From: Candidatus Heimdallarchaeota archaeon LC_2
GTDB taxonomy: Archaea; Asgardarchaeota; Heimdallarchaeia; Heimdallarchaeales; Kariarchaeaceae
NCBI GenBank assembly: GCA_001940725.1
Contig: MDVR01000017.1
Coordinates: forward strand, 5,915 to 69,914
DNA: 64,000 nt
Reading direction: 5' to 3'
In this document: positions 1 through 64,000 of the stretch, in pieces
Position numbering within the stretch: the first letter of the stretch is position 1
How the letters are laid out: each line of letters opens with the position of its first letter
Notes under the pieces: model-generated
Seen by the model: only the letters and a program-made list of their open reading frames with translations
Database searches by the model: none
Told to the model about the DNA's origin: nothing
Translations under genes and position numbers: made by a program

Positions 1-2
1 TC

Positions 3-308
3 TATAAGAAAACCAAAGGACCAATGTTGACTATTCATAATATAACGATGATAATTGCAACAATTTTTGCTGTGATCCATGGTATATTTCTCGGAGATGA
101 TTTTGAAGCAATTGGGATAACAGGTTGGATTGCTGCAATTCTGATGATAATATTATCAATGTCAGGTATAACTATCTGGGCGAAGTTTAAACCAATTTGG
201 GATTACAAATCGCATCGGACCTACCTAAGATTCATTCATCGACAATGGTTATTTTCAGGGCTCATGATTATTGCATTGCTAATGCATACTGTAATACTTG
301 AAGATTAA
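3..308 (+). CDS. Cytochrome b561 / ferric-reductase-like membrane protein (5' end outside window)
   Basis: The frame is open to the left edge, so the gene probably begins outside the window; an internal ATG lies at 24. Counted from that ATG, three hydrophobic helices carry histidines at about H5, H19, H72 and H88. The pairs spaced 14 and 16 residues fit the bis-histidine haem b ligation of the ferric reductase / b561 type fold, and the stretch HRTYLRFIHRQW resembles the R-x-x-H-R motif of that superfamily. Likely role: transmembrane electron transfer. The assignment rests on motif and topology only; a different four-helix cytochrome b is possible. Its 3' end overlaps the convergent ORF at 268-579 by about 41 nt. 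Confidence 0.5.
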   Translation, partial: YKKTKGPMLTIHNITMIIATIFAVIHGIFLGDDFEAIGITGWIAAILMIILSMSGITIWAKFKPIWDYKSHRTYLRFIHRQWLFSGLMIIALLMHTVILED

Positions 309-579
309 CCGGTATATAAAAGTCATATTTGATCTTGTGCTTCTTTCTGCCTAGTTCAATAGTTTGTTCATAGATATATTCAATTTCTTGAATATGAAGA
401 TAATCTGCAACCTGTTTCTCTGATTTACTTCTTACTGTTTCCCCTCTATTTGTCTCTGACATTATCCCAAAAGATCGCTTTGCTTTTGGTTTTTGGGAAG
501 GACGTCGAAAAAGAACTAATAATACAATTATGATAATAAAGAAAATAAGAATTATAAGCAAAGAATCCATAGAATTCAA
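268..579 (-). pseudogene. Truncated PD-(D/E)XK nuclease-like protein with N-terminal membrane anchor
   Basis: The 103-residue ORF starts with one strongly hydrophobic helix (about residues 7-24), then a basic linker, then a segment with the pattern GETVRSKSEKQVADYL...YEQTIEL...YDFYIP. This resembles the first half of PD-(D/E)XK nuclease domains: a Glu-bearing helix followed by an Asp in a beta strand. The family would continue with a second catalytic strand containing ExK, which is missing: after the DFYIP strand the protein ends within a dozen residues, inside the convergent gene. The likely reading is a nuclease gene whose 3' half was lost, possibly by the event that brought the neighbouring cytochrome-like gene next to it. 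Family assignment is tentative. Confidence 0.4.
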
Positions 580-889
580 ACTTTTAATTGATTTTTAGTA
601 GTATAGGTCGGAAGTTGTATTTCATAATAATAACAAATCCTAAATTGTATCCTTTGAGTTAATGGATAATTAGTATCCAAATTTTTCGTATTTTTTATAA
701 GATACATCTTGAATCTGGTTTATTTAGAGAGAGGATGACTAAATTTGATTTCTGACTATACGGGGGGCATTTCGACTTTAATTGTATTAATTTAATTTAA
801 TTTGTTTTTTTACCAATTAATTTCAACCGATAATATCAGATATTGAATAAAAGTTTTTAATTAATCAACGAATAACATTTATTCTATAG
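580..889. other. AT-rich intergenic region upstream of the PAS kinase
   Basis: No convincing gene, RNA or repeat is visible in this 310-base stretch. Long A/T runs near 780-860 (for example the ttaatttaatttaattt tract) could hold the TATA/BRE elements for the kinase gene starting at 890, but no single element stands out. Confidence 0.5.
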
Positions 890-3800
890 TTGAATGGTAA
901 TTCAAGAAAAATTAAGGAGTCAAAATATATGAATGGATTTGAGAAATTTGTAAATGAATTCGGTACAAATACTAATTTACTTGAATTCATAATAGATAAT
1001 TCGCCTGAAATTATATTTATTAATGACCTTGACGGGAATTTCATCTATTCAAATAAATTAGAATTATTAGGTTATTCTAAATCAGAATTAGAAAATCGTA
1101 ATTTGTTTGAATTCATTCATCCCGAAGATCAGGATAATATCGACAGAGCATTGAAAAATATTCGATCTGGGAGTATCTCAGAAGAAATAGAATACAGATA
1201 TTTACATAAAAATGGAGAATATGAATTTTTATCATCGAAAACCGTACCAATAAAAGACAATAATGATCAGATAATAGGATACTTAACCAATACTCATGAA
1301 ATAACTCAGACTAAAGATTTAATCAATAAATTAAAAGTGAGTGAAGAAAAATTTAGGAAGGTATTTGAAAATTCTAATGATGCAATATTCTGGAGTGATG
1401 CTGAGACTGGGATCATTTTGAATTGTAACTACAAAGCTTCTAAATTACTTGAAAGGAGTAAAGAAGAGATCTGCGGTCAACATCACTCATTTATTCATCC
1501 AAAAAAAGACTTTGAAAATTCTATTAACGAATTTAAGAAAACTTTAAGATTGAGAGGAAGGACTCGAGAAAATGATTTTATCTTGACAAAATCAGGAAAT
1601 GAAGTTCCAGTTCAAATTAGCTCATCAACAATTGAGATAGAAAATAATACAATTGTACAAGGCGTTGTAAAAGACATTAGTGAAAGAAAAGCATGGGAAA
1701 GACAAATTAAAGAAAGTGAAAATAAATATAGAAATGTATTCGAATCTTCTAATGTTGGAATTACGATTTCAACTTTTGACTCAAAAATTTTAGAGGCGAA
1801 TGAATCATGTGAATTTATACTGGGCTATCCCTATGAAGAATTTATCAATTTAAAAGTAGATGAGATATTTGTTAACTTAGAAGATGGAAAAGAAATCGCT
1901 AAGATACTTAAACAGAAAGGACAGATATTTAGTTACGAAACACAATTAAAAACAAAAGATAATTTATATAAATGGACGAGTATTTCATCAAGAATTATTA
2001 GAATTAATGATGAAGATCAAATTTTAACATTTTTTGTTGATTTAGATGACAAGAAGCAATTAGAATTAGAATTGAAAGAAAGTCAAAAATTGTATCAGGA
2101 TTTATATGATAGCGCTCCAGACATGTATATTTCTGTTGATGGGAAAACACATTATGTAATAAGATGCAATCAGGCAACTGCGCGTAATTTAAGATATACT
2201 AAAGATGAAATAATTAATAAAAGCATATTGAATCTATATCATCCTTCAGTCAAAGACAGAGTAAAATTGTTGTTTGAGACAAATCCAGAAGCGGATATGT
2301 TTTCCGACAATGAACTAATTTTGAAAAGAAAAGACGGAAGTAAGATAGATGTTAGTTTGAATGTTTCAGTGAAAAGGGATAAATCCGGCGAAATTCTCCA
2401 ATATTTTTCTTCATTGAGAGATATAACAAAACAAAAATTTGCGGAACAAAAAGCAATTCAAAGCAATATTAGGTATCAACAACTGTTTTCTTCATCAAAT
2501 GCAGGAATCTCCCTCTCCACACTTGATGGTCGAATAGTCGAAATTAATGAAGCTTGGACAAAAATTGTTGGTTATACTCACGATGAATTTCTCAACATGA
2601 CTATTGCAGATATTTACGTTAATGAAGAGGAAAGAGAAAAATTAATTTCCATTCTTATGCAGAACAGCCAGATACGTAATTTTGAGACACAAGTTATTAC
2701 TAAAGATAAGAAAATCAAATGGATTAATCTTAGCTCAAGTATTGTTACAATGGGGGATCAGAAGAATGTGCTTACAATTGTTACAGATATTGATGAGAAA
2801 AAATATTTACAAGACGAATTAAAAGCAAGTCAACAATTATATCAAGATTTATATGATAATGCACCTGATATGTTTTGCTCTGTACATGCAAAAACAGCAA
2901 AAGTGGTAACATGTAATCAAACTCTTGCGACAAATTTGGGTTATACAAAAGAAGAAATCATTGGACAATCTGTATTTAATTTATACCACCCATCCGTAAT
3001 AGGTCGAACTGAAGTGCTGTTCCAACAATTTAAACAAACTGGAGTAATTTCCAATGAAGAATTAATTTTACTGAAAAAGAATGGAGGTAAAATTGAAGTT
3101 AGTTTAAATGTATCACCGATGAAAAATGAATCAGGAGAAATTGTATTCAGTAGATCTGCTTGGCGAGATATAACTGAACAGAAATTTGCAGAGCAAGCTG
3201 CATTGAAGAGTAATATTAGATATGAAAAACTCTTTGAAAATATGATCCATGGGTTTGCTTATCATCGAATAATTTTAAAAAATGGAAAGCCAGTGGATTA
3301 TGAATTTATAAATATTAATGAAGCCTTTACAAGACTCACAGGAATTACAAGAGAAATGGTTATTGGGAAAAGAGTAACAGAAGCTCTACCAGGTATCGAA
3401 AATGATCATACAGACTGGATTGGTCTTTATGGAGATATTGCTATTAATCAAAAATCAACATATTTTGAGTCTAGATCAGAGCCACTTGATAAAACCTTCT
3501 TAGTACATGCATATTCTCCAGAGAAATATTATTTTGTTACAATTTTTTCTGATATTTCAGATCGTAAAAAAGTGGAGGAAGATCGTTTAAGATTATTAAA
3601 AATCGAATCCCTATCCTTATTAGCTGGAGGAATTGCTCACGATTATAACAATTTGTTAGTTGGAATTTTAGGCAATGTTAACTTGATGCAATTGGACAAA
3701 AATCTTAACGATAATCTTGAGAATTCATTACTAGAAATAGAAAAAGCGACTCATAGAGCAAGTAATTTAACTAAACAATTATTGACATTTTCGAAAGGAG

Positions 3801-4699
3801 GAGCGCCTATTACTAATCCTGAATCAATCAAAACAATTATTGATGAATCAATTTCTTTTGTATTAAGAGGTTCAAATTCAAAATCGCAAATTACTTATTC
3901 AGATAAATTACCAATTGTAGAAGTTGATGCAGGACAAATTAGCCAATTAATCAATAACATTGTTATAAATGCAGTTCAATCCATGCCTGAAGGTGGTACA
4001 ATTAAAATCGAAGTAAGTGAAATTAACATTTTATCAGGTAGTAATTTGCCTTTAAATAAAGGTAAATATGTAAAAATAGTAATCCAAGATGAAGGTATTG
4101 GAATAAAAGAAGAAGCACTTCCTCATATATTTGATCCATATTATACAACAAAATCGACAGGTTCAGGTTTGGGATTGGCCACCAGTTATTCAATTGTTAA
4201 ACGACATAATGGATATATTGAGGTAGAATCAAAGGAGGGCAAGGGTGCAACATTTACAATTTTTTTGCCTCTAAGTGATTCCAAAGAAACAATGGAAATT
4301 GAAGACATTCAATTCAAAAATAAATTTGAAGGAAGAGTACTTTTCATGGATGATGATGCCTTGATTAGAAAGACAATGAAAGAATTATTGAAGGAATTAG
4401 GTTTCACTGTCGATCTTGTCGATGATGGCGAAAAAGCTATTGATCTTTACCGTAAATCTATAGAGGAAAATAATCCATTTTCACTTACAATTATGGATCT
4501 CACGGTCCCTGGAGGTTTAGGGGGCAATGAAGCAATTAAACAACTTATCAAAATTGATCCCCACATAGTAGCAATAGTCTCTAGTGGTTATTCCATTGAT
4601 CCCGTACTAGCTGATTTCAAGAAGCATGGGTTTAAAGGCCGATTAGTTAAGCCTTATACATTAAATCAATTAAAAAAAGTTATTTCCCAATGTTTGTAA
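890..4699 (+). CDS. Hybrid sensor histidine kinase with seven PAS domains and a C-terminal receiver
   Basis: A 1269-residue cytoplasmic signalling protein without membrane segments. Domains in order: seven PAS domains (about residues 30-140, 150-265, 275-390, 397-515, 525-640, 646-766, 774-895), a HisKA dimerisation helix with GGIAHDYNNLL (phospho-acceptor near H917), an HATPase domain with N box near 1022, G1 DEGIGI near 1067 and G2 GSGLGL near 1091, and a receiver domain from about 1149 with MDDD acidic pocket and phospho-acceptor near D1203 (IMDLTVP). PAS3+PAS4 and PAS5+PAS6 are copies of one two-domain module, sharing for example LYQDLYD.APDM and NLYHPSV. It should sense small ligands or redox state in the cytosol and relay phosphate internally. 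The initiation codon may be at 890 or the ATG near 929. No cognate output protein is adjacent. Confidence 0.93.
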   Translation: MNGNSRKIKESKYMNGFEKFVNEFGTNTNLLEFIIDNSPEIIFINDLDGNFIYSNKLELLGYSKSELENRNLFEFIHPEDQDNIDRALKNIRSGSISEEIEYRYLHKNGEYEFLSSKTVPIKDNNDQIIGYLTNTHEITQTKDLINKLKVSEEKFRKVFENSNDAIFWSDAETGIILNCNYKASKLLERSKEEICGQHHSFIHPKKDFENSINEFKKTLRLRGRTRENDFILTKSGNEVPVQISSSTIEIENNTIVQGVVKDISERKAWERQIKESENKYRNVFESSNVGITISTFDSKILEANESCEFILGYPYEEFINLKVDEIFVNLEDGKEIAKILKQKGQIFSYETQLKTKDNLYKWTSISSRIIRINDEDQILTFFVDLDDKKQLELELKESQKLYQDLYDSAPDMYISVDGKTHYVIRCNQATARNLRYTKDEIINKSILNLYHPSVKDRVKLLFETNPEADMFSDNELILKRKDGSKIDVSLNVSVKRDKSGEILQYFSSLRDITKQKFAEQKAIQSNIRYQQLFSSSNAGISLSTLDGRIVEINEAWTKIVGYTHDEFLNMTIADIYVNEEEREKLISILMQNSQIRNFETQVITKDKKIKWINLSSSIVTMGDQKNVLTIVTDIDEKKYLQDELKASQQLYQDLYDNAPDMFCSVHAKTAKVVTCNQTLATNLGYTKEEIIGQSVFNLYHPSVIGRTEVLFQQFKQTGVISNEELILLKKNGGKIEVSLNVSPMKNESGEIVFSRSAWRDITEQKFAEQAALKSNIRYEKLFENMIHGFAYHRIILKNGKPVDYEFININEAFTRLTGITREMVIGKRVTEALPGIENDHTDWIGLYGDIAINQKSTYFESRSEPLDKTFLVHAYSPEKYYFVTIFSDISDRKKVEEDRLRLLKIESLSLLAGGIAHDYNNLLVGILGNVNLMQLDKNLNDNLENSLLEIEKATHRASNLTKQLLTFSKGGAPITNPESIKTIIDESISFVLRGSNSKSQITYSDKLPIVEVDAGQISQLINNIVINAVQSMPEGGTIKIEVSEINILSGSNLPLNKGKYVKIVIQDEGIGIKEEALPHIFDPYYTTKSTGSGLGLATSYSIVKRHNGYIEVESKEGKGATFTIFLPLSDSKETMEIEDIQFKNKFEGRVLFMDDDALIRKTMKELLKELGFTVDLVDDGEKAIDLYRKSIEENNPFSLTIMDLTVPGGLGGNEAIKQLIKIDPHIVAIVSSGYSIDPVLADFKKHGFKGRLVKPYTLNQLKKVISQCL

Positions 4700-4975
4700 G
4701 TTATGATCTATAAGTAGTGAAATCGTATAAACAGGAAAACGATTATTTCTTGGTAAACCTTTCAAACTGTATGTAAAGAATATCCTGAAATTTCTGTACC
4801 TCAGGTTCGAATCGGGAGTTATCATTAACATCGCAAATACAGTGTAAACTGCAAGAACGTAACCTAATAAAATTGTTAGATATAAAGGTACTAACAACAT
4901 GTAGAGTGTTACAAATAGGAAAAACGGTCGAATGTTTTTAATGTTGGGGGTATTATCTACTTCAAGCCCCCACAC
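4670..4975 (-). CDS. Small membrane protein, unknown function
   Basis: A 101-residue protein with a GTG start that overlaps the end of the upstream frame-shifted gene by about 14 nt, which suggests translational coupling. Two hydrophobic helices (about residues 15-55) contain FFLFVTLYMLLVPLYLTILLG-type sequence; the rest is a basic tail. No family is recognised. Its last 30 bases overlap the 3' end of the convergent histidine kinase, so the C-terminus may not be conserved. Confidence 0.4.
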   Translation of the reverse strand: MWGLEVDNTPNIKNIRPFFLFVTLYMLLVPLYLTILLGYVLAVYTVFAMLMITPDSNLRYRNFRIFFTYSLKGLPRNNRFPVYTISLLIDHNLQTLGNNFF

Positions 4976-5419
4976 TAGACAAAAAGTTTGGATCCACAGT
5001 GATTACTCTATGTTTATCCCATGGAAACCCTGCATTAAAAGGTGGACCGAAAACATATTCATAATAGGAATAGAAAAACAGAACAACACCTATCATAAAT
5101 ACTAGCAATCCAAGAGCAAATTCACCGAACCAAAAAACAAAGTTGCGAGAATTAATCCAATAATGTAACCTAATCCTTTGACTGGAAAGAATTCATATAA
5201 TCGTCGATAAATGTTATCAGATTTGACTGTCACTTCCACGGACCCACATGCGCTGCAATCAAATTTAACTTTTTGATACCCGGACTCCAATGCAGTATAA
5301 TTAATTGGTGTAGAGGCTTTTGTATTTTGCATTTGTTTAAATAAGCAATAATCTTTAATCAAACTGTCAGAATCGTGCAGTAACATCCCATAAACTTCTT
5401 TTCTAGACATATCGTTCAA
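4962..5419 (-). pseudogene. Membrane protein with half zinc-ribbon, apparent homopolymer frameshift
   Basis: The uninterrupted ORF covers 5102-5419 (105 residues): a soluble N-terminus with CSACGS (one CxxC knuckle, so only half a zinc ribbon) and a hydrophobic helix starting at GLGYIIGLILATL. It stops early, but adding one base to the A6 run at 5132-5137 (T6 on the coding strand) restores a frame that continues through a second hydrophobic helix (WFGEFALGLLVFMIGVV) and a soluble tail to a stop at 4962, giving about 152 residues. The restored end overlaps the start of the next gene by 14 nt, as in a tight operon, which supports the frameshift reading. It may be a sequencing or assembly error, or a true mutation. 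Confidence 0.5.
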
Positions 5420-5929
5420 TACAGCAAATCTATTGATTCTTATTTAAATAACTTAATTCCTTGTTGAGAATTTCATAGATTTTGATTTTATTACGAATCG
5501 ATAAATCGATCATTGATTTTTACAATTTATTGGCCAACTTGATCATATTCCAATGAATATCTCGCTCCTTTTCTGATGTATTTGCAAATTTATTTTTTAG
5601 TTCAGAACCTAATCCATTAATTTTCATTGTCTATCTATCTATTATTATTCATTCCATTGGCAACAATAAATCATTTATTTGTATATTTTTAATTTCGTAT
5701 TTTATTTACAAACAGCGGATAGATTTATTAGTTTTTTTCTTTATTCCCGAAATTTTACACAAAGGAAGTCGTTGTAATTCATAGGATTAAGGCTCAGTAT
5801 TCAAATTTTCAAAAATAAACAAAATAGAATAAAATAAGGTTTGTGTGTTAATTAGGTTTAAATATAATGTTGTTCATGTTATTATTGTTTGTGTGTTATT
5901 TAATCACGCAATAAAAAGGAGAAATCAAA
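5420..5929. other. Intergenic region between divergent genes, with a possible micro-ORF
   Basis: This 510-base region separates the leftward membrane genes from the rightward ubiquitin-like operon. On the minus strand, 5520-5627 could encode a 35-residue peptide (MKINGLGSELKNK...), followed in the same frame after one TAA by a further 27-residue run ending near 5434; neither resembles a known family. The right-hand part holds the operon promoter described separately. No RNA gene or inverted repeat was recognised. Confidence 0.35.
5839..5898 (+). promoter_or_regulatory. Promoter and paired direct repeats upstream of the ubiquitin-like operon
   Basis: A TATA-like element tttaaatata lies at 5857-5866. 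It is flanked by two identical 12-base copies of gtttgtgtgtta at 5839-5850 and 5887-5898, spaced 48 bases apart. The second copy falls near the expected transcription start, so the pair could be an operator or activator site. A strong Shine-Dalgarno-like aaaaggag lies just before the ATG at 5930. Confidence 0.5.
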
Positions 5930-6277
5930 ATGAGTGAATTTGAAGATTTAAACTTTGACGATGCTGTTGAGGAAACCTCCAGCATTAAGAGCAAGACCCC
6001 TGCTAGTTCTAAGACCCCAGCAGGTCAAAAAGTCACAGTGTACTTCCAAAGTACAGTAGGACCCAATCAGAAACAAGAAAAATTAGTTGTTTCTCAAGAT
6101 GCCCCAATTGGCGATATCAAGTACACAGTCGGCCAAATCTTTGGACTCCCGGCTGAAGAATTCCATATATCGCACTCAGGAAGGACCTGCGATCCAGACG
6201 ACACCCTTTCCAACTACGGTGTGGAAAACGGTGATCAATTGCTGCTAATACCTGTATCCACAGCAGGAGCAGTATAA
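5930..6277 (+). CDS. Ubiquitin-like modifier 1, precursor ending in Ala-Gly plus two residues
   Basis: A 115-residue protein: a disordered acidic then Lys/Thr/Pro-rich N-terminus (residues 1-33, with SKTPASSKTPAG) and a beta-grasp domain (34-113). The domain starts with a KVTVYF strand, has the helix GDIKYTVGQIFG, and ends with the strand GDQLLLIPV. The C-terminus is STAG-AV: Ala112-Gly113 stands where ubiquitin has Gly-Gly, followed by Ala114-Val115. By analogy with ubiquitin-family maturation, the JAMM protease encoded in the same operon could remove AV to expose Gly113. The pattern IIP-x4-G plus two residues recalls UFM1 (IIPRDRVG-SC). It is more GC-rich than its neighbours, as expected for a highly expressed gene. 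First gene of the operon, with the best ribosome site in the cluster. Confidence 0.9.
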   Translation: MSEFEDLNFDDAVEETSSIKSKTPASSKTPAGQKVTVYFQSTVGPNQKQEKLVVSQDAPIGDIKYTVGQIFGLPAEEFHISHSGRTCDPDDTLSNYGVENGDQLLLIPVSTAGAV

Positions 6278-6314
6278 GCATGCTTGGCCTATCAATCCGA
6301 TTTGAATAAGCCGC

Positions 6315-6342
6315 GAGTAGATCGATTAATCGATTTCTACTC
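6315..6342 (+). terminator. Imperfect inverted repeat between the two modifier genes
   Basis: The sequence gagtagatcgatt / aatcgatttctactc forms a near-perfect hairpin with two unpaired bases in the 3' arm. It sits in the 100-base gap between the two modifier genes and could attenuate or process the polycistronic mRNA, letting modifier 1 be made in excess. A short TATA-like tataaat follows at about 6350, so a second start of transcription is also possible. Confidence 0.4.
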
Positions 6343-6378
6343 AAAACGTATAAATCGTTGGTCGCTGGTAAAAATATT

Positions 6379-6690
6379 ATGAGTGAAGAATTTGAAGAGC
6401 TTCCTTTCGTGGAGGAAAAAAAACCCGATGAAAGCTCTGATCAACCCATGATCTCATTATATTTCGAGAATACGATCGGTCCGAGTCACAGAAAAGAAAA
6501 ACTTACTGTTAATTCGGAAATGCCAGTGGCTGACCTGAAATACACCCTATCGCAGATCTTTAATCTGCCAAGTGACGAGTTTCATCTCATTCACGGAGGT
6601 ATGACAATGGATAACGAAGATCTCCTCAGCAATTTCAATCTTGCAGAGGGTGATGTATTACTCATCATTCCTGTGACAACGGCTGGATAG
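6379..6690 (+). CDS. Ubiquitin-like modifier 2, pre-matured, ending in Ala-Gly
   Basis: I place the start at ATG 6379, giving 103 residues, because MSEEFEELPFVEE then aligns with the N-terminus of modifier 1 (MSEFEDLNFDD); a TTG at 6358 would add seven residues. The beta-grasp domain (about 25-103) aligns without gaps to modifier 1 and shares YF..T.GP...KEKL, DLKYT..QIF.LP..EFH, and GDVLLIIPVTTAG. It ends exactly at Ala102-Gly103, so no maturation step is needed. Both copies therefore keep an Ala-Gly tail; in this respect they differ from classical ubiquitin, SAMP and Urm1, which end in Gly-Gly. The two may be used on different targets or with different fates. Codon use is GC-enriched like modifier 1. 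Confidence 0.88.
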   Translation: MSEEFEELPFVEEKKPDESSDQPMISLYFENTIGPSHRKEKLTVNSEMPVADLKYTLSQIFNLPSDEFHLIHGGMTMDNEDLLSNFNLAEGDVLLIIPVTTAG

Positions 6691-6733
6691 GGTGTCGATC
6701 CGCAAGGATCATTTACACATGTAGGTAATAAGT

Positions 6734-7975
6734 ATGACAAAAATTGGTTCAAATTTCTTTTCAAATACAGTTGCAGAGAAAGAACTTAGGAGATTAGATC
6801 GTCAGCTACGGCTACCAGGATGGAATCAAGAAACTTTGAAAAAATCAAAAGTCTTGATTGCAGGAATTGGTGGTTTAGGCACTGAAATTGCAAAAAATCT
6901 TGCAATGACAGGTGTTGGAACCATTCACCTGATTGATATGGATATTATTGAACATAGTAATTTGAATAGACAGATTCTATTCACTGATGCTGACGAAGGA
7001 GAACCTAAGGCTGAAATTGCAGCTAAGAACTTGAAAAAGATTAATCCATTTGGTAATTATATACCACATTTTGGTTCTTTGGAGGAACTTGATCCAAGAA
7101 TCTATGAGGAATGTGATCTATATATTGCTGGTTTGGATTCTGTAAAAGCACGGAAAGAATTGATTCGAAGAGCTGTTCATAACCGTAAACCACTGATAGA
7201 TGGTGGTACGGGAAAATGGGCAGGTCATGCATATACTTATTTACCTGGAGAGAACGCTTGTCTTGAATGTGATCCTATGAGAGAACAGGAACGAGAAGAT
7301 CTCGCAGCCTGTACTCTTGTTGGAATTCCCAGAAAGAAAAGTCATGCCTTGTTGAAAGGGCTGTTATATTTTGAATCTAAAATGAATCGGCAACCAAACG
7401 TCAAGAATCTTAAGGAAATGATGATTATGCTCGAATATGCAAATGAGCTTGTTGAAAGACATTTTCCAACACGAAGTAAATTTACTTTGGATGATGCAAT
7501 ACAACAGGTTGATTTTCATGAGCCAACAATCATCACTATCAATGCAGTAATTGCTTCCATTCAATCACAGGAAGCTTTGAAGTTAATTCATCATCTAAAA
7601 GATGTTCAACTTGGAATGTTAAATGATGAATATACAATTTACAATGGTTTAACAGGAAAATTCCATTATATCAAAAAACCAAGAAATGAGAAGTGTACAC
7701 TTTGTAGTAAGTATGCAACAGGTATTGTCAAAATGACAATTCCAGCATCAACTACCTTAGATATACTTCGAGCATTGATTAAGAAAAATGGTTACACTTA
7801 TGATGAAGAATTTCCCCCCAGCTTTTACAAAATTGATGCTTCGGATATGGACATATTAGATGATGCTACAACAATTAAAGAACTGAAGATTCAAAATGGT
7901 GAAACCTTGTTCTTATCAGGACTGACCAAGGATAACAAAGAGACGGACCTCTATGTGAAAATCTATCTTAAATAG
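6734..7975 (+). CDS. E1-like activating enzyme for the ubiquitin-like modifiers
   Basis: A 413-residue single-adenylation-domain E1. Near the N-terminus RRLDRQLRLPGW and the nucleotide loop GIGGLG (residues 44-49) are followed by DMDIIEHSNLNRQ, typical of ThiF/MoeB/UBA folds. Zinc ligands are two CxxC pairs at C176/C179 (CLEC) and C321/C324 (CTLC). A probable catalytic cysteine is C193 in ACTLVGIPR, which resembles the CT-x3-PR motif of UBA3. The C-terminal 85 residues look like a second beta-grasp, equivalent to the ubiquitin-fold domain that recruits E2. It should adenylate the Ala-Gly terminus and pass it to E2 through a thioester. Eukaryotic UBA1 is twice as long; this resembles the UBA3/UBA5 half. 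12 nt before the E2 gene. Confidence 0.92.
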   Translation: MTKIGSNFFSNTVAEKELRRLDRQLRLPGWNQETLKKSKVLIAGIGGLGTEIAKNLAMTGVGTIHLIDMDIIEHSNLNRQILFTDADEGEPKAEIAAKNLKKINPFGNYIPHFGSLEELDPRIYEECDLYIAGLDSVKARKELIRRAVHNRKPLIDGGTGKWAGHAYTYLPGENACLECDPMREQEREDLAACTLVGIPRKKSHALLKGLLYFESKMNRQPNVKNLKEMMIMLEYANELVERHFPTRSKFTLDDAIQQVDFHEPTIITINAVIASIQSQEALKLIHHLKDVQLGMLNDEYTIYNGLTGKFHYIKKPRNEKCTLCSKYATGIVKMTIPASTTLDILRALIKKNGYTYDEEFPPSFYKIDASDMDILDDATTIKELKIQNGETLFLSGLTKDNKETDLYVKIYLK

Positions 7976-7986
7976 GAGAAATTAAA

Positions 7987-8508
7987 ATGAGAAAAAAGAG
8001 AATTATAAAAGATTATGAGATCCTTAGAGGTCTTCACAAAAAGGGTGTAATATCAGGAGTTAAGTCCTTTTCTAATAAGAAAAAGAGTATGGAACATCTT
8101 GCTGTTAGTTTCAAAGGACCGAAAAATACACCATATGCAGGTGGAAAATACAAATTAGAAATTAAATATGGCCCAAATTACCCCATGAGGCCTCCATTTG
8201 TGAGATTACATACACCAATTTGGCACCCCAACTTTTGGCCAAATCCTAAAGAATATCTAGGAAAAAGGAACATCTGTTTAGCATTGGTAGACAATGAATT
8301 AGTGGGAAAACCAAATGGATGGTCGCCATCTAAGAATATTGGAACAGTAATTTATTCGATTCTTGCGATGTTCAATATTGAAGGAGCTTTTGTTAATCCA
8401 AAAGATGTTTTTAACAAAGACGCAGCAATTGAATTTCTTAATAAAAAGAAAAATTTTGTTAAGAAGGCAAAAAATGTAAATAAAAAATATGCGAAATCAT
8501 ATTGGTAA
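7987..8508 (+). CDS. E2-like ubiquitin-conjugating enzyme
   Basis: A 173-residue UBC-fold protein. The core has FKGPKNTPYAGGKYKLEIKYGPNYPMRPP, then the HPN motif (H80-P81-N82) and the thioester cysteine C97 in NICLALV, followed by NGWSPSKNIGTVIYSI, which matches the WSPA-x-x-I-x-x-VL element of canonical E2s. The C-terminus is a Lys-rich helix (KKKNFVKKAKNVNKKY), which could contact acidic partners or be modified itself. It receives the modifier from E1 and transfers it to lysine, perhaps assisted by the RING-like membrane protein two genes downstream. An aggag Shine-Dalgarno motif lies just upstream and the gene ends one codon before the ribosome site of the JAMM gene. Confidence 0.93.
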   Translation: MRKKRIIKDYEILRGLHKKGVISGVKSFSNKKKSMEHLAVSFKGPKNTPYAGGKYKLEIKYGPNYPMRPPFVRLHTPIWHPNFWPNPKEYLGKRNICLALVDNELVGKPNGWSPSKNIGTVIYSILAMFNIEGAFVNPKDVFNKDAAIEFLNKKKNFVKKAKNVNKKYAKSYW

Positions 8509-8521
8509 GGAGTTGTTTTGT

Positions 8522-9226
8522 ATGGAAAAGAAATTAGGAGTTAAGAATTATGAGGATATTCTTGAGAGACTAGATGAACTCGAAGAGAAATTCGATTTTG
8601 TTCTTAATCTTGGTGCTCACCATAAAGAAGCAGAAGTATTAGATCCGACCCCATCAATCGATATCGAAGAAAGAATTGAGGTTGAGATTAAACCAAGTGC
8701 ATATCTTAAAATGGCCTTACATGCCATTAAATATGCAAATGCAGATATTCCAAAAGAAGATTGGGTTGAAGTAATTGGTTTAATGACTGGTAAGATAGAG
8801 AATGCAGGAACACCATTGGAATTAATAACCGTTAACGATTATTGGGCTATCGGAACGGGTGATGCAGTGAGTGTTAATATTCTTAATGCAGAACCAGTGA
8901 TGGATGTATACAAGAACAAACCAAAAAATGATTTTATTGTGGGTTGGGCACACAGTCATCCTAGTTACACACCATTTTTGAGTCAAGATGACATAAATAC
9001 TCAATCAAGGTATCAGGCTCTTTGGGAAGATTCAATTGCAGTTGTTATTGATCCAACTATGATCACGAAATTCAATCCAGGACATTCTATTTTTAGATTG
9101 ACAGAAACTCGTGATGTTTATTATGAGGTGAAAACCAAGATTGGAGGCATGTCAGCATCTGCGGCCTACGAGGCATTAAACCTATTGTTAAAAGAAAAAG
9201 GAATTAAGGCCGAGCAGTTTAATTAA
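8522..9226 (+). CDS. JAMM/MPN+ metalloprotease (Rpn11-like deconjugase)
   Basis: I place the start at ATG 8522, preceded by aaggag, giving 234 residues; an ATG at 8489 would run through the E2 gene. After a predicted N-terminal coiled coil (about 5-30) comes an MPN domain with the complete JAMM zinc site: E83 in VEVIGLM, then H144-x-H146 with P, seven residues to S154, and D157. This is the HxH-x7-SxxD motif of Rpn11/CSN5. It should cleave after the terminal Gly, maturing modifier 1 and removing modifiers from targets. Family members in eukaryotes act within the proteasome lid; here no lid partner is nearby. The N-terminal coiled coil could dimerise or tether it. Confidence 0.93.
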   Translation: MEKKLGVKNYEDILERLDELEEKFDFVLNLGAHHKEAEVLDPTPSIDIEERIEVEIKPSAYLKMALHAIKYANADIPKEDWVEVIGLMTGKIENAGTPLELITVNDYWAIGTGDAVSVNILNAEPVMDVYKNKPKNDFIVGWAHSHPSYTPFLSQDDINTQSRYQALWEDSIAVVIDPTMITKFNPGHSIFRLTETRDVYYEVKTKIGGMSASAAYEALNLLLKEKGIKAEQFN

Positions 9227-9251
9227 TTTATAGTAAACAAGGTGAGAACGA

Positions 9252-10421
9252 TTGGAACTTAATAAATCAACTACATTTCTTTCGATTGGAATTATAGGTG
9301 TTGTTGTTGCAGCTCTTTATTTCGGAAATGATAATTCGTCCTCTGCTTTTTTTGCACTTTTTGTGACAGTTTATACTTTAGCAAGTTTACGATTTTTCCT
9401 TGAATGGAAGTACTACAGAAGACACAGAGCAATCCTTGCAAGTTTAGAATTTGTCTTACTACCCTTTGCGATTCTTGTCAGTGGTATGTACATGAGCTTC
9501 CAAATCAATACGACTGTAATTGTAGAAGGCAATCTACTTCTTTTTACTGAAGAGAGTTCTAGGATTTTTATTAATTTAATTTCTTTAACTTTAATTCCTC
9601 CCTTGATAGTTCTTCAAAGGTTATTCTTTTTCTATCATTCCAAAAGATGGGATGGATTCGCAATGAGAAGGGAACTTTATCGTTCTCGGAAAGTTCCATA
9701 TTTGATAAATTCAATTCTAGCATTTTCGCTGTTTTATTTAGGATTGTTCCAGCACAGATTTGATGTCATAGCCTCTTTATTTGTTATTCTCTGGATTATT
9801 CACACTTTTAAATATTACATCATGTCGCAATTTGGAGGTATTAGAAATCAAACGAGACAATTAGATGCACTTCTAACAAATACAGATCAATATTCACGTG
9901 GATCTGCTAGATCAAGAACAGATAGTATTCAAACTGAAGGATCAAAAAGAAGAAGTGGTACTATTCCAGTTAATTCAAGATCAGGACCAAGAACTGTTTC
10001 AGCTCAGCACAAAAATGCAAGACAGATTTCATCATCATCCAAAAAACAAACCCAAAAGAAAGGTTCCAGAAAATCTAGATCCAGATCATCAATACATGTT
10101 GATCCTGGAAATGAGTTAAAAACTTTAAGCCATACAGCAAAAATAAATGGCGATATTAGTAAAATGCTTCCAACCGGAAGGGTTGACAAATCAGATCTTT
10201 CTTGCATGTTTTGCTATGAAGAATTTAAACCAAGTGACAAAACAATTGTTCTCTGTCCCCATTGTAAATTTCCTGGTCATGCTAATGAGTACACATCTTG
10301 GATACAGGTTTCTAGTCTCTGTGCTCGTTGTTCACAACCAATTGCAAAAAGTGAACAAACTAGACCTAAATATAGTATCTCCGCAAAAGATTATGTCAAC
10401 AAGGTGATAAAGAAACTATGA
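9252..10421 (+). CDS. Polytopic membrane protein with C-terminal RING-like zinc domain, candidate E3
   Basis: A 389-residue protein with a TTG start preceded by aaggtgag. Residues 1-190 contain about six hydrophobic helices. A strongly basic, Ser/Arg/Lys-rich disordered linker follows (about 217-287). The C-terminal domain has C318-x2-C321, C335-x2-C338, H343 and C357-x2-C360, with TSWI between H343 and the last pair; this looks like a cross-brace RING or treble-clef variant (CPHC...H...W....CxxC). Fifth gene after modifier 1, in the same operon. The most economical role is a membrane-anchored E3 that recruits E2 to the cytoplasmic face and marks membrane proteins. Only seven clear ligands are seen, so a simple zinc ribbon remains possible. 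Confidence 0.75.
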   Translation: MELNKSTTFLSIGIIGVVVAALYFGNDNSSSAFFALFVTVYTLASLRFFLEWKYYRRHRAILASLEFVLLPFAILVSGMYMSFQINTTVIVEGNLLLFTEESSRIFINLISLTLIPPLIVLQRLFFFYHSKRWDGFAMRRELYRSRKVPYLINSILAFSLFYLGLFQHRFDVIASLFVILWIIHTFKYYIMSQFGGIRNQTRQLDALLTNTDQYSRGSARSRTDSIQTEGSKRRSGTIPVNSRSGPRTVSAQHKNARQISSSSKKQTQKKGSRKSRSRSSIHVDPGNELKTLSHTAKINGDISKMLPTGRVDKSDLSCMFCYEEFKPSDKTIVLCPHCKFPGHANEYTSWIQVSSLCARCSQPIAKSEQTRPKYSISAKDYVNKVIKKL

Positions 10422-10520
10422 AGGGGATAATTATTGATTGTGTACTGTCAAATCGATGGGTAAAAATATCTAAAACACACAAATATAATTATCATAAATT
10501 ACATTTGAGAGGTGTTGTCA

Positions 10521-10901
10521 TTGAGTAAAAATAGCAAAAACTTGAGATTATCTTTTTCCGCATGGCAAGAATTGAGGTTAATCAAGTTTCGAATGAAATT
10601 GACAACATATTCTGAACTTTTAGAAATCGTATTAAACGAATACAAAGGTGAAAGTTCCCTTTCTGATGATGTAAGAATGAAACCTCCTACTGATGGAGGA
10701 GATTTAGAATCCATTAAAGATATGAACAAAGCGGATAAGACAATCGTGGTAAGTGAAAAGATACACAATGGTATTCTTGACATGAAAAATGAATATATGA
10801 TTGCTAAAGGATTTGCATCAAGAGGCCCCAATGCGGTTTCAATTTCTGATATCATGCTTGATCTTCTGAAAAAATTCAAAGATAAGCATCAAATTAATTG
10901 A
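10521..10901 (+). CDS. Tandem ribbon-helix-helix-like DNA-binding protein
   Basis: TTG at 10521, preceded by gagaggtg, gives about 126 residues. Two stretches look like related strand-helix-helix units: LRLSFSAWQELRLIKFRMKL with SYSELLEIVLNEY-type helix (residues about 8-45), and KTIVVSEKIHNGILDMK...SISDIMLDLLKKF (about 75-120). Such folds bind operators, often as dimers; a tandem pair would make a pseudo-dimer. A TATA-like caaatataatta lies in the 100-base gap before it, so it may be transcribed apart from the ubiquitin-like operon or control it. Function is inferred from shape, not from a strong family match. Confidence 0.45.
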   Translation: MSKNSKNLRLSFSAWQELRLIKFRMKLTTYSELLEIVLNEYKGESSLSDDVRMKPPTDGGDLESIKDMNKADKTIVVSEKIHNGILDMKNEYMIAKGFASRGPNAVSISDIMLDLLKKFKDKHQIN

Positions 10902-10910
10902 GGTATTGAT

Positions 10911-11561
10911 ATGGGACTGTTTGGCAGAAAAAAAGAAAAAATTAAATCAAAAGTACCAGGAGAAAATGTCACACAAAAGTCTCCTACCCAAAAAATTCCT
11001 AAGGATACAATTCAAAAATCGAAAATACCAAAACAAAAAATACCAAAACAGACTAAGGAATCATTTATACCTCCTGAGAAGATAAAAAATCAGAACCGTG
11101 TGAATAAGGTAAAACCTTCCAAAAATAACATCGGAAAAAATATTCAGTTCTATGATTCAAGTCTACCAGGATCGACACGAAAAGTTGGAAAGTCCCTCGA
11201 AAAACCCCAAAAAACATCTTTCAAGGGTCATGATAGATTTATAGCAAAATCTTTACCATATAATACTAAACGAAATCGAAAATTATCAAAATCAGAACAA
11301 AAACCAACTGCAGTTAAAATTTCGAAAAGTATTCCTAAAAGTGATATTAAGGATAAATCACCTAAATCTATTAAATCGAAAACTCCCGATAAATTCTCTT
11401 CAATTTTGATTTCAAAAAATCCACAAAGCAAAACTAAATTAGAGCCTATAACTAAAGATCTTGAGTCCAAGATACCCAAACAAAAAATATCAGGTGGAAA
11501 TGAAATTAAATCTAAAACACCGAAGCAAAAAGTACCTAAACAAAAAATACCTAAGGATTAA
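10911..11561 (+). CDS. Lysine-rich disordered protein with KIPKQ repeats
   Basis: A 216-residue, highly basic, low-complexity protein beginning MGLFGRKKEK. It is dominated by Lys, Pro, Ser and Thr, with repeated KIPKQ / KSKTP / KVPKQ motifs concentrated at residues 25-50 and 180-216. No globular domain is evident. It begins nine bases after the RHH-like gene and so lies at the end of the ubiquitin-like gene run. The KSKTP motif also appears in the N-terminal tail of modifier 1. The high lysine content would suit a modification target or a nucleic-acid-binding tail; both are inference. Confidence 0.6.
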   Translation: MGLFGRKKEKIKSKVPGENVTQKSPTQKIPKDTIQKSKIPKQKIPKQTKESFIPPEKIKNQNRVNKVKPSKNNIGKNIQFYDSSLPGSTRKVGKSLEKPQKTSFKGHDRFIAKSLPYNTKRNRKLSKSEQKPTAVKISKSIPKSDIKDKSPKSIKSKTPDKFSSILISKNPQSKTKLEPITKDLESKIPKQKISGGNEIKSKTPKQKVPKQKIPKD

Positions 11562-11562
11562 A

Positions 11563-12144
11563 TCAAACAAAAAAGCCAATTAATCCAATTGTAGCAAAAA
11601 ATATTGCAAATATCACTAGAAAAGCATTTTCTAAAATAACAAGACCTACTACTAAGAATAGGATTGGAATGATAATACTAAGAAGTAAACCGGTAAATTT
11701 TGCAGGAAAACCCCTTTCGCTATGTCCATGAAGACGAATAAATGGATATCTTAGATAAGATCGTAGAAGTAAAAATGTAGAGAATACAAAATATGGAAGC
11801 AATCCTAGATCAAAAAAATCAACTGACAATTCAATTCTATCTCCAATACCCTCAATATGAAGGCTAAACAACTCGTTAAATTCTACCTCAAGAGCGTGTT
11901 TTGCCATAACTTGTAGGATTATTGAAATTGGAAGAAATATCACAAATGATACTTCATTAAATGTTGCTTGATGTCGAAGGTAGTATAAAGTTTTCAAAAG
12001 ATAATATGATGCTAAAAATGCAATCAGAGCCATTAATAAAAATGATCGGCCAGTTTCATTATCATTTTCAATAAAATTAAAGATAGATGCACCAACAAAA
12101 CCCAATCCAATTAAGAATGAGTAAGTTGTGTAAGCAAAATTCAT
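11563..12144 (-). CDS. Multi-pass membrane protein, unknown function
   Basis: A 193-residue protein with about six hydrophobic helices, and a short soluble basic loop (YLRYPFIRLHGHSERGFP) between the fourth and fifth. No family is recognised. It is convergent with the Lys-rich gene, with the stop codons almost touching. ATG start at 12144. Confidence 0.6.
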   Translation of the reverse strand: MNFAYTTYSFLIGLGFVGASIFNFIENDNETGRSFLLMALIAFLASYYLLKTLYYLRHQATFNEVSFVIFLPISIILQVMAKHALEVEFNELFSLHIEGIGDRIELSVDFFDLGLLPYFVFSTFLLLRSYLRYPFIRLHGHSERGFPAKFTGLLLSIIIPILFLVVGLVILENAFLVIFAIFFATIGLIGFFV

Positions 12145-12318
12145 AGTCTTCTAACTTTTATTCACGAACAGCAATAAAAAGAGTATTATTTAACAGAGAT
12201 CATTGTCAAGGCTCTGACCTTTAAATTATGAATAATTCGTAATTGAGAAAAGTTTGGTATTCTATCTATTTTTTACCTTAACCTCAAATATTTTAAATTT
12301 GGAAATAAAACTCAAAAT

Positions 12319-12537
12319 ATGTCTACTACATGGAAATATTGTGCTATCAATGATAGCTTTGAAAAGCAAGTAAAAAAGTTAAAATTCTTTGATTCTGAAG
12401 GAAATCACACCGTCACTGAAATACAAGATGTTCATAAAGAAATTGCGAAACTTGGTGAAGATGGTTGGGAATTAGTATCTTTACAACAAATATCTCAACC
12501 TAACGCTAGAGTATATTATTTGAAGAAATCTGCATAA
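12319..12537 (+). CDS. DUF4177-like small protein
   Basis: A 72-residue protein beginning MSTTWKYCAIND and containing the ALGEDGWELVS-type core (KLGEDGWELVSLQQIS) followed by a short final strand YYLKKSA. The G-x-x-GWELV motif with an N-terminal W-x-Y strand is typical of the DUF4177 family, a small alpha/beta fold of unknown function. It is isolated between the membrane gene and the convergent peptidase; A/T-rich sequence upstream holds a plausible TATA box. Confidence 0.65.
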   Translation: MSTTWKYCAINDSFEKQVKKLKFFDSEGNHTVTEIQDVHKEIAKLGEDGWELVSLQQISQPNARVYYLKKSA

Positions 12538-12552
12538 TCCCGATAATATTAA

Positions 12553-13527
12553 TTATTTATCTTGAACAATATCAATTACAAGGCTAACTAAAGATGACAT
12601 GAACTCAAAATTAACTTCAGTATCTGAAGAAAGATGATAATGTGGATTACGAAAATTAGCTGTATCAGTAAACATCATTGCTGGAATGTCAAAATCCCAA
12701 AATACACTATGGTCACTTCGTCTAGTATCAGGCATAGGATTACCTCTATCTGGTACTACCAAAGGAATTCTAGGAAATGGATTATTGGATTTAAGGAATT
12801 TATCGTGCCAATTTTGCGCTTGTTCATTTAATACAATAGCAATAAAATCACCTTTTTCCGGAAATAGCGGGATACCCGGTACAGATGTTTGCTCATTCGA
12901 TGTATAACCCACTGTTTCAAAATTGAAAACTACTGATATTTTCTCAAATAGTTGTTGCTTTCTCAAAGTTTCAACAAAATCTCTTGTACCTGCAAACCAA
13001 TTTAACTCGGGGTTGTTATCATTCATATAGCTAAAGAATCTTTCTCTAAGATCTGTACCACCAAAATAGATATCACTCCATTTATCATTTGTACCATTTT
13101 CCAAATTCATTTTATCGAGTAAATCATACATAATAGGGTCACCCTCTTCAAAATCCGGTAAAACAAATGCTAAATTTAATGATTGTTTATCAACTTTAGA
13201 ATCGGTGTAATACCAATGCAATAAACGGTCGACTACTGCCACTCCAGAGCCATTATCATCTACTCCAGGGCAATCTGGAACTGTGTCATGGTGAGCTAAC
13301 ATAAGAACAAATGGTTCGTTCAGATTTGGTGGAGGTACCCAAACATTTCTACCTTTATATCCATTTGTTTTAAATTCCAAAACAGAAACATCAGCACCCC
13401 AATTCCTCCACCTCTCAGCAATTTTATGTGGTGCTTTTGCATGATTGTTTGAAGCTGTTTTTGGATTTCTATCTCCGCCTAGAAGGTTGTAAAGATCTTC
13501 ATAGTGTTTTTTAGTAAGTAAGTCCAC
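12553..13527 (-). CDS. M28-family zinc metallopeptidase
   Basis: A 324-residue cytosolic aminopeptidase-like enzyme. Expected M28 metal and catalytic positions are visible: H79-H80-D81 in MLAHHDTVP, D90 in PGVDDNGSG, acidic pair E127-E128 in PDFEEGD, a further acidic residue in FNFETVGY, and a final histidine in NPHYHLSSDT. No signal peptide is seen, unlike many secreted M28 enzymes, so it probably trims peptides inside the cell. ATG start at 13527; convergent with the DUF4177 gene. Confidence 0.85.
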   Translation of the reverse strand: MDLLTKKHYEDLYNLLGGDRNPKTASNNHAKAPHKIAERWRNWGADVSVLEFKTNGYKGRNVWVPPPNLNEPFVLMLAHHDTVPDCPGVDDNGSGVAVVDRLLHWYYTDSKVDKQSLNLAFVLPDFEEGDPIMYDLLDKMNLENGTNDKWSDIYFGGTDLRERFFSYMNDNNPELNWFAGTRDFVETLRKQQLFEKISVVFNFETVGYTSNEQTSVPGIPLFPEKGDFIAIVLNEQAQNWHDKFLKSNNPFPRIPLVVPDRGNPMPDTRRSDHSVFWDFDIPAMMFTDTANFRNPHYHLSSDTEVNFEFMSSLVSLVIDIVQDK

Positions 13528-13669
13528 AAAAAATAATTTTTCCGGAATAGAATAAATTTATTCATTATACAATTGTTAAGAAATCAAATCTAAAAATAAT
13601 AGAACCAATAATCAATTTGACTAAGAAGTATAATGAAAAAAAAAATTATTTGCTTAAGATATGTAATTA

Positions 13670-13689
13670 CGTATAGCAAGGACTATACG
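13670..13689. promoter_or_regulatory. Perfect 7-bp inverted repeat upstream of the RNase III-like gene
   Basis: cgtatag and ctatacg flank a six-base spacer in the 265-base gap between the peptidase and the RNase III-like gene, a typical operator geometry. A 21-residue micro-ORF (13718-13783, MTKPQEVIEYYEH...) lies between this site and the next gene and is in the same frame, separated from it by one TAA. Confidence 0.35.
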
Positions 13690-13792
13690 CACAATATTTA
13701 GTAGCTGATCAAATTACATGACTAAACCACAAGAAGTAATAGAATATTATGAGCATCTATTTGAATGGATAAGCAATCCTTAACAGGAATAT

Positions 13793-14278
13793 ATGTCAGA
13801 AGAATTTTCATTATTGGAGGAATTCCAAGATCAGCTTGGATACACTTTTTCTAACCTTGGATACCTAAATCAAGCCCTTACGACAAGATCCTATAGCAAT
13901 GAGCATTTGGATGAAAAACATAATGAATCATTGGCTACATTGGGAGATGCTGTTGCTAAAATTATCATTACGCACCATGCAATTACTACGTTAAACATGA
14001 CAACTAAAGGAGCAATCACGGATTACAAGAATAAATTTGAAACAAGAGAAAATTTTACTGTAAGATTTTTGGCATACTTTCCTGAAATAAATTCAGATGA
14101 AAGTGTTATATTACAATTGCTGAGATTTGGTAAAGGGGAAAAAGAAAATCGACAATACTTAGAAAATAATTTCTTTGGTGAATTATTAGAGGCGCTATTT
14201 GGTAGCATATTTCTAGATACTTATAGTGATTTAGTCAGAACAAGTGTTGTAATAAAGAGAATATTAAGAATTAAATAA
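13793..14278 (+). CDS. Divergent single-domain RNase III-like protein
   Basis: A 161-residue protein covering an RNase III catalytic-domain fold with no dsRNA-binding domain. The N-terminal LGYTFSNLGYLNQALTTRSY and the C-terminal FFGELLEALFGSIFLD match the family start and end. The signature is altered: NESLATLGDAV replaces NERLEFLGDAV, so the first catalytic Glu is Ala48 while Asp52 remains; at the second pair the Asp is Glu130 and the Glu is kept at E133. RNase III is uncommon in archaea. The protein may be a dimerising, RNA-binding or weakly active relative. ATG at 13793; an in-frame micro-ORF upstream ends at a TAA ten bases before it. Confidence 0.7.
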   Translation: MSEEFSLLEEFQDQLGYTFSNLGYLNQALTTRSYSNEHLDEKHNESLATLGDAVAKIIITHHAITTLNMTTKGAITDYKNKFETRENFTVRFLAYFPEINSDESVILQLLRFGKGEKENRQYLENNFFGELLEALFGSIFLDTYSDLVRTSVVIKRILRIK

Positions 14279-14458
14279 AAAGCACCTAATTTAATGAGAT
14301 TGTAGAAATTTTATCCATTAAACTTCATCAGAAAATTAAAATTTAAGATTTGATTTAAATCAAATTAATAAATCTTTTTCATAGAAATTTATCTTAAACA
14401 ATATTTATTAATATGTTTAAGTTCATCTCATTATATACAGTATAGGTAGAATCTAGTT

Positions 14459-15349
14459 GTGAAGAAGGCAGATCTAAAATATCCAACCACAAGTACTGAG
14501 GCGAGTGAGTTATTTCCATATAACCCATATCCAGTTAAAATTTCAACAAAGAATTTATTAAAAGGTACAACTCGCTTATTTAAAGCTCTATTCCCTCAAA
14601 TTGTGCTAATTACAATTTCTTTGATTCCACTACTTTTCATGGCACAATATATTGCAAATTCGATGACATTTTATTTCATATATCGACCTTTAGCGGTGAG
14701 ATATGATGTGTTACCCTCACTTACATTTGAATACCTTATATCTTGGATACCGATGACATATCTATTAATTAAAGCCAAAGATTTTCATGAGAAAAATTGG
14801 TTAAGGAGTGATGATGAAGGAGTATGGATGGCATTTGATACGAAACCTGCTGATTCTTTGATTGGAGAACTAAGAGGAAGATATAATTACATATTGTTGA
14901 TAGTAATCCTTTCAATTTCTCTTGCTGCAATCAACTTGATAACCTTCTTGGTGTCTATATTTTTTGACAGATTGATTATGATTGCTCTAGATACAGAGAC
15001 AAATCCTGTAGAAATTGATCTTACCCTCGTAATTTTTAGAACTGCATCAATGGTCATTTTAATTTCCCGTTTTGGACTTGCTCCTATGTATATTATCCGA
15101 GGTGAAGATAGTATTTTAACCTCATTGAGATCAAGCTGGAATATCACCGATGATGATCCACTTTTCTTATTCCCACTCTTAATGGTAACTCAATTTCTTG
15201 TATATGTTTCCCCGGTGTTTTTCAGTGTACTAACTTATTTGCTTTTAGCGAGTGCATTTTATATTCTCCATCCACATGATTTCCCACGTGGTAGTATCTG
15301 GCCTCTTAACACATCTCATAAGAAACAATCAATCACAGATTCTTCTTAA
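14459..15349 (+). CDS. Polytopic membrane protein, unknown function
   Basis: A 296-residue protein with a GTG start and about five or six hydrophobic helices. A cytoplasmic-looking loop in the middle (KAKDFHEKNWLRSDDEGVW...) separates two membrane blocks, and the end is polar. I recognise no family. A motif SLRSSWNITDDDPLFLFP before the last two helices recalls the amphipathic helix of uncharacterised membrane proteins related to DUF975/glycerophosphoryl permeases, but this is weak. Confidence 0.6.
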   Translation: MKKADLKYPTTSTEASELFPYNPYPVKISTKNLLKGTTRLFKALFPQIVLITISLIPLLFMAQYIANSMTFYFIYRPLAVRYDVLPSLTFEYLISWIPMTYLLIKAKDFHEKNWLRSDDEGVWMAFDTKPADSLIGELRGRYNYILLIVILSISLAAINLITFLVSIFFDRLIMIALDTETNPVEIDLTLVIFRTASMVILISRFGLAPMYIIRGEDSILTSLRSSWNITDDDPLFLFPLLMVTQFLVYVSPVFFSVLTYLLLASAFYILHPHDFPRGSIWPLNTSHKKQSITDSS

Positions 15350-15407
15350 GAAGAGAAATAATGGAAATTCAAAGATTTATTTGTGACTACGGTATATTAG
15401 GCCCACG

Positions 15408-15992
15408 TTAGTAAAATTCACTTAATGAAGTCTGTATACTGTTTTTAATAACATCAACCTCCAATTCAAGCAATTTTTTCTTCCTCCATAATCCCCCTCC
15501 ATAACCATGTAATTGTCCATCTGCATTAATGACTCTATGACAAGGAATGATGATTGGAATGCTATTCTTCCCATTGGCAGCACCCACCGCCCTCATGGCT
15601 TTAGGATTTCCAATTCTCCTGGCTAATTCTCCATAGGAAATCGTTTCACCATATGGTATTTTCAATAATTCATTCCATACTTGGATTTGAAAATCTGTGC
15701 CTTGCAAAAACAATGGAATGCTGAATTCAATTAATTTTCCTTCAAGATAGAGATTAATTTCGGTTTCAATTTTTGTATGTAATTTATTTTTGCGATTTAC
15801 ATAATTAATAGAAAATATTTGTTTTTTCTTTTGTATTGTATCCTCGGCAGTTCTTCTATCCTTGAATTCAAATAAGCAACATTTCTCATCAACTGTACCA
15901 CAGATAAAGGTCCCTATCGTAGTTTCAATATCGTAAACTTCAATAACAGGAATTGATAGGTCGGGTGTTGTTTCAGTCATTTCAAGAACCAT
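15408..15992 (-). CDS. ogt: O6-methylguanine-DNA methyltransferase (AdaB/Ogt)
   Basis: A 194-residue suicide alkyltransferase that takes methyl groups from O6-methylguanine. The C-terminal domain carries the active cysteine C151 in IIIPCHRVI, the helix-turn-helix SYGELARRIGNPKAMRAVG, and the final GYGGGLWRKKKLLELE. The start at 15992 overlaps the adaA stop by 11 bases and has an aggag ribosome site inside adaA, so the two genes are translationally coupled. The split AdaA + AdaB arrangement is like that of Bacillus, which suggests transfer from bacteria. Confidence 0.93.
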   Translation of the reverse strand: MVLEMTETTPDLSIPVIEVYDIETTIGTFICGTVDEKCCLFEFKDRRTAEDTIQKKKQIFSINYVNRKNKLHTKIETEINLYLEGKLIEFSIPLFLQGTDFQIQVWNELLKIPYGETISYGELARRIGNPKAMRAVGAANGKNSIPIIIPCHRVINADGQLHGYGGGLWRKKKLLELEVDVIKNSIQTSLSEFY

Positions 15993-16536
15993 TTAATAAT
16001 TCTCCTGGATTTTTGCCAAATTCATTGTAAAATGCAGAACGGAAACCAGATAAAGAAGAAAAACCGGTCAAATAGGGGATATCCAATAAGGATTCCCCTT
16101 CATGTAACAGTTCTTTAGCGTGTTCTAACCGAATGGTTCTATGATAACTGTTTAAAGTCAAATCTAAATAATTCTTGAAATATCTTCCAATTGTTGATAT
16201 GTTTACTTTGGTCAGGATTTCCAACTCCTTTAGATCGAGTTTTCTATCTTTGATTGAGTTGACCAACTCTAATAGTGGATCAAACCATGAGGGTTGAGTA
16301 ACAGGATAAAATTCTGATTTGCACCTTTTACAACCTCTTAATCCAAATTTGATGGCTTCATCTCGGCTTTCGAACATCTTAACGTTTTTTCTAAATGGCA
16401 TTTTTGCTTTGCATGAAGGTAAACAATAAATTTTTGTTGTCAAAACCCCAAGATAGAATTTTCCATCAAATTTTCCATCACAATCAGCACAAAGTTTGAA
16501 TAAATCTTCTTCGTTCATACCTTCTATGGAGAGCAT
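15982..16536 (-). CDS. adaA: AdaA-like methylphosphotriester sensor and AraC-type regulator
   Basis: A 184-residue protein with two parts. Residues 1-78 are the Ada N-terminal zinc domain with four cysteines at C38, C42, C69 and C72, the same positions as in E. coli Ada. Residues about 85-184 are an AraC-type helix-turn-helix domain (ILTKVNISTIGRYFKNYL, then TGFSSLSGFRSAFYNEFGKNPGELL). Methylation of C38 by DNA phosphotriesters normally turns such proteins into activators. It should induce itself and the coupled ogt gene after alkylation damage. Confidence 0.92.
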   Translation of the reverse strand: MLSIEGMNEEDLFKLCADCDGKFDGKFYLGVLTTKIYCLPSCKAKMPFRKNVKMFESRDEAIKFGLRGCKRCKSEFYPVTQPSWFDPLLELVNSIKDRKLDLKELEILTKVNISTIGRYFKNYLDLTLNSYHRTIRLEHAKELLHEGESLLDIPYLTGFSSLSGFRSAFYNEFGKNPGELLNGS

Positions 16537-16713
16537 AATTGTAATATAATGATTTCCTTAATAAATCTATTCACTATGGTTTCCTTCTTATTGTACCGAA
16601 TTTTAGGCAAGGAAGTTAATTATGTTAAAGAATGGGAAATTAAAATAATAATGCTCATTTCAATCGAGGTAATGATTAAAATTATATGTAAAAGCGTTTA
16701 TTCCGCCTTGAAA

Positions 16714-17139
16714 TTAAAAATACTCAAATTTTACCCATATTGCAATGCGAATTATTAGGAAGAAACCAATAATTACCAAATTTAATGTATACACCCCCTC
16801 ACCAGAAATTTCAATTTCGCCAATACCATCTGACTCTAATTCAATGAGATAATATCCGGGTTCATCAAATGAAATAGTCTTTTTGTTTGATTGAACTGTT
16901 AATTCAAAATTTTCTAATATGGTTTCCGTTGAATTATTGGTTGTATCAAAATAAGACACATTTAATCTAACTGTACCTGCAATATTTGATTTTATTGTCA
17001 TATCGGGTTGATGTATTTCTATTACAACAGATTTTGGTGTATCAGGAAATAAATCGATAATTTCTGAACTAGCAGTAAAAGGGGTTAGGATGAATAAACT
17101 AGCAATCAATAAGATGTTAATTAATGTCGTAATTTTCAT
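16714..17139 (-). CDS. Secreted membrane-anchored protein linked to the ABC exporter
   Basis: A 141-residue protein with a Sec signal peptide (about 1-24, LINILLIASLFILTPF), a beta-rich extracellular domain with repeated polar strands (about 30-115), and a C-terminal transmembrane helix (LNLVIIGFFLIIRIAIWV). It is the third gene of an operon with an ABC-2-type permease and ATPase, eight bases after the permease. It could be an accessory, substrate-binding or protected surface component. No family is recognised. Confidence 0.6.
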   Translation of the reverse strand: MKITTLINILLIASLFILTPFTASSEIIDLFPDTPKSVVIEIHQPDMTIKSNIAGTVRLNVSYFDTTNNSTETILENFELTVQSNKKTISFDEPGYYLIELESDGIGEIEISGEGVYTLNLVIIGFFLIIRIAIWVKFEYF

Positions 17140-17147
17140 ATATTCAC

Positions 17148-17864
17148 CTATAGCTCCACCTCTTGCTTCTTATGGAAAAAGAAAGCAAAAATAATTAGAA
17201 TTAATCCCAATCCAAATGATAATACAAATGGGACTAATATACTATTACTAGTGAATAATTGTTCACTTCGTAAAACTTTGAATAGAAATGAGTTTTCTCT
17301 CTCATCAATGTTATTAATTAATCCAAATGTTAAAATCACAATAAAAGATGAAAGCTCAGGAAGTGATAAAACCTCCCCCAGTAAGACAGAAATTGAAATA
17401 ATCAATAACGTACTCGATAATGTAAGTAATACAATTTTAAATAAAGTAGACATTGATAAATGCATTCCTCCCATGTAGTTTAAGGTGAAAATGCCTAAAA
17501 TAATTCCTAGAATACCAGTTAGATAAAATACTCCAGCAGATCTAATGAAAAATTTATCTCGATTTACCCCTTGTGTTAGAAAATACCCATAACTACCATC
17601 TTTATTTATCACAGTCCATCTATATGTAATAAAAAATGCACATATAATTGCAAACATCAACTTAGATAAACTGAGAAATGTACTAATCGATTCATATTGG
17701 TTTTCAATTATTATGGAGGATACATTCGCGTTTGTAGCATCAGTTGATTTTGTCTCAAAGAAATAACCAGTTATCCCAAGAATAAATGGAATGAGAATTA
17801 AAAGATACTGACTAGGAAATCTAAAAAATAGATAATTTGAACTGGATCTTTCTTTGTACATCAT
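17148..17864 (-). CDS. ABC-2-type transporter permease
   Basis: A 238-residue protein with six hydrophobic helices, in the pattern of ABC-2 export permeases: an N-terminal helix (YLLILIPFILGITGYF), a large external loop of polar residues, then five helices ending in FVLSFGLGLILIIFAFFFHKKQ. Its start overlaps the ATPase stop by four bases, which makes coupling almost certain. The substrate is not visible from sequence. Confidence 0.7.
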   Translation of the reverse strand: MMYKERSSSNYLFFRFPSQYLLILIPFILGITGYFFETKSTDATNANVSSIIIENQYESISTFLSLSKLMFAIICAFFITYRWTVINKDGSYGYFLTQGVNRDKFFIRSAGVFYLTGILGIILGIFTLNYMGGMHLSMSTLFKIVLLTLSSTLLIISISVLLGEVLSLPELSSFIVILTFGLINNIDERENSFLFKVLRSEQLFTSNSILVPFVLSFGLGLILIIFAFFFHKKQEVEL

Positions 17865-18745
17865 CTTAAGAACTCCTCAATGGTATTTGCAATTTCATCT
17901 ATTTCAGTAATGGATGATATGTTATTTCCATCTTCTTCAAATATATCCAGAACCTTCCACATATTTTTGTCTGGCCTAACTTTAACTGAAATCCCCCTTA
18001 ATGTACTTGCAATTTCACTGTAAATACCAGTTGCATCAAACATCTGTTTAAGTCGGGCATTGTTATCTGTTTTTAATTCATAAAATAGGATCTTTGCATC
18101 TCCTGTATTAATGGATTTTAGTAACTGACCTTCCTTTAACAATATGGTTTCTTTTGCGAAGAGCTGGATTTCATCAATACGATGAGTCGCGAGTATTAAC
18201 TTTGCCTTAGTTTGATGAAGATGATTTGTTAGTAATTTTAGTATGTAATCCCTTGATACAATGTCCAAATAATTTGTGGGTTCATCGAGAATAATTAATT
18301 TTGGATTTCCATGAAATATGCTCATCAAAGCGGCTTTCCGTTGTTGACCTGCTGATAAATGTTTTAGTTTCCATTCTCCTTGTAATCCAAAATTTGATTG
18401 AATATCAATGTTCATTGTTGGTTTACCGTGCCATTGTTCAACTGTTTCCAGCCATTGATCAACTGTTAACTCTGCAGGAAGGAAGGGTTTTTCTGTTACA
18501 ACTCTGATTTCACTAGGGTCAAAATTAAGTTCAATCATTCCATTTGTGGGTTTAATCAAACCAAGCATAAGCCTGATAAGTGTTGTCTTTCCACTCCCGT
18601 TAGGACCGAGCAATCCAAGGGCTGAAGTGTTAGTTTCAAAATCAAGATTATCTATGGCAGCAAGATTTCCAAATTGTTTGGTCAAATTTGAACAAACTAA
18701 ATAAGGTTCGTCTGTATCATTTGAATTACTGTAAACCTCCGCCAC
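17861..18745 (-). CDS. ABC transporter ATP-binding protein
   Basis: A 294-residue nucleotide-binding subunit with Walker A GPNGSGKT (residues 47-54), a degenerate Q-loop region near VVTEKPFLP, signature LSAGQ (130-134), Walker B LIILDEPT (150-157) and a switch His in LATHRID. A C-terminal extension of about 80 residues resembles the regulatory tail of export ATPases of the CcmA/NatA type. First gene of a three-gene export operon with permease and surface protein. Confidence 0.92.
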   Translation of the reverse strand: MAEVYSNSNDTDEPYLVCSNLTKQFGNLAAIDNLDFETNTSALGLLGPNGSGKTTLIRLMLGLIKPTNGMIELNFDPSEIRVVTEKPFLPAELTVDQWLETVEQWHGKPTMNIDIQSNFGLQGEWKLKHLSAGQQRKAALMSIFHGNPKLIILDEPTNYLDIVSRDYILKLLTNHLHQTKAKLILATHRIDEIQLFAKETILLKEGQLLKSINTGDAKILFYELKTDNNARLKQMFDATGIYSEIASTLRGISVKVRPDKNMWKVLDIFEEDGNNISSITEIDEIANTIEEFLR

Positions 18746-18885
18746 CTTATTATCAGCTCTTAAGTTCTGAAATAATAACTCATATTAAGGAATTCGGTTT
18801 TCCATTGTGCAAATCCTTTCAAAATTATTAATATTCAAAATATGTATATTTTCTGAATTTCAAGCCATGAGATAATAATATTGTC

Positions 18886-21800
18886 CTATTTTTCTGCTAT
18901 GATTACGCCATGCTTGTATGCCAATAGTATTAATCTTGCAATCGATTCTGTATTTAATTTCTGATTTTCGTAAAATCTCATGATTTGTCGTATGGTAAAT
19001 GACTTAGTTTCGTCGGGGAAGGAATTTTCAAGTTTCTTAAGAAGAGATATGTTAATTTTCAAATTCCGACTGATCGATCGAATTCTGTTTATTCTGTTTA
19101 AATTTCTGTGATTTATTACCAAGTTTCTCAATAATGAAACTTTGAATTCACTCTTTTCGAATATCTCATGAACCTTACCATCCTCAAGTAAATTACCGTT
19201 ATTCGAACCAGAGAAATAATTTTGGAATTTTTTCTCAACAATTTGTTGTGCCCTTTGAACTTGTTCTAAAATGATATTTGGAGCTTTTATTGAAGATATT
19301 ATTACAATGGTTGAGATTTCACTTTTATGTGAAGTAATTGACATCCCTGATCTTTCAATAGTCTCAAATCCGATTTTTTCGCTCGTGCCGAACTCATTAA
19401 AGAAAGAAGATATTGCAGTAGACATACCAGCAACCAAAGTAGGATTAATATTAAATTGCTCGAATCTTTCTTCATATAACGGAACACCTCCTTTATTCAT
19501 TATAATACACGCCTGAAGACTTAGAATACCTTCAAACTCAGACTTGCCAAATTTTATAGACTCGATAATTGTCCTATATTTTTTATTTCTCCTTCGATTT
19601 ATAACAATATAAACAATTAATCCTACAATACTTAATATTAGCAAAATGAATCCCAATAACGTATATTCTGCTATTAGATCATTTATTTGATTTACAGGAG
19701 ATCCCGTACCTTCGGTTACCTCAGGCAAATCATTTTGATCTAGAAAAACTGATGGACCAGTTCCAAATATACTATTGGAAATTGAAGCCTTGATAGAATC
19801 AATTGATAGAAGATTTTCAGTTTGACCTTTTGCCAAGAATATACTTACTATTCCATTTGCATCACTAATCGCAGATAATGTTAGTTGTGAAGTAACTCCA
19901 TTCTGGTAGCTAACCTGAATTTCAAATTCTAATTCCAAACCTTTTACTGCCCCGCTAACAGGCTCAATTTGATTTAAATTCAATTGATTCAAACTTAACA
20001 GACTATTGTTGAGATCATTTGCGTAAGTTATTCTTGCCGTAATAAAGTATTTTTCACCTTCGACCAGTGTTGGACTTGGTAGTAATTCTATTTCATACGT
20101 ATGTGGTAGAATTTCAACATCAATTATTTTTTCTTGGGATTCAAATCCAGTTCGTGTCAATGTAATAACCCACTGATATTTTCCAGGAAGGATGCCGGTG
20201 TAATCAAAAATTAATTGAAACTCTCCAGTAGACGTCGTCTGAAATATTTGGTAGGTATTTTCTACTTCCTCCCCGTTATCCAATAAAACAATCTCAACAT
20301 TTGCATTTGATATTCCAGTATCGTTTATATTTTTCCAAAAGCTGTTTAAAGTCTCTATGTCAGATTCGAACCTCTTACTTGAAATAATAATTGTTGGAGC
20401 ATTTGTCTCAACAATTAAGGGGCTTGTCACTTTCACTGTTATGCTTGTTGTTAGTAAATTACCTGTAACATCATAAATCTCTAACGTGAAATTATATTTT
20501 CCAAATTCCAGAGCATCTAAGTTAAAGGATATCAATTGATTATTATCCCATGATCCAGCTCCTATCGGTTCACCATCTTGATAAATAATATACGAATCTG
20601 GATTATTATCAAAAACATCAATGATTAATTCATTACCTGTGGAGTTAACAAGGAAATTGATGTCAATAGGTATTTCATTGAAAGTAGGATAGGTTGCATC
20701 TTCCACATTTAAGATTACAGAATTAGATGCTTCATTAAGGGATGTATCCCAAACTATTATTGTAATATTGTAACTTCTTGCTAATAGTGTATGTACAGGA
20801 AATGATATAACATCGAACCATAAACCTGTTTGGACTTGAATACCATTAACATATATTGAATAATTTGCTGGATGGCTATCAAATACATTCCATTCTAAAT
20901 TCGCTACTTCCATTCCTTCTAGTATCTCTAAATTTTCAGGTACTAAGCTAAATGACGGATTAATCACATCTGAAATAAAAATAATAACTGTTGAATTAAT
21001 ATAATTCAGAGAAGCATCATAAACCAGTAAAGTAAGATTGTGAAATCCTCTTTCTAATCCATCAATGTTAACATTTATTGGTAGAAAATTAGCCCAATTC
21101 CCAGTAGCATGAAGGCTATCATTGATTAATAATTTATAATGTGAAAAATCTGTATCATATGCAAACCAAATTGCTTCATTACCTGTTGAACCTTCATTAT
21201 AATTAATATTGTTAGGTGTACTTGAAATAAATGGCTCTGTTGTATCAAATACAGAAACAAATACTGAATCTTCAGAAATGTTACCGAAAACATCTACTAC
21301 AACAAGAGTAAAATTATGAACACCTATTTCTAAATTATCAACTGATATGACAATTTGATAGTCAGATTCAAAAATTATATTATTTTTACCATCAATACTA
21401 TCTATATATACTGTGAAAGTAACATCTTGATCGTCGACGACATTCCAACTTATTATATTTCCCTCTATCCCTTCGGAATAAGAAAAATTATCAGGACCAT
21501 CAATGACAGGTGGGGTTTTAGAGATATCTATCACTGATATATCAATTGAATCAGATATATTATTCAAATTAATATCATATATCGTAATAATAAGTGTATA
21601 ATTCCCTATCTTAAATCCATCTACATTAATATCGATTGAAATTCCTGATATCCAATTTCCGGTAAGAAAATGGGTACCATTTCCAAAAAATAAAGTGTAA
21701 TTTAACGAGTTAAAATCACTTCCAATCCACGATATTGAATTACCTATAGAATCTTGGTTGAATATCAAATCTAAAGGTTGATTAATAATTGGTTGAGTAA

Positions 21801-24800
21801 AATCATTCACTTTTACCCAAACTGAATGAGAATCTGGATTACCAGATTCATCAGCAATAATAATCAAAATAGTGTTATTTCCAATAGGTAAGTCATCGAC
21901 ATTTATTGTAATTGCTGATGTGTTATTCCATGTACCATTTGTGAATATTAAACCATTTACGTAAATACTATAATTTGAAGGATAATTATCATATGCTAAC
22001 CAATTCAACGTGTGATTTAGTTCACCTTGTTCAAATTCGATATTTTCAGGAATGGTATTTATTTTTGGATTATCATTATCAATTACTGTAACTATAATTG
22101 TATCAAATATGAAATTATTAGTCGAATCATAAATATAAATGGTATAAGTATATGAGCCTTTTAACAAACCGTCAATGTATTCTGTTATTATTATCCCATT
22201 GCTCCAATTACTTTGATTAAGTAATACTCCATTTTTGAAGAGACTGTAATTGGTAGGAGAAGAATCTGAAACTTCCCAAAATATTGAATTTCCTGATGAA
22301 CCTTCAGAATATATCAAATCATCCGCTGTTGATAAAATTTGAGGAGAATCGGTTACCGTAACAAAAACTGTATCCACTGAAATATTAGAATCTGTATCAT
22401 TGATACGTATTGTAAAATTGTATAGTCCTATATCCAAGCCATCAATTGTAACATTTATTGCAATTTGATTAACCCATGAACCATTTAGAATTAATACTTC
22501 ATTTCGATAAATTTCATACTTATCATAATTCGAGTCTGAAGCAACCCAAATTAGCTCATTTCCTGAACTATCATTTAAAAATTGGATGTCATCGGGAATC
22601 TGAATAAAAACGGGACTGTCAGCAACAATCACATGTACATAATCCAAAACAAAATTACCGGATACATCATAAAAAATCATTGTATAGTTATATTCACCAG
22701 ATGCTAAACCATCAATGTTTATTGAAATTGGAGCTGAAGAAAACCAATCTCCTAATTGAATTGGACTAGTTTTAAAATATATTATATAATTTTGGGGATG
22801 ATTATCTGTTGCAATCCATTCTAAAGTATTACCAATACTCCCTAATGCATAACTGATATCATCATCAATCGATTGAATTGGAATTTGAGTTAATACTGGA
22901 TTCAATGGATCAGATACTATAATTATAATTGTATTTGAAATTTTATTATTCCCATAATCATTGAATACAAATGTGAAATTATAGACCCCCTGTAATCTTC
23001 CACCCACATTGTAAGTTATCGAAGTTCCTGAGTTCCAATCTCCAAAACCAACAAGACTTCCATTTTGATAAATAAAATAGTTTGCCGGATGGTTATCTGT
23101 AGCTGTCCAACTAACCTGATGAAGATCTGTTATTTCACTATATGATTGATTAGTTGGTGTGTTAGTGAAAAGAGGGATAATTACATCAAATACTGAAACC
23201 CATAATGTACTTGAGTTATAATTTCCATATAAATCAAATATCTGAATTGTGAAGTTATAAACTGCAGCGGATAATCCATCCACATCTATTGAAATGTTAT
23301 TTCCACCAGTCCACGAAAATGTAAGCCCAATTTTAGTACCATTTCTATATAAATCGTATGTACCTTCATGTTTGTCTGTGGCGGTCCAAATAAGTAGATT
23401 ACCGATATCACTTTCAATATATCCAATATTTCCAGATTCTAAAATTATGTCTGGAATAGTTTGATCGGAAACAGTAACCGTAATTGTATCTGAAATTGGA
23501 TTACCAAACTCATCTGTTGCTATAAGTATAAAATCATAAGTCCCAATTGCGAAATTATCAATATTTATCGTTATTGGACTACCTGACAACCAAGTACTAG
23601 ATTCGACAATAACTGAATTAATTGTGATCTGATAAGTACCAGGATTATTGTCAGTTACTTTCCATGTCAATTCATTACCAGTTGAATCCTCGATATAATT
23701 TGAAATATCTCCGGGACTTAGAGAAATTATTGGATTTGTAAGATCAAGAACAATAACATATGATCTATATTGGATTTTGTAACCCGAGGTATCATTAATT
23801 ACAATTGTATAGTTATATATCCCTAGAGCTAATCCATTCAAACTATAAGTAATATTCTCCAGATTATTCCAAAATCCTGAAGATTGTTGAATATCATTTT
23901 CCCAAATAACGAATTTATCTGGAGAATAAATATCGGGTAATTTTGATGAATTCCAAGTAATTACCTGTCCAGTTGACCCTTCATTTAGTGTAATATTACC
24001 TGGAAGATAAGTGAAAGAAGTAATGAATGGATCATCATCAACTCTTAGTATAACTGAATCTGATCTGAAATTTCCTGTAGTATCATAAATAGTCAAAATT
24101 AAATCATAAAAACCCGGATTCAAGCCATCAATATTTAGAGTGATGTCGTTATTATCTGTCCATAATCCTGAAGTAACAAATGATCCATTTCTGTGTAATT
24201 CGTAATAATCCGGATGTAGATCACTTGGAGTCCATGTGACAGTATTTGATTCTGTTGCCTCTGTATAATTTGTATCAAGAGGAATTGCGATATAAATGGG
24301 TAGAGCAGTATCGACAACAATTGCATAAGCTGTATCTACAGCAAAATTACCTGAAGTATCATTCACAACAATTGTGACGTTGTAAATTCCTACTGCCAAT
24401 CCACTCACATCTGCAATTAGGGTACTCGACGAGGTATACGACCCTGAGGCAATCACAACCCCTTCATTATAAATTACATATTTATCTTCTTGGATTTCAT
24501 CTGATGCCTTCCAAGTTATCTTTTTTAGTCCTGTTGCACCTTCACTAAAAGTTAGATTATTTGGAGTGGATGTGAAAATCGGTGCAGTTGTATCTGCATT
24601 TGGTGAAATAGGTGGGTTGGTAGAGATTGAAAAAGAATTTAAAGATGAAATATCTTTTATAACTTGGTTTATGACTTCTTTTTTTCCAATTGCAGGGTTT
24701 TTATTTTCTTTAGAAAATTTATTTTTGTCTGAAACACTTGTACTAATAATTTTTACTGATTTAGTTTGCAAAGATGAATTTTGTAATTGGTTATCAAGCT

Positions 24801-24885
24801 TTTTATTTGATTCAGCCAAAGTTATGACAGATGATAACCCCATAGATATTACTAACGATAGTAATATCATCATCTTAAAATTCAT
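18886..24885 (-). CDS. Giant surface protein: Ig-like repeats, membrane span, cytoplasmic longin-like domain
   Basis: A 1999-residue protein in one intact frame. It has a signal peptide (about 1-24), a Ser/Asn/Lys-rich segment, then about 15 tandem repeats of roughly 92 residues (about 95-1475). The repeat consensus is ..P..F.EGS.GN.I.W.A.D..P..Y.IY.NG......W......I..N.DGL..G.YN.T....D..GN....., which suggests a beta-sandwich like HYR/Ig modules. Two further beta domains follow (to about 1735), then one membrane helix (about 1739-1761) with RRRNKK as stop-transfer. The last 225 residues are cytoplasmic: a longin/roadblock-like domain (ILSLQACIIMNKGGVPLYEE...) and a helical tail. That whole region is homologous to the free protein at 25040-25744. 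It is a candidate receptor or adhesin that talks to trafficking-type machinery. Confidence 0.88.
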   Translation of the reverse strand: MNFKMMILLSLVISMGLSSVITLAESNKKLDNQLQNSSLQTKSVKIISTSVSDKNKFSKENKNPAIGKKEVINQVIKDISSLNSFSISTNPPISPNADTTAPIFTSTPNNLTFSEGATGLKKITWKASDEIQEDKYVIYNEGVVIASGSYTSSSTLIADVSGLAVGIYNVTIVVNDTSGNFAVDTAYAIVVDTALPIYIAIPLDTNYTEATESNTVTWTPSDLHPDYYELHRNGSFVTSGLWTDNNDITLNIDGLNPGFYDLILTIYDTTGNFRSDSVILRVDDDPFITSFTYLPGNITLNEGSTGQVITWNSSKLPDIYSPDKFVIWENDIQQSSGFWNNLENITYSLNGLALGIYNYTIVINDTSGYKIQYRSYVIVLDLTNPIISLSPGDISNYIEDSTGNELTWKVTDNNPGTYQITINSVIVESSTWLSGSPITINIDNFAIGTYDFILIATDEFGNPISDTITVTVSDQTIPDIILESGNIGYIESDIGNLLIWTATDKHEGTYDLYRNGTKIGLTFSWTGGNNISIDVDGLSAAVYNFTIQIFDLYGNYNSSTLWVSVFDVIIPLFTNTPTNQSYSEITDLHQVSWTATDNHPANYFIYQNGSLVGFGDWNSGTSITYNVGGRLQGVYNFTFVFNDYGNNKISNTIIIIVSDPLNPVLTQIPIQSIDDDISYALGSIGNTLEWIATDNHPQNYIIYFKTSPIQLGDWFSSAPISINIDGLASGEYNYTMIFYDVSGNFVLDYVHVIVADSPVFIQIPDDIQFLNDSSGNELIWVASDSNYDKYEIYRNEVLILNGSWVNQIAINVTIDGLDIGLYNFTIRINDTDSNISVDTVFVTVTDSPQILSTADDLIYSEGSSGNSIFWEVSDSSPTNYSLFKNGVLLNQSNWSNGIIITEYIDGLLKGSYTYTIYIYDSTNNFIFDTIIVTVIDNDNPKINTIPENIEFEQGELNHTLNWLAYDNYPSNYSIYVNGLIFTNGTWNNTSAITINVDDLPIGNNTILIIIADESGNPDSHSVWVKVNDFTQPIINQPLDLIFNQDSIGNSISWIGSDFNSLNYTLFFGNGTHFLTGNWISGISIDINVDGFKIGNYTLIITIYDINLNNISDSIDISVIDISKTPPVIDGPDNFSYSEGIEGNIISWNVVDDQDVTFTVYIDSIDGKNNIIFESDYQIVISVDNLEIGVHNFTLVVVDVFGNISEDSVFVSVFDTTEPFISSTPNNINYNEGSTGNEAIWFAYDTDFSHYKLLINDSLHATGNWANFLPINVNIDGLERGFHNLTLLVYDASLNYINSTVIIFISDVINPSFSLVPENLEILEGMEVANLEWNVFDSHPANYSIYVNGIQVQTGLWFDVISFPVHTLLARSYNITIIVWDTSLNEASNSVILNVEDATYPTFNEIPIDINFLVNSTGNELIIDVFDNNPDSYIIYQDGEPIGAGSWDNNQLISFNLDALEFGKYNFTLEIYDVTGNLLTTSITVKVTSPLIVETNAPTIIISSKRFESDIETLNSFWKNINDTGISNANVEIVLLDNGEEVENTYQIFQTTSTGEFQLIFDYTGILPGKYQWVITLTRTGFESQEKIIDVEILPHTYEIELLPSPTLVEGEKYFITARITYANDLNNSLLSLNQLNLNQIEPVSGAVKGLELEFEIQVSYQNGVTSQLTLSAISDANGIVSIFLAKGQTENLLSIDSIKASISNSIFGTGPSVFLDQNDLPEVTEGTGSPVNQINDLIAEYTLLGFILLILSIVGLIVYIVINRRRNKKYRTIIESIKFGKSEFEGILSLQACIIMNKGGVPLYEERFEQFNINPTLVAGMSTAISSFFNEFGTSEKIGFETIERSGMSITSHKSEISTIVIISSIKAPNIILEQVQRAQQIVEKKFQNYFSGSNNGNLLEDGKVHEIFEKSEFKVSLLRNLVINHRNLNRINRIRSISRNLKINISLLKKLENSFPDETKSFTIRQIMRFYENQKLNTESIARLILLAYKHGVIIAEK

Positions 24886-25039
24886 TTTTTGATGTCCTAC
24901 ATAATGAAAATAGCTTCCTACTATTTAAATAATTAAGATATTTCACATATAATTACAAAATATTAATTCAAATATGAGTTGCTGTTTTTTTAATACTTAA
25001 GCTATGAGGATAAAAAATCCGCATTATTAATTTAATGAG

Positions 25040-25744
25040 CTATTGCTTATTTTGTTGATACTGTATTAATTTATGTTTATAAGCTAAAATAATCAGATTT
25101 GAGATGAGTTTATCTTCTAACTTTTTCGATTCAAAATGAGAAACAATTTGATTAAGGGTTACTAAATTTTGTCCTATTGGTAATTGATCAAATATTTCTT
25201 TTAATGAACCGAGATTAAATCGCAGATTTGGACCTATACTTCTTTCATACCTAACATTTGTAATGCGATCGATATCAAGTAGCAATTTTTTCTTGATACC
25301 CAATTTAAAATCGGATTCATCAAACGTTTGATAAACAATATCCGGATTTAAAAATTCTCTTGATCGATCTGTACCATCGAATTTCACCCTATAGATATCA
25401 TCTAAACGTTTTTGTGATTTCTGAATCTGACCAATAAGAATCTCTGGGAGGTCATCATCTGAAACAATAATAAAAGATGACAAATTGGTTTTGAATGATG
25501 ACATTGTCAACCCTGATTTTTTTAGGGTCTCATATCCATATTTGCCATCTGAACTGAATTCATCCATGTACATTGATAATGCAGAGGATACACCTGCAAC
25601 AAGAGTTGGCTCAAAATCAAAAGAATTATCAAATGAGAAACTATCTAATCTATCTTCAAAAACTGGAATACCGGCTTTTGACATAATGATAATTGCCTGG
25701 ATTGATAATAATCCTTCCCCTTCTGATTTTTCGTCTACAGACAT
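25040..25744 (-). CDS. Free-standing longin/roadblock-like protein, paralogue of the giant protein's tail
   Basis: A 234-residue soluble protein. Residues about 10-120 show the beta-beta-alpha-beta-beta-beta-alpha order of the longin/roadblock group (LLSIQAIIIMSKAGIPVFEDRL, PTLVAGVSSALSMYMDEF). Residues 120-234 are a helical region conserved with the giant protein: SDFKLGIKKKLLLDIDRI...GSLKEIFDQLP...ILAYKHKLI. It lies 155 bases upstream of that gene on the same strand. Since such folds pair as dimers, it may heterodimerise with the receptor tail or compete for a common GTPase or partner. Confidence 0.8.
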   Translation of the reverse strand: MSVDEKSEGEGLLSIQAIIIMSKAGIPVFEDRLDSFSFDNSFDFEPTLVAGVSSALSMYMDEFSSDGKYGYETLKKSGLTMSSFKTNLSSFIIVSDDDLPEILIGQIQKSQKRLDDIYRVKFDGTDRSREFLNPDIVYQTFDESDFKLGIKKKLLLDIDRITNVRYERSIGPNLRFNLGSLKEIFDQLPIGQNLVTLNQIVSHFESKKLEDKLISNLIILAYKHKLIQYQQNKQ

Positions 25745-25914
25745 ATTCTTTACAACTATGTTATTATAAATATTAAGTGAGGAAATATATAACTATTCAC
25801 CTTTCTACAGGTCGATTACGTCATTTTCAAATTTAATTTGTTAAATCAGTCAAATGTCAAATAATAAGCCATTATTACAAAGATTGAATTCAGTTCTATT
25901 ATCTTGGAATTTTC

Positions 25915-26451
25915 TTATTTATTTTTTGGCATTCGTAGAAATTTATCTGTCCAAATACCCGCAAGAACAAAAAAATTGGCAAATATTAAAGCATAGAAGG
26001 CCAAACCAAGTTTTGATACATAATCAACATATTCCAAAGAAAATATTGTATTAAGTGATAAAGTATTAAATTTTAAAATCTCTATCGCTGCAAATGAAGC
26101 ACTTCCAATTGCAATTGTGGAGTTTAATCTTACCTTTTCAAATTGTAATGGTCTATTAAAATGATAAATTGATATATTGAATGTTGTGAATATTATACTC
26201 ATCAATTCCAATATGAATAATCTCCGACCTGCATCAGGAGCTAATGAATATATATCTAATAAATGCAACCTCACTAATGATTCTCCTAATAAAATTATTT
26301 GTGGGCTAAATAATGCGATAATATAATTCATTACTGCCAAAATAAATGCATATTTTGCATACCGTAAATTCTTCTTTTGGATTTCTGTAAGAAAATCATC
26401 AAACTCATCATTATATTCCGATGAATTGATTGTATCTTCTTGCTGAGACAT
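25915..26451 (-). CDS. Multi-pass membrane protein, unknown function
   Basis: A 178-residue protein starting MSQQEDTINSSEYNDEFDDFLTEIQKK with an acidic soluble head, then four or five hydrophobic helices. No family is recognised. It is on the same strand as the longin-like genes, so a link with them is possible but unproven. Confidence 0.6.
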   Translation of the reverse strand: MSQQEDTINSSEYNDEFDDFLTEIQKKNLRYAKYAFILAVMNYIIALFSPQIILLGESLVRLHLLDIYSLAPDAGRRLFILELMSIIFTTFNISIYHFNRPLQFEKVRLNSTIAIGSASFAAIEILKFNTLSLNTIFSLEYVDYVSKLGLAFYALIFANFFVLAGIWTDKFLRMPKNK

Positions 26452-26697
26452 TCGTAATTATACATTATTCTTCTTCATTAATTACGCCTTCGCTTAGTTT
26501 ATTATGTAATTGTAAGGAATTAATTAATTTCTAACTTGAAATCACACTTTCTTAATTAATAATCAGATATCTTTTTGCTAGAAATAAGTTATCAAAACAA
26601 AAATATTAAAGATAAAGGTTTGAAAGTGAAAAAATTTGGAATTTCATACTTATCTACAATAATAAGGAATAATTTATTGTCTACCAATTAAAAATAA

Positions 26698-26922
26698 ATA
26701 TATAAAAATTATAAAAGAGCTGTTTCTCCAGTTATAGAGATTGTTTTACTTATTGCTTTTACTGTGGTCGCGGCTAGTGTAGTTTGGATTATTACTTCTG
26801 GGGTGATTGATTCTGATACAACGGAATTAGTACTCGAAAGTTCAAATTTTCGAAAAAGTATATATGAACAAAAAAATCATATAATTAATATACTTTGTAA
26901 AAGAATATTTATTGCCCATTAA
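26698..26922 (+). pseudogene. Archaeal type IV pilin N-terminal remnant
   Basis: In one frame the sequence reads YKNYKRAVSPVIEIVLLI, then AFTVVAASVVWIITSG and a short unrelated tail ending at TAA 26920. KRAVSPVIE plus a hydrophobic stretch is the class III signal peptide and N-terminal helix of archaeal pilins (the RAVSPVI motif). No ATG, GTG or TTG starts the frame: a TAA at 26695 is followed directly by ATA. The protein is also much shorter than a pilin. The likely reading is a decayed pilin gene. The ORF is too short and start-less to be found by standard gene callers. Confidence 0.6.
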
Positions 26923-26950
26923 TATTTATAGGGATTTGGAGAATAGAAAA

Positions 26951-27220
26951 ATGGCTGGTTATCAAGAGATATTATTATTGGTAGGATTAGCATTACTCTT
27001 GTTTGGACCAAATAAACTCCCTGAACTCGCAAGAGCCATGGGAAAGGCAACTACTGAATATAAAAAAGGGATAAAAGAAGCAAAGGAATCAATTTTTCAA
27101 GATGAAGCAGATAATTTTTCGTCTGAAGACAAACAAATAATAAAAGCTGCAAAGGATCTTGGTATTCTAACAGACGGCAGAAGCATTGAAGAAATTGCAA
27201 GTGATATAGTAAATAGTTAA
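26951..27220 (+). CDS. tatA: TatA-type twin-arginine translocase subunit
   Basis: ATG at 26951 (MAGYQEILLL) is chosen over a TTG at 26912 because it matches the family length and has ggag ten bases upstream, giving 89 residues. The N-terminal helix ends in the hallmark LLLFGPNKLPELARAMGK, followed by an amphipathic helix (TEYKKGIKEAKES) and an acidic tail. TatA oligomers line the path for folded proteins with twin-arginine signals. A substrate is visible in this window: the Fe-S protein at 36742-37545. Confidence 0.93.
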   Translation: MAGYQEILLLVGLALLLFGPNKLPELARAMGKATTEYKKGIKEAKESIFQDEADNFSSEDKQIIKAAKDLGILTDGRSIEEIASDIVNS

Positions 27221-27240
27221 TTATCCATTCGGAGAGAATA

Positions 27241-28200
27241 ATGTCAAGTAGAGGATATCAAAAAAATGGCAAAAGGAGATCGGTTATAGACGATCCGAAT
27301 TTGGTCAAATTATCCTCAGGAGAGAGAATGTCAAATTATTCATCTCAATTAATAATGGATTTTAACATTACACCAAAGACGAGCATTTCAGAAAAAACAT
27401 TCATTAATTATGATGAAATGGAATTGAATCAACATTTAATTGATCTCTGGGCAGTATTAAGAAAAATTTTTAAGGTAGTATTTATTACAACAGTAATAAT
27501 TTTAATACTTCCAGGTTATGCTGATAATAAAATTTTACTTGACCCTTATAAACCTGCAATTCTACAGCTTTTAAATTTAATAATAGGGTATACGCTTGAT
27601 TCGTTAAGTAGAGGTGGAGACGTTCAAGTTTTTATTGGTTCGCCTTTAGCTCCAATTACATTTTATTTGAATCTGGGTGCATTTGTTGCGGTTTTAATAT
27701 CGCTCCCAGTTACTGTTAAAGAATTAATGTCTTTTATTCGTCCAGGATTAACTGATAAAGAATGGGAAATTATGAAGTCATTGACCAGAATTGCTGGAGG
27801 ACTATTTGTTCTTGGTGCTTTTGTCGCTTATTTTATTATTATGCCTGTGACGCTTAGGATTCTTGCAATTTCGGGAGGGGTGATAGGTGAAGGTGAATTA
27901 CTTCAAATGTATAGTCTTGATTCTGTTCTTAGTCTCCTTTTGTGGGGTACTTTGGGAGGTGGATTGTTATATGCAAGTCCAGTAGTACTATTAGCTTTAA
28001 TTGATTTAGAAATCATGACCCCAGATCAAATTGCAAATAGAAAGAGAGAAATTATTTTTGGTATTTTTGTTATTGCTGCATTTGTTACACCAGATCCAAC
28101 CATAGTTTCTATGTTAATATTATCATTCCCAATGATTATAATCATCGAATTTATTATTGCTATGGGGTATAAAATAGAACTTGACAAACTATTAGGTTGA
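27241..28200 (+). CDS. tatC: TatC twin-arginine translocase receptor with long N-terminal extension
   Basis: A 319-residue protein. Family features: an acidic motif near the start of the core (ELNQHLIDLWAVLRK), a periplasmic-type loop, SFIRPGLTDKEW, and AAFVTPDPTIVSMLILSFPMIIIIE. About six membrane helices are present. The first 70 residues form an unusual soluble Ser/Lys-rich extension before the normal TatC start, absent from typical bacterial TatC of about 250 residues. It binds the twin-arginine signal together with TatA. 20 bases after tatA, in the same operon. Confidence 0.92.
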   Translation: MSSRGYQKNGKRRSVIDDPNLVKLSSGERMSNYSSQLIMDFNITPKTSISEKTFINYDEMELNQHLIDLWAVLRKIFKVVFITTVIILILPGYADNKILLDPYKPAILQLLNLIIGYTLDSLSRGGDVQVFIGSPLAPITFYLNLGAFVAVLISLPVTVKELMSFIRPGLTDKEWEIMKSLTRIAGGLFVLGAFVAYFIIMPVTLRILAISGGVIGEGELLQMYSLDSVLSLLLWGTLGGGLLYASPVVLLALIDLEIMTPDQIANRKREIIFGIFVIAAFVTPDPTIVSMLILSFPMIIIIEFIIAMGYKIELDKLLG

Positions 28201-28205
28201 TATTT

Positions 28206-29420
28206 ATGACAGATACACGATTATTTGCTTGGTTTACAGTTTCATTGGGATTTTTAATTTTATTCCCAATAATTAGAAAAGTTCTCAATCCAAAAAATTC
28301 TACAATTTTGGATGAATTAATTAAATCATTGATCTTTACAGAATTGTCATCAATCTTTGTAGTATACTTGTATTTATCTGAATCAATTAAATCGCCAGAA
28401 TTTCTTTTCTTGTTAATTTTAATAGCATTCATATATTTTTATTCAGGATTTAATAAGACCCTGTATTCATGGAGTACTCCAAAAAGTAAAATATCAACAT
28501 TCAACCATGGAATACTTAAACGAATTGGGCGTTCCTTTGGAGGTTCTAAAGTTGAAAGTACAGAATATGGCTATACATTTACCGCGGTAACACCTTATAG
28601 ATTAAAATATCGAATAGATGCAGTTTCATATCAAAAAGACAATTCAAGTAATTTTATTATAACATCAGAAACACATAATTTTACAATTATTAAAGTGATC
28701 AACTTAATAGCATTGTATTTGATGACTCAATCTCTAATTTCAAATGAAGAAGAAGTAAATTTTCCATTATTTAATATTGAAACAAATGCAGTTTTAGTGG
28801 TTTTATTTAGCATCAGTTTGACCTTAATTATCTTGTATATTGAGATTGATATCGCCAAAAATATGGTAAATACTCTCCCAACCATATACGCAAAATTGCT
28901 ACAAAACGAAGCATTATCAAAATTACCTGGCTCGGGAACTAGTTTGGCTGATAGAAAAGATGATGTTAAAGGTAGAGCTCAAGCGATACTAGATAGAAGA
29001 AATAGTAATGTCTTGAGGGCGAAAAAGGAAGAAGTTGAAGGGAAACTAAGTTCAGTTTTTGGTGAAAAAGAAACTGTTCCTTTAGATAAAAAATCAATTG
29101 TAAGAATGCGATTAATGGAAACAATTAAGCGGATTCTAAATTCAACACCACCTTGGTCTAAAGTATCATTAAAAGAAATTGCCGAACTTGGAAAAGGGAA
29201 AGAGGAAGAAGTTGAGATTATAATTGCAGGTCTCATTGATTTGAAAGAAGTTAAAGGAATTTACGATATATGGAATAAAACCTACCATGGAACCTCGTCT
29301 TCACACTGGTTAATAACCAAAATTTTAAATGAATTGCCAGATACAGATACTTCGTTAGAAAATGTCAAGATCCATCCAGATGGTGCAGGTGAATTCTCTT
29401 TTAATAAAAAAGAAAAATAA
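28206..29420 (+). CDS. Membrane protein with C-terminal winged-helix-like domain in the tat operon
   Basis: ATG at 28206 is six bases after the tatC stop. About 405 residues: two pairs of hydrophobic helices (near 5-20, 40-75, 160-180 and 200-225) separated by a soluble domain. A cytoplasmic part follows, with a charged coiled segment and a final domain of winged-helix shape (SLKEIAELGKGKEEEVEIIIAGLIDLKEVKG). Membrane-bound wHTH proteins can act as regulators or as protein-interaction modules similar to PCI domains. Its place after tatC suggests a role in Tat regulation, but no family is recognised. Confidence 0.6.
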   Translation: MTDTRLFAWFTVSLGFLILFPIIRKVLNPKNSTILDELIKSLIFTELSSIFVVYLYLSESIKSPEFLFLLILIAFIYFYSGFNKTLYSWSTPKSKISTFNHGILKRIGRSFGGSKVESTEYGYTFTAVTPYRLKYRIDAVSYQKDNSSNFIITSETHNFTIIKVINLIALYLMTQSLISNEEEVNFPLFNIETNAVLVVLFSISLTLIILYIEIDIAKNMVNTLPTIYAKLLQNEALSKLPGSGTSLADRKDDVKGRAQAILDRRNSNVLRAKKEEVEGKLSSVFGEKETVPLDKKSIVRMRLMETIKRILNSTPPWSKVSLKEIAELGKGKEEEVEIIIAGLIDLKEVKGIYDIWNKTYHGTSSSHWLITKILNELPDTDTSLENVKIHPDGAGEFSFNKKEK

Positions 29421-29438
29421 TCTAGAGTTGAATTATTT

Positions 29439-31061
29439 ATGAAAATTTATTGTAAGCTATTCTTTATCATTTCACTTTTATTATTTTCCTCTTCTATTCT
29501 AATATTACCTATTACTGCCTCACTAGAAACCGACATTCAAATCAGATATCCAAGTGAATACAATTTATCACAATTTTCATTTAATTCTAGCGATTTCATT
29601 GAGGATATTATTTCTGAATTAGAAAGGGAAGCTGTATATGAAAATGAAAAATTACTTGGATGGCCATTTAGATTAAATGGTCCATTTGAGAATCATGAGA
29701 GGATGTATCGAGGATATAATGTGGGGATGGCTGGTATTGGTGAATTTCTGCTTAATGCTTATAATAAAGGATATAATAAGTCCAAGCCCTTGCTTGATGA
29801 TATTATTACACATTTTATAGAAAATGCAGAACTTAGTCTTGGAGGAGGTCATTATTGGGGTAGGTTTTCTAATGAAGATACTGGAGGTTGGACAGGCCTT
29901 AGATATGGGAATGCGGGCATTATTAAATTTCTATCGAATATAGACAAATCAAATTACAATACAAGCTTAACAACTCTAATTGAAAGTGGATATACATTTC
30001 TGAAATCATTACAGTTGGATGACGGATCTTGGCCAATGACTGAAAATGGATACATTACTACAGACACACAATATGGTGCTGTTGGAATTGGAACTTCTTT
30101 CCTAGAATTATACCAGAATACAGGAAATTCTACTTATTATGATGAAGCAACCAATATTGGAAACTACTTAATTAATAATGGATACTGGGAAGAAGATCGA
30201 TTTCTAATCCCCTGGACACCACAAGCCATTGAATCTGAATTTGATGGATTAATCGTTTATGGCAAAAGTGGTGGATTAGCTGGTATAATTGACTATCTTA
30301 ATAAATTATATCTATTGACACTAAATCATACTTTTCTTGATACATCAATTGGACTGGGGAAATCGATATTATATTCGGATTTAGGGGGTTATTGGCCAGA
30401 TGGATCTGTTTCTTATGTTTCCAGAATTTATACTAGTAATATCGCATTAACAGGCTACGATGTCGGCTCTAGTGGCATCGCGGTTAGTTTACTTGATTTA
30501 TATGATACCATGGATTCCGAACAAATATCACAAAATCAGATATTGGAGGCTAGTGCAAGAGCAGAAAAATTTGTTCTTGCTTTGTTGAACGATGACTATA
30601 GTCTTCCAGTTGGATTAGCCTATCAGATGAATAAAATAACTGGAAAAAGTTTAGGGTCAGCTGGCCTTGCACTTCACCAACTTGAACTTTATGAGAGATA
30701 TGGAACTCCTCGTCATATGGATTTAGCAATTAATATTTTTAGTCACCTACATGATTTATTTAAATCAAATACTGGATTACCTTTAGACGAAAGTGATATT
30801 GTATACGGATATTCATTCAACTTGGAGGATGGAATAGCTGGAATAGGAAACATACTTCTGTATCTAGAGTCAGTATCTCCCAAAAACTCGGGATATGAAT
30901 ATGAGGAGATTTATACAAATATGGTGCCTAATCTATCTTTACCAGAGACAACCAATGAAAATTCGAATTCCTCTAAAACAACGTTCAATCCTATTCTTTA
31001 TAATTTCATAATCATTTTCACAATGATAATTATTACCGTGAAACGTCTGAAATACAAATAG
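29439..31061 (+). CDS. Extracellular LanC-like alpha/alpha-toroid protein with membrane anchor
   Basis: A 540-residue protein with a Sec signal peptide (no twin arginine), seven repeated helical-hairpin units each marked by a G-x-x-G-x type turn (GMAGIG, GNAGI, GAVGIG, GLAGI, GSSGIA, GSAGLA, GIAGIG), and a C-terminal membrane helix (FIIIFTMIIITVKRLKYK). Seven such turns are characteristic of LanC-like toroids. The zinc ligands of LanC cyclases (two Cys and a His in WCYG/CHG) are absent: the only Cys is in the signal peptide. It is therefore probably a sugar- or peptide-binding relative or a glycoside hydrolase-like enzyme working outside the cell. Confidence 0.72.
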   Translation: MKIYCKLFFIISLLLFSSSILILPITASLETDIQIRYPSEYNLSQFSFNSSDFIEDIISELEREAVYENEKLLGWPFRLNGPFENHERMYRGYNVGMAGIGEFLLNAYNKGYNKSKPLLDDIITHFIENAELSLGGGHYWGRFSNEDTGGWTGLRYGNAGIIKFLSNIDKSNYNTSLTTLIESGYTFLKSLQLDDGSWPMTENGYITTDTQYGAVGIGTSFLELYQNTGNSTYYDEATNIGNYLINNGYWEEDRFLIPWTPQAIESEFDGLIVYGKSGGLAGIIDYLNKLYLLTLNHTFLDTSIGLGKSILYSDLGGYWPDGSVSYVSRIYTSNIALTGYDVGSSGIAVSLLDLYDTMDSEQISQNQILEASARAEKFVLALLNDDYSLPVGLAYQMNKITGKSLGSAGLALHQLELYERYGTPRHMDLAINIFSHLHDLFKSNTGLPLDESDIVYGYSFNLEDGIAGIGNILLYLESVSPKNSGYEYEEIYTNMVPNLSLPETTNENSNSSKTTFNPILYNFIIIFTMIIITVKRLKYK

Positions 31062-31067
31062 AACACG

Positions 31068-31310
31068 CCTAAATTTTCAATTCATGAGGAACATACCTCA
31101 CAAACCTGTTCAGGATGTGGTTTGATCAGAAAAGCAAATCGGATAAAACGAGGTTTGTATAAGTGTAAAAGCTGTAAACTACAGATAAATGCAGATATTA
31201 ATGGAGCAATTAATATCATGAGAAAAGTAGCCCTAGATAGATTATCTAAATGGAGTAGCGGTGACATCATCTCGCCTAAACGTCTGAAATTAGTTAATTT
31301 CAGCGTTTAA
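31068..31310 (+). pseudogene. C-terminal fragment of a TnpB (IS200/IS605-type) nuclease
   Basis: The frame from about 31068 reads HEEHTSQTCSGCG, then KCKSCKLQINADINGAINI. This is the zinc ribbon (C-x2-C...C-x2-C) plus RuvC-III motif (D-x-N-G-A-x-N-I) found near the end of TnpB. Only about 80 of some 370-400 residues remain, and the preceding gene ends immediately before, so the N-terminal part was deleted. It cannot encode an active nuclease. Confidence 0.85.
31278..31308 (+). repeat. Hairpin at the 3' end of the TnpB remnant (IS605-type right end / omega-RNA-like)
   Basis: aaacg-t-ctgaaatt-agtt-aatttcag-cgttt folds into an 8-bp stem plus a 5-bp lower stem with one bulge. It overlaps the last codons of the TnpB fragment, which is where IS605 right-end hairpins and guide RNA scaffolds lie. 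The same 13 bases aaacgtctgaaat occur at 31041-31053, at the end of the upstream LanC-like gene. Confidence 0.6.
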
Positions 31311-31314
31311 AAAT

Positions 31315-32635
31315 TTGTACGTCAGTACTCGCGTTCCATAGTTGTTTAAATAATTAACTAGAATATACACTAAGGAAAGAAGATTCAAAAAGTGGTGAAT
31401 CCTCATTAATTTGGTACAACAAATGAGAAGACACCAAATTAGAGTAAAATTTCAAACAGAAAAAGTCATCGGAAAGGCTTTAGACGATGCAAAGTCATGG
31501 GTTAACAAATCGAGCAAATACAGCTCAGAACAAATCTACAAGACATTATTGGTTGCTGGCTTGCGCAAAACCTCTTTGGAAGATCAATGTTTACACCTTC
31601 AGGAACGGGCAGGAGGCTACGGTAGTAGTCCTTCTGCCGACGTTGTTCTGAAGGTTCTTGACCAACAATATGGAGCAATGGATCTGGATACTCTCGAACA
31701 AACCATTGCAAAGAATTTGCAAAGGATGGCAATCATGTTACCACAGTTTGGCAAAAAACGACAATCAGTCATTATAGCTGTAGATTTGCATGATGAAGAG
31801 TATTTTGGAAAACCTTTGTATGATAGGGATGGTCGAGAAATCACTATGTATGGACAATTGCGGAATAAATCGGGTAATATTTCGGGGAATAAACGTCGGG
31901 TATTCCGTTACGCAACCGCCGCAATTGTTTCATTTGGAAAGCGACTACAGATCCCAATCACGATTGGATTCACAATCAATTACAAAGGACAGAGCCGTGA
32001 TGAAGTAATCAAAAAAATTTATCAACAAATTCTTCCACTTAACCTAAATATCGAATGTATGGTTGTGGATGGGGGATTCGCCAGTATCCGTTGTTTTAGA
32101 TTCTTGCAAAATCAAGGGGTTTCGTTCGTCTCCAGGGGAAACTACTTCAAAAAGCGGATCTATCCGGTTATAGGTCAAAATTTTGAGCATACACTGAGCG
32201 GATATGCTGGAAAAATGACTGTCAATGCATTTATTGTTGAGACTAAGAGTGCGACTGGTAACCGTATCAGGTTGATGTACCTGAGTTCCGAGGTGATAAC
32301 CCCGAAAGTGCTCACTGATTCCTACGGAAAACACTTCCGAATTGAAAATACCTATAGACATGCAAAAGTGGTGAAAATCAGAACTTCAACACGTAAAGTA
32401 CATCTGCGATGGGTATTTTGGGGAATATCCATGTTGCTAGAGTTGCTCTGGGAGTTGATTAGATATTTGGGTAAGTCGATGGGTGTCTCAGATTACAGCT
32501 TTCGGCAAAAACTTATGATCGAATATTTCAAAGATCATCTGGTGCTCCTCGTGCCTCGGAGTATCTATCGATTTGAATAGGCGTTTGCCTAAAAGAAGGA
32601 GGTTATGCTAGAGAAACGTAACTACTGACGTACAA
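31315..32635. mobile_element. ISH3-like insertion sequence with terminal inverted repeats
   Basis: The left end ttgtacgtcagta (from 31315) and the right end tactgacgtacaa (to 32635) are perfect 13-base inverted repeats that extend imperfectly inward. They enclose one DDE transposase gene. The length of about 1.3 kb suits ISH3-type elements. A clean target-site duplication could not be fixed: the flanks are tttaaaaat and tttagatga. It inserted a few bases after the end hairpin of the TnpB remnant, so two unrelated mobile elements are stacked here. Confidence 0.85.
31411..32580 (+). CDS. ISH3/IS4-like DDE transposase
   Basis: A 389-residue (TTG start) or 385-residue (ATG 31423) transposase. 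The probable catalytic triad is D125 (IIAVDLHDEEYFG), D220 (MVVDGGFAS) and E312 (FRIENTYR). DLHD-x-x-YFG is characteristic of ISH3-type enzymes. The frame is intact, so the element may still be active. It cuts and pastes at the 13-base ends described for the insertion sequence. Confidence 0.9.
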   Translation: MVQQMRRHQIRVKFQTEKVIGKALDDAKSWVNKSSKYSSEQIYKTLLVAGLRKTSLEDQCLHLQERAGGYGSSPSADVVLKVLDQQYGAMDLDTLEQTIAKNLQRMAIMLPQFGKKRQSVIIAVDLHDEEYFGKPLYDRDGREITMYGQLRNKSGNISGNKRRVFRYATAAIVSFGKRLQIPITIGFTINYKGQSRDEVIKKIYQQILPLNLNIECMVVDGGFASIRCFRFLQNQGVSFVSRGNYFKKRIYPVIGQNFEHTLSGYAGKMTVNAFIVETKSATGNRIRLMYLSSEVITPKVLTDSYGKHFRIENTYRHAKVVKIRTSTRKVHLRWVFWGISMLLELLWELIRYLGKSMGVSDYSFRQKLMIEYFKDHLVLLVPRSIYRFE

Positions 32636-32848
32636 TTTAGATGATGAGATAATGAAGCATATACTTTTGTAAATCAAATTTCAGAATTAATACAATTAAT
32701 TAGAGCGGTCATTTTGAATTGATCATCAAAAAACCCTTTTAAGGTTTCTAGGGTTATCTTGTTCAATTGAAATCTCATCTTTAGATAATTTTATCATTAA
32801 CTTAATATACAACATACCAATTTAACTACTAGAGGGGATTATTAAATT

Positions 32849-33337
32849 ATGGATTTAGAGACTGAAAGAATAAAAAACAGAGTAAAATGTTTAACTAATC
32901 CGTTGACTTTTCGAATAATAGCTGAGATAATTAATAATCCAGAGATAACTTCAAAAGAATTAAAACAAAAAATAGATCTTTCAGGATCTAGAATTTTTTA
33001 TTTTATTAATTTATTAGTTGAAGCTGAAATTATTGGATGGAATAAAACTGAAAAAATATCTACTACTTTATCCAGAAGAAAATTCGAAATTCATGAAAGT
33101 TTCAAAACTGTGCTTGATAACATTGGAAATCCTAGTTTAATAGAAAGCCAAAAAGAATATTATATAATGCAGTTGTCAATGTTAATGGCTGTAGTTGCAA
33201 ATCAATTAAATGATCTAGTGGACATCCCTGACGAAGAATTTGCTAGCTATCTAAAACAAGCTGGAATTCCGTCTGTACTTACTTATCCATTTGCTAAAGA
33301 TATAATTTCATCAACTTTATTAAAAAATCATTCATAA
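32849..33337 (+). CDS. ArsR-type winged-helix transcription regulator
   Basis: A 162-residue protein. Residues about 5-80 form an ArsR-like winged helix (LTNPLTFRIIAEIINNPEITSKELKQ, IFYFINLLVEAEII). The C-terminal half (95-162) is helical (YYIMQLSMLMAVVANQLNDL) and may dimerise or sense a ligand; no cysteine metal site is evident. It begins 200 bases after the insertion sequence and has a Shine-Dalgarno-like gagggg. Its targets are unknown. Confidence 0.75.
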   Translation: MDLETERIKNRVKCLTNPLTFRIIAEIINNPEITSKELKQKIDLSGSRIFYFINLLVEAEIIGWNKTEKISTTLSRRKFEIHESFKTVLDNIGNPSLIESQKEYYIMQLSMLMAVVANQLNDLVDIPDEEFASYLKQAGIPSVLTYPFAKDIISSTLLKNHS

Positions 33338-33371
33338 AGTAGTATAGTAGAAAAATTTTGCTTGTTTAGAC

Positions 33372-34526
33372 TTAATTCGAATAGAAAGTTGACACTAAAT
33401 TTATCGCTTGGCTTAAAATATTACTTGGAAATTCTCCGAGGAGTTCTTTCGTATTCTCATTGACCGCTATGCTTAGGTTATGAATATCAGCTATTTGGAT
33501 ATCGCTGAAATGTACCCCTATATCTTCACTGCTTTTAATAGCAATATTCATGGCACTTGAACCTACATGATGAGACATTATTTCTAGTATATACAAAATT
33601 AAACGAGAATTTTTTTCTGAGAGTTTAATAGCTAGCTGCGTCTCAGAATAAAGTATAGAATTTATTGAGATTGTGTGTACTCGTTTCAAACCAATAAAAG
33701 TCACTAAAAACCCAGGTATCCAAAATAATTGCTCAACAGTTTCAATAACATCATGATTCAATCCTAATATCCCCCAACTTTCAGTTATTAATTCCCAAAA
33801 GTGATTTAAGGTCATCAAACTTAAAAATATCAAGAAGAATGGTATAAATGATACTAATAATCTTCCAAGTTCATCTTTTGTCGAAGTTGTTTTTATTTTT
33901 AAGAGTTTAAATGCTAAATATCCCGTTAAGATGAACGCTATAAAATGTACCGACCCAGTTTTATCGAATATGGATCCGACCAATATATTTGAAATTACCT
34001 TGTTATGAGAAATTGTGAAAAAATAAGTGAGAATATTAATGATAGACAAAAACAAAATTACTAACAAATCATTTTTTTGAAACCCTTGTAATTCATCATC
34101 ATATCGTCTTTTATCAAAGTTATTTATAGAAATGAGAAATGTAATCATTCCGGAGAAGTACATAATGTGCCACCCAAATTGAAGTGTGGTTTCATCCAAC
34201 TCGTAAATATGTAAGTTGAAAAGCAAAATATATATCCTCGATGCAGCTAAAAACGTCAATCCTATCAAAATGTAAATGAATGGTCGTCCAATAATTGAAG
34301 TTCGATAATAACGAATGATTTTTAGGTTAATCAGCCATGTAATGACAAAGGAAGCCAATATGAATAATTCAACCCACATAATAATAATTCCGCGTGTGTT
34401 TAAACCTAAGAAATTGTTGCTTGCGAACACTATACTTATTTTGGACAAAATGTTAAACAAAATCAAAATCAATAACAACTTAAATAATTTATTAAAAAAT
34501 CCAAATTTATGTCCATGCAATACCAC
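33372..34526 (-). CDS. Multi-pass membrane sensor-like protein
   Basis: A 384-residue protein with GTG start and ggag five bases upstream. About eight hydrophobic helices fill residues 10-285, and the last 95 residues are a soluble helical region (KLSEKNSRLILYILEIMSHHVGSSAMN...). The layout is that of a membrane sensor with a small cytoplasmic output, and the SHHVGSS motif with surrounding helix is reminiscent of the dimerisation helix of sensor proteins, but no kinase domain follows. No known family is recognised. Convergent with the ArsR-like gene. Confidence 0.55.
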   Translation of the reverse strand: MVLHGHKFGFFNKLFKLLLILILFNILSKISIVFASNNFLGLNTRGIIIMWVELFILASFVITWLINLKIIRYYRTSIIGRPFIYILIGLTFLAASRIYILLFNLHIYELDETTLQFGWHIMYFSGMITFLISINNFDKRRYDDELQGFQKNDLLVILFLSIINILTYFFTISHNKVISNILVGSIFDKTGSVHFIAFILTGYLAFKLLKIKTTSTKDELGRLLVSFIPFFLIFLSLMTLNHFWELITESWGILGLNHDVIETVEQLFWIPGFLVTFIGLKRVHTISINSILYSETQLAIKLSEKNSRLILYILEIMSHHVGSSAMNIAIKSSEDIGVHFSDIQIADIHNLSIAVNENTKELLGEFPSNILSQAINLVSTFYSN

Positions 34527-34619
34527 ATCAACTCCAAAATCGATTTTCAGGATTCTCTTTGTTCATACAAATTTACCTCGAAATTAAGAGGTTGAATATG
34601 TGAAACAACAATAATAATA

Positions 34620-35312
34620 TCATAATTGATCCTTGAATAAATTTATAAGACTTTGGCGATCTGAAAAGTTATTTGCCTTCGCAATATTATCTAATGCAAT
34701 CCCTGCAATTTTTTTATCAATTTCAATTCGACGTGTGATCATTATATGGATTAGCTCAGGTACAAGTACCAAGCTTCCAATTTCTCCGATTTGTTGTATT
34801 ATTGTTGTTTGAACTGCGCTATGAGATTGCGATTTCATAAGATTAAGCAAGCGTTTACTTACTGATTCGTTTTTGGTCAATTTATACTGATTTGAAGAAG
34901 CTCGAATAGAGTTAACTCGGACTACTAAGGAAGCATCGGATTCTGCCAAATCCCATAGGAGCTCGATAACTTCATTAGGCAATTGTCCAACACTATATCT
35001 TCCAAGGGCATCTGCGGCAAATCCTCTAATATTTTCATCCTTAGAATTTGTCAAATTATCTACAATATCATCTATAGCTTGTCTAGAATTCATAAGACCC
35101 AATGACAACATATAATGCCAGGAATTACGACCTAAAGGTTCTGTTCTATACAATATTAAGAGTCTTTTTTCCAGTTTTAAAAACTTTTTGTTTTTATTAT
35201 ATGAATCCCAATCTGTCCAAATCCTTCTTGCTGCAGCACCTCTATCTGCCTTATCCTTTGAATTGAGCATATTAGATAACTCAGGAATGGAATAAATGGG
35301 TGTGATTGTCAT
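34620..35312 (-). CDS. HEAT-repeat protein
   Basis: A 230-residue all-helical protein with repeated HEAT-like units, for example DIVDNLTNSKDENIRGFAADALGRY, LLWDLAESDASLVVRVNSIRAS and ELIHIMITRRIEIDKKIAGIALDNIA. HEAT repeats bind other proteins. It lies 90 bases upstream of the electron-transfer operon end on the same strand; a role as an assembly factor is conceivable but unsupported. Confidence 0.75.
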   Translation of the reverse strand: MTITPIYSIPELSNMLNSKDKADRGAAARRIWTDWDSYNKNKKFLKLEKRLLILYRTEPLGRNSWHYMLSLGLMNSRQAIDDIVDNLTNSKDENIRGFAADALGRYSVGQLPNEVIELLWDLAESDASLVVRVNSIRASSNQYKLTKNESVSKRLLNLMKSQSHSAVQTTIIQQIGEIGSLVLVPELIHIMITRRIEIDKKIAGIALDNIAKANNFSDRQSLINLFKDQL

Positions 35313-35405
35313 CTTCTATCTTAATCAAATTTATATGGTTTATGTGTTTAAAGATACCTCTAGATCTAATAGGTATAAATTTTGAATTTAATTAACCTAA
35401 TTATT

Positions 35406-36740
35406 TTATTTATTCTTTTTTAATTCTTCTTCATGTTCGACTTCCCACAAGGAGATGACTGGAACAAGTTTGCTTAAGAGAATATATAGAAATATAAATC
35501 CTGAAATTTGAGCTGCAAAAATCCAAACCTCTACGCTATTTGGAGTATATGAATGCCATCCTTCATCAACAGTTGGTGCTGCTTGAGCAGGGACTGTTAT
35601 CAAGTAACGTTTAATCCACATTCCAATGTTTATCATTATTGTTGCAATAAAAATCATTGTCATGACTACTCTATCAGACAACTGAGGATTCGATATCACA
35701 ACTATTAGTATAAGAACTGGTATTAATAATCCACCAAGGATAAAGTACCAAAACAATACCGCATAATCACCATAGAATATTTGCATAAGTAGTTCAAGTG
35801 TATTTTCTTCACCCCTGTATGCTTCTGTCAAATATTCACTAATTGTAAAATACGCATAGAATGCTGCGAATGTTACTAATAATTTAGATAAATTAACAAA
35901 GTGTTCTCTTTTTAGATAAACTTGTAAATTATAGAATGTTGTAAATAGTACCATCGCAGTTAACAATGCTGCTAATCCAGAGAAAATAGCTCCTACAACA
36001 AAATAAGGTCCAAAGATAGTTGAACTCCAGCCCGTCCTAAACATCATAGACATAATCCAAGATACAACTGTATGAACTGATACTGCAACTGGAATAATAA
36101 TGAAACTCATTTTCTTAATATTCTTTTCCAAGAGCTCGTATTGTTCTTCAGTACCTTCCCAACCTATGGCTAAAATTCGGTAAAAGAATTTTCGTATTCT
36201 ATATTCATCTGACAAATTATCTCTATAATACGCAAAATCAGGAATTAATGGCAAATAGAGGAAAATTGCACTTCCAATAAGATAGAATGTAATGGAAATG
36301 AAATCCCATACTAATGGACTGTCAATATTCCCATATCTAACAACATTTATGACCCTATCTAGGTGCCCCATATCAATAAAAACTGAAGCTGCACCAAAAA
36401 TCAATGCTAAAACAGTAATTTCTTCTGCTAAACGAGTTATTGGGGTTCTCCAATCTGCACCAGTTACTCTTAAAATTGCTGAAATCAAAGTTCCCGCATG
36501 GCTTACTCCAATGAAGAATACAAAGTTGGATATATATAAACCCCAAAAGATTTTAGTTGTTAAACCAGTTACTCCTAAACCCTCTGTATATTGCCTTTTG
36601 TACTCCCAAGCACCTTTTGCAATAATAAGTAAAAGAACTACCATTACAATCTTGGTTTTTCTTCCAGTTTCTAACATAGATTTTTCTACAATCTGTCTAC
36701 CAGTTAATGGTATTGTTGGATCTACGCTTGCTACAACCAT
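35406..36740 (-). CDS. NrfD/PsrC-type quinone-reactive membrane subunit
   Basis: A 444-residue protein with ten or so hydrophobic helices and the NrfD/HybB pattern: FWGLYISNFVFFIGVSHAGTL near 65-85, DMGHLDRV near 123-130, and a periplasmic-type loop after the fourth helix. Such subunits exchange electrons with quinone and carry them to an attached Fe-S subunit. It starts one base after the Fe-S gene stop, as third gene of the DOMON / Fe-S / NrfD operon. No molybdopterin catalytic subunit is encoded beside it. Confidence 0.85.
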   Translation of the reverse strand: MVVASVDPTIPLTGRQIVEKSMLETGRKTKIVMVVLLLIIAKGAWEYKRQYTEGLGVTGLTTKIFWGLYISNFVFFIGVSHAGTLISAILRVTGADWRTPITRLAEEITVLALIFGAASVFIDMGHLDRVINVVRYGNIDSPLVWDFISITFYLIGSAIFLYLPLIPDFAYYRDNLSDEYRIRKFFYRILAIGWEGTEEQYELLEKNIKKMSFIIIPVAVSVHTVVSWIMSMMFRTGWSSTIFGPYFVVGAIFSGLAALLTAMVLFTTFYNLQVYLKREHFVNLSKLLVTFAAFYAYFTISEYLTEAYRGEENTLELLMQIFYGDYAVLFWYFILGGLLIPVLILIVVISNPQLSDRVVMTMIFIATIMINIGMWIKRYLITVPAQAAPTVDEGWHSYTPNSVEVWIFAAQISGFIFLYILLSKLVPVISLWEVEHEEELKKNK

Positions 36741-36741
36741 A

Positions 36742-37545
36742 TTATTTCTCCTCCGTTGCGGGTAAATAGAATACTCTTGGTTTTGTACCTTCTTCTTCTT
36801 TCCATCTAAAACCTGCTCTTTCTTTTAACGTTTTATCAAGGAGAATTGTATCTCCATCTGAGTTTGTCATTGCATTTTCTAAAATGTTACCAAAATATAA
36901 TGCACCCTCATCACATGAAGAAACGCAATGTGGAAGTTTTCCTTCGAATTGAAGACCACAGAATTCACATTTTCCAGTGATCCCTTGATCTCTAACTAAT
37001 GTAAATGGCATTTGTCTATCATAAGCTTCATCTGGTATATCATCAGCTTTAGGATTCTTTTCCCAGAAGAAGAATCTAACTTCATATGGACAAGCTGCCA
37101 TACATAGTCGACAACCGATACATCTATCATGATCAATTAGTGTTAAATTATCTCCATCTCTTTTCCAAGCTGCACTTACTGGACAAACATGTACACATGG
37201 TGGTTCTTTACATTGTTGACAAGGTCTTGGAAAGAAACTAGTTGATTTTGCTTCCTCGTGTACCATTTCAAATACTTTGATGTATTCGTGTTCATCAGGT
37301 GTATAATGGCCATCAATACATGCTTGTGTGCATCTTGGTACATCTTTATCAGTACAACCATCGCATTTTGCTAAATCAATAACCATTCCCCACTGAGCAT
37401 CAAAATCAGTTCGCCACTGATCATACGGTCGGTCTTTTTCCTCAACTAATCTTTCATCACCAGTTAATAATGTTGATCCAGTAAGAAATGCTGCAGATGT
37501 TGTAACACCTGCTACTTTAAGAAATTCTCTTCTACTTAATTTCAT
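36742..37545 (-). CDS. Tat-exported four-cluster-type ferredoxin subunit (HybA/NrfC-like)
   Basis: A 267-residue Fe-S protein with twin-arginine signal SRREFLKVAG at residues 4-13. Cysteine groups follow: CDGCTDKDVPRC-x3-C; CQQCKEPPCVHVCP; CIGCRLCMAACP; and CEFCGLQFEGKLPHC-x3-C. This is the HybA/DmsB/NrfC layout, with four 4Fe-4S clusters expected. It should be folded in the cytosol, exported by Tat and docked on the outer face of the NrfD subunit. The tatA/tatC genes in this window supply the translocase. Overlaps the DOMON gene by four bases. Confidence 0.92.
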   Translation of the reverse strand: MKLSRREFLKVAGVTTSAAFLTGSTLLTGDERLVEEKDRPYDQWRTDFDAQWGMVIDLAKCDGCTDKDVPRCTQACIDGHYTPDEHEYIKVFEMVHEEAKSTSFFPRPCQQCKEPPCVHVCPVSAAWKRDGDNLTLIDHDRCIGCRLCMAACPYEVRFFFWEKNPKADDIPDEAYDRQMPFTLVRDQGITGKCEFCGLQFEGKLPHCVSSCDEGALYFGNILENAMTNSDGDTILLDKTLKERAGFRWKEEEGTKPRVFYLPATEEK

Positions 37546-38678
37546 TCTTTTGAAACCTCCTTCTTCTTAGAGTTTTCTTCTCTTCCAATTTTATTTATTT
37601 TGAATAAATCAAATACTACTGATGAATAAAGGTAAATTAACCAGGAGACAAAGAAGAATAGTGCGAACACTAAGAAATTCCTCATGAAATGAGGACCAAG
37701 GGTGTCACGTAAATCTCCATATGTTGATTCTTCTACTACGACAACTTCTTCAATATCTAAAATGAAAGTTAATTCTTTTCGAGTGTGATTGATATCTCCA
37801 AAAAAGATTGAAACAAATTCTAACTCTCCAGTTTTCTCTACTTCTACCTCTAAATCAGCAGCTCCAGTATTATCAGTGAAGATATCTTGTAGTTTTACTA
37901 ATCCAAAAATCGATTTTTGAAAATAACCAACTTCGTGATCATCACTTTGTGCACCAGCATTAAATTGAGAATGTAATGTAACAGTGCCATCATTATTATT
38001 GATAACATTAAAAGTAAAATCAGAATCTACCGGTGATCCTATAATTTTATCAACAATTTCTACAGTTTCACTACCAGAGTGTTCGTGATGCTCTCGATCA
38101 AAATCCTTACCTGTTCTCCTAAATGCGGTAAAGAATCCAAATCGATCCCCAACATGCCAAAATTGATCATGCCCCGCTGGATCATCTAAAGCCATTGGGA
38201 TCATAAATTCAATAATTGTTTCTCCGTTCACTTCACTTCCCCCAGTAGAATCGAAACTTATGGAATCAGTATCAATAACAGGATCAGTTTGACCGTTAGC
38301 AAACATATCATTTATTGTTACAATATCTCCAACAGGGTCATAGGATGCCATAATTATGTTTCCACCAACCATAGTTGTACCTAATTCACCTAATCCTAAC
38401 CCTATCCAACCGGTTCCATTAATCATGATTGCAACCGCGACATATGTGTCGTTATGTGCCCACCAAATTCTTGATACAAATTCTCCTCCAATGTTATTAA
38501 CTTCTAGAAATGATGGATATTCATTTTCTCCAACAACTCCATCTTGTGCGATTCCTGAAAAATCAGAGTAATATAAGTACGCATATGGTACATCAATATC
38601 ATCTGCAGATACATAGATTGGATTTTGACTAAAAATTACAAATGATAGTAGTATAATGAATGATAGTTCCCTTTTCAA
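37542..38678 (-). CDS. Membrane-anchored DOMON-domain protein
   Basis: A 378-residue protein with a Sec signal peptide (1-25), a DOMON/cytochrome-like beta-sandwich (about 40-205; strands GEFVSRIWWAHNDTYVAVAIMI, WIGLGLG), a second beta domain, and a membrane helix (about 335-358). DOMON domains bind haem or sugars; several His and Met residues are present, but ligands are not certain. As first gene of the operon it could be the electron entry or exit point of the outward-facing complex with the Fe-S and NrfD subunits. Confidence 0.8.
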   Translation of the reverse strand: MKRELSFIILLSFVIFSQNPIYVSADDIDVPYAYLYYSDFSGIAQDGVVGENEYPSFLEVNNIGGEFVSRIWWAHNDTYVAVAIMINGTGWIGLGLGELGTTMVGGNIIMASYDPVGDIVTINDMFANGQTDPVIDTDSISFDSTGGSEVNGETIIEFMIPMALDDPAGHDQFWHVGDRFGFFTAFRRTGKDFDREHHEHSGSETVEIVDKIIGSPVDSDFTFNVINNNDGTVTLHSQFNAGAQSDDHEVGYFQKSIFGLVKLQDIFTDNTGAADLEVEVEKTGELEFVSIFFGDINHTRKELTFILDIEEVVVVEESTYGDLRDTLGPHFMRNFLVFALFFFVSWLIYLYSSVVFDLFKINKIGREENSKKKEVSKE

Positions 38679-38998
38679 AATTTCACCTTTTGTCTTTTAT
38701 CCCTATAAAGTGATATATATTGAGTTCAGATTACCTCATATTAAAATTGCTATACTTTCTTTATTAATAAGTGTAACATAATATGATTTATCACAAATTT
38801 ATGAACAATCATAAGCTAATGACTATTATTAACCCGCAATATTGCAAAAAATACGAAAAAATTCTTTTTTAATTTATTATTCTATAGAGATCAACTTCAT
38901 GCCAAATTATAGAGTATATTTAATATCTGTATTCATTTAATTTAGCTTTCAAGAGATATTCCCCTTAATTTATATATTAAAAAGTACATATTGACCAT
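38679..38998. other. Divergent intergenic region between the DOMON operon and the duplicated surface gene
   Basis: This 320-base AT-rich region must hold promoters in both directions. An atttatatattaa element at about 38968-38980 could serve the rightward gene, and a ttataaag-type element near 38700 the leftward operon. No RNA gene or ORF of note was seen. Confidence 0.4.
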
Positions 38999-40256
38999 AC
39001 CACTAAATAATTACTATAAATTACATATCAATTTTTTATAATTATTTTTTGTTGGTGAATAAAATGAAGAAAAAATTATTAACTTTACTGTTTATGATGG
39101 CATTTTTGAGTGGGTCAATATTGAGCTCTGCAGCTCCTGTAGTCTACACAAATACCGCATTAGACGGTACAACAATAACAATTGATGGACAAATGGGAGA
39201 TTGGGCAGATATTGATTCTGTCACAGTCACTCTAAAACCAGCCCGAGTTGTTGCAGAAGCTAATGCAAGTATTTCTGCAGATTTCTATTCAACACACGAT
39301 GATACCAAAATATATTTCTTAGTTGTAGTAACTGATGCTTACTATTTCTATAATTATGATACTGGTATCAATCACAGATATGCCCCCGCACTTGGTTTAT
39401 CTTTTCCAATTGACGATGGTGCTAAAGCCGAATATATGGGTGGAACAGATAGAGATACCCTTGACAATATTGAACTCGTATCTGGAGAAGTTGATATTCT
39501 GCATTGGGAATTGGATACAATTGCTGGTGATACTGCTGGAGGTACTAAAAATACAACCACAGGTGCTAGTTTCGGAGATGGAACTGGAAATCTTGATGAC
39601 GAATGGGCGAAATCTGCTGAAGATCGTACCACTAAATAATTACTATAAATTACATATCAATTTTTTATAATTATTTTTTGTTGGTGAATAAAATGAAGAA
39701 AAAATTATTAACTTTACTGTTTATGATGGCATTTTTGAGTGGGTCAATATTGAGCTCTGCAGCTCCTGTAGTCTACACAAATACCGCATTAGACGGTACA
39801 ACAATAACAATTGATGGACAAATGGGAGATTGGGCAGATATTGATTCTGTCACAGTCACTCTAAAACCAGCCCGAGTTGTTGCAGAAGCTAATGCAAGTA
39901 TTTCTGCAGATTTCTATTCAACACACGATGATACCAAAATATATTTCTTAGTTGTAGTAACTGATGCTTACTATTTCTATAATTATGATACTGGTATCAA
40001 TCACAGATATGCCCCCGCACTTGGTTTATCTTTTCCAATTGACGATGGTGCTAAAGCCGAATATATGGGTGGAACAGATAGAGATACCCTTGACAATATT
40101 GAACTCGTATCTGGAGAAGTTGATATTCTGCATTGGGAATTGGATACAATTGCTGGTGATACTGCTGGAGGTACTAAAAATACAACCACAGGTGCTAGTT
40201 TCGGAGATGGAACTGGAAATCTTGATGACGAATGGGCGAAATCTGCTGAAGATCGT
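38999..40256 (+). repeat. Exact 629-bp tandem duplication
   Basis: Bases 38999-39627 are repeated as 39628-40256 with no difference that I can find. Each copy holds a TATA-like tataaatta (39015 and 39644), a ggtga ribosome site and the first 188 codons of the surface protein gene. The junction at 39627/39628 joins gatcgt to accactaaat, with at most one base of shared sequence, so the event was not driven by homology. Confidence 0.92.
39064..39639 (+). pseudogene. Truncated first copy of the haem/CBM9-like surface protein
   Basis: ATG at 39064 (after ggtga) begins the same protein as the downstream copy, identical through EWAKSAEDR. After that the reading frame meets the start of the next repeat and ends with TTK and a stop. 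It lacks the last third and the C-terminal anchor. If expressed it would be secreted unanchored. Confidence 0.88.
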
Positions 40257-40625
40257 CATGATGATAACGATGCTGCTACATCTGAAAACTCTTACCTAGG
40301 ATCATGGGGATTCAGTGTAGCCAATCCATCAAACGGGACAGAAGGTAACTGGATGTTTGAAATTTCAAGAGATTTAGACACTGGTGATATTCATGATGCT
40401 CAATTTGCGGAGACTGAAACTATTGATGTCGCAATTGCATACTGGACTCCAAATGAACAAACCAATAACAAATGGACTGATGACGGTCACTATGTAAATT
40501 ACGATAATGTAATTGAAATGACATTAGAAGCAGTTGCAGATGAAGATGATAGTCCAGGATTTGGATTGTTCATTGCTTTCTCTGGAATATTTGCCATGGC
40601 AGTCATTCTTAAGAAAAGAAACTAA
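39693..40625 (+). CDS. Secreted ethylbenzene-dehydrogenase-like/CBM9 domain surface protein with PGF-type C-terminus
   Basis: ATG 39693 gives 310 residues: signal peptide (MKKKLLTLLFMMAFLSGS), then a beta-sandwich that fits the EB_dh gamma / CBM9 group (ITIDGQMGDWADIDSVTV, YFLVVVTDAYYFY, GNWMFEISRDLDTGDIHD, VDVAIAYWTPN-like strands), and a C-terminal SPGFGLFIAFSGIFAM-type helix followed by KKRN. The SPGFG plus helix plus basic end resembles archaeal PGF-CTERM sorting signals. Haem binding is possible but not certain. It lies just upstream of the DOMON operon, divergently, which suggests a shared role in outside electron transfer. First 188 codons are duplicated upstream. Confidence 0.75.
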   Translation: MKKKLLTLLFMMAFLSGSILSSAAPVVYTNTALDGTTITIDGQMGDWADIDSVTVTLKPARVVAEANASISADFYSTHDDTKIYFLVVVTDAYYFYNYDTGINHRYAPALGLSFPIDDGAKAEYMGGTDRDTLDNIELVSGEVDILHWELDTIAGDTAGGTKNTTTGASFGDGTGNLDDEWAKSAEDRHDDNDAATSENSYLGSWGFSVANPSNGTEGNWMFEISRDLDTGDIHDAQFAETETIDVAIAYWTPNEQTNNKWTDDGHYVNYDNVIEMTLEAVADEDDSPGFGLFIAFSGIFAMAVILKKRN

Positions 40626-40723
40626 TTAAATTTTAAAATCGAATAGTCAAATAAATAAATATTTTCTAATTGTAATATTCAATTTGACCATATATTATTT
40701 ACATTAATAGGTTCTCAATTATA

Positions 40724-40769
40724 TTTCCTCCCCATTCTCATGACATTAGACATGGGAATAGGAGGGAAA
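40724..40769. terminator. Long inverted repeat between convergent genes, probable bidirectional terminator
   Basis: Arms tttcctccccattctcatg and catgggaataggagggaaa (about 19 bases each, with few mismatches) flank an 8-base loop. It sits between the stop codons of the surface protein (+) and the MFS gene (-), with T-rich and A-rich flanks on either side. Confidence 0.6.
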
Positions 40770-40804
40770 TTTACAAAATTTTGGGAAGTTCAATATAACA
40801 GAAT

Positions 40805-42085
40805 CTAACTAATTTGAGAAATTGCTAATTCAGATGATTTAATACCTTTTGACCTTTGGTTGAGACTTCGTGAGTACAATCCCATAAGTATAGTTAAAAT
40901 AAGGGTTAAAATGGAAGTAAAAGTGAATAAAATTTGTAATCCCTCAGATCTACTACCTGAATATCTTTCAAAAATTTCTAACATGGGTGACAAAAATGCG
41001 GAACTTATTGTCCTACCTGATGATATGTAAACTCCCAATACGCCCATGGCCATACCTCTTTGCGCAGGAATGGTGGCATTACTTGTTCCTCCTGATGTTG
41101 AAATATATCCAATCATAATTCCACCTGTTAATATAGTATAAACGACTAACAGTTCCAAAAATGAGTTAGTCAAAGGTAAAAGAAAAATCATTGAACTAAT
41201 AATAATCATTGATGTCATTACTGGACCTCTGAAACCATATTGATCAAATATTTTTCCAAAAAATGGTTTAAATAAGATTAGTATAAGTGTCGAACTCAAT
41301 ATGAGTGATGCAACAACACTTTTGTTATATCCCAAAGAAACAACTATTAGGAGAGGGATAAAGCTAGCTACAAAAAATTCAGTAAAAATGAATAACAATT
41401 CAAAAAGAAAAATAATTCTTAAACTGTATTCCTTAGTCATTTCAAAAACGGATTTGGACATATTGCTAAATGAACTTTTCAACGCCCCTAATCTTGATTC
41501 AACTTTCTTTCTATGCTCATCTTCTAAAACTTCAGGCAGTAGAATATAAGAAAATAACAATGCAATTAGCATAATAAGAAATGCAATACCGAATAATCCA
41601 GTAACAGTTAAAATATCGTTATCAAGTACATAAACCGCAAGAAATGATCCTAATAATATCCCAATATCTTATCCCATAAAGATGAATCCTTGAATTCTAC
41701 CATAATTACCATCTGAAATATCACCTACATAGGAAAAAAATGCAGGCCAATGCATACTCATACCAATCCCAACAAGTAAAGAGGCTATGAGGACAAAAGT
41801 CCAATGTGAAGCGTAATACATCATGCCTAGTGCAATTGTATAACATAAGTTTCCTGTAATAATTAATGGTTTCCGGCCTATTATTTGTGATAATTCAGAA
41901 AAAGGGACTCGTAAAAATATTTGAACTAAATTTCTTGTTGTTAATACAAACCCAATTATTATTGCTGTTACCTTAAGGTCATCAAGAACAATTACATAAT
42001 AAGCTCCAAATATGCTCAATGAGAAAACGGAGAATATCTGTACAAATATGGCTGAAAAAATTTCCCTTCTGAAATAATTGTTCAA
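40805..42085 (-). pseudogene. MFS transporter interrupted by one in-frame TAA
   Basis: Two ORFs (41669-42085, 138 residues; 40805-41572 with upstream extension) read in the same frame and are separated only by TAA at 41669-41671: RIQGFIFMG-stop-DIGILLGSFLAVY. The paralogue at 45740-47092 has NGFVFQGADVAIIVGTF at this place, so the stop replaces one residue. All twelve membrane helices and the IIGRKP loop are otherwise intact. It may be a fresh nonsense mutation or a sequencing error. The substrate is unknown. Confidence 0.85.
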
Positions 42086-42312
42086 TTATTGTATTCTACT
42101 CCTTCTTCTTATATCTATGATTATAGTATCTATTCTTTCCTGTAATTTAATATTTTCAACAAAAATGTTGTTTTACAAATATTTTTCAATTTGAGAGTTA
42201 AATAAGAAAATCTCAATTTTGTATGATTATTTTTATTTAATGTCATATGTTGAATACTTTTACCTGTAGATTTAATTTAAAGTAATTTGTTGATAAAAAT
42301 AGAAGAAATAAA

Positions 42313-42870
42313 TTGTCAAAGAAGGTCAAAAAATCTACCATTTCAGAGTTCGTTACACAAGTATATGTCATTCATCGCACCGGTATGGTAATACTCAGTC
42401 GGAAGTATGCAGATAGCTGTATTGAAAGTGATCCTCAGCTTGTTGGGGGATTAATAGCTGCGATTATGACAGTAACAAGTTCTACAGCATCTAATGTAAC
42501 ATCATGTATTGGAGCTGAAGATGGGAGACATAAATTATTAGAATTTACTACAACTTGCTCTAGATGGATTATTAGTGAAGCTGATGATTTCGTGGTCACG
42601 GTTTTAGTACCAAATACTTCACCTCTATTGGAAAAAATAAATTTAATTTCACGCGTTGCAGAACAAATTCTTGAAACCTACCTTTTGTATAAGCAATTTA
42701 CAATTCAGACAGAAGAAACCGTAGAGGACGACAACGACGAGCAAATAGAATTGGGTAACACAATTGATAATTTCGTTTCAGATGTAATTAAAGAATTCTC
42801 TGGTCAAATATTAGATTTTTCCAAGGAGGGTTCAATTGATCATTATGAATTTCCAGTTGACACAATGTAG
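42313..42870 (+). CDS. Longin/roadblock-like protein
   Basis: A 185-residue protein with TTG start (an internal ATG would cut the first strand). Residues about 10-120 follow the longin/roadblock pattern: VTQVYVIHRTGMVILSRKY, then DPQLVGGLIAAIMTVTSS, and beta strands before a helix (LLEKINLISRVAEQILETYLL). The C-terminal acidic tail (EDDNDEQ) differs from the proteins at 18.9-25.7 kb, so it is a distant relative, not a recent copy. It may serve as a dimerising platform for small GTPases. Confidence 0.65.
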   Translation: MSKKVKKSTISEFVTQVYVIHRTGMVILSRKYADSCIESDPQLVGGLIAAIMTVTSSTASNVTSCIGAEDGRHKLLEFTTTCSRWIISEADDFVVTVLVPNTSPLLEKINLISRVAEQILETYLLYKQFTIQTEETVEDDNDEQIELGNTIDNFVSDVIKEFSGQILDFSKEGSIDHYEFPVDTM

Positions 42871-42985
42871 TGTGACTAATAATAACATTAGTAATCTTAT
42901 CAGCTAAATTAAAATTAAATATGTTTCAAATTCACTTCCATTCTGTCATAAAATCTTAATTGTATGGAATAATTAGTGATGTATA

Positions 42986-43408
42986 ATGAATGTAGGCGAC
43001 GTTGAGATAGAAGATGATTACATAACGGTGAAAAATACAGATACAATTCTTGCAGTTGCAAAAGCTATTGCAAAATCAGCAATTCCTGATGCAGTTGTCC
43101 TAAATGAGAATGATAAAGTAGTCGGTGCACTAGATGATTTTGACATTATTTCTAAGGTGATTGCAGTTGAAAAGGATCACAACACTATTACAGCTGAAGA
43201 AGTAATGTATGCCCCCCCTCCAGTAAGAAAAACAACCACCTTGGAAGAAACCCATAAAATTATGCAGGAATTAGACGCTACAATGCTTCCAGTAGTTGAT
43301 GATGAGTTAAAATTATTAGGAGTCGTCACGATCATGGATGTACTTGAAGGTCTTTCGGGGGATTATAAGAAATTATCATTTTTCGAAAAATTAAAACTAC
43401 TTTTTTGA
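42986..43408 (+). CDS. CBS-domain pair protein
   Basis: A 140-residue protein with two CBS motifs in tandem: AVAKAIAKSAIPDAVVLNENDKVVGALDDFDIISKV and THKIMQELDATMLPVVDDELKLLGVVTIMDVL. A CBS pair binds adenosine nucleotides and acts as an energy or redox sensor. It lies just after the longin-like gene on the same strand, with a 115-base gap. Confidence 0.85.
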   Translation: MNVGDVEIEDDYITVKNTDTILAVAKAIAKSAIPDAVVLNENDKVVGALDDFDIISKVIAVEKDHNTITAEEVMYAPPPVRKTTTLEETHKIMQELDATMLPVVDDELKLLGVVTIMDVLEGLSGDYKKLSFFEKLKLLF

Positions 43409-43416
43409 TTTCTAAC

Positions 43417-43638
43417 TTATCCACCACCAAATATTGGAGAGAGAAGAACATAGTCATCATTCTCAATTATTGAATTCATTGATCCCCCTTTAGTTTCATT
43501 TATGACAACAAAAATATGTTCATTCGGTAGATCAAAGTTAATAATTTCTTTTAATGGAGTTGGTATTTTGATTTCAACTTCTTTTGTTTCAAACCCAGCA
43601 ATTCTCTTTAATGAACTGATTAATTTAATTCGAACCAA
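43417..43638 (-). CDS. MoaD/ThiS-like sulfur-carrier protein
   Basis: A 73-residue beta-grasp protein (MVRIKLISSLKRIAGF) ending in SPIFGGG, the classic Gly-Gly tail of MoaD, ThiS and SAMPs. It follows the AOR gene by 92 bases on the same strand, so it probably supplies sulfur for that enzyme's pterin cofactor. It shows that this genome keeps Gly-Gly in its sulfur carriers while the ubiquitin-like modifiers use Ala-Gly. Confidence 0.82.
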   Translation of the reverse strand: MVRIKLISSLKRIAGFETKEVEIKIPTPLKEIINFDLPNEHIFVVINETKGGSMNSIIENDDYVLLSPIFGGG

Positions 43639-43730
43639 GCTAATCTATAATTTTTAATTTATTATATTAAATGAATAATCTTCTGTTTTGAGAATAATTA
43701 AGTAGTAGAACTTTATTATTTAATATCTCT

Positions 43731-45581
43731 TTATTTTAGGGTGATAACTTGGTCCATCATATCAGCTTCAGCTTCCAGCGATAACTCATACATTAATTCC
43801 CTAGTAGGTATGCCTCTATCGTCCCACTTTCTAAGTCTATAATAATGGCTTAACAACTTCTCATAATCATTTTTGTTTAGATGTTTGTCAGTGTAAGATC
43901 CTCCATCTTTAAGTCCTTCATTAAACCATCTTGCAGGAGGATAATCCATATTGCGATTCCACTGTTTGCCCTCAGCTAAGAATTCTCTTACCCAATAGGC
44001 CCTCATTAATGCATAAATCCGATCAGCCACCTCAAATACTTCATCAAGATTCCAATCATCCCTTCCAGTGACTTTTTGTAAGAATTTAGGATAGTTTTCC
44101 AAATCATAACCAAGTTCAATCCATGGAAATCTACAAGTTGTTAAGCTTTCAAACATTCCTCCACGGATCCGTTGCAGTTCAATAACTTTAGCTGCTTTAT
44201 CTTCAGTATAGGCGTCGCGCTCAGAGTGCTGAATCTCCCACTGAATAACCCATGCATCTTTGTGATGTGCGCCTATGGGAGACGTTCCGAAAGACAATGC
44301 CATGCCTGGAACAGTTCCTGCATTATAAGCAGAAGCCTCTAATCCTTTGACTTGAATTGCCCAATTCTTTGCTTGATCACCCCATCTTTCTGCCATCCTC
44401 ATCGTACCCTCAGCTAGTAGATTACCAATATCATCTGAACGCATAGTTAAACGAGTGATTAATTCTTTTGATTTTTCATAATTACCAAAACCATAATCAT
44501 CACCTAATATACCATTTTCTGCTGCTTCAGCAGCCATTCCGAGGACAGAACCAAGTGAAATTGTATCCAAGCCATAATCATCAGCCATATAGTTAAGAGT
44601 TCCAACTTTAGGCAGATCACCAATACCTATATTCGGACCCAACATGCCAATATTTTCATAATCTAATTCTGAATCGTTCCCATCTTCGTCCTTAATGACC
44701 ATCCCACATTGCATATTACATCTAGGACATCCATATTGTGTGATTTTTGTTTCACCGAGTTTATCCCCATCAACTTCTTTGGCTTTAGAGAATTTACCAG
44801 CTGTGAAATTGTTTACAGGTAAAGTACTAGTCTCTTGCAAAAATTCCAAAATCATTGTGGTACCCATTCTCATCCATTCTGAATAGAATCCCGCTTTCTT
44901 GACATCTTTGTAACCATCACTTCCCAACTTCTTTGTTTCTTTTTCATGAACAACAGGAAAACTGCCTGTACCAATAACAACAATTGATTTCAGATTTTTT
45001 GAGCCCATAACTGCACCCATACCCGGCCTACCACCGGATCTTCCTTCTTGACTTCGTACAGTAGCATATTTCACAAGATTTTCTCCTGCTTGACCTATAG
45101 AAAGAAAACCTGATTTTTTACCATATTTTTCCATAAGATATTCTTCAGTATCATATGTACCTTTCCCCCAAATTTCAGAAGCATCTAAAAATTCAATCTG
45201 GTCATTTCTAATTACAACATATGTTGGGGAAGCAGCCTTTCCTTTAACAATAATTCCATCATAGCCAGCCTTCTTTAATTGGGGACTCGCCCGAGTTCCT
45301 AGATTCCCATCTCCGTATCCCCCTGTGAGAGGGCTTTTGGAGGCCACGATCATCTTACTACTGGATGGTAACATAAGACCTGAAAGGGGGCCGATTGCAA
45401 AAACCAACCAATTGTCTGGATCATAAGGGGCGGTTCCAGTCGGAACATTATCCCATAGCAGTTTTACTGCGAATCCACGTCCACCAATAAATTTGGTTTC
45501 CCATTCTTTGGGATATTCAAAGTTAGAAGCTGTTTTTGATGACATATCTAACATCAACAATTTACCATGATAGCCACTCAT
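43731..45581 (-). CDS. aor: Aldehyde:ferredoxin oxidoreductase (tungsten pterin enzyme)
   Basis: A 616-residue AOR-family enzyme. Key features: FIGGRGFAVKLLWD near the N-terminus, GYGDGNLG / RASPQLKKAGYDGI, and the 4Fe-4S cysteines C285, C288, C292 (CPRCNMQC) with the fourth at C483 (LTTCRFPW). The enzyme oxidises aldehydes to acids, reducing ferredoxin, and uses a bis-pterin tungsten cofactor. The MoaD-like gene directly downstream fits cofactor supply. Subfamily (AOR, FOR, WOR) cannot be fixed by eye. Confidence 0.94.
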   Translation of the reverse strand: MSGYHGKLLMLDMSSKTASNFEYPKEWETKFIGGRGFAVKLLWDNVPTGTAPYDPDNWLVFAIGPLSGLMLPSSSKMIVASKSPLTGGYGDGNLGTRASPQLKKAGYDGIIVKGKAASPTYVVIRNDQIEFLDASEIWGKGTYDTEEYLMEKYGKKSGFLSIGQAGENLVKYATVRSQEGRSGGRPGMGAVMGSKNLKSIVVIGTGSFPVVHEKETKKLGSDGYKDVKKAGFYSEWMRMGTTMILEFLQETSTLPVNNFTAGKFSKAKEVDGDKLGETKITQYGCPRCNMQCGMVIKDEDGNDSELDYENIGMLGPNIGIGDLPKVGTLNYMADDYGLDTISLGSVLGMAAEAAENGILGDDYGFGNYEKSKELITRLTMRSDDIGNLLAEGTMRMAERWGDQAKNWAIQVKGLEASAYNAGTVPGMALSFGTSPIGAHHKDAWVIQWEIQHSERDAYTEDKAAKVIELQRIRGGMFESLTTCRFPWIELGYDLENYPKFLQKVTGRDDWNLDEVFEVADRIYALMRAYWVREFLAEGKQWNRNMDYPPARWFNEGLKDGGSYTDKHLNKNDYEKLLSHYYRLRKWDDRGIPTRELMYELSLEAEADMMDQVITLK

Positions 45582-45739
45582 TACATTTTCAAAGTGAATT
45601 CTTGCTACTTTAAATTATACGAGTGTTGATTGTTTTTACGTTGTAATTTATAGGTTACAATCGATAATCTAGGCTTTTCTAAATAAGAATCTTCCAACAC
45701 TGTAGTTAAAATGCAAAATTACTTTCCTCGAGTAGAAAT

Positions 45740-47092
45740 TTAAGTAATTTCAAACTTTTCTGATGGTGTTGATAGTCCAATTCTAGATGGTATTTTCTTT
45801 GATAGGATTATTGATGAAATTAATAAAATAACACCCGTAAACATGAAGACAAATATGAGGCTCTCACCCTTATCATCAGTTAAGATTGTCATAATCTGCC
45901 AAATTACACCTAATAATAATGATGAGAGAGTTCGGCCAATTGAAACATAAACACCCAAAACCCCCATCGCAACACCTCTTTGATTATTTTCGGAATTATG
46001 TGAAGTCGCCCCATTACACGCAAGGTATGAAGTCATAATGTTAGCCATATAAAATGCAAAAATTCCAATCACCATCCACAATTGAGTTACCTGAGTAATA
46101 AGAATTAATAGAAAACCGTTTAAAACTAGACTTACCAGGATTGGATTACGATAGCCAAGCTTATCTGATATTGAGCCTAAAAATGGTTTTAGAGGAAATA
46201 AAAGTAAAGTTCCCAAAGATAAAACATATGCCACATCACCCTCAGTGTAACCTAGAGACAAAACTACCAATAATCCAATAAATGATTGAAAGAAGAATTC
46301 TCCAAAGGCAACGACAAACTGAAGTTGATAAACAGGTCGTAAATTCTTATCATTTGACATCTCTCGAAAAGAATTGTAGGAATTTCGAAAAGAATACCCT
46401 AAACTCTTCAATTTTGAAGGTACAATCTTTCTTTCTTCATCAGATAGTGTTTCTCGTAGCGTAAATGAATTAATTATAATTCCGATTATACCAATAATGG
46501 ATGAACCAAGAAATATTAAATTCAGGCTAATTGGTTGATTGAATCCTATTGTGATAGACCCAATATCAACTAATCCAAATGTAAGATAGTTTGAATTGAT
46601 CCTGACAGATCCTTCATCTAACAATATTTTAACAATAAAAGTACCGACAATTATTGCCACATCTGCACCTTGGAAAACGAACCCATTGATTTTCCCATAA
46701 TTATCTTTTGCAATATCTCCTATATATGCAAATAAAGCAGGATAATAAAAGGTCATCCCAAAGCCTAATAGTACAGTTGCTATTAAATCATAAATCCAGC
46801 TAGTTGATAAATACAAAACAAAATGAGCAAGAGAATAAAATCCCAAAGCAACTAAGAGTAAAGGTTTCCGCCCCACAACTTGTGAAAATTCACCAATAGG
46901 AATTCTGAAGAATATCTGAATAAAATTTCTTAAACCAAATATGAAACCTATAATTAGGGCTGAGGTTTGAAATGTATTCAAATGAATACCCAAATAAGCC
47001 ATTATCATAACTTGAAGAAAAGTAGCAAAAAGAGAAACATTAGCTGCAACTAAAACCTCTCTTTTGAATATTCCCACATTTTCAGAAATCAT
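45740..47092 (-). CDS. MFS transporter
   Basis: A 450-residue, twelve-helix major facilitator with VVGRKPLLL loop between helices 2 and 3 (the G-x-x-x-G-R-K motif of MFS) and the repeated GVLGVYVSIGRTLSSLL in the second half. It is the intact paralogue of the interrupted gene at 40805-42085. The substrate is unknown; relatives often export drugs or small metabolites. Confidence 0.88.
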   Translation of the reverse strand: MISENVGIFKREVLVAANVSLFATFLQVMIMAYLGIHLNTFQTSALIIGFIFGLRNFIQIFFRIPIGEFSQVVGRKPLLLVALGFYSLAHFVLYLSTSWIYDLIATVLLGFGMTFYYPALFAYIGDIAKDNYGKINGFVFQGADVAIIVGTFIVKILLDEGSVRINSNYLTFGLVDIGSITIGFNQPISLNLIFLGSSIIGIIGIIINSFTLRETLSDEERKIVPSKLKSLGYSFRNSYNSFREMSNDKNLRPVYQLQFVVAFGEFFFQSFIGLLVVLSLGYTEGDVAYVLSLGTLLLFPLKPFLGSISDKLGYRNPILVSLVLNGFLLILITQVTQLWMVIGIFAFYMANIMTSYLACNGATSHNSENNQRGVAMGVLGVYVSIGRTLSSLLLGVIWQIMTILTDDKGESLIFVFMFTGVILLISSIILSKKIPSRIGLSTPSEKFEIT

Positions 47093-47245
47093 TGTAATTT
47101 TATATAAACTACTCTTTGACTAAATTTACAATTACAATTCTTTTTATTAAACAATCGCAAATCATCAAATGATCTAAATTAACTAGTGAAATTACCTATC
47201 TGAACACAAAAAACAAAAAAATGAATCTGAGAATAAGAAATTGGA

Positions 47246-47749
47246 ATGGCTGACATAAACTCAATAGAAACAAAATTTACTAAATCACTAGAGGATATTC
47301 AATCTAGTTGGACAGATATACAGAAATTGGTTGAAAACGTCCGTGCGGATGCTAATTCGGAATATACAAAATTAAAATCAGATCATGTTGACCTAAAAAG
47401 TAAATATGACGAAGCTAAATCTAAATTAGATCATATTGAAGGACAATTGGCTGAAACTGTAGGAAGGTTGGAAACTATGTCCAAAACAACTTCTAAGGGC
47501 GTAAATGCTATGGAGCTATTAGACGTTTATCTCGTACTTATGGAGCAAGTTTTTGAAAGTGGACCACATGTAAGACTGCTTCTAATGTTGCATGGTGATT
47601 CGGAAAAATTTACGTTAAACGACCTCACAACAGCTTCAGGCATCTCAGGAATTCAAGTAAGACAGGCTTTGTTTGATCTTAGAAATGCTAAGATATTGGA
47701 TTATGATGATGAAACTCAGGAAGTAACCCTTAAACAAAGATTCTTATAA
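47246..47749 (+). CDS. Coiled-coil protein with winged-helix-like C-terminus
   Basis: A 167-residue protein. Residues 5-80 form a long, charged coiled coil (SLEDIQSSWTDIQKL...KLDHIEGQLAETVGRLET). Residues 95-167 look like a winged helix (LLMLHGDSEKFTLNDLTTASGISGIQVRQALFDLRNAKIL). It could be a DNA-binding or complex-scaffold protein. No specific family is recognised. Confidence 0.6.
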   Translation: MADINSIETKFTKSLEDIQSSWTDIQKLVENVRADANSEYTKLKSDHVDLKSKYDEAKSKLDHIEGQLAETVGRLETMSKTTSKGVNAMELLDVYLVLMEQVFESGPHVRLLLMLHGDSEKFTLNDLTTASGISGIQVRQALFDLRNAKILDYDDETQEVTLKQRFL

Positions 47750-47875
47750 CCCTATTCGAGTGATATGTAAAAAATTCATTCATGAAGCCGTAGATCCTAT
47801 AACTATATTTTCGATATTAAATTAAGCCATCTAAATCACATTAACTTTATTTATTAGATAAATGATACTTCCTTT

Positions 47876-48451
47876 ATGCTGGTAAAACCTAACATAATAC
47901 TACTTTTAATAATATTCCAAATTTTTAGTTTTTCTACAATTTTAGCTACAAATGCTGCAGTAGGTGCTGAAGAGACTCCTAAAGATGCAATCATCGGCAC
48001 TAATACGGGCAATATAAGTTCAAATTCAGCAGGTGGAAGATATTTTTTTAATTTCTCAACCGAAGCTGAGAAATCATATGACTTTGAACTTAATGGAGAT
48101 AGTAACACAGCATTCGATCTATTTTTGTTCGATATTACTTTCTTGCCTGGAAAAGTTCCTGATGATTCAGCAGAATATGCTGAAACAAATTCGTATCCTG
48201 TAACAATTGAAGGATATGTCAGTGAGGATAGCTGGGTATTAATACAAGTTTTCTCAAATCACATTGATGGAGGTATTGGAGATTTCACATTATCAATTTC
48301 TGAAACTAGCTCATCATCAAGTAGTACCAATACATTAGATCCAACTAATGATTCAGATTCAACAGAATCCCCTGCTTTTGATTTCATACTCGTTACATTC
48401 ACAATGATAATTTCGTTGATAATCATAAACGTCAAACGAAAACTAAATTGA
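47876..48451 (+). CDS. Secreted surface protein with PPC-like beta domain and membrane anchor
   Basis: A 191-residue protein: signal peptide (1-27), a beta-sandwich (about 35-145; GRYFFNFSTEAEKSYDFEL, FDLFLFD) of pre-peptidase C-terminal type, a Ser/Thr-rich stalk (SSSSSSTNTLDPTNDSDST), and a C-terminal SPAFDFILVTFTMIISLIIINVKRK anchor truncated here to its key parts: SPAFDF, helix, KRK. The anchor resembles the end of the LanC-like protein at 31061. Function: cell-surface binding, inferred. Confidence 0.65.
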   Translation: MLVKPNIILLLIIFQIFSFSTILATNAAVGAEETPKDAIIGTNTGNISSNSAGGRYFFNFSTEAEKSYDFELNGDSNTAFDLFLFDITFLPGKVPDDSAEYAETNSYPVTIEGYVSEDSWVLIQVFSNHIDGGIGDFTLSISETSSSSSSTNTLDPTNDSDSTESPAFDFILVTFTMIISLIIINVKRKLN

Positions 48452-48589
48452 AAATAAATCCAATTACAACATTTCAAATCTAAACTGATGGTTCTTTCAA
48501 TTTTCCGATAAAACTTATTAAATTATAAGTGGTTATTTTTTAACACTTTAGAGGAAAATAATTTAAAGTATGCAAGCAATAAGTGCTAT

Positions 48590-49315
48590 ATGGACGAATT
48601 TGATGTTGAAAATTATTTTTACCCAAAATCAAGTATAGGCATCAAATCAACCAAGACTGAGGATTTTAAACTTTTAATAGAAATATTTTTTCCTCAAACT
48701 TTCTTCGCAATATCAATAATTTACAGTCTGATCTTATTGATAGTATCCAATTATAATGTTTCACTTGATGTATATGGTCAATCTTTAAATTCAGTAGAAG
48801 CCTACTTGATCCTCACTTTACCTGTAATTGTAGTATTACTTTATCAAAAATTTGGTTTAATTACATTACCAAGTTTTGCAAATGGAGTTTACCAGTTACT
48901 TTATCAAGATTACAATCTTCCCGAAAGGGTCGAATTTTTTTCTTTGTCAATCCATGGAAGAATAATTTTACTATCTACATACTTTTTGCTTGGATTTTAT
49001 ATGGCCTACAAAAGGTTTGACAATTTAGCTGATGATGGTATAATAGTGTACTACATTGCATATTTGTCAATTACCATCAACGTTTTGCTTGAATATTTTA
49101 GCAATAATGGTTCTGGTTTCCTTGCAATTTTTCTAGTAATATTTATTACAATTTTCATTTTTTTTATGTTCCAGACCATATCTGCATTTGCAATTGGATT
49201 TTTAATAGGGCTCTATATAATTAGGAAACAAATGAGAAATAATAATTTAAATTTTCTTTATCCAAGCGCTGATGGTCAGGAGGATACTCAAATTCCAAAT
49301 CGATTTAATTATTGA
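48590..49315 (+). CDS. Multi-pass membrane protein, unknown function
   Basis: A 241-residue protein with a soluble N-terminus (MDEFDVENYFYPKSS) followed by about six hydrophobic helices, ending in a polar tail. I recognise no family; the topology recalls small membrane peptidases such as rhomboids, but the GxSG motif is not seen. Confidence 0.6.
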   Translation: MDEFDVENYFYPKSSIGIKSTKTEDFKLLIEIFFPQTFFAISIIYSLILLIVSNYNVSLDVYGQSLNSVEAYLILTLPVIVVLLYQKFGLITLPSFANGVYQLLYQDYNLPERVEFFSLSIHGRIILLSTYFLLGFYMAYKRFDNLADDGIIVYYIAYLSITINVLLEYFSNNGSGFLAIFLVIFITIFIFFMFQTISAFAIGFLIGLYIIRKQMRNNNLNFLYPSADGQEDTQIPNRFNY

Positions 49316-49345
49316 ATAATAGTATATATTAACTAATATTAGTAA

Positions 49346-49678
49346 TTATACGGCTCCTATATCACGAATAAAATCTTGTATGGAATTAATTAAGAATTGC
49401 TCGTCAATAGTAATGAAATCATCCTCATTGGCCACTGCAGTTGCATTTGTTGCGGCATCTTTTAAGAAATTATTCATTACCTTTTGAAATTCACTTTCAT
49501 CAAGATCTGATTTTAATATTGAAACAAGTTGATCTTCCAGTTTTTCAAAATCAATTTTTACCTGATCTAATAGTGCCTGTTCATCCTCTGTTATCTCACC
49601 ATCAAAGAGGGCTACCTCAAATAGATCATATATACATTTTTTAATTGCCGCATTAATTTCTTCTGCTGTTCGATACAT
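49346..49678 (-). CDS. TerB-like acidic helical protein (intact copy)
   Basis: A 110-residue all-helical protein. It contains DLFEVALFDGEITEDEQALLDQV, where ALFDGEIT-x-x-E resembles the helical TerB (tellurite-resistance B-like) fold that carries a DG-x-I-x-x-E motif. Acidic residues could bind a metal. The 5' half of this gene is repeated twice downstream as part of an exact amplification. It is divergently arranged with the nitrilase. Confidence 0.55.
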   Translation of the reverse strand: MYRTAEEINAAIKKCIYDLFEVALFDGEITEDEQALLDQVKIDFEKLEDQLVSILKSDLDESEFQKVMNNFLKDAATNATAVANEDDFITIDEQFLINSIQDFIRDIGAV

Positions 49679-49826
49679 TGTGAACCTATTCTTTGTGTTG
49701 TTAGAAACTATATTCTATAAAAGAACACTCTCATACTAATAATTAAACAGCTAATGAACTTAATTGATTTTCACAAATATTTAATTTGCAACCCTTAAAT
49801 AAAAAAACTAAATCTCTATCACTAAT

Positions 49827-50045
49827 ATGAGAGTTTTGAAAAATCCAAAATTGCATTTTGTACTGTTTCAAATGAATGTGGAATTCGGTAATTCCAAAGA
49901 AAATTTCAAGAGAGTATCAGATTTTTTAGATAAACAGAATATTAGGGAAAATTCTTTTCTTATCTTACCTGAATTATTTCTAACTGGGTATCATAAAGAA
50001 GAAATTAATGCGGCATCTTTTAAGAAATTATTCATTACCTTTTGA
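49827..50045 (+). pseudogene. Truncated nitrilase 5' fragment, copy 1
   Basis: Identical to the first 59 or so residues of the intact nitrilase at 50943, through TGYHKEEI. The frame then runs into the reversed TerB-like sequence and stops. It includes the catalytic Glu but lacks the Lys and Cys, so it is inactive. Confidence 0.85.
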
Positions 50046-50236
50046 AATTCACTTTCATCAAGATCTGATTTTAATATTGAAACAAGTTGATCTTCCAGTT
50101 TTTCAAAATCAATTTTTACCTGATCTAATAGTGCCTGTTCATCCTCTGTTATCTCACCATCAAAGAGGGCTACCTCAAATAGATCATATATACATTTTTT
50201 AATTGCCGCATTAATTTCTTCTGCTGTTCGATACAT
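49991..50236 (-). pseudogene. Truncated TerB-like fragment, copy 2
   Basis: Identical to the first 76 residues of the gene at 49346-49678; the last third is replaced by a few codons (LISSL) from the antisense of the nitrilase fragment. Confidence 0.82.
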
Positions 50237-50384
50237 TGTGAACCTATTCTTTGTGTTGTTAGAAACTATATTCTATAAAAGAACACTCTCATACTAATAA
50301 TTAAACAGCTAATGAACTTAATTGATTTTCACAAATATTTAATTTGCAACCCTTAAATAAAAAAACTAAATCTCTATCACTAAT

Positions 50385-50603
50385 ATGAGAGTTTTGAAAA
50401 ATCCAAAATTGCATTTTGTACTGTTTCAAATGAATGTGGAATTCGGTAATTCCAAAGAAAATTTCAAGAGAGTATCAGATTTTTTAGATAAACAGAATAT
50501 TAGGGAAAATTCTTTTCTTATCTTACCTGAATTATTTCTAACTGGGTATCATAAAGAAGAAATTAATGCGGCATCTTTTAAGAAATTATTCATTACCTTT
50601 TGA
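50385..50603 (+). pseudogene. Truncated nitrilase 5' fragment, copy 2
   Basis: Second exact copy of the 72-residue nitrilase fragment, 558 bases after the first. Confidence 0.85.
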
Positions 50604-50794
50604 AATTCACTTTCATCAAGATCTGATTTTAATATTGAAACAAGTTGATCTTCCAGTTTTTCAAAATCAATTTTTACCTGATCTAATAGTGCCTGTTCAT
50701 CCTCTGTTATCTCACCATCAAAGAGGGCTACCTCAAATAGATCATATATACATTTTTTAATTGCCGCATTAATTTCTTCTGCTGTTCGATACAT
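50549..50794 (-). pseudogene. Truncated TerB-like fragment, copy 3
   Basis: Third partial copy of the TerB-like gene, identical to the one at 49991-50236 and 558 bases away. It faces the intact nitrilase. Confidence 0.82.
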
Positions 50795-50942
50795 TGTGAA
50801 CCTATTCTTTGTGTTGTTAGAAACTATATTCTATAAAAGAACACTCTCATACTAATAATTAAACAGCTAATGAACTTAATTGATTTTCACAAATATTTAA
50901 TTTGCAACCCTTAAATAAAAAAACTAAATCTCTATCACTAAT

Positions 50943-51737
50943 ATGAGAGTTTTGAAAAATCCAAAATTGCATTTTGTACTGTTTCAAATGAATGTGGAAT
51001 TCGGTAATTCCAAAGAAAATTTCAAGAGAGTATCAGATTTTTTAGATAAACAGAATATTAGGGAAAATTCTTTTCTTATCTTACCTGAATTATTTCTAAC
51101 TGGGTATCATAAAGAAGAAATCACCAAATCTGCTTTTGTTGACTCATCATCTAATACCATTAAGCAATTGCACGGACTAGCCTTAAAATATAATATATCA
51201 CTTTATGGTTCAATTGGAGAGAAAGTAGATGACAATTACTGTAATACTGCAGTTTTAATTACTCCAGATGGGCTGAAAGAGACCTATCGTAAAATTCATT
51301 TATTTGGACCCATGGGAGAAAAAGATCTATTTAATCAAGGAAATCAAATTAAAACGATTGAACTGGATGAAACAGTATTTGGATTATCAATATGCTATGA
51401 TTTACGGTTCCCGATGATGTATCAGAAGATGATGGCAGATAATGCAGGCATTATTCTGGTAGTAGCAGAATGGCCTATTGCAAGAATAAATCATTGGTCT
51501 GCTTTGTTAAAGGCAAGAGCGATTGAGAACCAAGCCTTTGTCATTGGATTGAATCGAGTTGGCAAAGATCCTGATTACACTTACGGAGGTCACTCAGCGA
51601 TTTATTCACCATATGGAGATGTTGTTTGTGAAATAGCAAATTCAGAAGAAGGATTTATCGAGTGTGAAATAGATTTAGCCCTCATTGATAAATTTAGAAA
51701 TCAATTTGATGTAAGATTGGATAGAATTCTAAAATAA
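50943..51737 (+). CDS. Nitrilase-superfamily carbon-nitrogen hydrolase
   Basis: A 264-residue amidohydrolase with the Glu-Lys-Cys triad: E49 in ILPELFLTGY, K117 in YRKIHLFG, C151 in SICYDLRFP. GLNRVGKDP and YGGHSAIYSPYG complete the fold. Length and CYDLRFP fit omega-amidase-like (NIT2/YafV) members, which hydrolyse alpha-keto acid amides, but substrate is not certain. Its 5' 177 bases are also present in two upstream truncated copies; this is the only complete one. Confidence 0.92.
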   Translation: MRVLKNPKLHFVLFQMNVEFGNSKENFKRVSDFLDKQNIRENSFLILPELFLTGYHKEEITKSAFVDSSSNTIKQLHGLALKYNISLYGSIGEKVDDNYCNTAVLITPDGLKETYRKIHLFGPMGEKDLFNQGNQIKTIELDETVFGLSICYDLRFPMMYQKMMADNAGIILVVAEWPIARINHWSALLKARAIENQAFVIGLNRVGKDPDYTYGGHSAIYSPYGDVVCEIANSEEGFIECEIDLALIDKFRNQFDVRLDRILK

Positions 51738-51742
51738 TATTA

Positions 51743-52702
51743 TCAAAGTAATTGACTTAAAATTTCAGACAATTGTACTTCGTCCTTTAACTGCACTTGT
51801 AAATCTGAAAATATATTTCTATTAGAGTCAATTTGCTCAGGTGTTAATCTAGTCAATGCTTCTTGGAGGACTTCTCCACCATTCTCATCCTTTATGATAC
51901 AGGAGACATGGTAAGAAGCAGAACTTGGAAATTTTTGCTTGGTATCTTCATTTTCACCCCATCCAGGTTTAATAATTTTCAATTCAGCCTTGATTATTTT
52001 CTCTTTACACACATTACATGTTGCCCGACTTGATTTTGCCAATTCAAAAATTGAAAACTTCCCTCGAGGCTTTGTCCATTCTTGACTCGTAAATATTTCA
52101 ATATTCGGAATACTTTTTTCCAAATCTTCATCTTTCGGGTTAATAAGTACTTTGGACCCTTTATTTGCATAAACCATTATCTTTTCATCCGATCCGAGTT
52201 TGGATAACCCTTTTAGAATTACAATTTTATCAGTCTTTTCTAATTTTAATTTAGTATGTTCATTCCATAAAACAATTTTACGTCTGTTATCATTATCTTC
52301 AACGTAGATAGTGCGTGATTGATTCTCACTTCCTGATTCATCGATATCAAGTTTAGGTTTCATAGCTTTTAATATGTGACCTTTAACATTTACTGTTTTT
52401 TCTTCTTCTCCAAGCTCTGAAATTCCTTGTATTGCGAAGGCAGACTGCGTAGCTTTTTTCTTAACCTCTTCGAGTTGTTCCAAAACATCTTTTGTGATTT
52501 TATCACTAACATCTGCATGAATAACCAAATCAGGAAAATTATCAATAGCACATTTAAGATGAAACCATCGCATCCCGGTTCTAACTGATCCTCCCATTGA
52601 AAATTCATATTCTTCACCCAATCGAGGTTCATCTTTCTGGATTTTTAATTTACAAAATCGACATCCAGCTCTTGATGATTTGGACAATTCAATGATATTC
52701 AT
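51743..52702 (-). CDS. PARP-type zinc finger / OB-fold / PARP-type zinc finger protein
   Basis: A 319-residue protein. Finger 1: ELSKSSRAGCRFCKLKI with C14, C17, H48, C51. Finger 2: ELAKSSRATCNVCKEKI with C229, C232, H265, C268. The C-x2-C...H-x2-C spacing and the KS-x-RA-x-C entry match the zf-PARP fingers of PARP1 and DNA ligase III (YAKSGRASCKKC in human PARP1). Between them, about residues 100-190 form an OB-fold of RPA type (VKGHILKAMKPK, KIVLWNEHTKLKL). The likely job is to recognise nicks or single-stranded breaks. No catalytic ADP-ribosyltransferase or ligase is attached. Confidence 0.88.
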   Translation of the reverse strand: MNIIELSKSSRAGCRFCKLKIQKDEPRLGEEYEFSMGGSVRTGMRWFHLKCAIDNFPDLVIHADVSDKITKDVLEQLEEVKKKATQSAFAIQGISELGEEEKTVNVKGHILKAMKPKLDIDESGSENQSRTIYVEDNDNRRKIVLWNEHTKLKLEKTDKIVILKGLSKLGSDEKIMVYANKGSKVLINPKDEDLEKSIPNIEIFTSQEWTKPRGKFSIFELAKSSRATCNVCKEKIIKAELKIIKPGWGENEDTKQKFPSSASYHVSCIIKDENGGEVLQEALTRLTPEQIDSNRNIFSDLQVQLKDEVQLSEILSQLL

Positions 52703-52778
52703 TCAAATTTATTTGATAATAAATAGTGAAAAATCCATTGTCATTATGAAGTTGGTTTGTTGAAAATATACTTAATTA

Positions 52779-53780
52779 TTATCTCCAAATTATGTCAACT
52801 TCTTCTGGTCTGAAGTGTTGTCTTACTAATGTATCTTCAATTGATTGTTCATGGCCATTTTGATGCATTAATATTCCTAGCCATGCAATCATAGCACCAT
52901 TATCAATTGCAGTAGCCGCTGGTAATCCAGCAAATTTTGCACCATGATTCTCTGCCATTCCTGCTAACATTTCTTTTAACCGGGTATTTGCTGCCACGCC
53001 CCCTGTCACCAGAATTTCCTCCTTTCCAGTGTGAGCTAATGCTCTTTCTGATACCTCAGTTATCATAGCAAATACTGTTTCTTGTAGACTCATGCAAAGA
53101 TCATTTATATTAATGTCAGCTTCTTTCCCTTTGTTTATTGCAGCTGTCAGGATCCCACTAAATGAGAGATCCATACCTTTGACGACATAGGGTAATTCTA
53201 TGTAATTTTTCCCTTTAAGTGCCATTTGTTCTACAACTGCACCCATTGGCAATTTGGAATTATCAAATCTCATTTCTCTTCCAAAAACATCTAAACAATT
53301 GCCCACGGGAATATCAAGAGTTTCACCAAACACTCTATATTTTCCCTCAGCAAATGCGATCACCTGTGAATTACCTCCACTTACATAAACAACCACTGGA
53401 TCATCCATTTTACCCAACAATCTACCAATTTCAACGTGAGCAACTTGATGATTTACTCCTAGAATTGGTTTATCTAACATTAAAGCAAGTGTTCTTGCCG
53501 CAACAGCATCCACGCGTAAACATGGCCCCATACCACTACCTTGTGTAAAACACACAATATCGATTTGAGACTTGTTAATTCCAGCTTTTTCGATTGACCG
53601 TTTAATTAATTCAGGAACATTATCTGAGTGATGACGTGCGGCATCCCTCGGAATAACACCTAGTCCAATTCCAGGCTTATATGTTCTAACAAAATTAGCA
53701 AGAATATTACCATTGCTATCAACAATACCCACACCGAGTTTATCAGCACTTGACTCAATACCAATAGCAATTATTGTCAT
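52779..53780 (-). CDS. kae1: Kae1/TsaD: tRNA threonylcarbamoyladenosine (t6A) synthesis
   Basis: A 333-residue ASKHA-fold protein with metal ligands H111 and H115 (GVNHQVAHVEIGR), phosphate loop VYVSGGNSQV, and LVTGGVAANTRLKEML. It transfers the threonylcarbamoyl group to A37 of ANN-reading tRNAs as the catalytic subunit of the KEOPS complex. It ends at the archaeal/eukaryotic length; the Bud32 kinase is not fused to it, unlike in many methanogens. Confidence 0.96.
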   Translation of the reverse strand: MTIIAIGIESSADKLGVGIVDSNGNILANFVRTYKPGIGLGVIPRDAARHHSDNVPELIKRSIEKAGINKSQIDIVCFTQGSGMGPCLRVDAVAARTLALMLDKPILGVNHQVAHVEIGRLLGKMDDPVVVYVSGGNSQVIAFAEGKYRVFGETLDIPVGNCLDVFGREMRFDNSKLPMGAVVEQMALKGKNYIELPYVVKGMDLSFSGILTAAINKGKEADININDLCMSLQETVFAMITEVSERALAHTGKEEILVTGGVAANTRLKEMLAGMAENHGAKFAGLPAATAIDNGAMIAWLGILMHQNGHEQSIEDTLVRQHFRPEEVDIIWR

Positions 53781-53963
53781 TAATTCTACATTTTATTATA
53801 TCAATTATAAGAAACTCGATTATTACAATTCTGATAGAGGAACTATATTGTAAGATAAAACAAATAATTAAAGAATTAATCCATAAAACCGTTGAATTAT
53901 AAATTTGAGCTGATTTTTGCAGATAATGTTTTAATAAGAATTTGAGAATAATATTAAATAACA

Positions 53964-54791
53964 GTGTCTATCGCAAATAATGCAATTGGAAATTTCACAG
54001 TCAAAGAGGTGCTGACTCTCAATTCTACAGAAACAATCGGATATGCGGTAGATCAAATGATTAAACATCGTTTCAGGAGATTTCCTGTACTAGATAAGGA
54101 AAAAAATCTATTTGGAATAATTACAGCAACTGATGTAGTAAGAGAGTTATATAATAAAGGTACAGTTGATATTTTCAAAGAAAAGCTTGAAACAATAATT
54201 ACAAAAGATCCATCGACTTTGGTAGCATCTGATACAATTCAATCGGCAATTAAATTAATGTATGAATCAGGTATTAGTGGTTTACCAATTATGCAATCAA
54301 ATAATATGATTGGTTTGTTTACTGAGAAGGATATTATCATGTTGGATGATTTGTGGTTTTCTCTACCTGATGGAATGATTACCCACGATGAAGGGATTGG
54401 AAGAGTCATTGATTCAGATCACATGATTACCGAAGATTTTACTCTTTGGCAAGCTATCGATAAAATGATTCAATTGGGTCAACGACAAATACTTATTCAA
54501 AACCGAGAAGGAACTCAATTATTGGGATTATTAACTGTCTTAAGACTATTAGAATTTATTTTTTCACAATTAATAATTGATGATCGAGAAATCTCAATAT
54601 TGCATAACACATCTGTTGGCGAACTACCTAACTTTCCAGTACTTCAAAAATCAACTCCTGTTTTGGTCAATTCAGTGAGACTATGGATGAATGCAAGAGG
54701 AATTGAGGCAGTTCCTTTATTTCATATGGGAAAACCAGTTAAATTGGTAACAGAAAAGGACTTAGTTGCATTTATTGTTAATCAATTGTAA
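53964..54791 (+). CDS. Four-CBS-domain protein
   Basis: A 275-residue protein with GTG start and four CBS motifs in order, about residues 10-65, 75-130, 145-200 and 210-275. FRRFPVLDKEKNLFGIITATDVV and SGISGLPIMQSNNMIGLFTEKDI are the best conserved. Two Bateman modules bind adenine nucleotides or SAM. There is no attached effector domain, so it must act on a partner protein. Confidence 0.88.
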   Translation: MSIANNAIGNFTVKEVLTLNSTETIGYAVDQMIKHRFRRFPVLDKEKNLFGIITATDVVRELYNKGTVDIFKEKLETIITKDPSTLVASDTIQSAIKLMYESGISGLPIMQSNNMIGLFTEKDIIMLDDLWFSLPDGMITHDEGIGRVIDSDHMITEDFTLWQAIDKMIQLGQRQILIQNREGTQLLGLLTVLRLLEFIFSQLIIDDREISILHNTSVGELPNFPVLQKSTPVLVNSVRLWMNARGIEAVPLFHMGKPVKLVTEKDLVAFIVNQL

Positions 54792-54878
54792 TAGCAACAA
54801 GTGTTTTTTTTGTAAAATAAACGCTTTATTAACATCATAAATCGATTAATACAAAAGAACAATTTCGCAATCTAAATT

Positions 54879-55670
54879 GTGAGAGGGTATCACTTCAAGT
54901 ATATCAATCACACACCACTATGGAAAATACAAAAAGAAGATGATCAATATCTACCCATTACGCTTCCCGTTGCATTATTTGGAATGATTGCACAATTTTT
55001 TTTTAATATAATATTAGTTATGGCTTGGTTCAATAATGAAATAATAAATCGTGTAGAACAAGAACCTACAAAATTGAATTCATATTTTCAAAATGGAATT
55101 ATTTTAATTCCTGCATCTTTGTTATTTTCATTTATTAACATCTTGCTTTTTAAATTATTTAGCGCCACGTTTAGTCAGTATTATTTTATTACACAATTTA
55201 AAAATCAAGTTGAGATATTAAATGAAACTCTTGCGTTAGATAATGAAAATCAACGCGATATGAATGTCGCTAGGAGATTATTAATCAAAGAATTAACAGG
55301 TGTCTTTATACTTGGTCTAGTTGCAGGATTTTATTATTCGATAATTTATTTTATGTTATATTTGATATTGTATTTCTTTCTTGTTTTTCTGTTGATTAAT
55401 ATTACAACATTTACTGTATCTGTCACTATATCCATGTTAGCTGCTTGGTTGATTATATCAATTTATCTAATATCAACTAAATTGAAAGTAGAAGAAATCC
55501 AAACAAGATACTTAAACCCACTTGTAGATTATGGTTTAACTGAAAGAAGTGTGGAAATTTTAAAAAGTAATCTACCACCGGTTATTTGTCAGGGATGCCG
55601 AAGTTATATTTCAGCTTCAAGCACAACCTGTCCAGTTTGTGGAGACCCAGTAGAAGATAATCTCACATAA
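54879..55670 (+). CDS. Membrane protein with C-terminal zinc ribbon
   Basis: A 263-residue protein with GTG start. Four or five hydrophobic helices are interrupted by a cytoplasmic stretch (KNQVEILNETLALDNENQRD), and the last 30 residues form a zinc ribbon (CQGCRSYISASSTTCPVCG). The layout is shared with the membrane RING-like protein at 9252 but with a simple four-Cys ribbon. Function unknown. Confidence 0.65.
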   Translation: MRGYHFKYINHTPLWKIQKEDDQYLPITLPVALFGMIAQFFFNIILVMAWFNNEIINRVEQEPTKLNSYFQNGIILIPASLLFSFINILLFKLFSATFSQYYFITQFKNQVEILNETLALDNENQRDMNVARRLLIKELTGVFILGLVAGFYYSIIYFMLYLILYFFLVFLLINITTFTVSVTISMLAAWLIISIYLISTKLKVEEIQTRYLNPLVDYGLTERSVEILKSNLPPVICQGCRSYISASSTTCPVCGDPVEDNLT

Positions 55671-55681
55671 TTTTATTCAAA

Positions 55682-56485
55682 TTACGTTTCATTTGTTTTG
55701 TTAATTAATTCTAGAAGTGGTGCAAAATATAGACAATAATTTTCAGGCATTAAAGTTGATTTTACTGAAACATTATGAGCTCTTGCGTATTCTAATCCTC
55801 GAATAATCCCATAAGGCATTTTTTCATCTGTTTCACCCATTAATAGATTTGTCGCAGTTGAAAGATTATCTGCTAAGGCACGAGTTGTAATCATCATTTT
55901 GTAACCATATAAATCTCTTTTACCTTTCTCATCAATTATAGGGTCAATTCCAGCAACACCAATAGCAACTGCAGAAGTTCCTTTTTTTAACGGAATTGTG
56001 CGTGAATCAGTAATAATTACAGCTACTTCTTTTCCTAGAGCATCCTTTATTCTGTTTTTGAATTCTAATGCAGCATTATCAGGATTTCGAGGAAGAAGTA
56101 AAGCATAACCCTCAGGGCAATTAGATTGGTCAATGCCAGCATTTGCACTCAGACCATAATCAGTTTTTGCAAGTATTGCTTTGTAAACTGCCCCATACAC
56201 TTCACCCTTGGATTCATTCAAAACAAGTTGAGCTAAACTTGGATTTAATGTACTTTTTTCAGCTAGTTTAATCGCCTCTTCACTGGGAATCACGTCTTTA
56301 AGTATAACAGCAGCCTTTTGTTCCATACTGTAAATCTTAGAAGTTATTGTGATGACATCATCATCCTCGATTTCAAAATTTTCATTTTTTATTGATTCAA
56401 GAAAAATATCGAAGACAGAATCACCCCAATCAACAATTTTTGATGATTTTAATGCGAATATCTGTAGGGATTTCACTGTATTCAA
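55682..56485 (-). CDS. cofE: Coenzyme F420-0:gamma-glutamate ligase
   Basis: A 267-residue CofE: DDDVITITSKIYSMEQK near the N-terminus, NAGIDQSNCPEGYALLLP, and VIITDSRTIPLKKGTSAVAIGVAGIDPI are hallmarks. It adds glutamate residues to F420-0 with GTP. Together with the LLM-type F420 oxidoreductase at 58.5-59.5 kb it indicates F420-dependent redox metabolism. Confidence 0.95.
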   Translation of the reverse strand: MNTVKSLQIFALKSSKIVDWGDSVFDIFLESIKNENFEIEDDDVITITSKIYSMEQKAAVILKDVIPSEEAIKLAEKSTLNPSLAQLVLNESKGEVYGAVYKAILAKTDYGLSANAGIDQSNCPEGYALLLPRNPDNAALEFKNRIKDALGKEVAVIITDSRTIPLKKGTSAVAIGVAGIDPIIDEKGKRDLYGYKMMITTRALADNLSTATNLLMGETDEKMPYGIIRGLEYARAHNVSVKSTLMPENYCLYFAPLLELINKTNET

Positions 56486-56620
56486 TTAATCATTTTTGAA
56501 AATAAGCAAATCGGTAGAGTACAGTCATTATTTTTGATGAATAAAGAATTATATACAGATCGCTATATGTTTAATTTTATTTATGAATAAAAAAAATGGT
56601 TCAAAGGATATTGTTGTAAA

Positions 56621-56938
56621 TCAGTTATATCTTCTTTTTCTATTAAAAATTCTAAGTGAAGCTCCTAAAAGAAATGGAACTATTAAAACTACGTTTGTAA
56701 CAGGAATGCTTGATTTATCATCTGTTTTGTCTAAAGTTTCTTGATCAATATTCTCAAGAGATTTTTTGAACTCTGTAAAAACTTCTTCAGTTATTGTTGC
56801 AGGAAGTATTATTTCAATTAAAATCGAATCCGATCCAACTAGCTTATCCTGAGTAGTGACAGAAACCTCGATTTTGTATAAACCAGGTTTATCGAATCTA
56901 TGACGAAAAGTATTGAAGGAACAAAACTTCCAACACAA
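56621..56938 (-). pseudogene. C-terminal remnant of a PKD-domain surface protein
   Basis: A 105-residue ORF whose first part reads FRHRFDKPGLYKIEVSVTTQDKLVGSDS, the closing strands of a PKD domain (F..PG.Y.V.V.V.D), then a polar stalk and a C-terminal helix with RKRR. No signal peptide is present and no matching upstream sequence was found, so the 5' part of a larger surface protein appears to have been lost. Confidence 0.6.
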
Positions 56939-57158
56939 AAATAAATTACGCCAAAACAGCGATTCATTTATATTTCTCAGTATGTGAAACTAATATTTTC
57001 AAAACATGAAATTGATTGCAATTTATAATAAATGATATTCATATTGATAAAATATTAGTCCATTTAAGTATTAATTACTTCCAACTGCTCTGAATTTTAA
57101 ATGTAAATTATGAAACCGTCAATAATATAATAAGTTAGAATTCTAATGATCATTTGTA

Positions 57159-58520
57159 ATGTCTACACCTTCATTTGAAATCATTGTTGTTGGCGGAGGA
57201 CCTGCTGGGGTTTCCTGTGCTTATAGTCTTGCAAAAATGGGAAAAAAAGTAGTTATACTTGATAAAAAGAAACAAGATCAGATTGGTAACAAAACCTGTG
57301 GAGACGCTTTGGATCTTGAATCTCCAATGATTCTTCACGATGCTCTGGGTTTAGAACTTCCAAAAGGAGATGAAATCTCAGATAAAGTTACAAAGATGAC
57401 AGTAAAGACCGATAGTGTTGATATTACTCTTCGGGCACCGGGATATACTGTAGATAGACATATCTATGGTCAACGATTACTTAAAGAATGCCTTGATTTG
57501 GGTGTTGAACTTATATCTGATGCACCAGTTAGAGATGTAATTATTGAGAATAATTTTGTAACAGGAGTAAAATATCGTAAAGATGGAGAGATAAAAGAAG
57601 TACGAGCCAATTTGATTGCTGATTGTTCGGGAACATTAGGTGCCGTAAGAAAACATCTACCAGAAGGTTTCTCTGATGGTTTGTATCAAACCATTCCTGA
57701 TCATCATATTGCAGCAACTTTCAGAGAAATTGTCAAACTTAAAGAAGATCATCCCTATTCAGAAGAAATTGTATTGGCATATTTTCCATCAATCCCCCCA
57801 CCAGGATACTTATGGTTTTTCACAAAAGGTGAAAAACGATTGAATATAGGTACTGGTTGGCTAAAATCAGAAAATAAATTATTAGAAAAACCCATGAAAC
57901 AAATTTACAGAGAAGCACTGGATGAATATTATAAATTAGGCGAAGATTATGAAATTGAAATCACGGGTGGAGGTCAGATTCCAATTAGACCACCTTATGA
58001 TTGTTTAACATTTAATGGAGGAGTAATTATAGGTGATGCGGCTTGTCAAGTCGATCCAACAACTGCTGAAGGTCATGGACCTGCACTAGTATGCGGCTAT
58101 TATGCGGCAAAAGCTATGGTTAAAGCAATTCATGATGATAATTTTACCCGAGAAAAGCTGTGGGATTATAATATTGATGTTATGGCACATTACGGTAGGC
58201 GAAATGCAATATCGTATGTTACATTACAATTCTTGAGAGAAATTGAAGCTGATGGTATGGATTTCATCCTAAAAAGGAAAGTATTGACCGAAGATGAAGT
58301 CAAATCTGTATATGACGGTAGTGATCCAGATACTGGATTTTTTGCAGTACTTCTAAAAGTTATCAGATGTTTTCCCAAGTATGGATTACTAAGAAGTATG
58401 TACAAATTGGTCTCAAATGTAAAGAAAATGGGGTCAATTTACGACGATTATCCTAACAATCCAGTAGACCTACCAGCATGGAGACTTCGAAGAAATGAGC
58501 TTTTAGGTGAAGCTCTTTAA
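57159..58520 (+). CDS. Geranylgeranyl reductase-family FAD enzyme
   Basis: A 453-residue flavoprotein: dinucleotide loop VGGGPAGVSCAYSLAKMGKKVVILDKK (first part VGGGPAGVSCAYS), CGDALDLES, the substrate-site PPPGYLWFFTKG, and the second FAD motif IIGDAACQVDPTTAEGHGPAL. It saturates the isoprenoid chains of archaeal ether lipids. The length matches archaeal GGR; a shorter aromatic-compound oxidase is less likely. Confidence 0.9.
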   Translation: MSTPSFEIIVVGGGPAGVSCAYSLAKMGKKVVILDKKKQDQIGNKTCGDALDLESPMILHDALGLELPKGDEISDKVTKMTVKTDSVDITLRAPGYTVDRHIYGQRLLKECLDLGVELISDAPVRDVIIENNFVTGVKYRKDGEIKEVRANLIADCSGTLGAVRKHLPEGFSDGLYQTIPDHHIAATFREIVKLKEDHPYSEEIVLAYFPSIPPPGYLWFFTKGEKRLNIGTGWLKSENKLLEKPMKQIYREALDEYYKLGEDYEIEITGGGQIPIRPPYDCLTFNGGVIIGDAACQVDPTTAEGHGPALVCGYYAAKAMVKAIHDDNFTREKLWDYNIDVMAHYGRRNAISYVTLQFLREIEADGMDFILKRKVLTEDEVKSVYDGSDPDTGFFAVLLKVIRCFPKYGLLRSMYKLVSNVKKMGSIYDDYPNNPVDLPAWRLRRNELLGEAL

Positions 58521-58521
58521 T

Positions 58522-59487
58522 TTATATCTTAGAAATCACTTTTTCACCAAAACGTTTAGAGAACTCTAAATCCCTTGGATATGGGAACATTAAATGAAAA
58601 TAATCAAAATTAAATTCGTCATATAGGAATTTGATCCGTTCAATTAAATCTTCTGGATACCCAATAAATGATCCTGGATATTCGGAACTTTTCAAATGTG
58701 TTTTTACTTCTTCAACTGTTCGATTAGATCGTTTTGAGATTCTATCAAACTCTCTTTCCAATTCTTCATCATTATCAGCAATAAAAACCGTAGTAAAATA
58801 TGATTTTCCGATATCATTGAAATTCCTTTTAAAATTATCACAATGTACTTGTAGAGCTTGAAATATTGATCTCAGATCTGCAATTGGGGTGAAAGGTAGA
58901 TTTAGATAATCACCATATTGAGCCACCATTTTCATTATTCTTTTTTTACCAGATCCACCAATAAAGAAAGGCATAGGGTTTTAAACTGGTTTTGGAGAGG
59001 AATAAGCATCTTTTAATTGATAATGTTTTCCTTGAAATGTTACCTTAGGTTCAGTCCATAATTTCTTTATGATTTGTATTGCCTCTTCAAGTTGATCCAT
59101 TCTATCTTTTACAGATGGAAATGGAATTCCATAGGCTTCATACTCATTTTGTTTCCACCCTGCACCCAAACCAAAATCTAATCGCCCACCTGAGATTTGA
59201 TCTACAGTAGCAGTCATCTTAGCCAATAATGGAGGATAACGATAATTATTACCAGTCACCAATGTACCTAAACGGATTGTTGATGTATCTACGGCTAGAG
59301 CACTGAGTAATGTCCATGCTTCCAAACAATCGGTAACTTCAGGATTGGGACCATAGAAAAAATGATCACTGGACCAAATTGATGTGAACTCTAATTTTTC
59401 ACCTTGTAGGGCGATTTCCTTTATGTTGTTGTACTTAAATCCAAATTGTGGCTCTATTTGAATTCCAAATTTGATCGAAGAGGTCAT
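58522..59487 (-). pseudogene. LLM-class F420-dependent oxidoreductase interrupted by an in-frame TAA
   Basis: Two ORFs read in one frame and are separated only by TAA at 58981-58983: AYSSPKPV-stop-NPMPFFIGGSGKKR. Luciferase-like monooxygenases usually have SPKPVQKPHPPILIGG here, so the stop most likely replaced a CAA glutamine codon by one C-to-T change. The N-terminal part has the KFGIQIEPQFG start and GAGWKQNEYEAYGIPFP; the C-terminal part the GY.EDLIERIKFLYDEF end. It would use F420 if read through. About 320 residues in total. Confidence 0.86.
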
Positions 59488-59559
59488 TCTTATTTTTGAT
59501 TTGCATTATCAATAATAAGTTAGAGATTTCAGTTTTCATAACTGTACGATTTCTCAATT

Positions 59560-60327
59560 CTAATTTTCTTCAACACGTTTTTCAATATAGGATAGAATGC
59601 CTATTCCATCCTCAAAATCAATTCTTTTTGCTGTAACTCTTATTGGAAATTCAGAACCATTGCGATGTAGACCATAGGCATCATAAGTTTCGACAGTGAA
59701 TTCACCTTCTTCTCTTCGTTTAACTTTTTCTTCAATTATTTTCCTACTTTTTGCTCCATGGAAAATAGATGTATGTTCACCTCTAATTTCTTCAATAGAA
59801 TCATAGCCAAAAAGATCAATATATACTAAATTAGCCATTAAAATCCTGCTATCTTTGGTAACACTAGTTGCGATGGGGGAATATTCAATCGCATCACGAA
59901 ATTTCGATTCCAAAATGCCTATTATTCTAGAACTCTCAAAATCTTGTGATAAATCCGTTAAATAAGCTAATGTAAAACCATTACCTTCAATTTCGAATCT
60001 AGTTGCATTCACTTGGATGGGTTTGTAACTACCATCTTGTAGTCTGCCCATACTTATGTAATTCTCAGGTTGAGGGATCCCTTGCTCCCTCCGTGATGCA
60101 CGTTTAGCTAATTTCTTTCTTAGTTTTTCAGGTCTTAAATTTTCGACCATTGTCCCTAATAATTCTGATTTGTCTGCGTACTGAAATAAATCCAACAACT
60201 TCCTATTTACATAATAAATTAGACTATCCTTAATTAGTATAGCACCCATGGGAAGATTATCAAGGCCTCTGAGAATTTTCAAATATACTGAAAAATCAAT
60301 TTTAGGGTGAGCTGTTGTAGAAGACAT
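59560..60327 (-). CDS. Two-PAS-domain protein
   Basis: A 255-residue cytosolic protein with two PAS domains (about 18-130 and 140-252; second: IEYSPIATSVTKDSRILMANLVYIDLFGYDSIEEI). No output domain follows, so it would act as a stand-alone sensor or scaffold. The PAS sequences are not recent copies of those in the kinase at 890. Confidence 0.82.
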   Translation of the reverse strand: MSSTTAHPKIDFSVYLKILRGLDNLPMGAILIKDSLIYYVNRKLLDLFQYADKSELLGTMVENLRPEKLRKKLAKRASRREQGIPQPENYISMGRLQDGSYKPIQVNATRFEIEGNGFTLAYLTDLSQDFESSRIIGILESKFRDAIEYSPIATSVTKDSRILMANLVYIDLFGYDSIEEIRGEHTSIFHGAKSRKIIEEKVKRREEGEFTVETYDAYGLHRNGSEFPIRVTAKRIDFEDGIGILSYIEKRVEEN

Positions 60328-60476
60328 TTTTCTTGAAACTTACAATCAAAAAAAATACCTACTATATTTATACCTTTGCAAGAAAAAAGCAATTAAATTT
60401 CTGAGTTGTACAAATTTTTATACTTCTTTATTCTTAGTTCTAATAGACAACTAACAATTTTCAGTTACTATGATAC

Positions 60477-60800
60477 TCAGAGATCTTTAATTAATGAAAT
60501 TTCTTTTCTTAGCCTACCAATATCCGCGCCTGTCCAACGATTTACTAGATCTCCATCTTTAAAGATTAAAAATGTTGGAAGTGAGAGTATCTTAAATGTA
60601 GAAGCTGCATCTTGATTATTTTGGGTATCTAATTTTGCAAATACTAGATCATCCGTTGCCATTTTATCGGACATCTCCACAAAAACAGGGGTTGATCTCC
60701 GACAAGGAGCACACCATTCTGCCCAACTGTCAACAATAACTAAATGATTGTTTGCAATCATTTCTTTGTAATTTGCATCAGTCATATCTACTGTAGCCAT
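60477..60800 (-). CDS. trx: Thioredoxin
   Basis: A 107-residue thioredoxin with redox pair C30-A-P-C33 in AEWCAPCRR, cis-proline P75 (SLPTF), and the usual central strand VDSWAEWC. WCAPC replaces the common WCGPC, an accepted variant that slightly changes redox potential. Reduces disulfides in cytosolic proteins. Confidence 0.92.
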   Translation of the reverse strand: MATVDMTDANYKEMIANNHLVIVDSWAEWCAPCRRSTPVFVEMSDKMATDDLVFAKLDTQNNQDAASTFKILSLPTFLIFKDGDLVNRWTGADIGRLRKEISLIKDL

Positions 60801-60931
60801 AATGGTACTGTGAACTTCTAGTTATTAATAAGTTTCCTAAGAGCAAATGAATGAGCTAATTGTTCACATTAAAAATGGAAATCATTTGATGGAGTTTTAA
60901 ATTTGAACGAATCTCATAATAAATCAATCTA

Positions 60932-61192
60932 TTATACCTTTGATGGTGTCTCTAAAGTTTGCTTATAGCCTTTTAAATTCATGAATGCTTGTTCTAAATC
61001 ATTAATTAAATCCTCAGATTCTTCTATTCCTACACTAATTCTCATTAGAGAATCTGTGATCCCTGCATTTTCCCGATCTTCCACAGAGATAATGCTATGA
61101 GTGGTGCTTGCTGGATGACTAATTAAAGATTCAACACCACCCAATGAAACAGCACGTGTAAAGATATTCAAGTTATTGATCGATCGATCCAT
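60932..61192 (-). pseudogene. C-terminal remnant of a cystathionine gamma-synthase/lyase-type PLP enzyme
   Basis: The 86-residue ORF reads IFTRAVSLGGVESLISHPASTTHSI, then ITDSLMRISVGIEESEDLINDLEQAF. These are the final motifs of the Cys/Met-metabolism PLP family (SLGGVESL, HPA-x-x-TH, RLSVGIED). About 300 N-terminal residues, including the PLP lysine, are missing. The ORF starts exactly at the palindromic junction shared with the Lrp fragment. Confidence 0.88.
61178..61189. repeat. 12-bp palindrome at the junction of two gene remnants
   Basis: gatcgatcgatc is its own reverse complement and lies exactly where the metB-like remnant (-) and the Lrp-like remnant (+) meet, which suggests breakage and rejoining at a hairpin or through gatc microhomology. 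Confidence 0.6.
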
Positions 61193-61395
61193 TGAAATAC
61201 GTGGTTTCAGTTGATATAGTAACTGGAAGTTATGATTTTTTTGTCAGGGTTGCAATTGACTATATGAAAAATCTTACTGATGTTATAATTGAGGAAATGC
61301 GTAAAATTCCTGGAGTTGGGAATACACAAACACTAATTTCATTTTCACAATTTAGAAATGGTTTAACAATTAACAGAGAAAGGAACATTTCTTAA
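61192..61395 (+). pseudogene. C-terminal remnant of an Lrp/AsnC-type regulator
   Basis: The frame reads KYVVSVDIVTGSYDFFVRVA, then EMRKIPGVGNTQTLISF, matching the second half of the AsnC ligand-binding (RAM) domain. The DNA-binding helix-turn-helix and the first strands are missing; a TGA lies 15 bases upstream. It abuts the metB-like remnant head to head. Confidence 0.72.
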
Positions 61396-61446
61396 TTATC
61401 CGAGATAAAACCTTGAAATAAAACAACACTTCACATAATCTATCAG

Positions 61447-64000
61447 ATGGAAGTAGATAAGTTAGATCTTTCTCATCGGGTTCTTTCGCCAACGATAAAG
61501 CTGTTGGGGGATATTCTTGGTGAGGTTATTGTAGAACAACAGGGTGAAGAATATTTACATCTTGAAGAGAAAATCAGATTGTTAGCCAAAGATTTTAGGG
61601 AAAATAATGATCATGAGGCATACGACAAATTAAAAAATGAAATTAAACAATTATCGACCGAAGATAGAGTAATCATTACAAAAGCCTTCAGTGTGTTTTT
61701 TCAACTCGCAAATTTGGCTGAAGAGGATTATAGAATACACCTAAATGAAGAATACAGTTTGTCGACCAAGGATGACACCCTGTATTATGCGATTCAATTT
61801 GCAAAGAAATCAGGAATGAGCCTAAACGACCTAATAAATTTACTTGGTGAATTACATCTCAAACTAGTGTGGACTGCACATCCAACTGAGGCTCGCAGAT
61901 TGACAAATTTGATGAAATTAAGACAAATTTATGAAATTATTGAAAATATTGAGAAACATGATAAAAAAGATCTTGAATATAAAATCTTAAGAAATAAAAT
62001 TAAGGAATATGTCACGCTCTTATGGCAAACAGATGATATAAGAGAAAGAAAATTAGACCTTTTGGATGAAGTAAGAACAAATTTATTTTATTTTGATAAT
62101 ACACTTTTCAGGACTATACCTTTGATCATGCAGAATTTACTCGAGGTAATTAAACTTGAATATGAAGATCCTAATTTATTTCTTGATCAAATTCCTAATT
62201 TTCTCGAATTTGGGTCTTGGGTAGGTGGTGATCGAGATGGTCATCCGGGAGTGACTTCTGAAATAACAATTCAAACTTTACTTTTACAAAAGAGATTGTG
62301 CGTTAGAAAATATCTCAATTTAATCAATGAGTTAATACGAGACCTTTCTTCTTCACTAAATTTGATCACAATATCAAAGGAATTGCTAGAAAGCATTGAT
62401 ACAGATAGCCAGGTTTTCTCAGATTTCGCTCATCACACTCAGCATTTAAATAGATTAGAACCATATCGGAGGAAATTAGATTTTATTCGGGTCAAACTTG
62501 AAAATACATTACTTCAGGTCGAAAGATCTGCTATTAGAATTGGATTAGGGCGAACATTAGTTGGATATACAGAATTGGGATCAACTGAGATCACAAAAAG
62601 TGAATACTATCTCAACACGAATGAATTCATTGATGATTTGAAAATAATTGAGAATTCCTTAATTGAAAATAAGGGTGCGATTATAGCACATGGAAACTTA
62701 TCTGAACTTATTCAACTAGTAAGGGTTTTTGGTTTTCATTTAGCACCAATTGATCTCCGACAACATTCTAAAGTTCACAGTGAAGCCTTAGAAGAAGTAT
62801 TTTCTCATATTGGATTACCAAAGTTATCAGATTTGACATCTGAAGAAAAGAGAAAATTAATGTTAAAGGAATTATTGAATTCACGTCCATTGGGAACTAA
62901 ATCTTATCTTCAATTTTGTCGCACAGAAACTCAGGAATTATTTGAGACATTGGAGGTAGCTAAAAATTCTATTGAACTCTTTTCTACCCGTGCTATTGAG
63001 GCTTATATCATTTCAATGACAAAAGATGAAATTGATATATTGTCATTGATGTTGTTGCTTAAAGAGTCTCACTTAATAAAAGTAAAGGATAATGTTGTAT
63101 CTGAAGCTACAATAGATATTGTACCCCTTTTTGAGACAAAAGAAGATTTGGACAACGCGCCAGAAGTTATGAAAAATTTATTCTCTACAAAGTTGTACAG
63201 ATCTTATTTAGAAAAGCGTGATAATATTCAAGAAATAATGATTGGCTACTCTGATTCTACAAAGGATGTCGGTTATTTGCAATCTAATTTTCGATTATTT
63301 TATGTTCAAAGAAAGTTAATTAAAGTTGCTCAAGAGTTCAATATTGCGCTAAGAATATTCCATGGACGTGGTGGAAGCATATCAAGGGGTGGTGGACCGA
63401 CCCATAAAGCAATCCTCTCTCAACTTCCAGGTAGCCTTTCAAAGATGAAGATTACTGAGCAGGGTGAGGTTATAGGCTGGAACTATGCAAATCCTAAAAT
63501 TGCATATAGACATTTGGAACAAATTATTAGCGCATTAATTACACGAAGTGTGGTAGATCAAAATACCCCCATAACTCAAAATCCTGCTTATCCAAAAGAT
63601 GCATTTGTACAACGATTCAGAAATATGGCTGATAAAGCAAGTGAAGTATATGAATCTATGGTAAAAAATAATCCCGATTTCATTCAGTATTATCTACAAT
63701 TTACACCTCTTGACATAATTGAACGAGCTACAATTGGTTCTCGACCAAGTCGGAGAACTTCATCAGATATTGATGATGTTAATTCTCTGCGCGCAATTCC
63801 GTGGATTTTCAGTTGGATGCAAACAAGATTAATTTTTCCTGCATATTACGGTGTTGGATCTGCAATGGAATGGTTCAATAAGGAAAATGGGATAGAAACT
63901 CTTCAAACAATGTACAAAGAATGGCCATATTTTAATTCAATTGTCAATAATTTGCAAATGGTTTGTCTTAAAGCAGATATGCACGTAGCTGAAAACTATT
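61447..64000 (+). CDS. ppc: Phosphoenolpyruvate carboxylase, bacterial-type (3' end outside window)
   Basis: ATG at 61447 (MEVDKLDLSHRVLSPTIKLLG) opens a frame that continues to the right edge, about 851 residues so far. Motifs: WTAHPTEARR with the catalytic H145, GSWVGGDRDGHPGVT, FHGRGGSISRGGGPTH with R641, and GSRPSRRTSSDIDDVNSLRAIPW. It carboxylates PEP to oxaloacetate for anaplerosis. Archaea usually have the shorter PpcA type (about 500 residues), so the long type suggests transfer from bacteria. Confidence 0.96.
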   Translation, partial: MEVDKLDLSHRVLSPTIKLLGDILGEVIVEQQGEEYLHLEEKIRLLAKDFRENNDHEAYDKLKNEIKQLSTEDRVIITKAFSVFFQLANLAEEDYRIHLNEEYSLSTKDDTLYYAIQFAKKSGMSLNDLINLLGELHLKLVWTAHPTEARRLTNLMKLRQIYEIIENIEKHDKKDLEYKILRNKIKEYVTLLWQTDDIRERKLDLLDEVRTNLFYFDNTLFRTIPLIMQNLLEVIKLEYEDPNLFLDQIPNFLEFGSWVGGDRDGHPGVTSEITIQTLLLQKRLCVRKYLNLINELIRDLSSSLNLITISKELLESIDTDSQVFSDFAHHTQHLNRLEPYRRKLDFIRVKLENTLLQVERSAIRIGLGRTLVGYTELGSTEITKSEYYLNTNEFIDDLKIIENSLIENKGAIIAHGNLSELIQLVRVFGFHLAPIDLRQHSKVHSEALEEVFSHIGLPKLSDLTSEEKRKLMLKELLNSRPLGTKSYLQFCRTETQELFETLEVAKNSIELFSTRAIEAYIISMTKDEIDILSLMLLLKESHLIKVKDNVVSEATIDIVPLFETKEDLDNAPEVMKNLFSTKLYRSYLEKRDNIQEIMIGYSDSTKDVGYLQSNFRLFYVQRKLIKVAQEFNIALRIFHGRGGSISRGGGPTHKAILSQLPGSLSKMKITEQGEVIGWNYANPKIAYRHLEQIISALITRSVVDQNTPITQNPAYPKDAFVQRFRNMADKASEVYESMVKNNPDFIQYYLQFTPLDIIERATIGSRPSRRTSSDIDDVNSLRAIPWIFSWMQTRLIFPAYYGVGSAMEWFNKENGIETLQTMYKEWPYFNSIVNNLQMVCLKADMHVAENY

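What the first reader, a model, noticed from the sequence alone, without database searches (positions are those of the whole stretch)
5930..10421. Complete ubiquitin-like cassette with Ala-Gly modifiers and a membrane RING-like E3 candidate
Two beta-grasp modifiers, an E1 with a UBA3-like ACT-x3-PR cysteine site, an E2 with HPN and thioester Cys, a JAMM protease with an intact HxH-x7-SxxD site, and a six-helix membrane protein with a RING-like domain lie in one operon. The sequence shows the parts; that they form one conjugation cycle is inference from gene order and known ubiquitin-family chemistry. The RING-like protein being membrane-embedded would direct modification to membrane proteins.
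Basis: partly seen in the sequence, partly recalled or inferred. Interest (0 to 1): 0.9.

Follow-up and report, generated by a model that had tools for sequence, protein, structure and literature searches.

The report
Asgard second ubiquitin-like tagging system
This archaeal gene cluster looks like a complete protein-tagging system related to ubiquitin, with a tag ending in Ala-Gly and a membrane-embedded ligase candidate; relatives occur in many Asgard genomes, often beside an ordinary ubiquitin, so parallel tagging pathways may be older than eukaryotes.

Summary
5930-10421 encodes two ubiquitin-fold modifiers ending Ala-Gly, an E1, an E2, an Rpn11-like JAMM and a six-helix membrane protein with a RING-like domain predicted to face the cytosol. 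It is not local: in 82 loci (the window plus 81 selected genomes of one phylum) JAMM lies directly upstream of the membrane RING in 81 and E2 upstream in 78. Of 120 modifier relatives 118 end AG, none GG.

The E1s fall on two sides of one branch (100/99). Gate residues differ: Gln with Arg72 in the ubiquitin set that has its own E1, Tyr with Ala/Val/Ser72 here. A TQAGG-type ubiquitin (12 genomes) does not fit that rule.

A [ST]KTP motif in the modifier tail recurs in a neighbouring gene. The RING has Glu as sixth ligand and no linchpin Arg. Conjugation, membrane targets and E3 activity are inferred.

The parts
5930..6277 (+). modifier 1, ubiquitin fold, 115 aa, pro-form ending STAG-AV
   Evidence: PF00240 2.3e-6; AF2 beta-grasp core, residues 51-110 at block pLDDT 91-93, N-tail under 55 to residue 30; Foldseek best hit a Caldiarchaeum ubiquitin chain 1.4e-7
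5990..6019 (+). two SKTP motifs in the disordered N-tail of modifier 1
   Evidence: read; two or more [ST]K[TVIS]P in 96 of 120 modifier relatives
6379..6690 (+). modifier 2, ubiquitin fold, 103 aa, already ending TTAG; no SKTP tail
   Evidence: PF00240 9.2e-6; 52% identical to modifier 1
6734..7975 (+). E1, single chain: ThiF domain, Cys domain, and a C-terminal part that looks ubiquitin-fold-like by eye
   Evidence: best PDB match UBA3 of NAE 2.3e-37; profile UBA3 3.1e-51; the C-terminal part has only a weak YukD hit, 0.23
7232..7234 (+). Tyr167, at the UBA3 Arg190 / yeast Uba1 Gln576 gate position
   Evidence: alignment printed; by pattern, Tyr in 65 of 68 E1-B, Gly in 1, no pattern match in 2
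7310..7312 (+). catalytic Cys193 in AC[TS]xxGxPR
   Evidence: motif in 68 of 68
7987..8508 (+). E2, HPN 80-82, catalytic Cys97
   Evidence: UQ_con 4.3e-24; best PDB UBE2T 7.7e-16; HPN and NICL in 193 of 193
8522..9226 (+). JAMM metalloprotease, Rpn11-like
   Evidence: JAB 2e-12; best PDB Caldiarchaeum Rpn11 homologue 5.5e-15; HSHP-x6-SxxD in 79 of 79 over 180 aa
9252..10421 (+). six-helix membrane protein with C-terminal RING-like domain, candidate E3
   Evidence: 6 helices, N-in/C-in by charge; JAMM directly upstream in 81 of 82 loci
10203..10331 (+). RING-like domain, C-x2-C-x13-C-x2-C-x4-H-x2-E-x3-W-x6-C-x2-C
   Evidence: Glu in 81 of 82, Trp in 80 of 82; aligns with the small RING beside GG ubiquitin
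10911..11561 (+). K/P-rich protein with five SK[TVI]P motifs; linked accessory gene, possible substrate or scaffold
   Evidence: 0 of 2000 shuffles reach 5; genes with the same motif lie beside a modifier gene in other loci, there mostly divergent, here not
11563..12144 (-). RING-less paralogue of the membrane domain
   Evidence: membrane-RING profile 4.7e-6; a second RING-less hit in 12 of 83 sequences scanned

Best explanation
The cassette is one copy of a widespread Asgard ubiquitin-like conjugation system ('system B'), separate from the ubiquitin system found in many of the same genomes. Proposed cycle: the JAMM trims the short tail after Ala-Gly on the pro-modifier (modifier 1; modifier 2 is encoded mature); the single-chain E1 adenylates the AG end and takes it on Cys193, its gate selecting modifiers without Arg72; the modifier passes to Cys97 of the E2; the RING-like domain, held at the cytosolic face of the membrane on a long flexible linker, recruits the charged E2, so that conjugation happens at the membrane; the JAMM takes conjugates apart. 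The [ST]KTP tail of modifier 1 and the motif-sharing neighbour are a linked acceptor or docking element. Shown: genes, motifs, conserved order, separate E1 branch, matched change of gate and position 72. Inferred: every chemical step, membrane targets, role of the motif.
For: Catalytic motifs kept in 68 E1s, 193 E2s, 79 JAMMs. AG end in 118 of 120 modifier relatives. JAMM directly upstream of the membrane RING in 81 of 82 loci, E2 in 78, modifier and E1 also upstream in 54. E1-A and E1-B on two sides of one branch, 100/99. Gate: Tyr in 65 of 68 E1-B; position 72 Ala, Val or Ser in 100 of 104 AG-ending modifiers, never Arg or Lys; Gln in 31 of 31 E1-A and Arg72 in 29 of 29 of the RT[TKE]GG ubiquitins. 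Residue 72 is the published gate between NAE and UAE (PMC3731359, passages). RING-type E2-contact residues kept: Ile or Phe before the second Cys in 79 of 82, Trp in 80 of 82; E2 loop WSP[SAT] in 186 of 193; the matching residues matter in the Caldiarchaeum cascade (PMC5654768, passages). 31 of 48 genomes with a GG ubiquitin also hold this cassette.
Against: No biochemistry exists here. The RING lacks Arg/Lys at C8+1 (Asn, Ser or Asp in 80 of 82, Ala and Gly in one each), where R69A impaired the small archaeal E3, and has Glu as sixth ligand. E1s prefer Gly75, and CsRpn11 cuts a penultimate-Ala mutant slowly (PMC3731359, PMC6043591, passages), so AG needs adapted enzymes. Twelve GG ubiquitins read TQAGG, with Thr72 and no E1 or E2 hit in the stretch fetched (up to 3 kb each side, some cut by contig ends); there E1-B might serve both. 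The strongest ubiquitin-family hit (L117) reads RSIAG plus eight residues beside a long-branched E1; it fits neither class and I left it out of the 29. E1-A also matches UBA3 strongly (196.9 bits, against 177.4 for E1-B), so UBA3 likeness does not single out E1-B. The membrane model is modest (mean pLDDT 64, RING part about 75-85). No complex could be predicted.
Confidence: 0.72

Rival explanations
1. This is simply the ordinary Asgard ubiquitin operon already reported.
For: Asgard ubiquitin/E1/E2/RING/JAMM gene clusters are in print (PMC5654768, PMC6043591, PMC9192718). No second E1 was seen beside the TQAGG ubiquitin. Which ubiquitins the published surveys counted could not be read here.
Against: 31 of 48 genomes with a GG-ending ubiquitin also have this cassette; the E1 beside RT[TKE]GG ubiquitin is on another branch; C-terminus, gate and RING architecture differ.
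Confidence: 0.15
2. The membrane RING-like protein is not an E3 but a membrane anchor or inhibitor that holds the E2 without activating it.
For: No linchpin Arg/Lys after C8 and Glu as sixth ligand.
Against: E2-facing Trp and hydrophobic residue kept in 80 and 79 of 82; an Arg just before C8 in 82 of 82 could stand in; homology to the small RING E3.
Confidence: 0.25
3. The modifiers are sulfur carriers (MoaD/ThiS/Urm1-like) and the E1 works without conjugation.
For: ThiF/MoeB similarity of the E1.
Against: The E1 aligns through the Cys domain to UBA3; an E2 with HPN and Cys lies beside the JAMM and RING wherever the contig reaches that far.
Confidence: 0.04
4. It is an anti-phage Bil/CBASS-like conjugation island.
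For: PADLOC E1-E2 models hit the E1 (3.3e-17); bacterial Bil operons with Ubl, E1 and E2 exist (PMC11354881, passages; their JAMM is recalled).
Against: UBA3 is a far better match (2.3e-37); modifiers, E2 and membrane RING have no PADLOC hit up to 0.1 and the JAMM only 0.0025; E1-B falls in a few deep, well-supported clades, though no species tree was compared.
Confidence: 0.05

Closest known systems
Caldiarchaeum subterraneum ubiquitin operon (CsUb, E1, E2, srfp, CsRpn11)
   Same: Same five roles in one cluster; pro-modifier with tail, Rpn11-like JAMM, RING with an extra Cys and the Trp; reconstituted in vitro (PMC5654768, passages).
   Different: CsUb ends Gly-Gly; its RING protein is small; here AG ends, a membrane RING with Glu as sixth ligand and no C8+1 Arg.
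Asgard GG-ubiquitin system of the same genomes
   Same: Ubiquitin fold, in the RT[TKE]GG set an E1 nearby, in some loci E2 and small RING.
   Different: Arg72, E1 with Gln gate and AC[TS]P[FL]G site (25 of 31), no membrane RING seen beside it.
Eukaryotic NEDD8 system (NAE/UBA3)
   Same: E1-B's closest PDB relative is UBA3; position 72 small instead of Arg.
   Different: AG not GG, gate Tyr not Arg190, no APPBP1-like gene noticed in the cassette; E1-A matches UBA3 as well; descent not tested with eukaryotic sequences.
Prok-RING_1 / small RING finger proteins
   Same: Same ligand spacing and Trp.
   Different: Fused to six membrane helices; sixth ligand Glu instead of His; below Pfam cut-offs in the window copy and five other relatives scanned.

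Membership tests
Archaeal ubiquitin operon (Caldiarchaeum type) | ubiquitin-fold modifier, E1, E2, RING, JAMM clustered | tested here: met
Archaeal ubiquitin operon (Caldiarchaeum type) | di-glycine C-terminus of the modifier | tested here: not met
   AG in 118 of 120, one truncated, one AD; 0 GG
Archaeal ubiquitin operon (Caldiarchaeum type) | E1 catalytic Cys, E2 HPN and Cys, JAMM HxH-x7-SxxD | tested here: met
   68 of 68, 193 of 193, 79 of 79
Archaeal ubiquitin operon (Caldiarchaeum type) | ATP-dependent conjugation in vitro | not testable with these tools
   no assay
RING E3 ligase | cross-brace RING fold | tested here: inconclusive
RING E3 ligase | eight Cys/His zinc ligands | tested here: not met
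   sixth is Glu in 81 of 82, Ala in 1; whether Glu binds zinc is not testable here
RING E3 ligase | linchpin Arg/Lys after the eighth ligand | tested here: not met
   0 of 82 at C8+1
RING E3 ligase | E2-contact hydrophobic residue and Trp | tested here: met
   Ile/Phe 79 of 82, Trp 80 of 82
NEDD8 pathway | UBA3-like catalytic E1 | tested here: inconclusive
   UBA3 is the best PDB relative of E1-B but E1-A scores UBA3 higher still; no tree with eukaryotes
NEDD8 pathway | GG end with Ala72 | tested here: not met
   position 72 fits (Ala 69, Val 24, Ser 7 of 104), GG does not
NEDD8 pathway | APPBP1 partner and cullin substrates | not tested
   no genome-wide search made

The most novel reading that the evidence does not exclude
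Asgard archaea already ran two orthogonal ubiquitin-like codes: a Gly-Gly ubiquitin with Arg72 and a membrane-tethered Ala-Gly modifier with Ala/Val72, kept apart by the same E1 gate that separates ubiquitin from NEDD8. The Ala-Gly system carries its own conjugation address, the [ST]KTP motif, shared by the modifier's N-tail (chains) and a dedicated coiled-coil or K/P-rich partner built with the same motif (substrate or scaffold).
Probability: 0.35. Interest if true: 0.93.

Novelty: new variant of a known kind. Interest (0 to 1): 0.78.

Why it matters
It would show that splitting one conjugation chemistry into parallel, non-crossing pathways, and placing one at the membrane, may predate eukaryotes. 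The two E1/modifier pairs make this directly testable with purified proteins and single-residue swaps. Conjugates ending in Ala-Gly would not carry the Gly-Gly remnant that ubiquitin proteomics looks for, so they could be missed.

Tried and rejected
Ordinary-operon reading: rejected as sufficient after finding the GG ubiquitin in the same genomes. Defence island: PADLOC weak. Unrelated zinc ribbon: disfavoured (fold comparison weak). ESCRT link: 20 window proteins outside the cassette were scanned with Pfam, none was ESCRT; not every window ORF was scanned. Thorarchaeota: at least two E2 relatives carry that name, not followed. Fold of the membrane domain: only generic helical matches. Eukaryotic placement of E1-B: not attempted for lack of a reference set. 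Papers on PDB entries of putative ubiquitins 8hm1-3/8ypt: the five papers listed were unrelated.

Not-in-print claim: the AG end, the second E1 branch and the membrane RING described together were not seen in searches (listings and abstracts), all in an open-licence library without readable supplements. Spang 2015 is not held; Zaremba-Niedzwiedzka 2017 was not looked up. Seen of papers: PMC5654768 passages and section 21; PMC6043591 passages; PMC9192718 abstract, passages, sections 6 and 10; PMC3731359 and PMC11354881 passages.
Full report
OBSERVATION. Six genes run head to tail on the + strand from 5930 to 10421. Modifier 1 (5930-6277) and modifier 2 (6379-6690) match the ubiquitin family at 2.3e-6 and 9.2e-6; the E1 (6734-7975) matches ThiF at 5.3e-55; the E2 (7987-8508) UQ_con at 4.3e-24; the JAMM (8522-9226) JAB at 2e-12. 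Best solved relatives by sequence: UBA3 of the NEDD8 E1 (2.3e-37), UBE2T (7.7e-16), the Caldiarchaeum Rpn11 homologue (5.5e-15). Modifier 1 is modelled as a beta-grasp with a disordered N-tail, with a Caldiarchaeum ubiquitin chain as best fold match.

THE MEMBRANE PROTEIN. 9252-10421 has six hydrophobic helices; the positive loops and the C-terminal part lie on the same side, so the RING should face the cytosol (simple hydropathy and charge). The same count over 82 copies, the window's included, gives 4 to 6 helices in 80 and none behind residue 230 in 81. Residues 208-300 are disordered in the model. The RING spacing is C-x2-C-x13-C-x2-C-x4-H-x2-E-x3-W-x6-C-x2-C. Over the 82, the sixth ligand is Glu in 81 and Ala in 1, and the Trp is kept in 80. 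The small RING beside the Asgard GG ubiquitin aligns over the whole domain and has His at that place and Arg, Lys, Gly or Ser after C8 (seven sequences). Here C8+1 is Asn, Ser or Asp in 80 of 82, Ala in one and Gly in one, and an Arg precedes C8 in 82 of 82. So the domain is a RING by homology, with an unusual ligand and no classical linchpin. Pfam finds no RING above its cut-off in the window copy or in five other relatives scanned; in four of the five it lists nothing at all up to 0.01. Of the 12 relatives in the protein database three have source names: two hypothetical protein, one RPC12/RpoP.

DISTRIBUTION. One genome-contig scan with the E1 gave two loci, a Heimdallarchaeota (L001) and a Lokiarchaeota (L002); L002 has the same order modifier-E1-E2-JAMM-membrane RING. 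A profile search of 227 genomes of L002's phylum hit 153 at E<=1e-3, but that count includes small RING proteins. I fetched the surroundings of 80 of the better matches, a selected set. With L002's genome that makes at least 81 of 227 genomes with the gene, and with the window 82 loci. JAMM is directly upstream in 81, gap median 26 nt between frames; in the exception, L090, it overlaps the RING frame. E2 is upstream in 78; in the other four (L071, L083, L085, L088) the contig ends inside the JAMM. Modifier and E1 are also upstream in 54 by script (L090 would be the 55th); in many Heimdall-type loci they stand downstream of the RING instead, and some contigs end before them.

THE ALA-GLY END. 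One search found 123 relatives and listed 120. Of these, 118 end AG with 0-13 further residues; one is truncated and one reads AD. None ends GG. Thirty-nine carry no tail; the rest would need trimming. Published work makes this notable: CsRpn11 cuts a penultimate-Ala mutant of CsUb at a much slower rate, and eukaryotic E1s strongly prefer Gly75, though NAE tolerates Ser (PMC6043591 and PMC3731359, passages).

A SECOND SYSTEM. Searching the same 227 genomes with the ubiquitin family gave 165 with matches. I read a GG end in 48 genomes: 29 loci ending RT[TKE]GG (L118-L146), seven more of that type and twelve of a TQAGG type that includes L002's own genome. Thirty-one of these 48 genomes also have the cassette among my fetched loci. 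Of the other 17, G001 has the modifier and E1 genes on L001; seven (G042, G044, G047-G050, G053) had membrane-RING matches that I did not fetch; nine showed only weak matches there (best E 3.1e-6 to 6.3e-10). L117, the top ubiquitin-family hit, reads RSIAG plus eight residues and is in neither class. All ten genomes searched with the E1-B profile hold an E1-B (in G122 only its C-terminal part) and at least one further ThiF-type match, not all of which need be E1s. In a tree of 50 rows E1-A (27) and E1-B (23) fall on two sides of one branch, support 100/99; A_L117 and A_L140 are long branches.

THE GATE. In PMC3731359 (passages) residue 72 is the gatekeeper: NAE accepts Ala, Val, Leu, Ile, Ser and others but no positive charge; Uba3 Arg190 and yeast Uba1 Gln576 line the pocket. 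At that position E1-A has Gln in 31 of 31, and the RT[TKE]GG ubiquitin has Arg72 in 29 of 29. E1-B has Tyr in 65 of 68 (Gly in one, two unmatched by the pattern), and position 72 of AG-ending modifiers is Ala 69, Val 24, Ser 7, His 2, Ile 1, Phe 1 of 104. Positions were read by motif pattern, not from a complex. Against generality: the TQAGG ubiquitin has Thr72 and no E1 within the stretch fetched (12 of 12). Against a special NEDD8 kinship: E1-A matches UBA3 with more bits than E1-B does, though its best match is UBA1.

THE MOTIF. The modifier's disordered tail carries [ST]K[TVIS]P, at least twice in 96 of 120 relatives; none of 29 GG ubiquitins has it. Of 1282 ORFs of 90 aa or more in the 80 loci, 52 have two or more SK[TVI]P: 32 are modifiers, 20 are unassigned; those I read in full are K/P-rich or coiled coils. 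A looser scan found 42 unassigned ORFs with four or more K[TVIS]P, 37 of them divergent from a modifier gene and within 235 nt; in many L002-type loci that modifier gene is an extra copy upstream of the cassette. Clustering of neighbours gives a coiled-coil family in 36 and a K/P-rich family in 14 of 83 sequences. In the window the likely counterpart is 10911-11561, with five motifs, but it lies behind the RING gene on the same strand. In ten such ORFs tested, the window's included, 0-7 of 2000 shuffles reached the observed count. Acceptor site, docking site or kinase site are all open.

MECHANISM AND NOVELTY. I take this to be a second, membrane-placed ubiquitin-like cascade kept apart from ubiquitin by C-terminus and E1 gate. 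Every chemical step is inferred from family knowledge. Asgard ubiquitin operons as such are known (PMC5654768, PMC6043591, PMC9192718). What I did not find in print, within the searches named under Tried and rejected, is the AG family as a separate system, its membrane RING and the shared motif.

Noticed in passing
L002:40-828 (-): Divergently transcribed protein with two N-terminal membrane helices and a C-terminal ubiquitin-like domain without the AG end; a similar opposite-strand hit lies upstream of the modifier in many L002-type loci.
   Followed up: partly
L086:9666-11420 (-), L087:2-1096, L091:6399-7268, L094:9745-10650: Larger ORFs (290-585 aa) with a C-terminal ubiquitin-like end reading ..AG; fused or self-conjugating modifiers?
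   Followed up: no
L153-L164: TQAGG-type ubiquitin of about 85 aa with no E1 or E2 hit in the stretch fetched; its activating enzyme is unclear.
   Followed up: partly
L117:1465-1752 (-): Top ubiquitin-family hit of the phylum search reads RSIAG plus eight residues, beside a long-branched E1.
   Followed up: partly
window 11563-12144 (-): RING-less paralogue of the membrane domain; in several Heimdall-type loci such a gene sits directly behind the RING gene.
   Followed up: partly
window 10512-10901: 129-aa protein between the RING gene and the SKxP gene, no Pfam match above cut-off; looks like a small DNA-binding protein by eye (recalled pattern).
   Followed up: no
window 13793-14278: RNase III-like domain (1.4e-12).
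   Followed up: no
window 15408-16536 (-): Ada zinc-binding/HTH protein next to an O6-methylguanine methyltransferase.
   Followed up: no
window 27241-31061: TatC homologue, then a protein without Pfam match, then a LanC-like protein.
   Followed up: no
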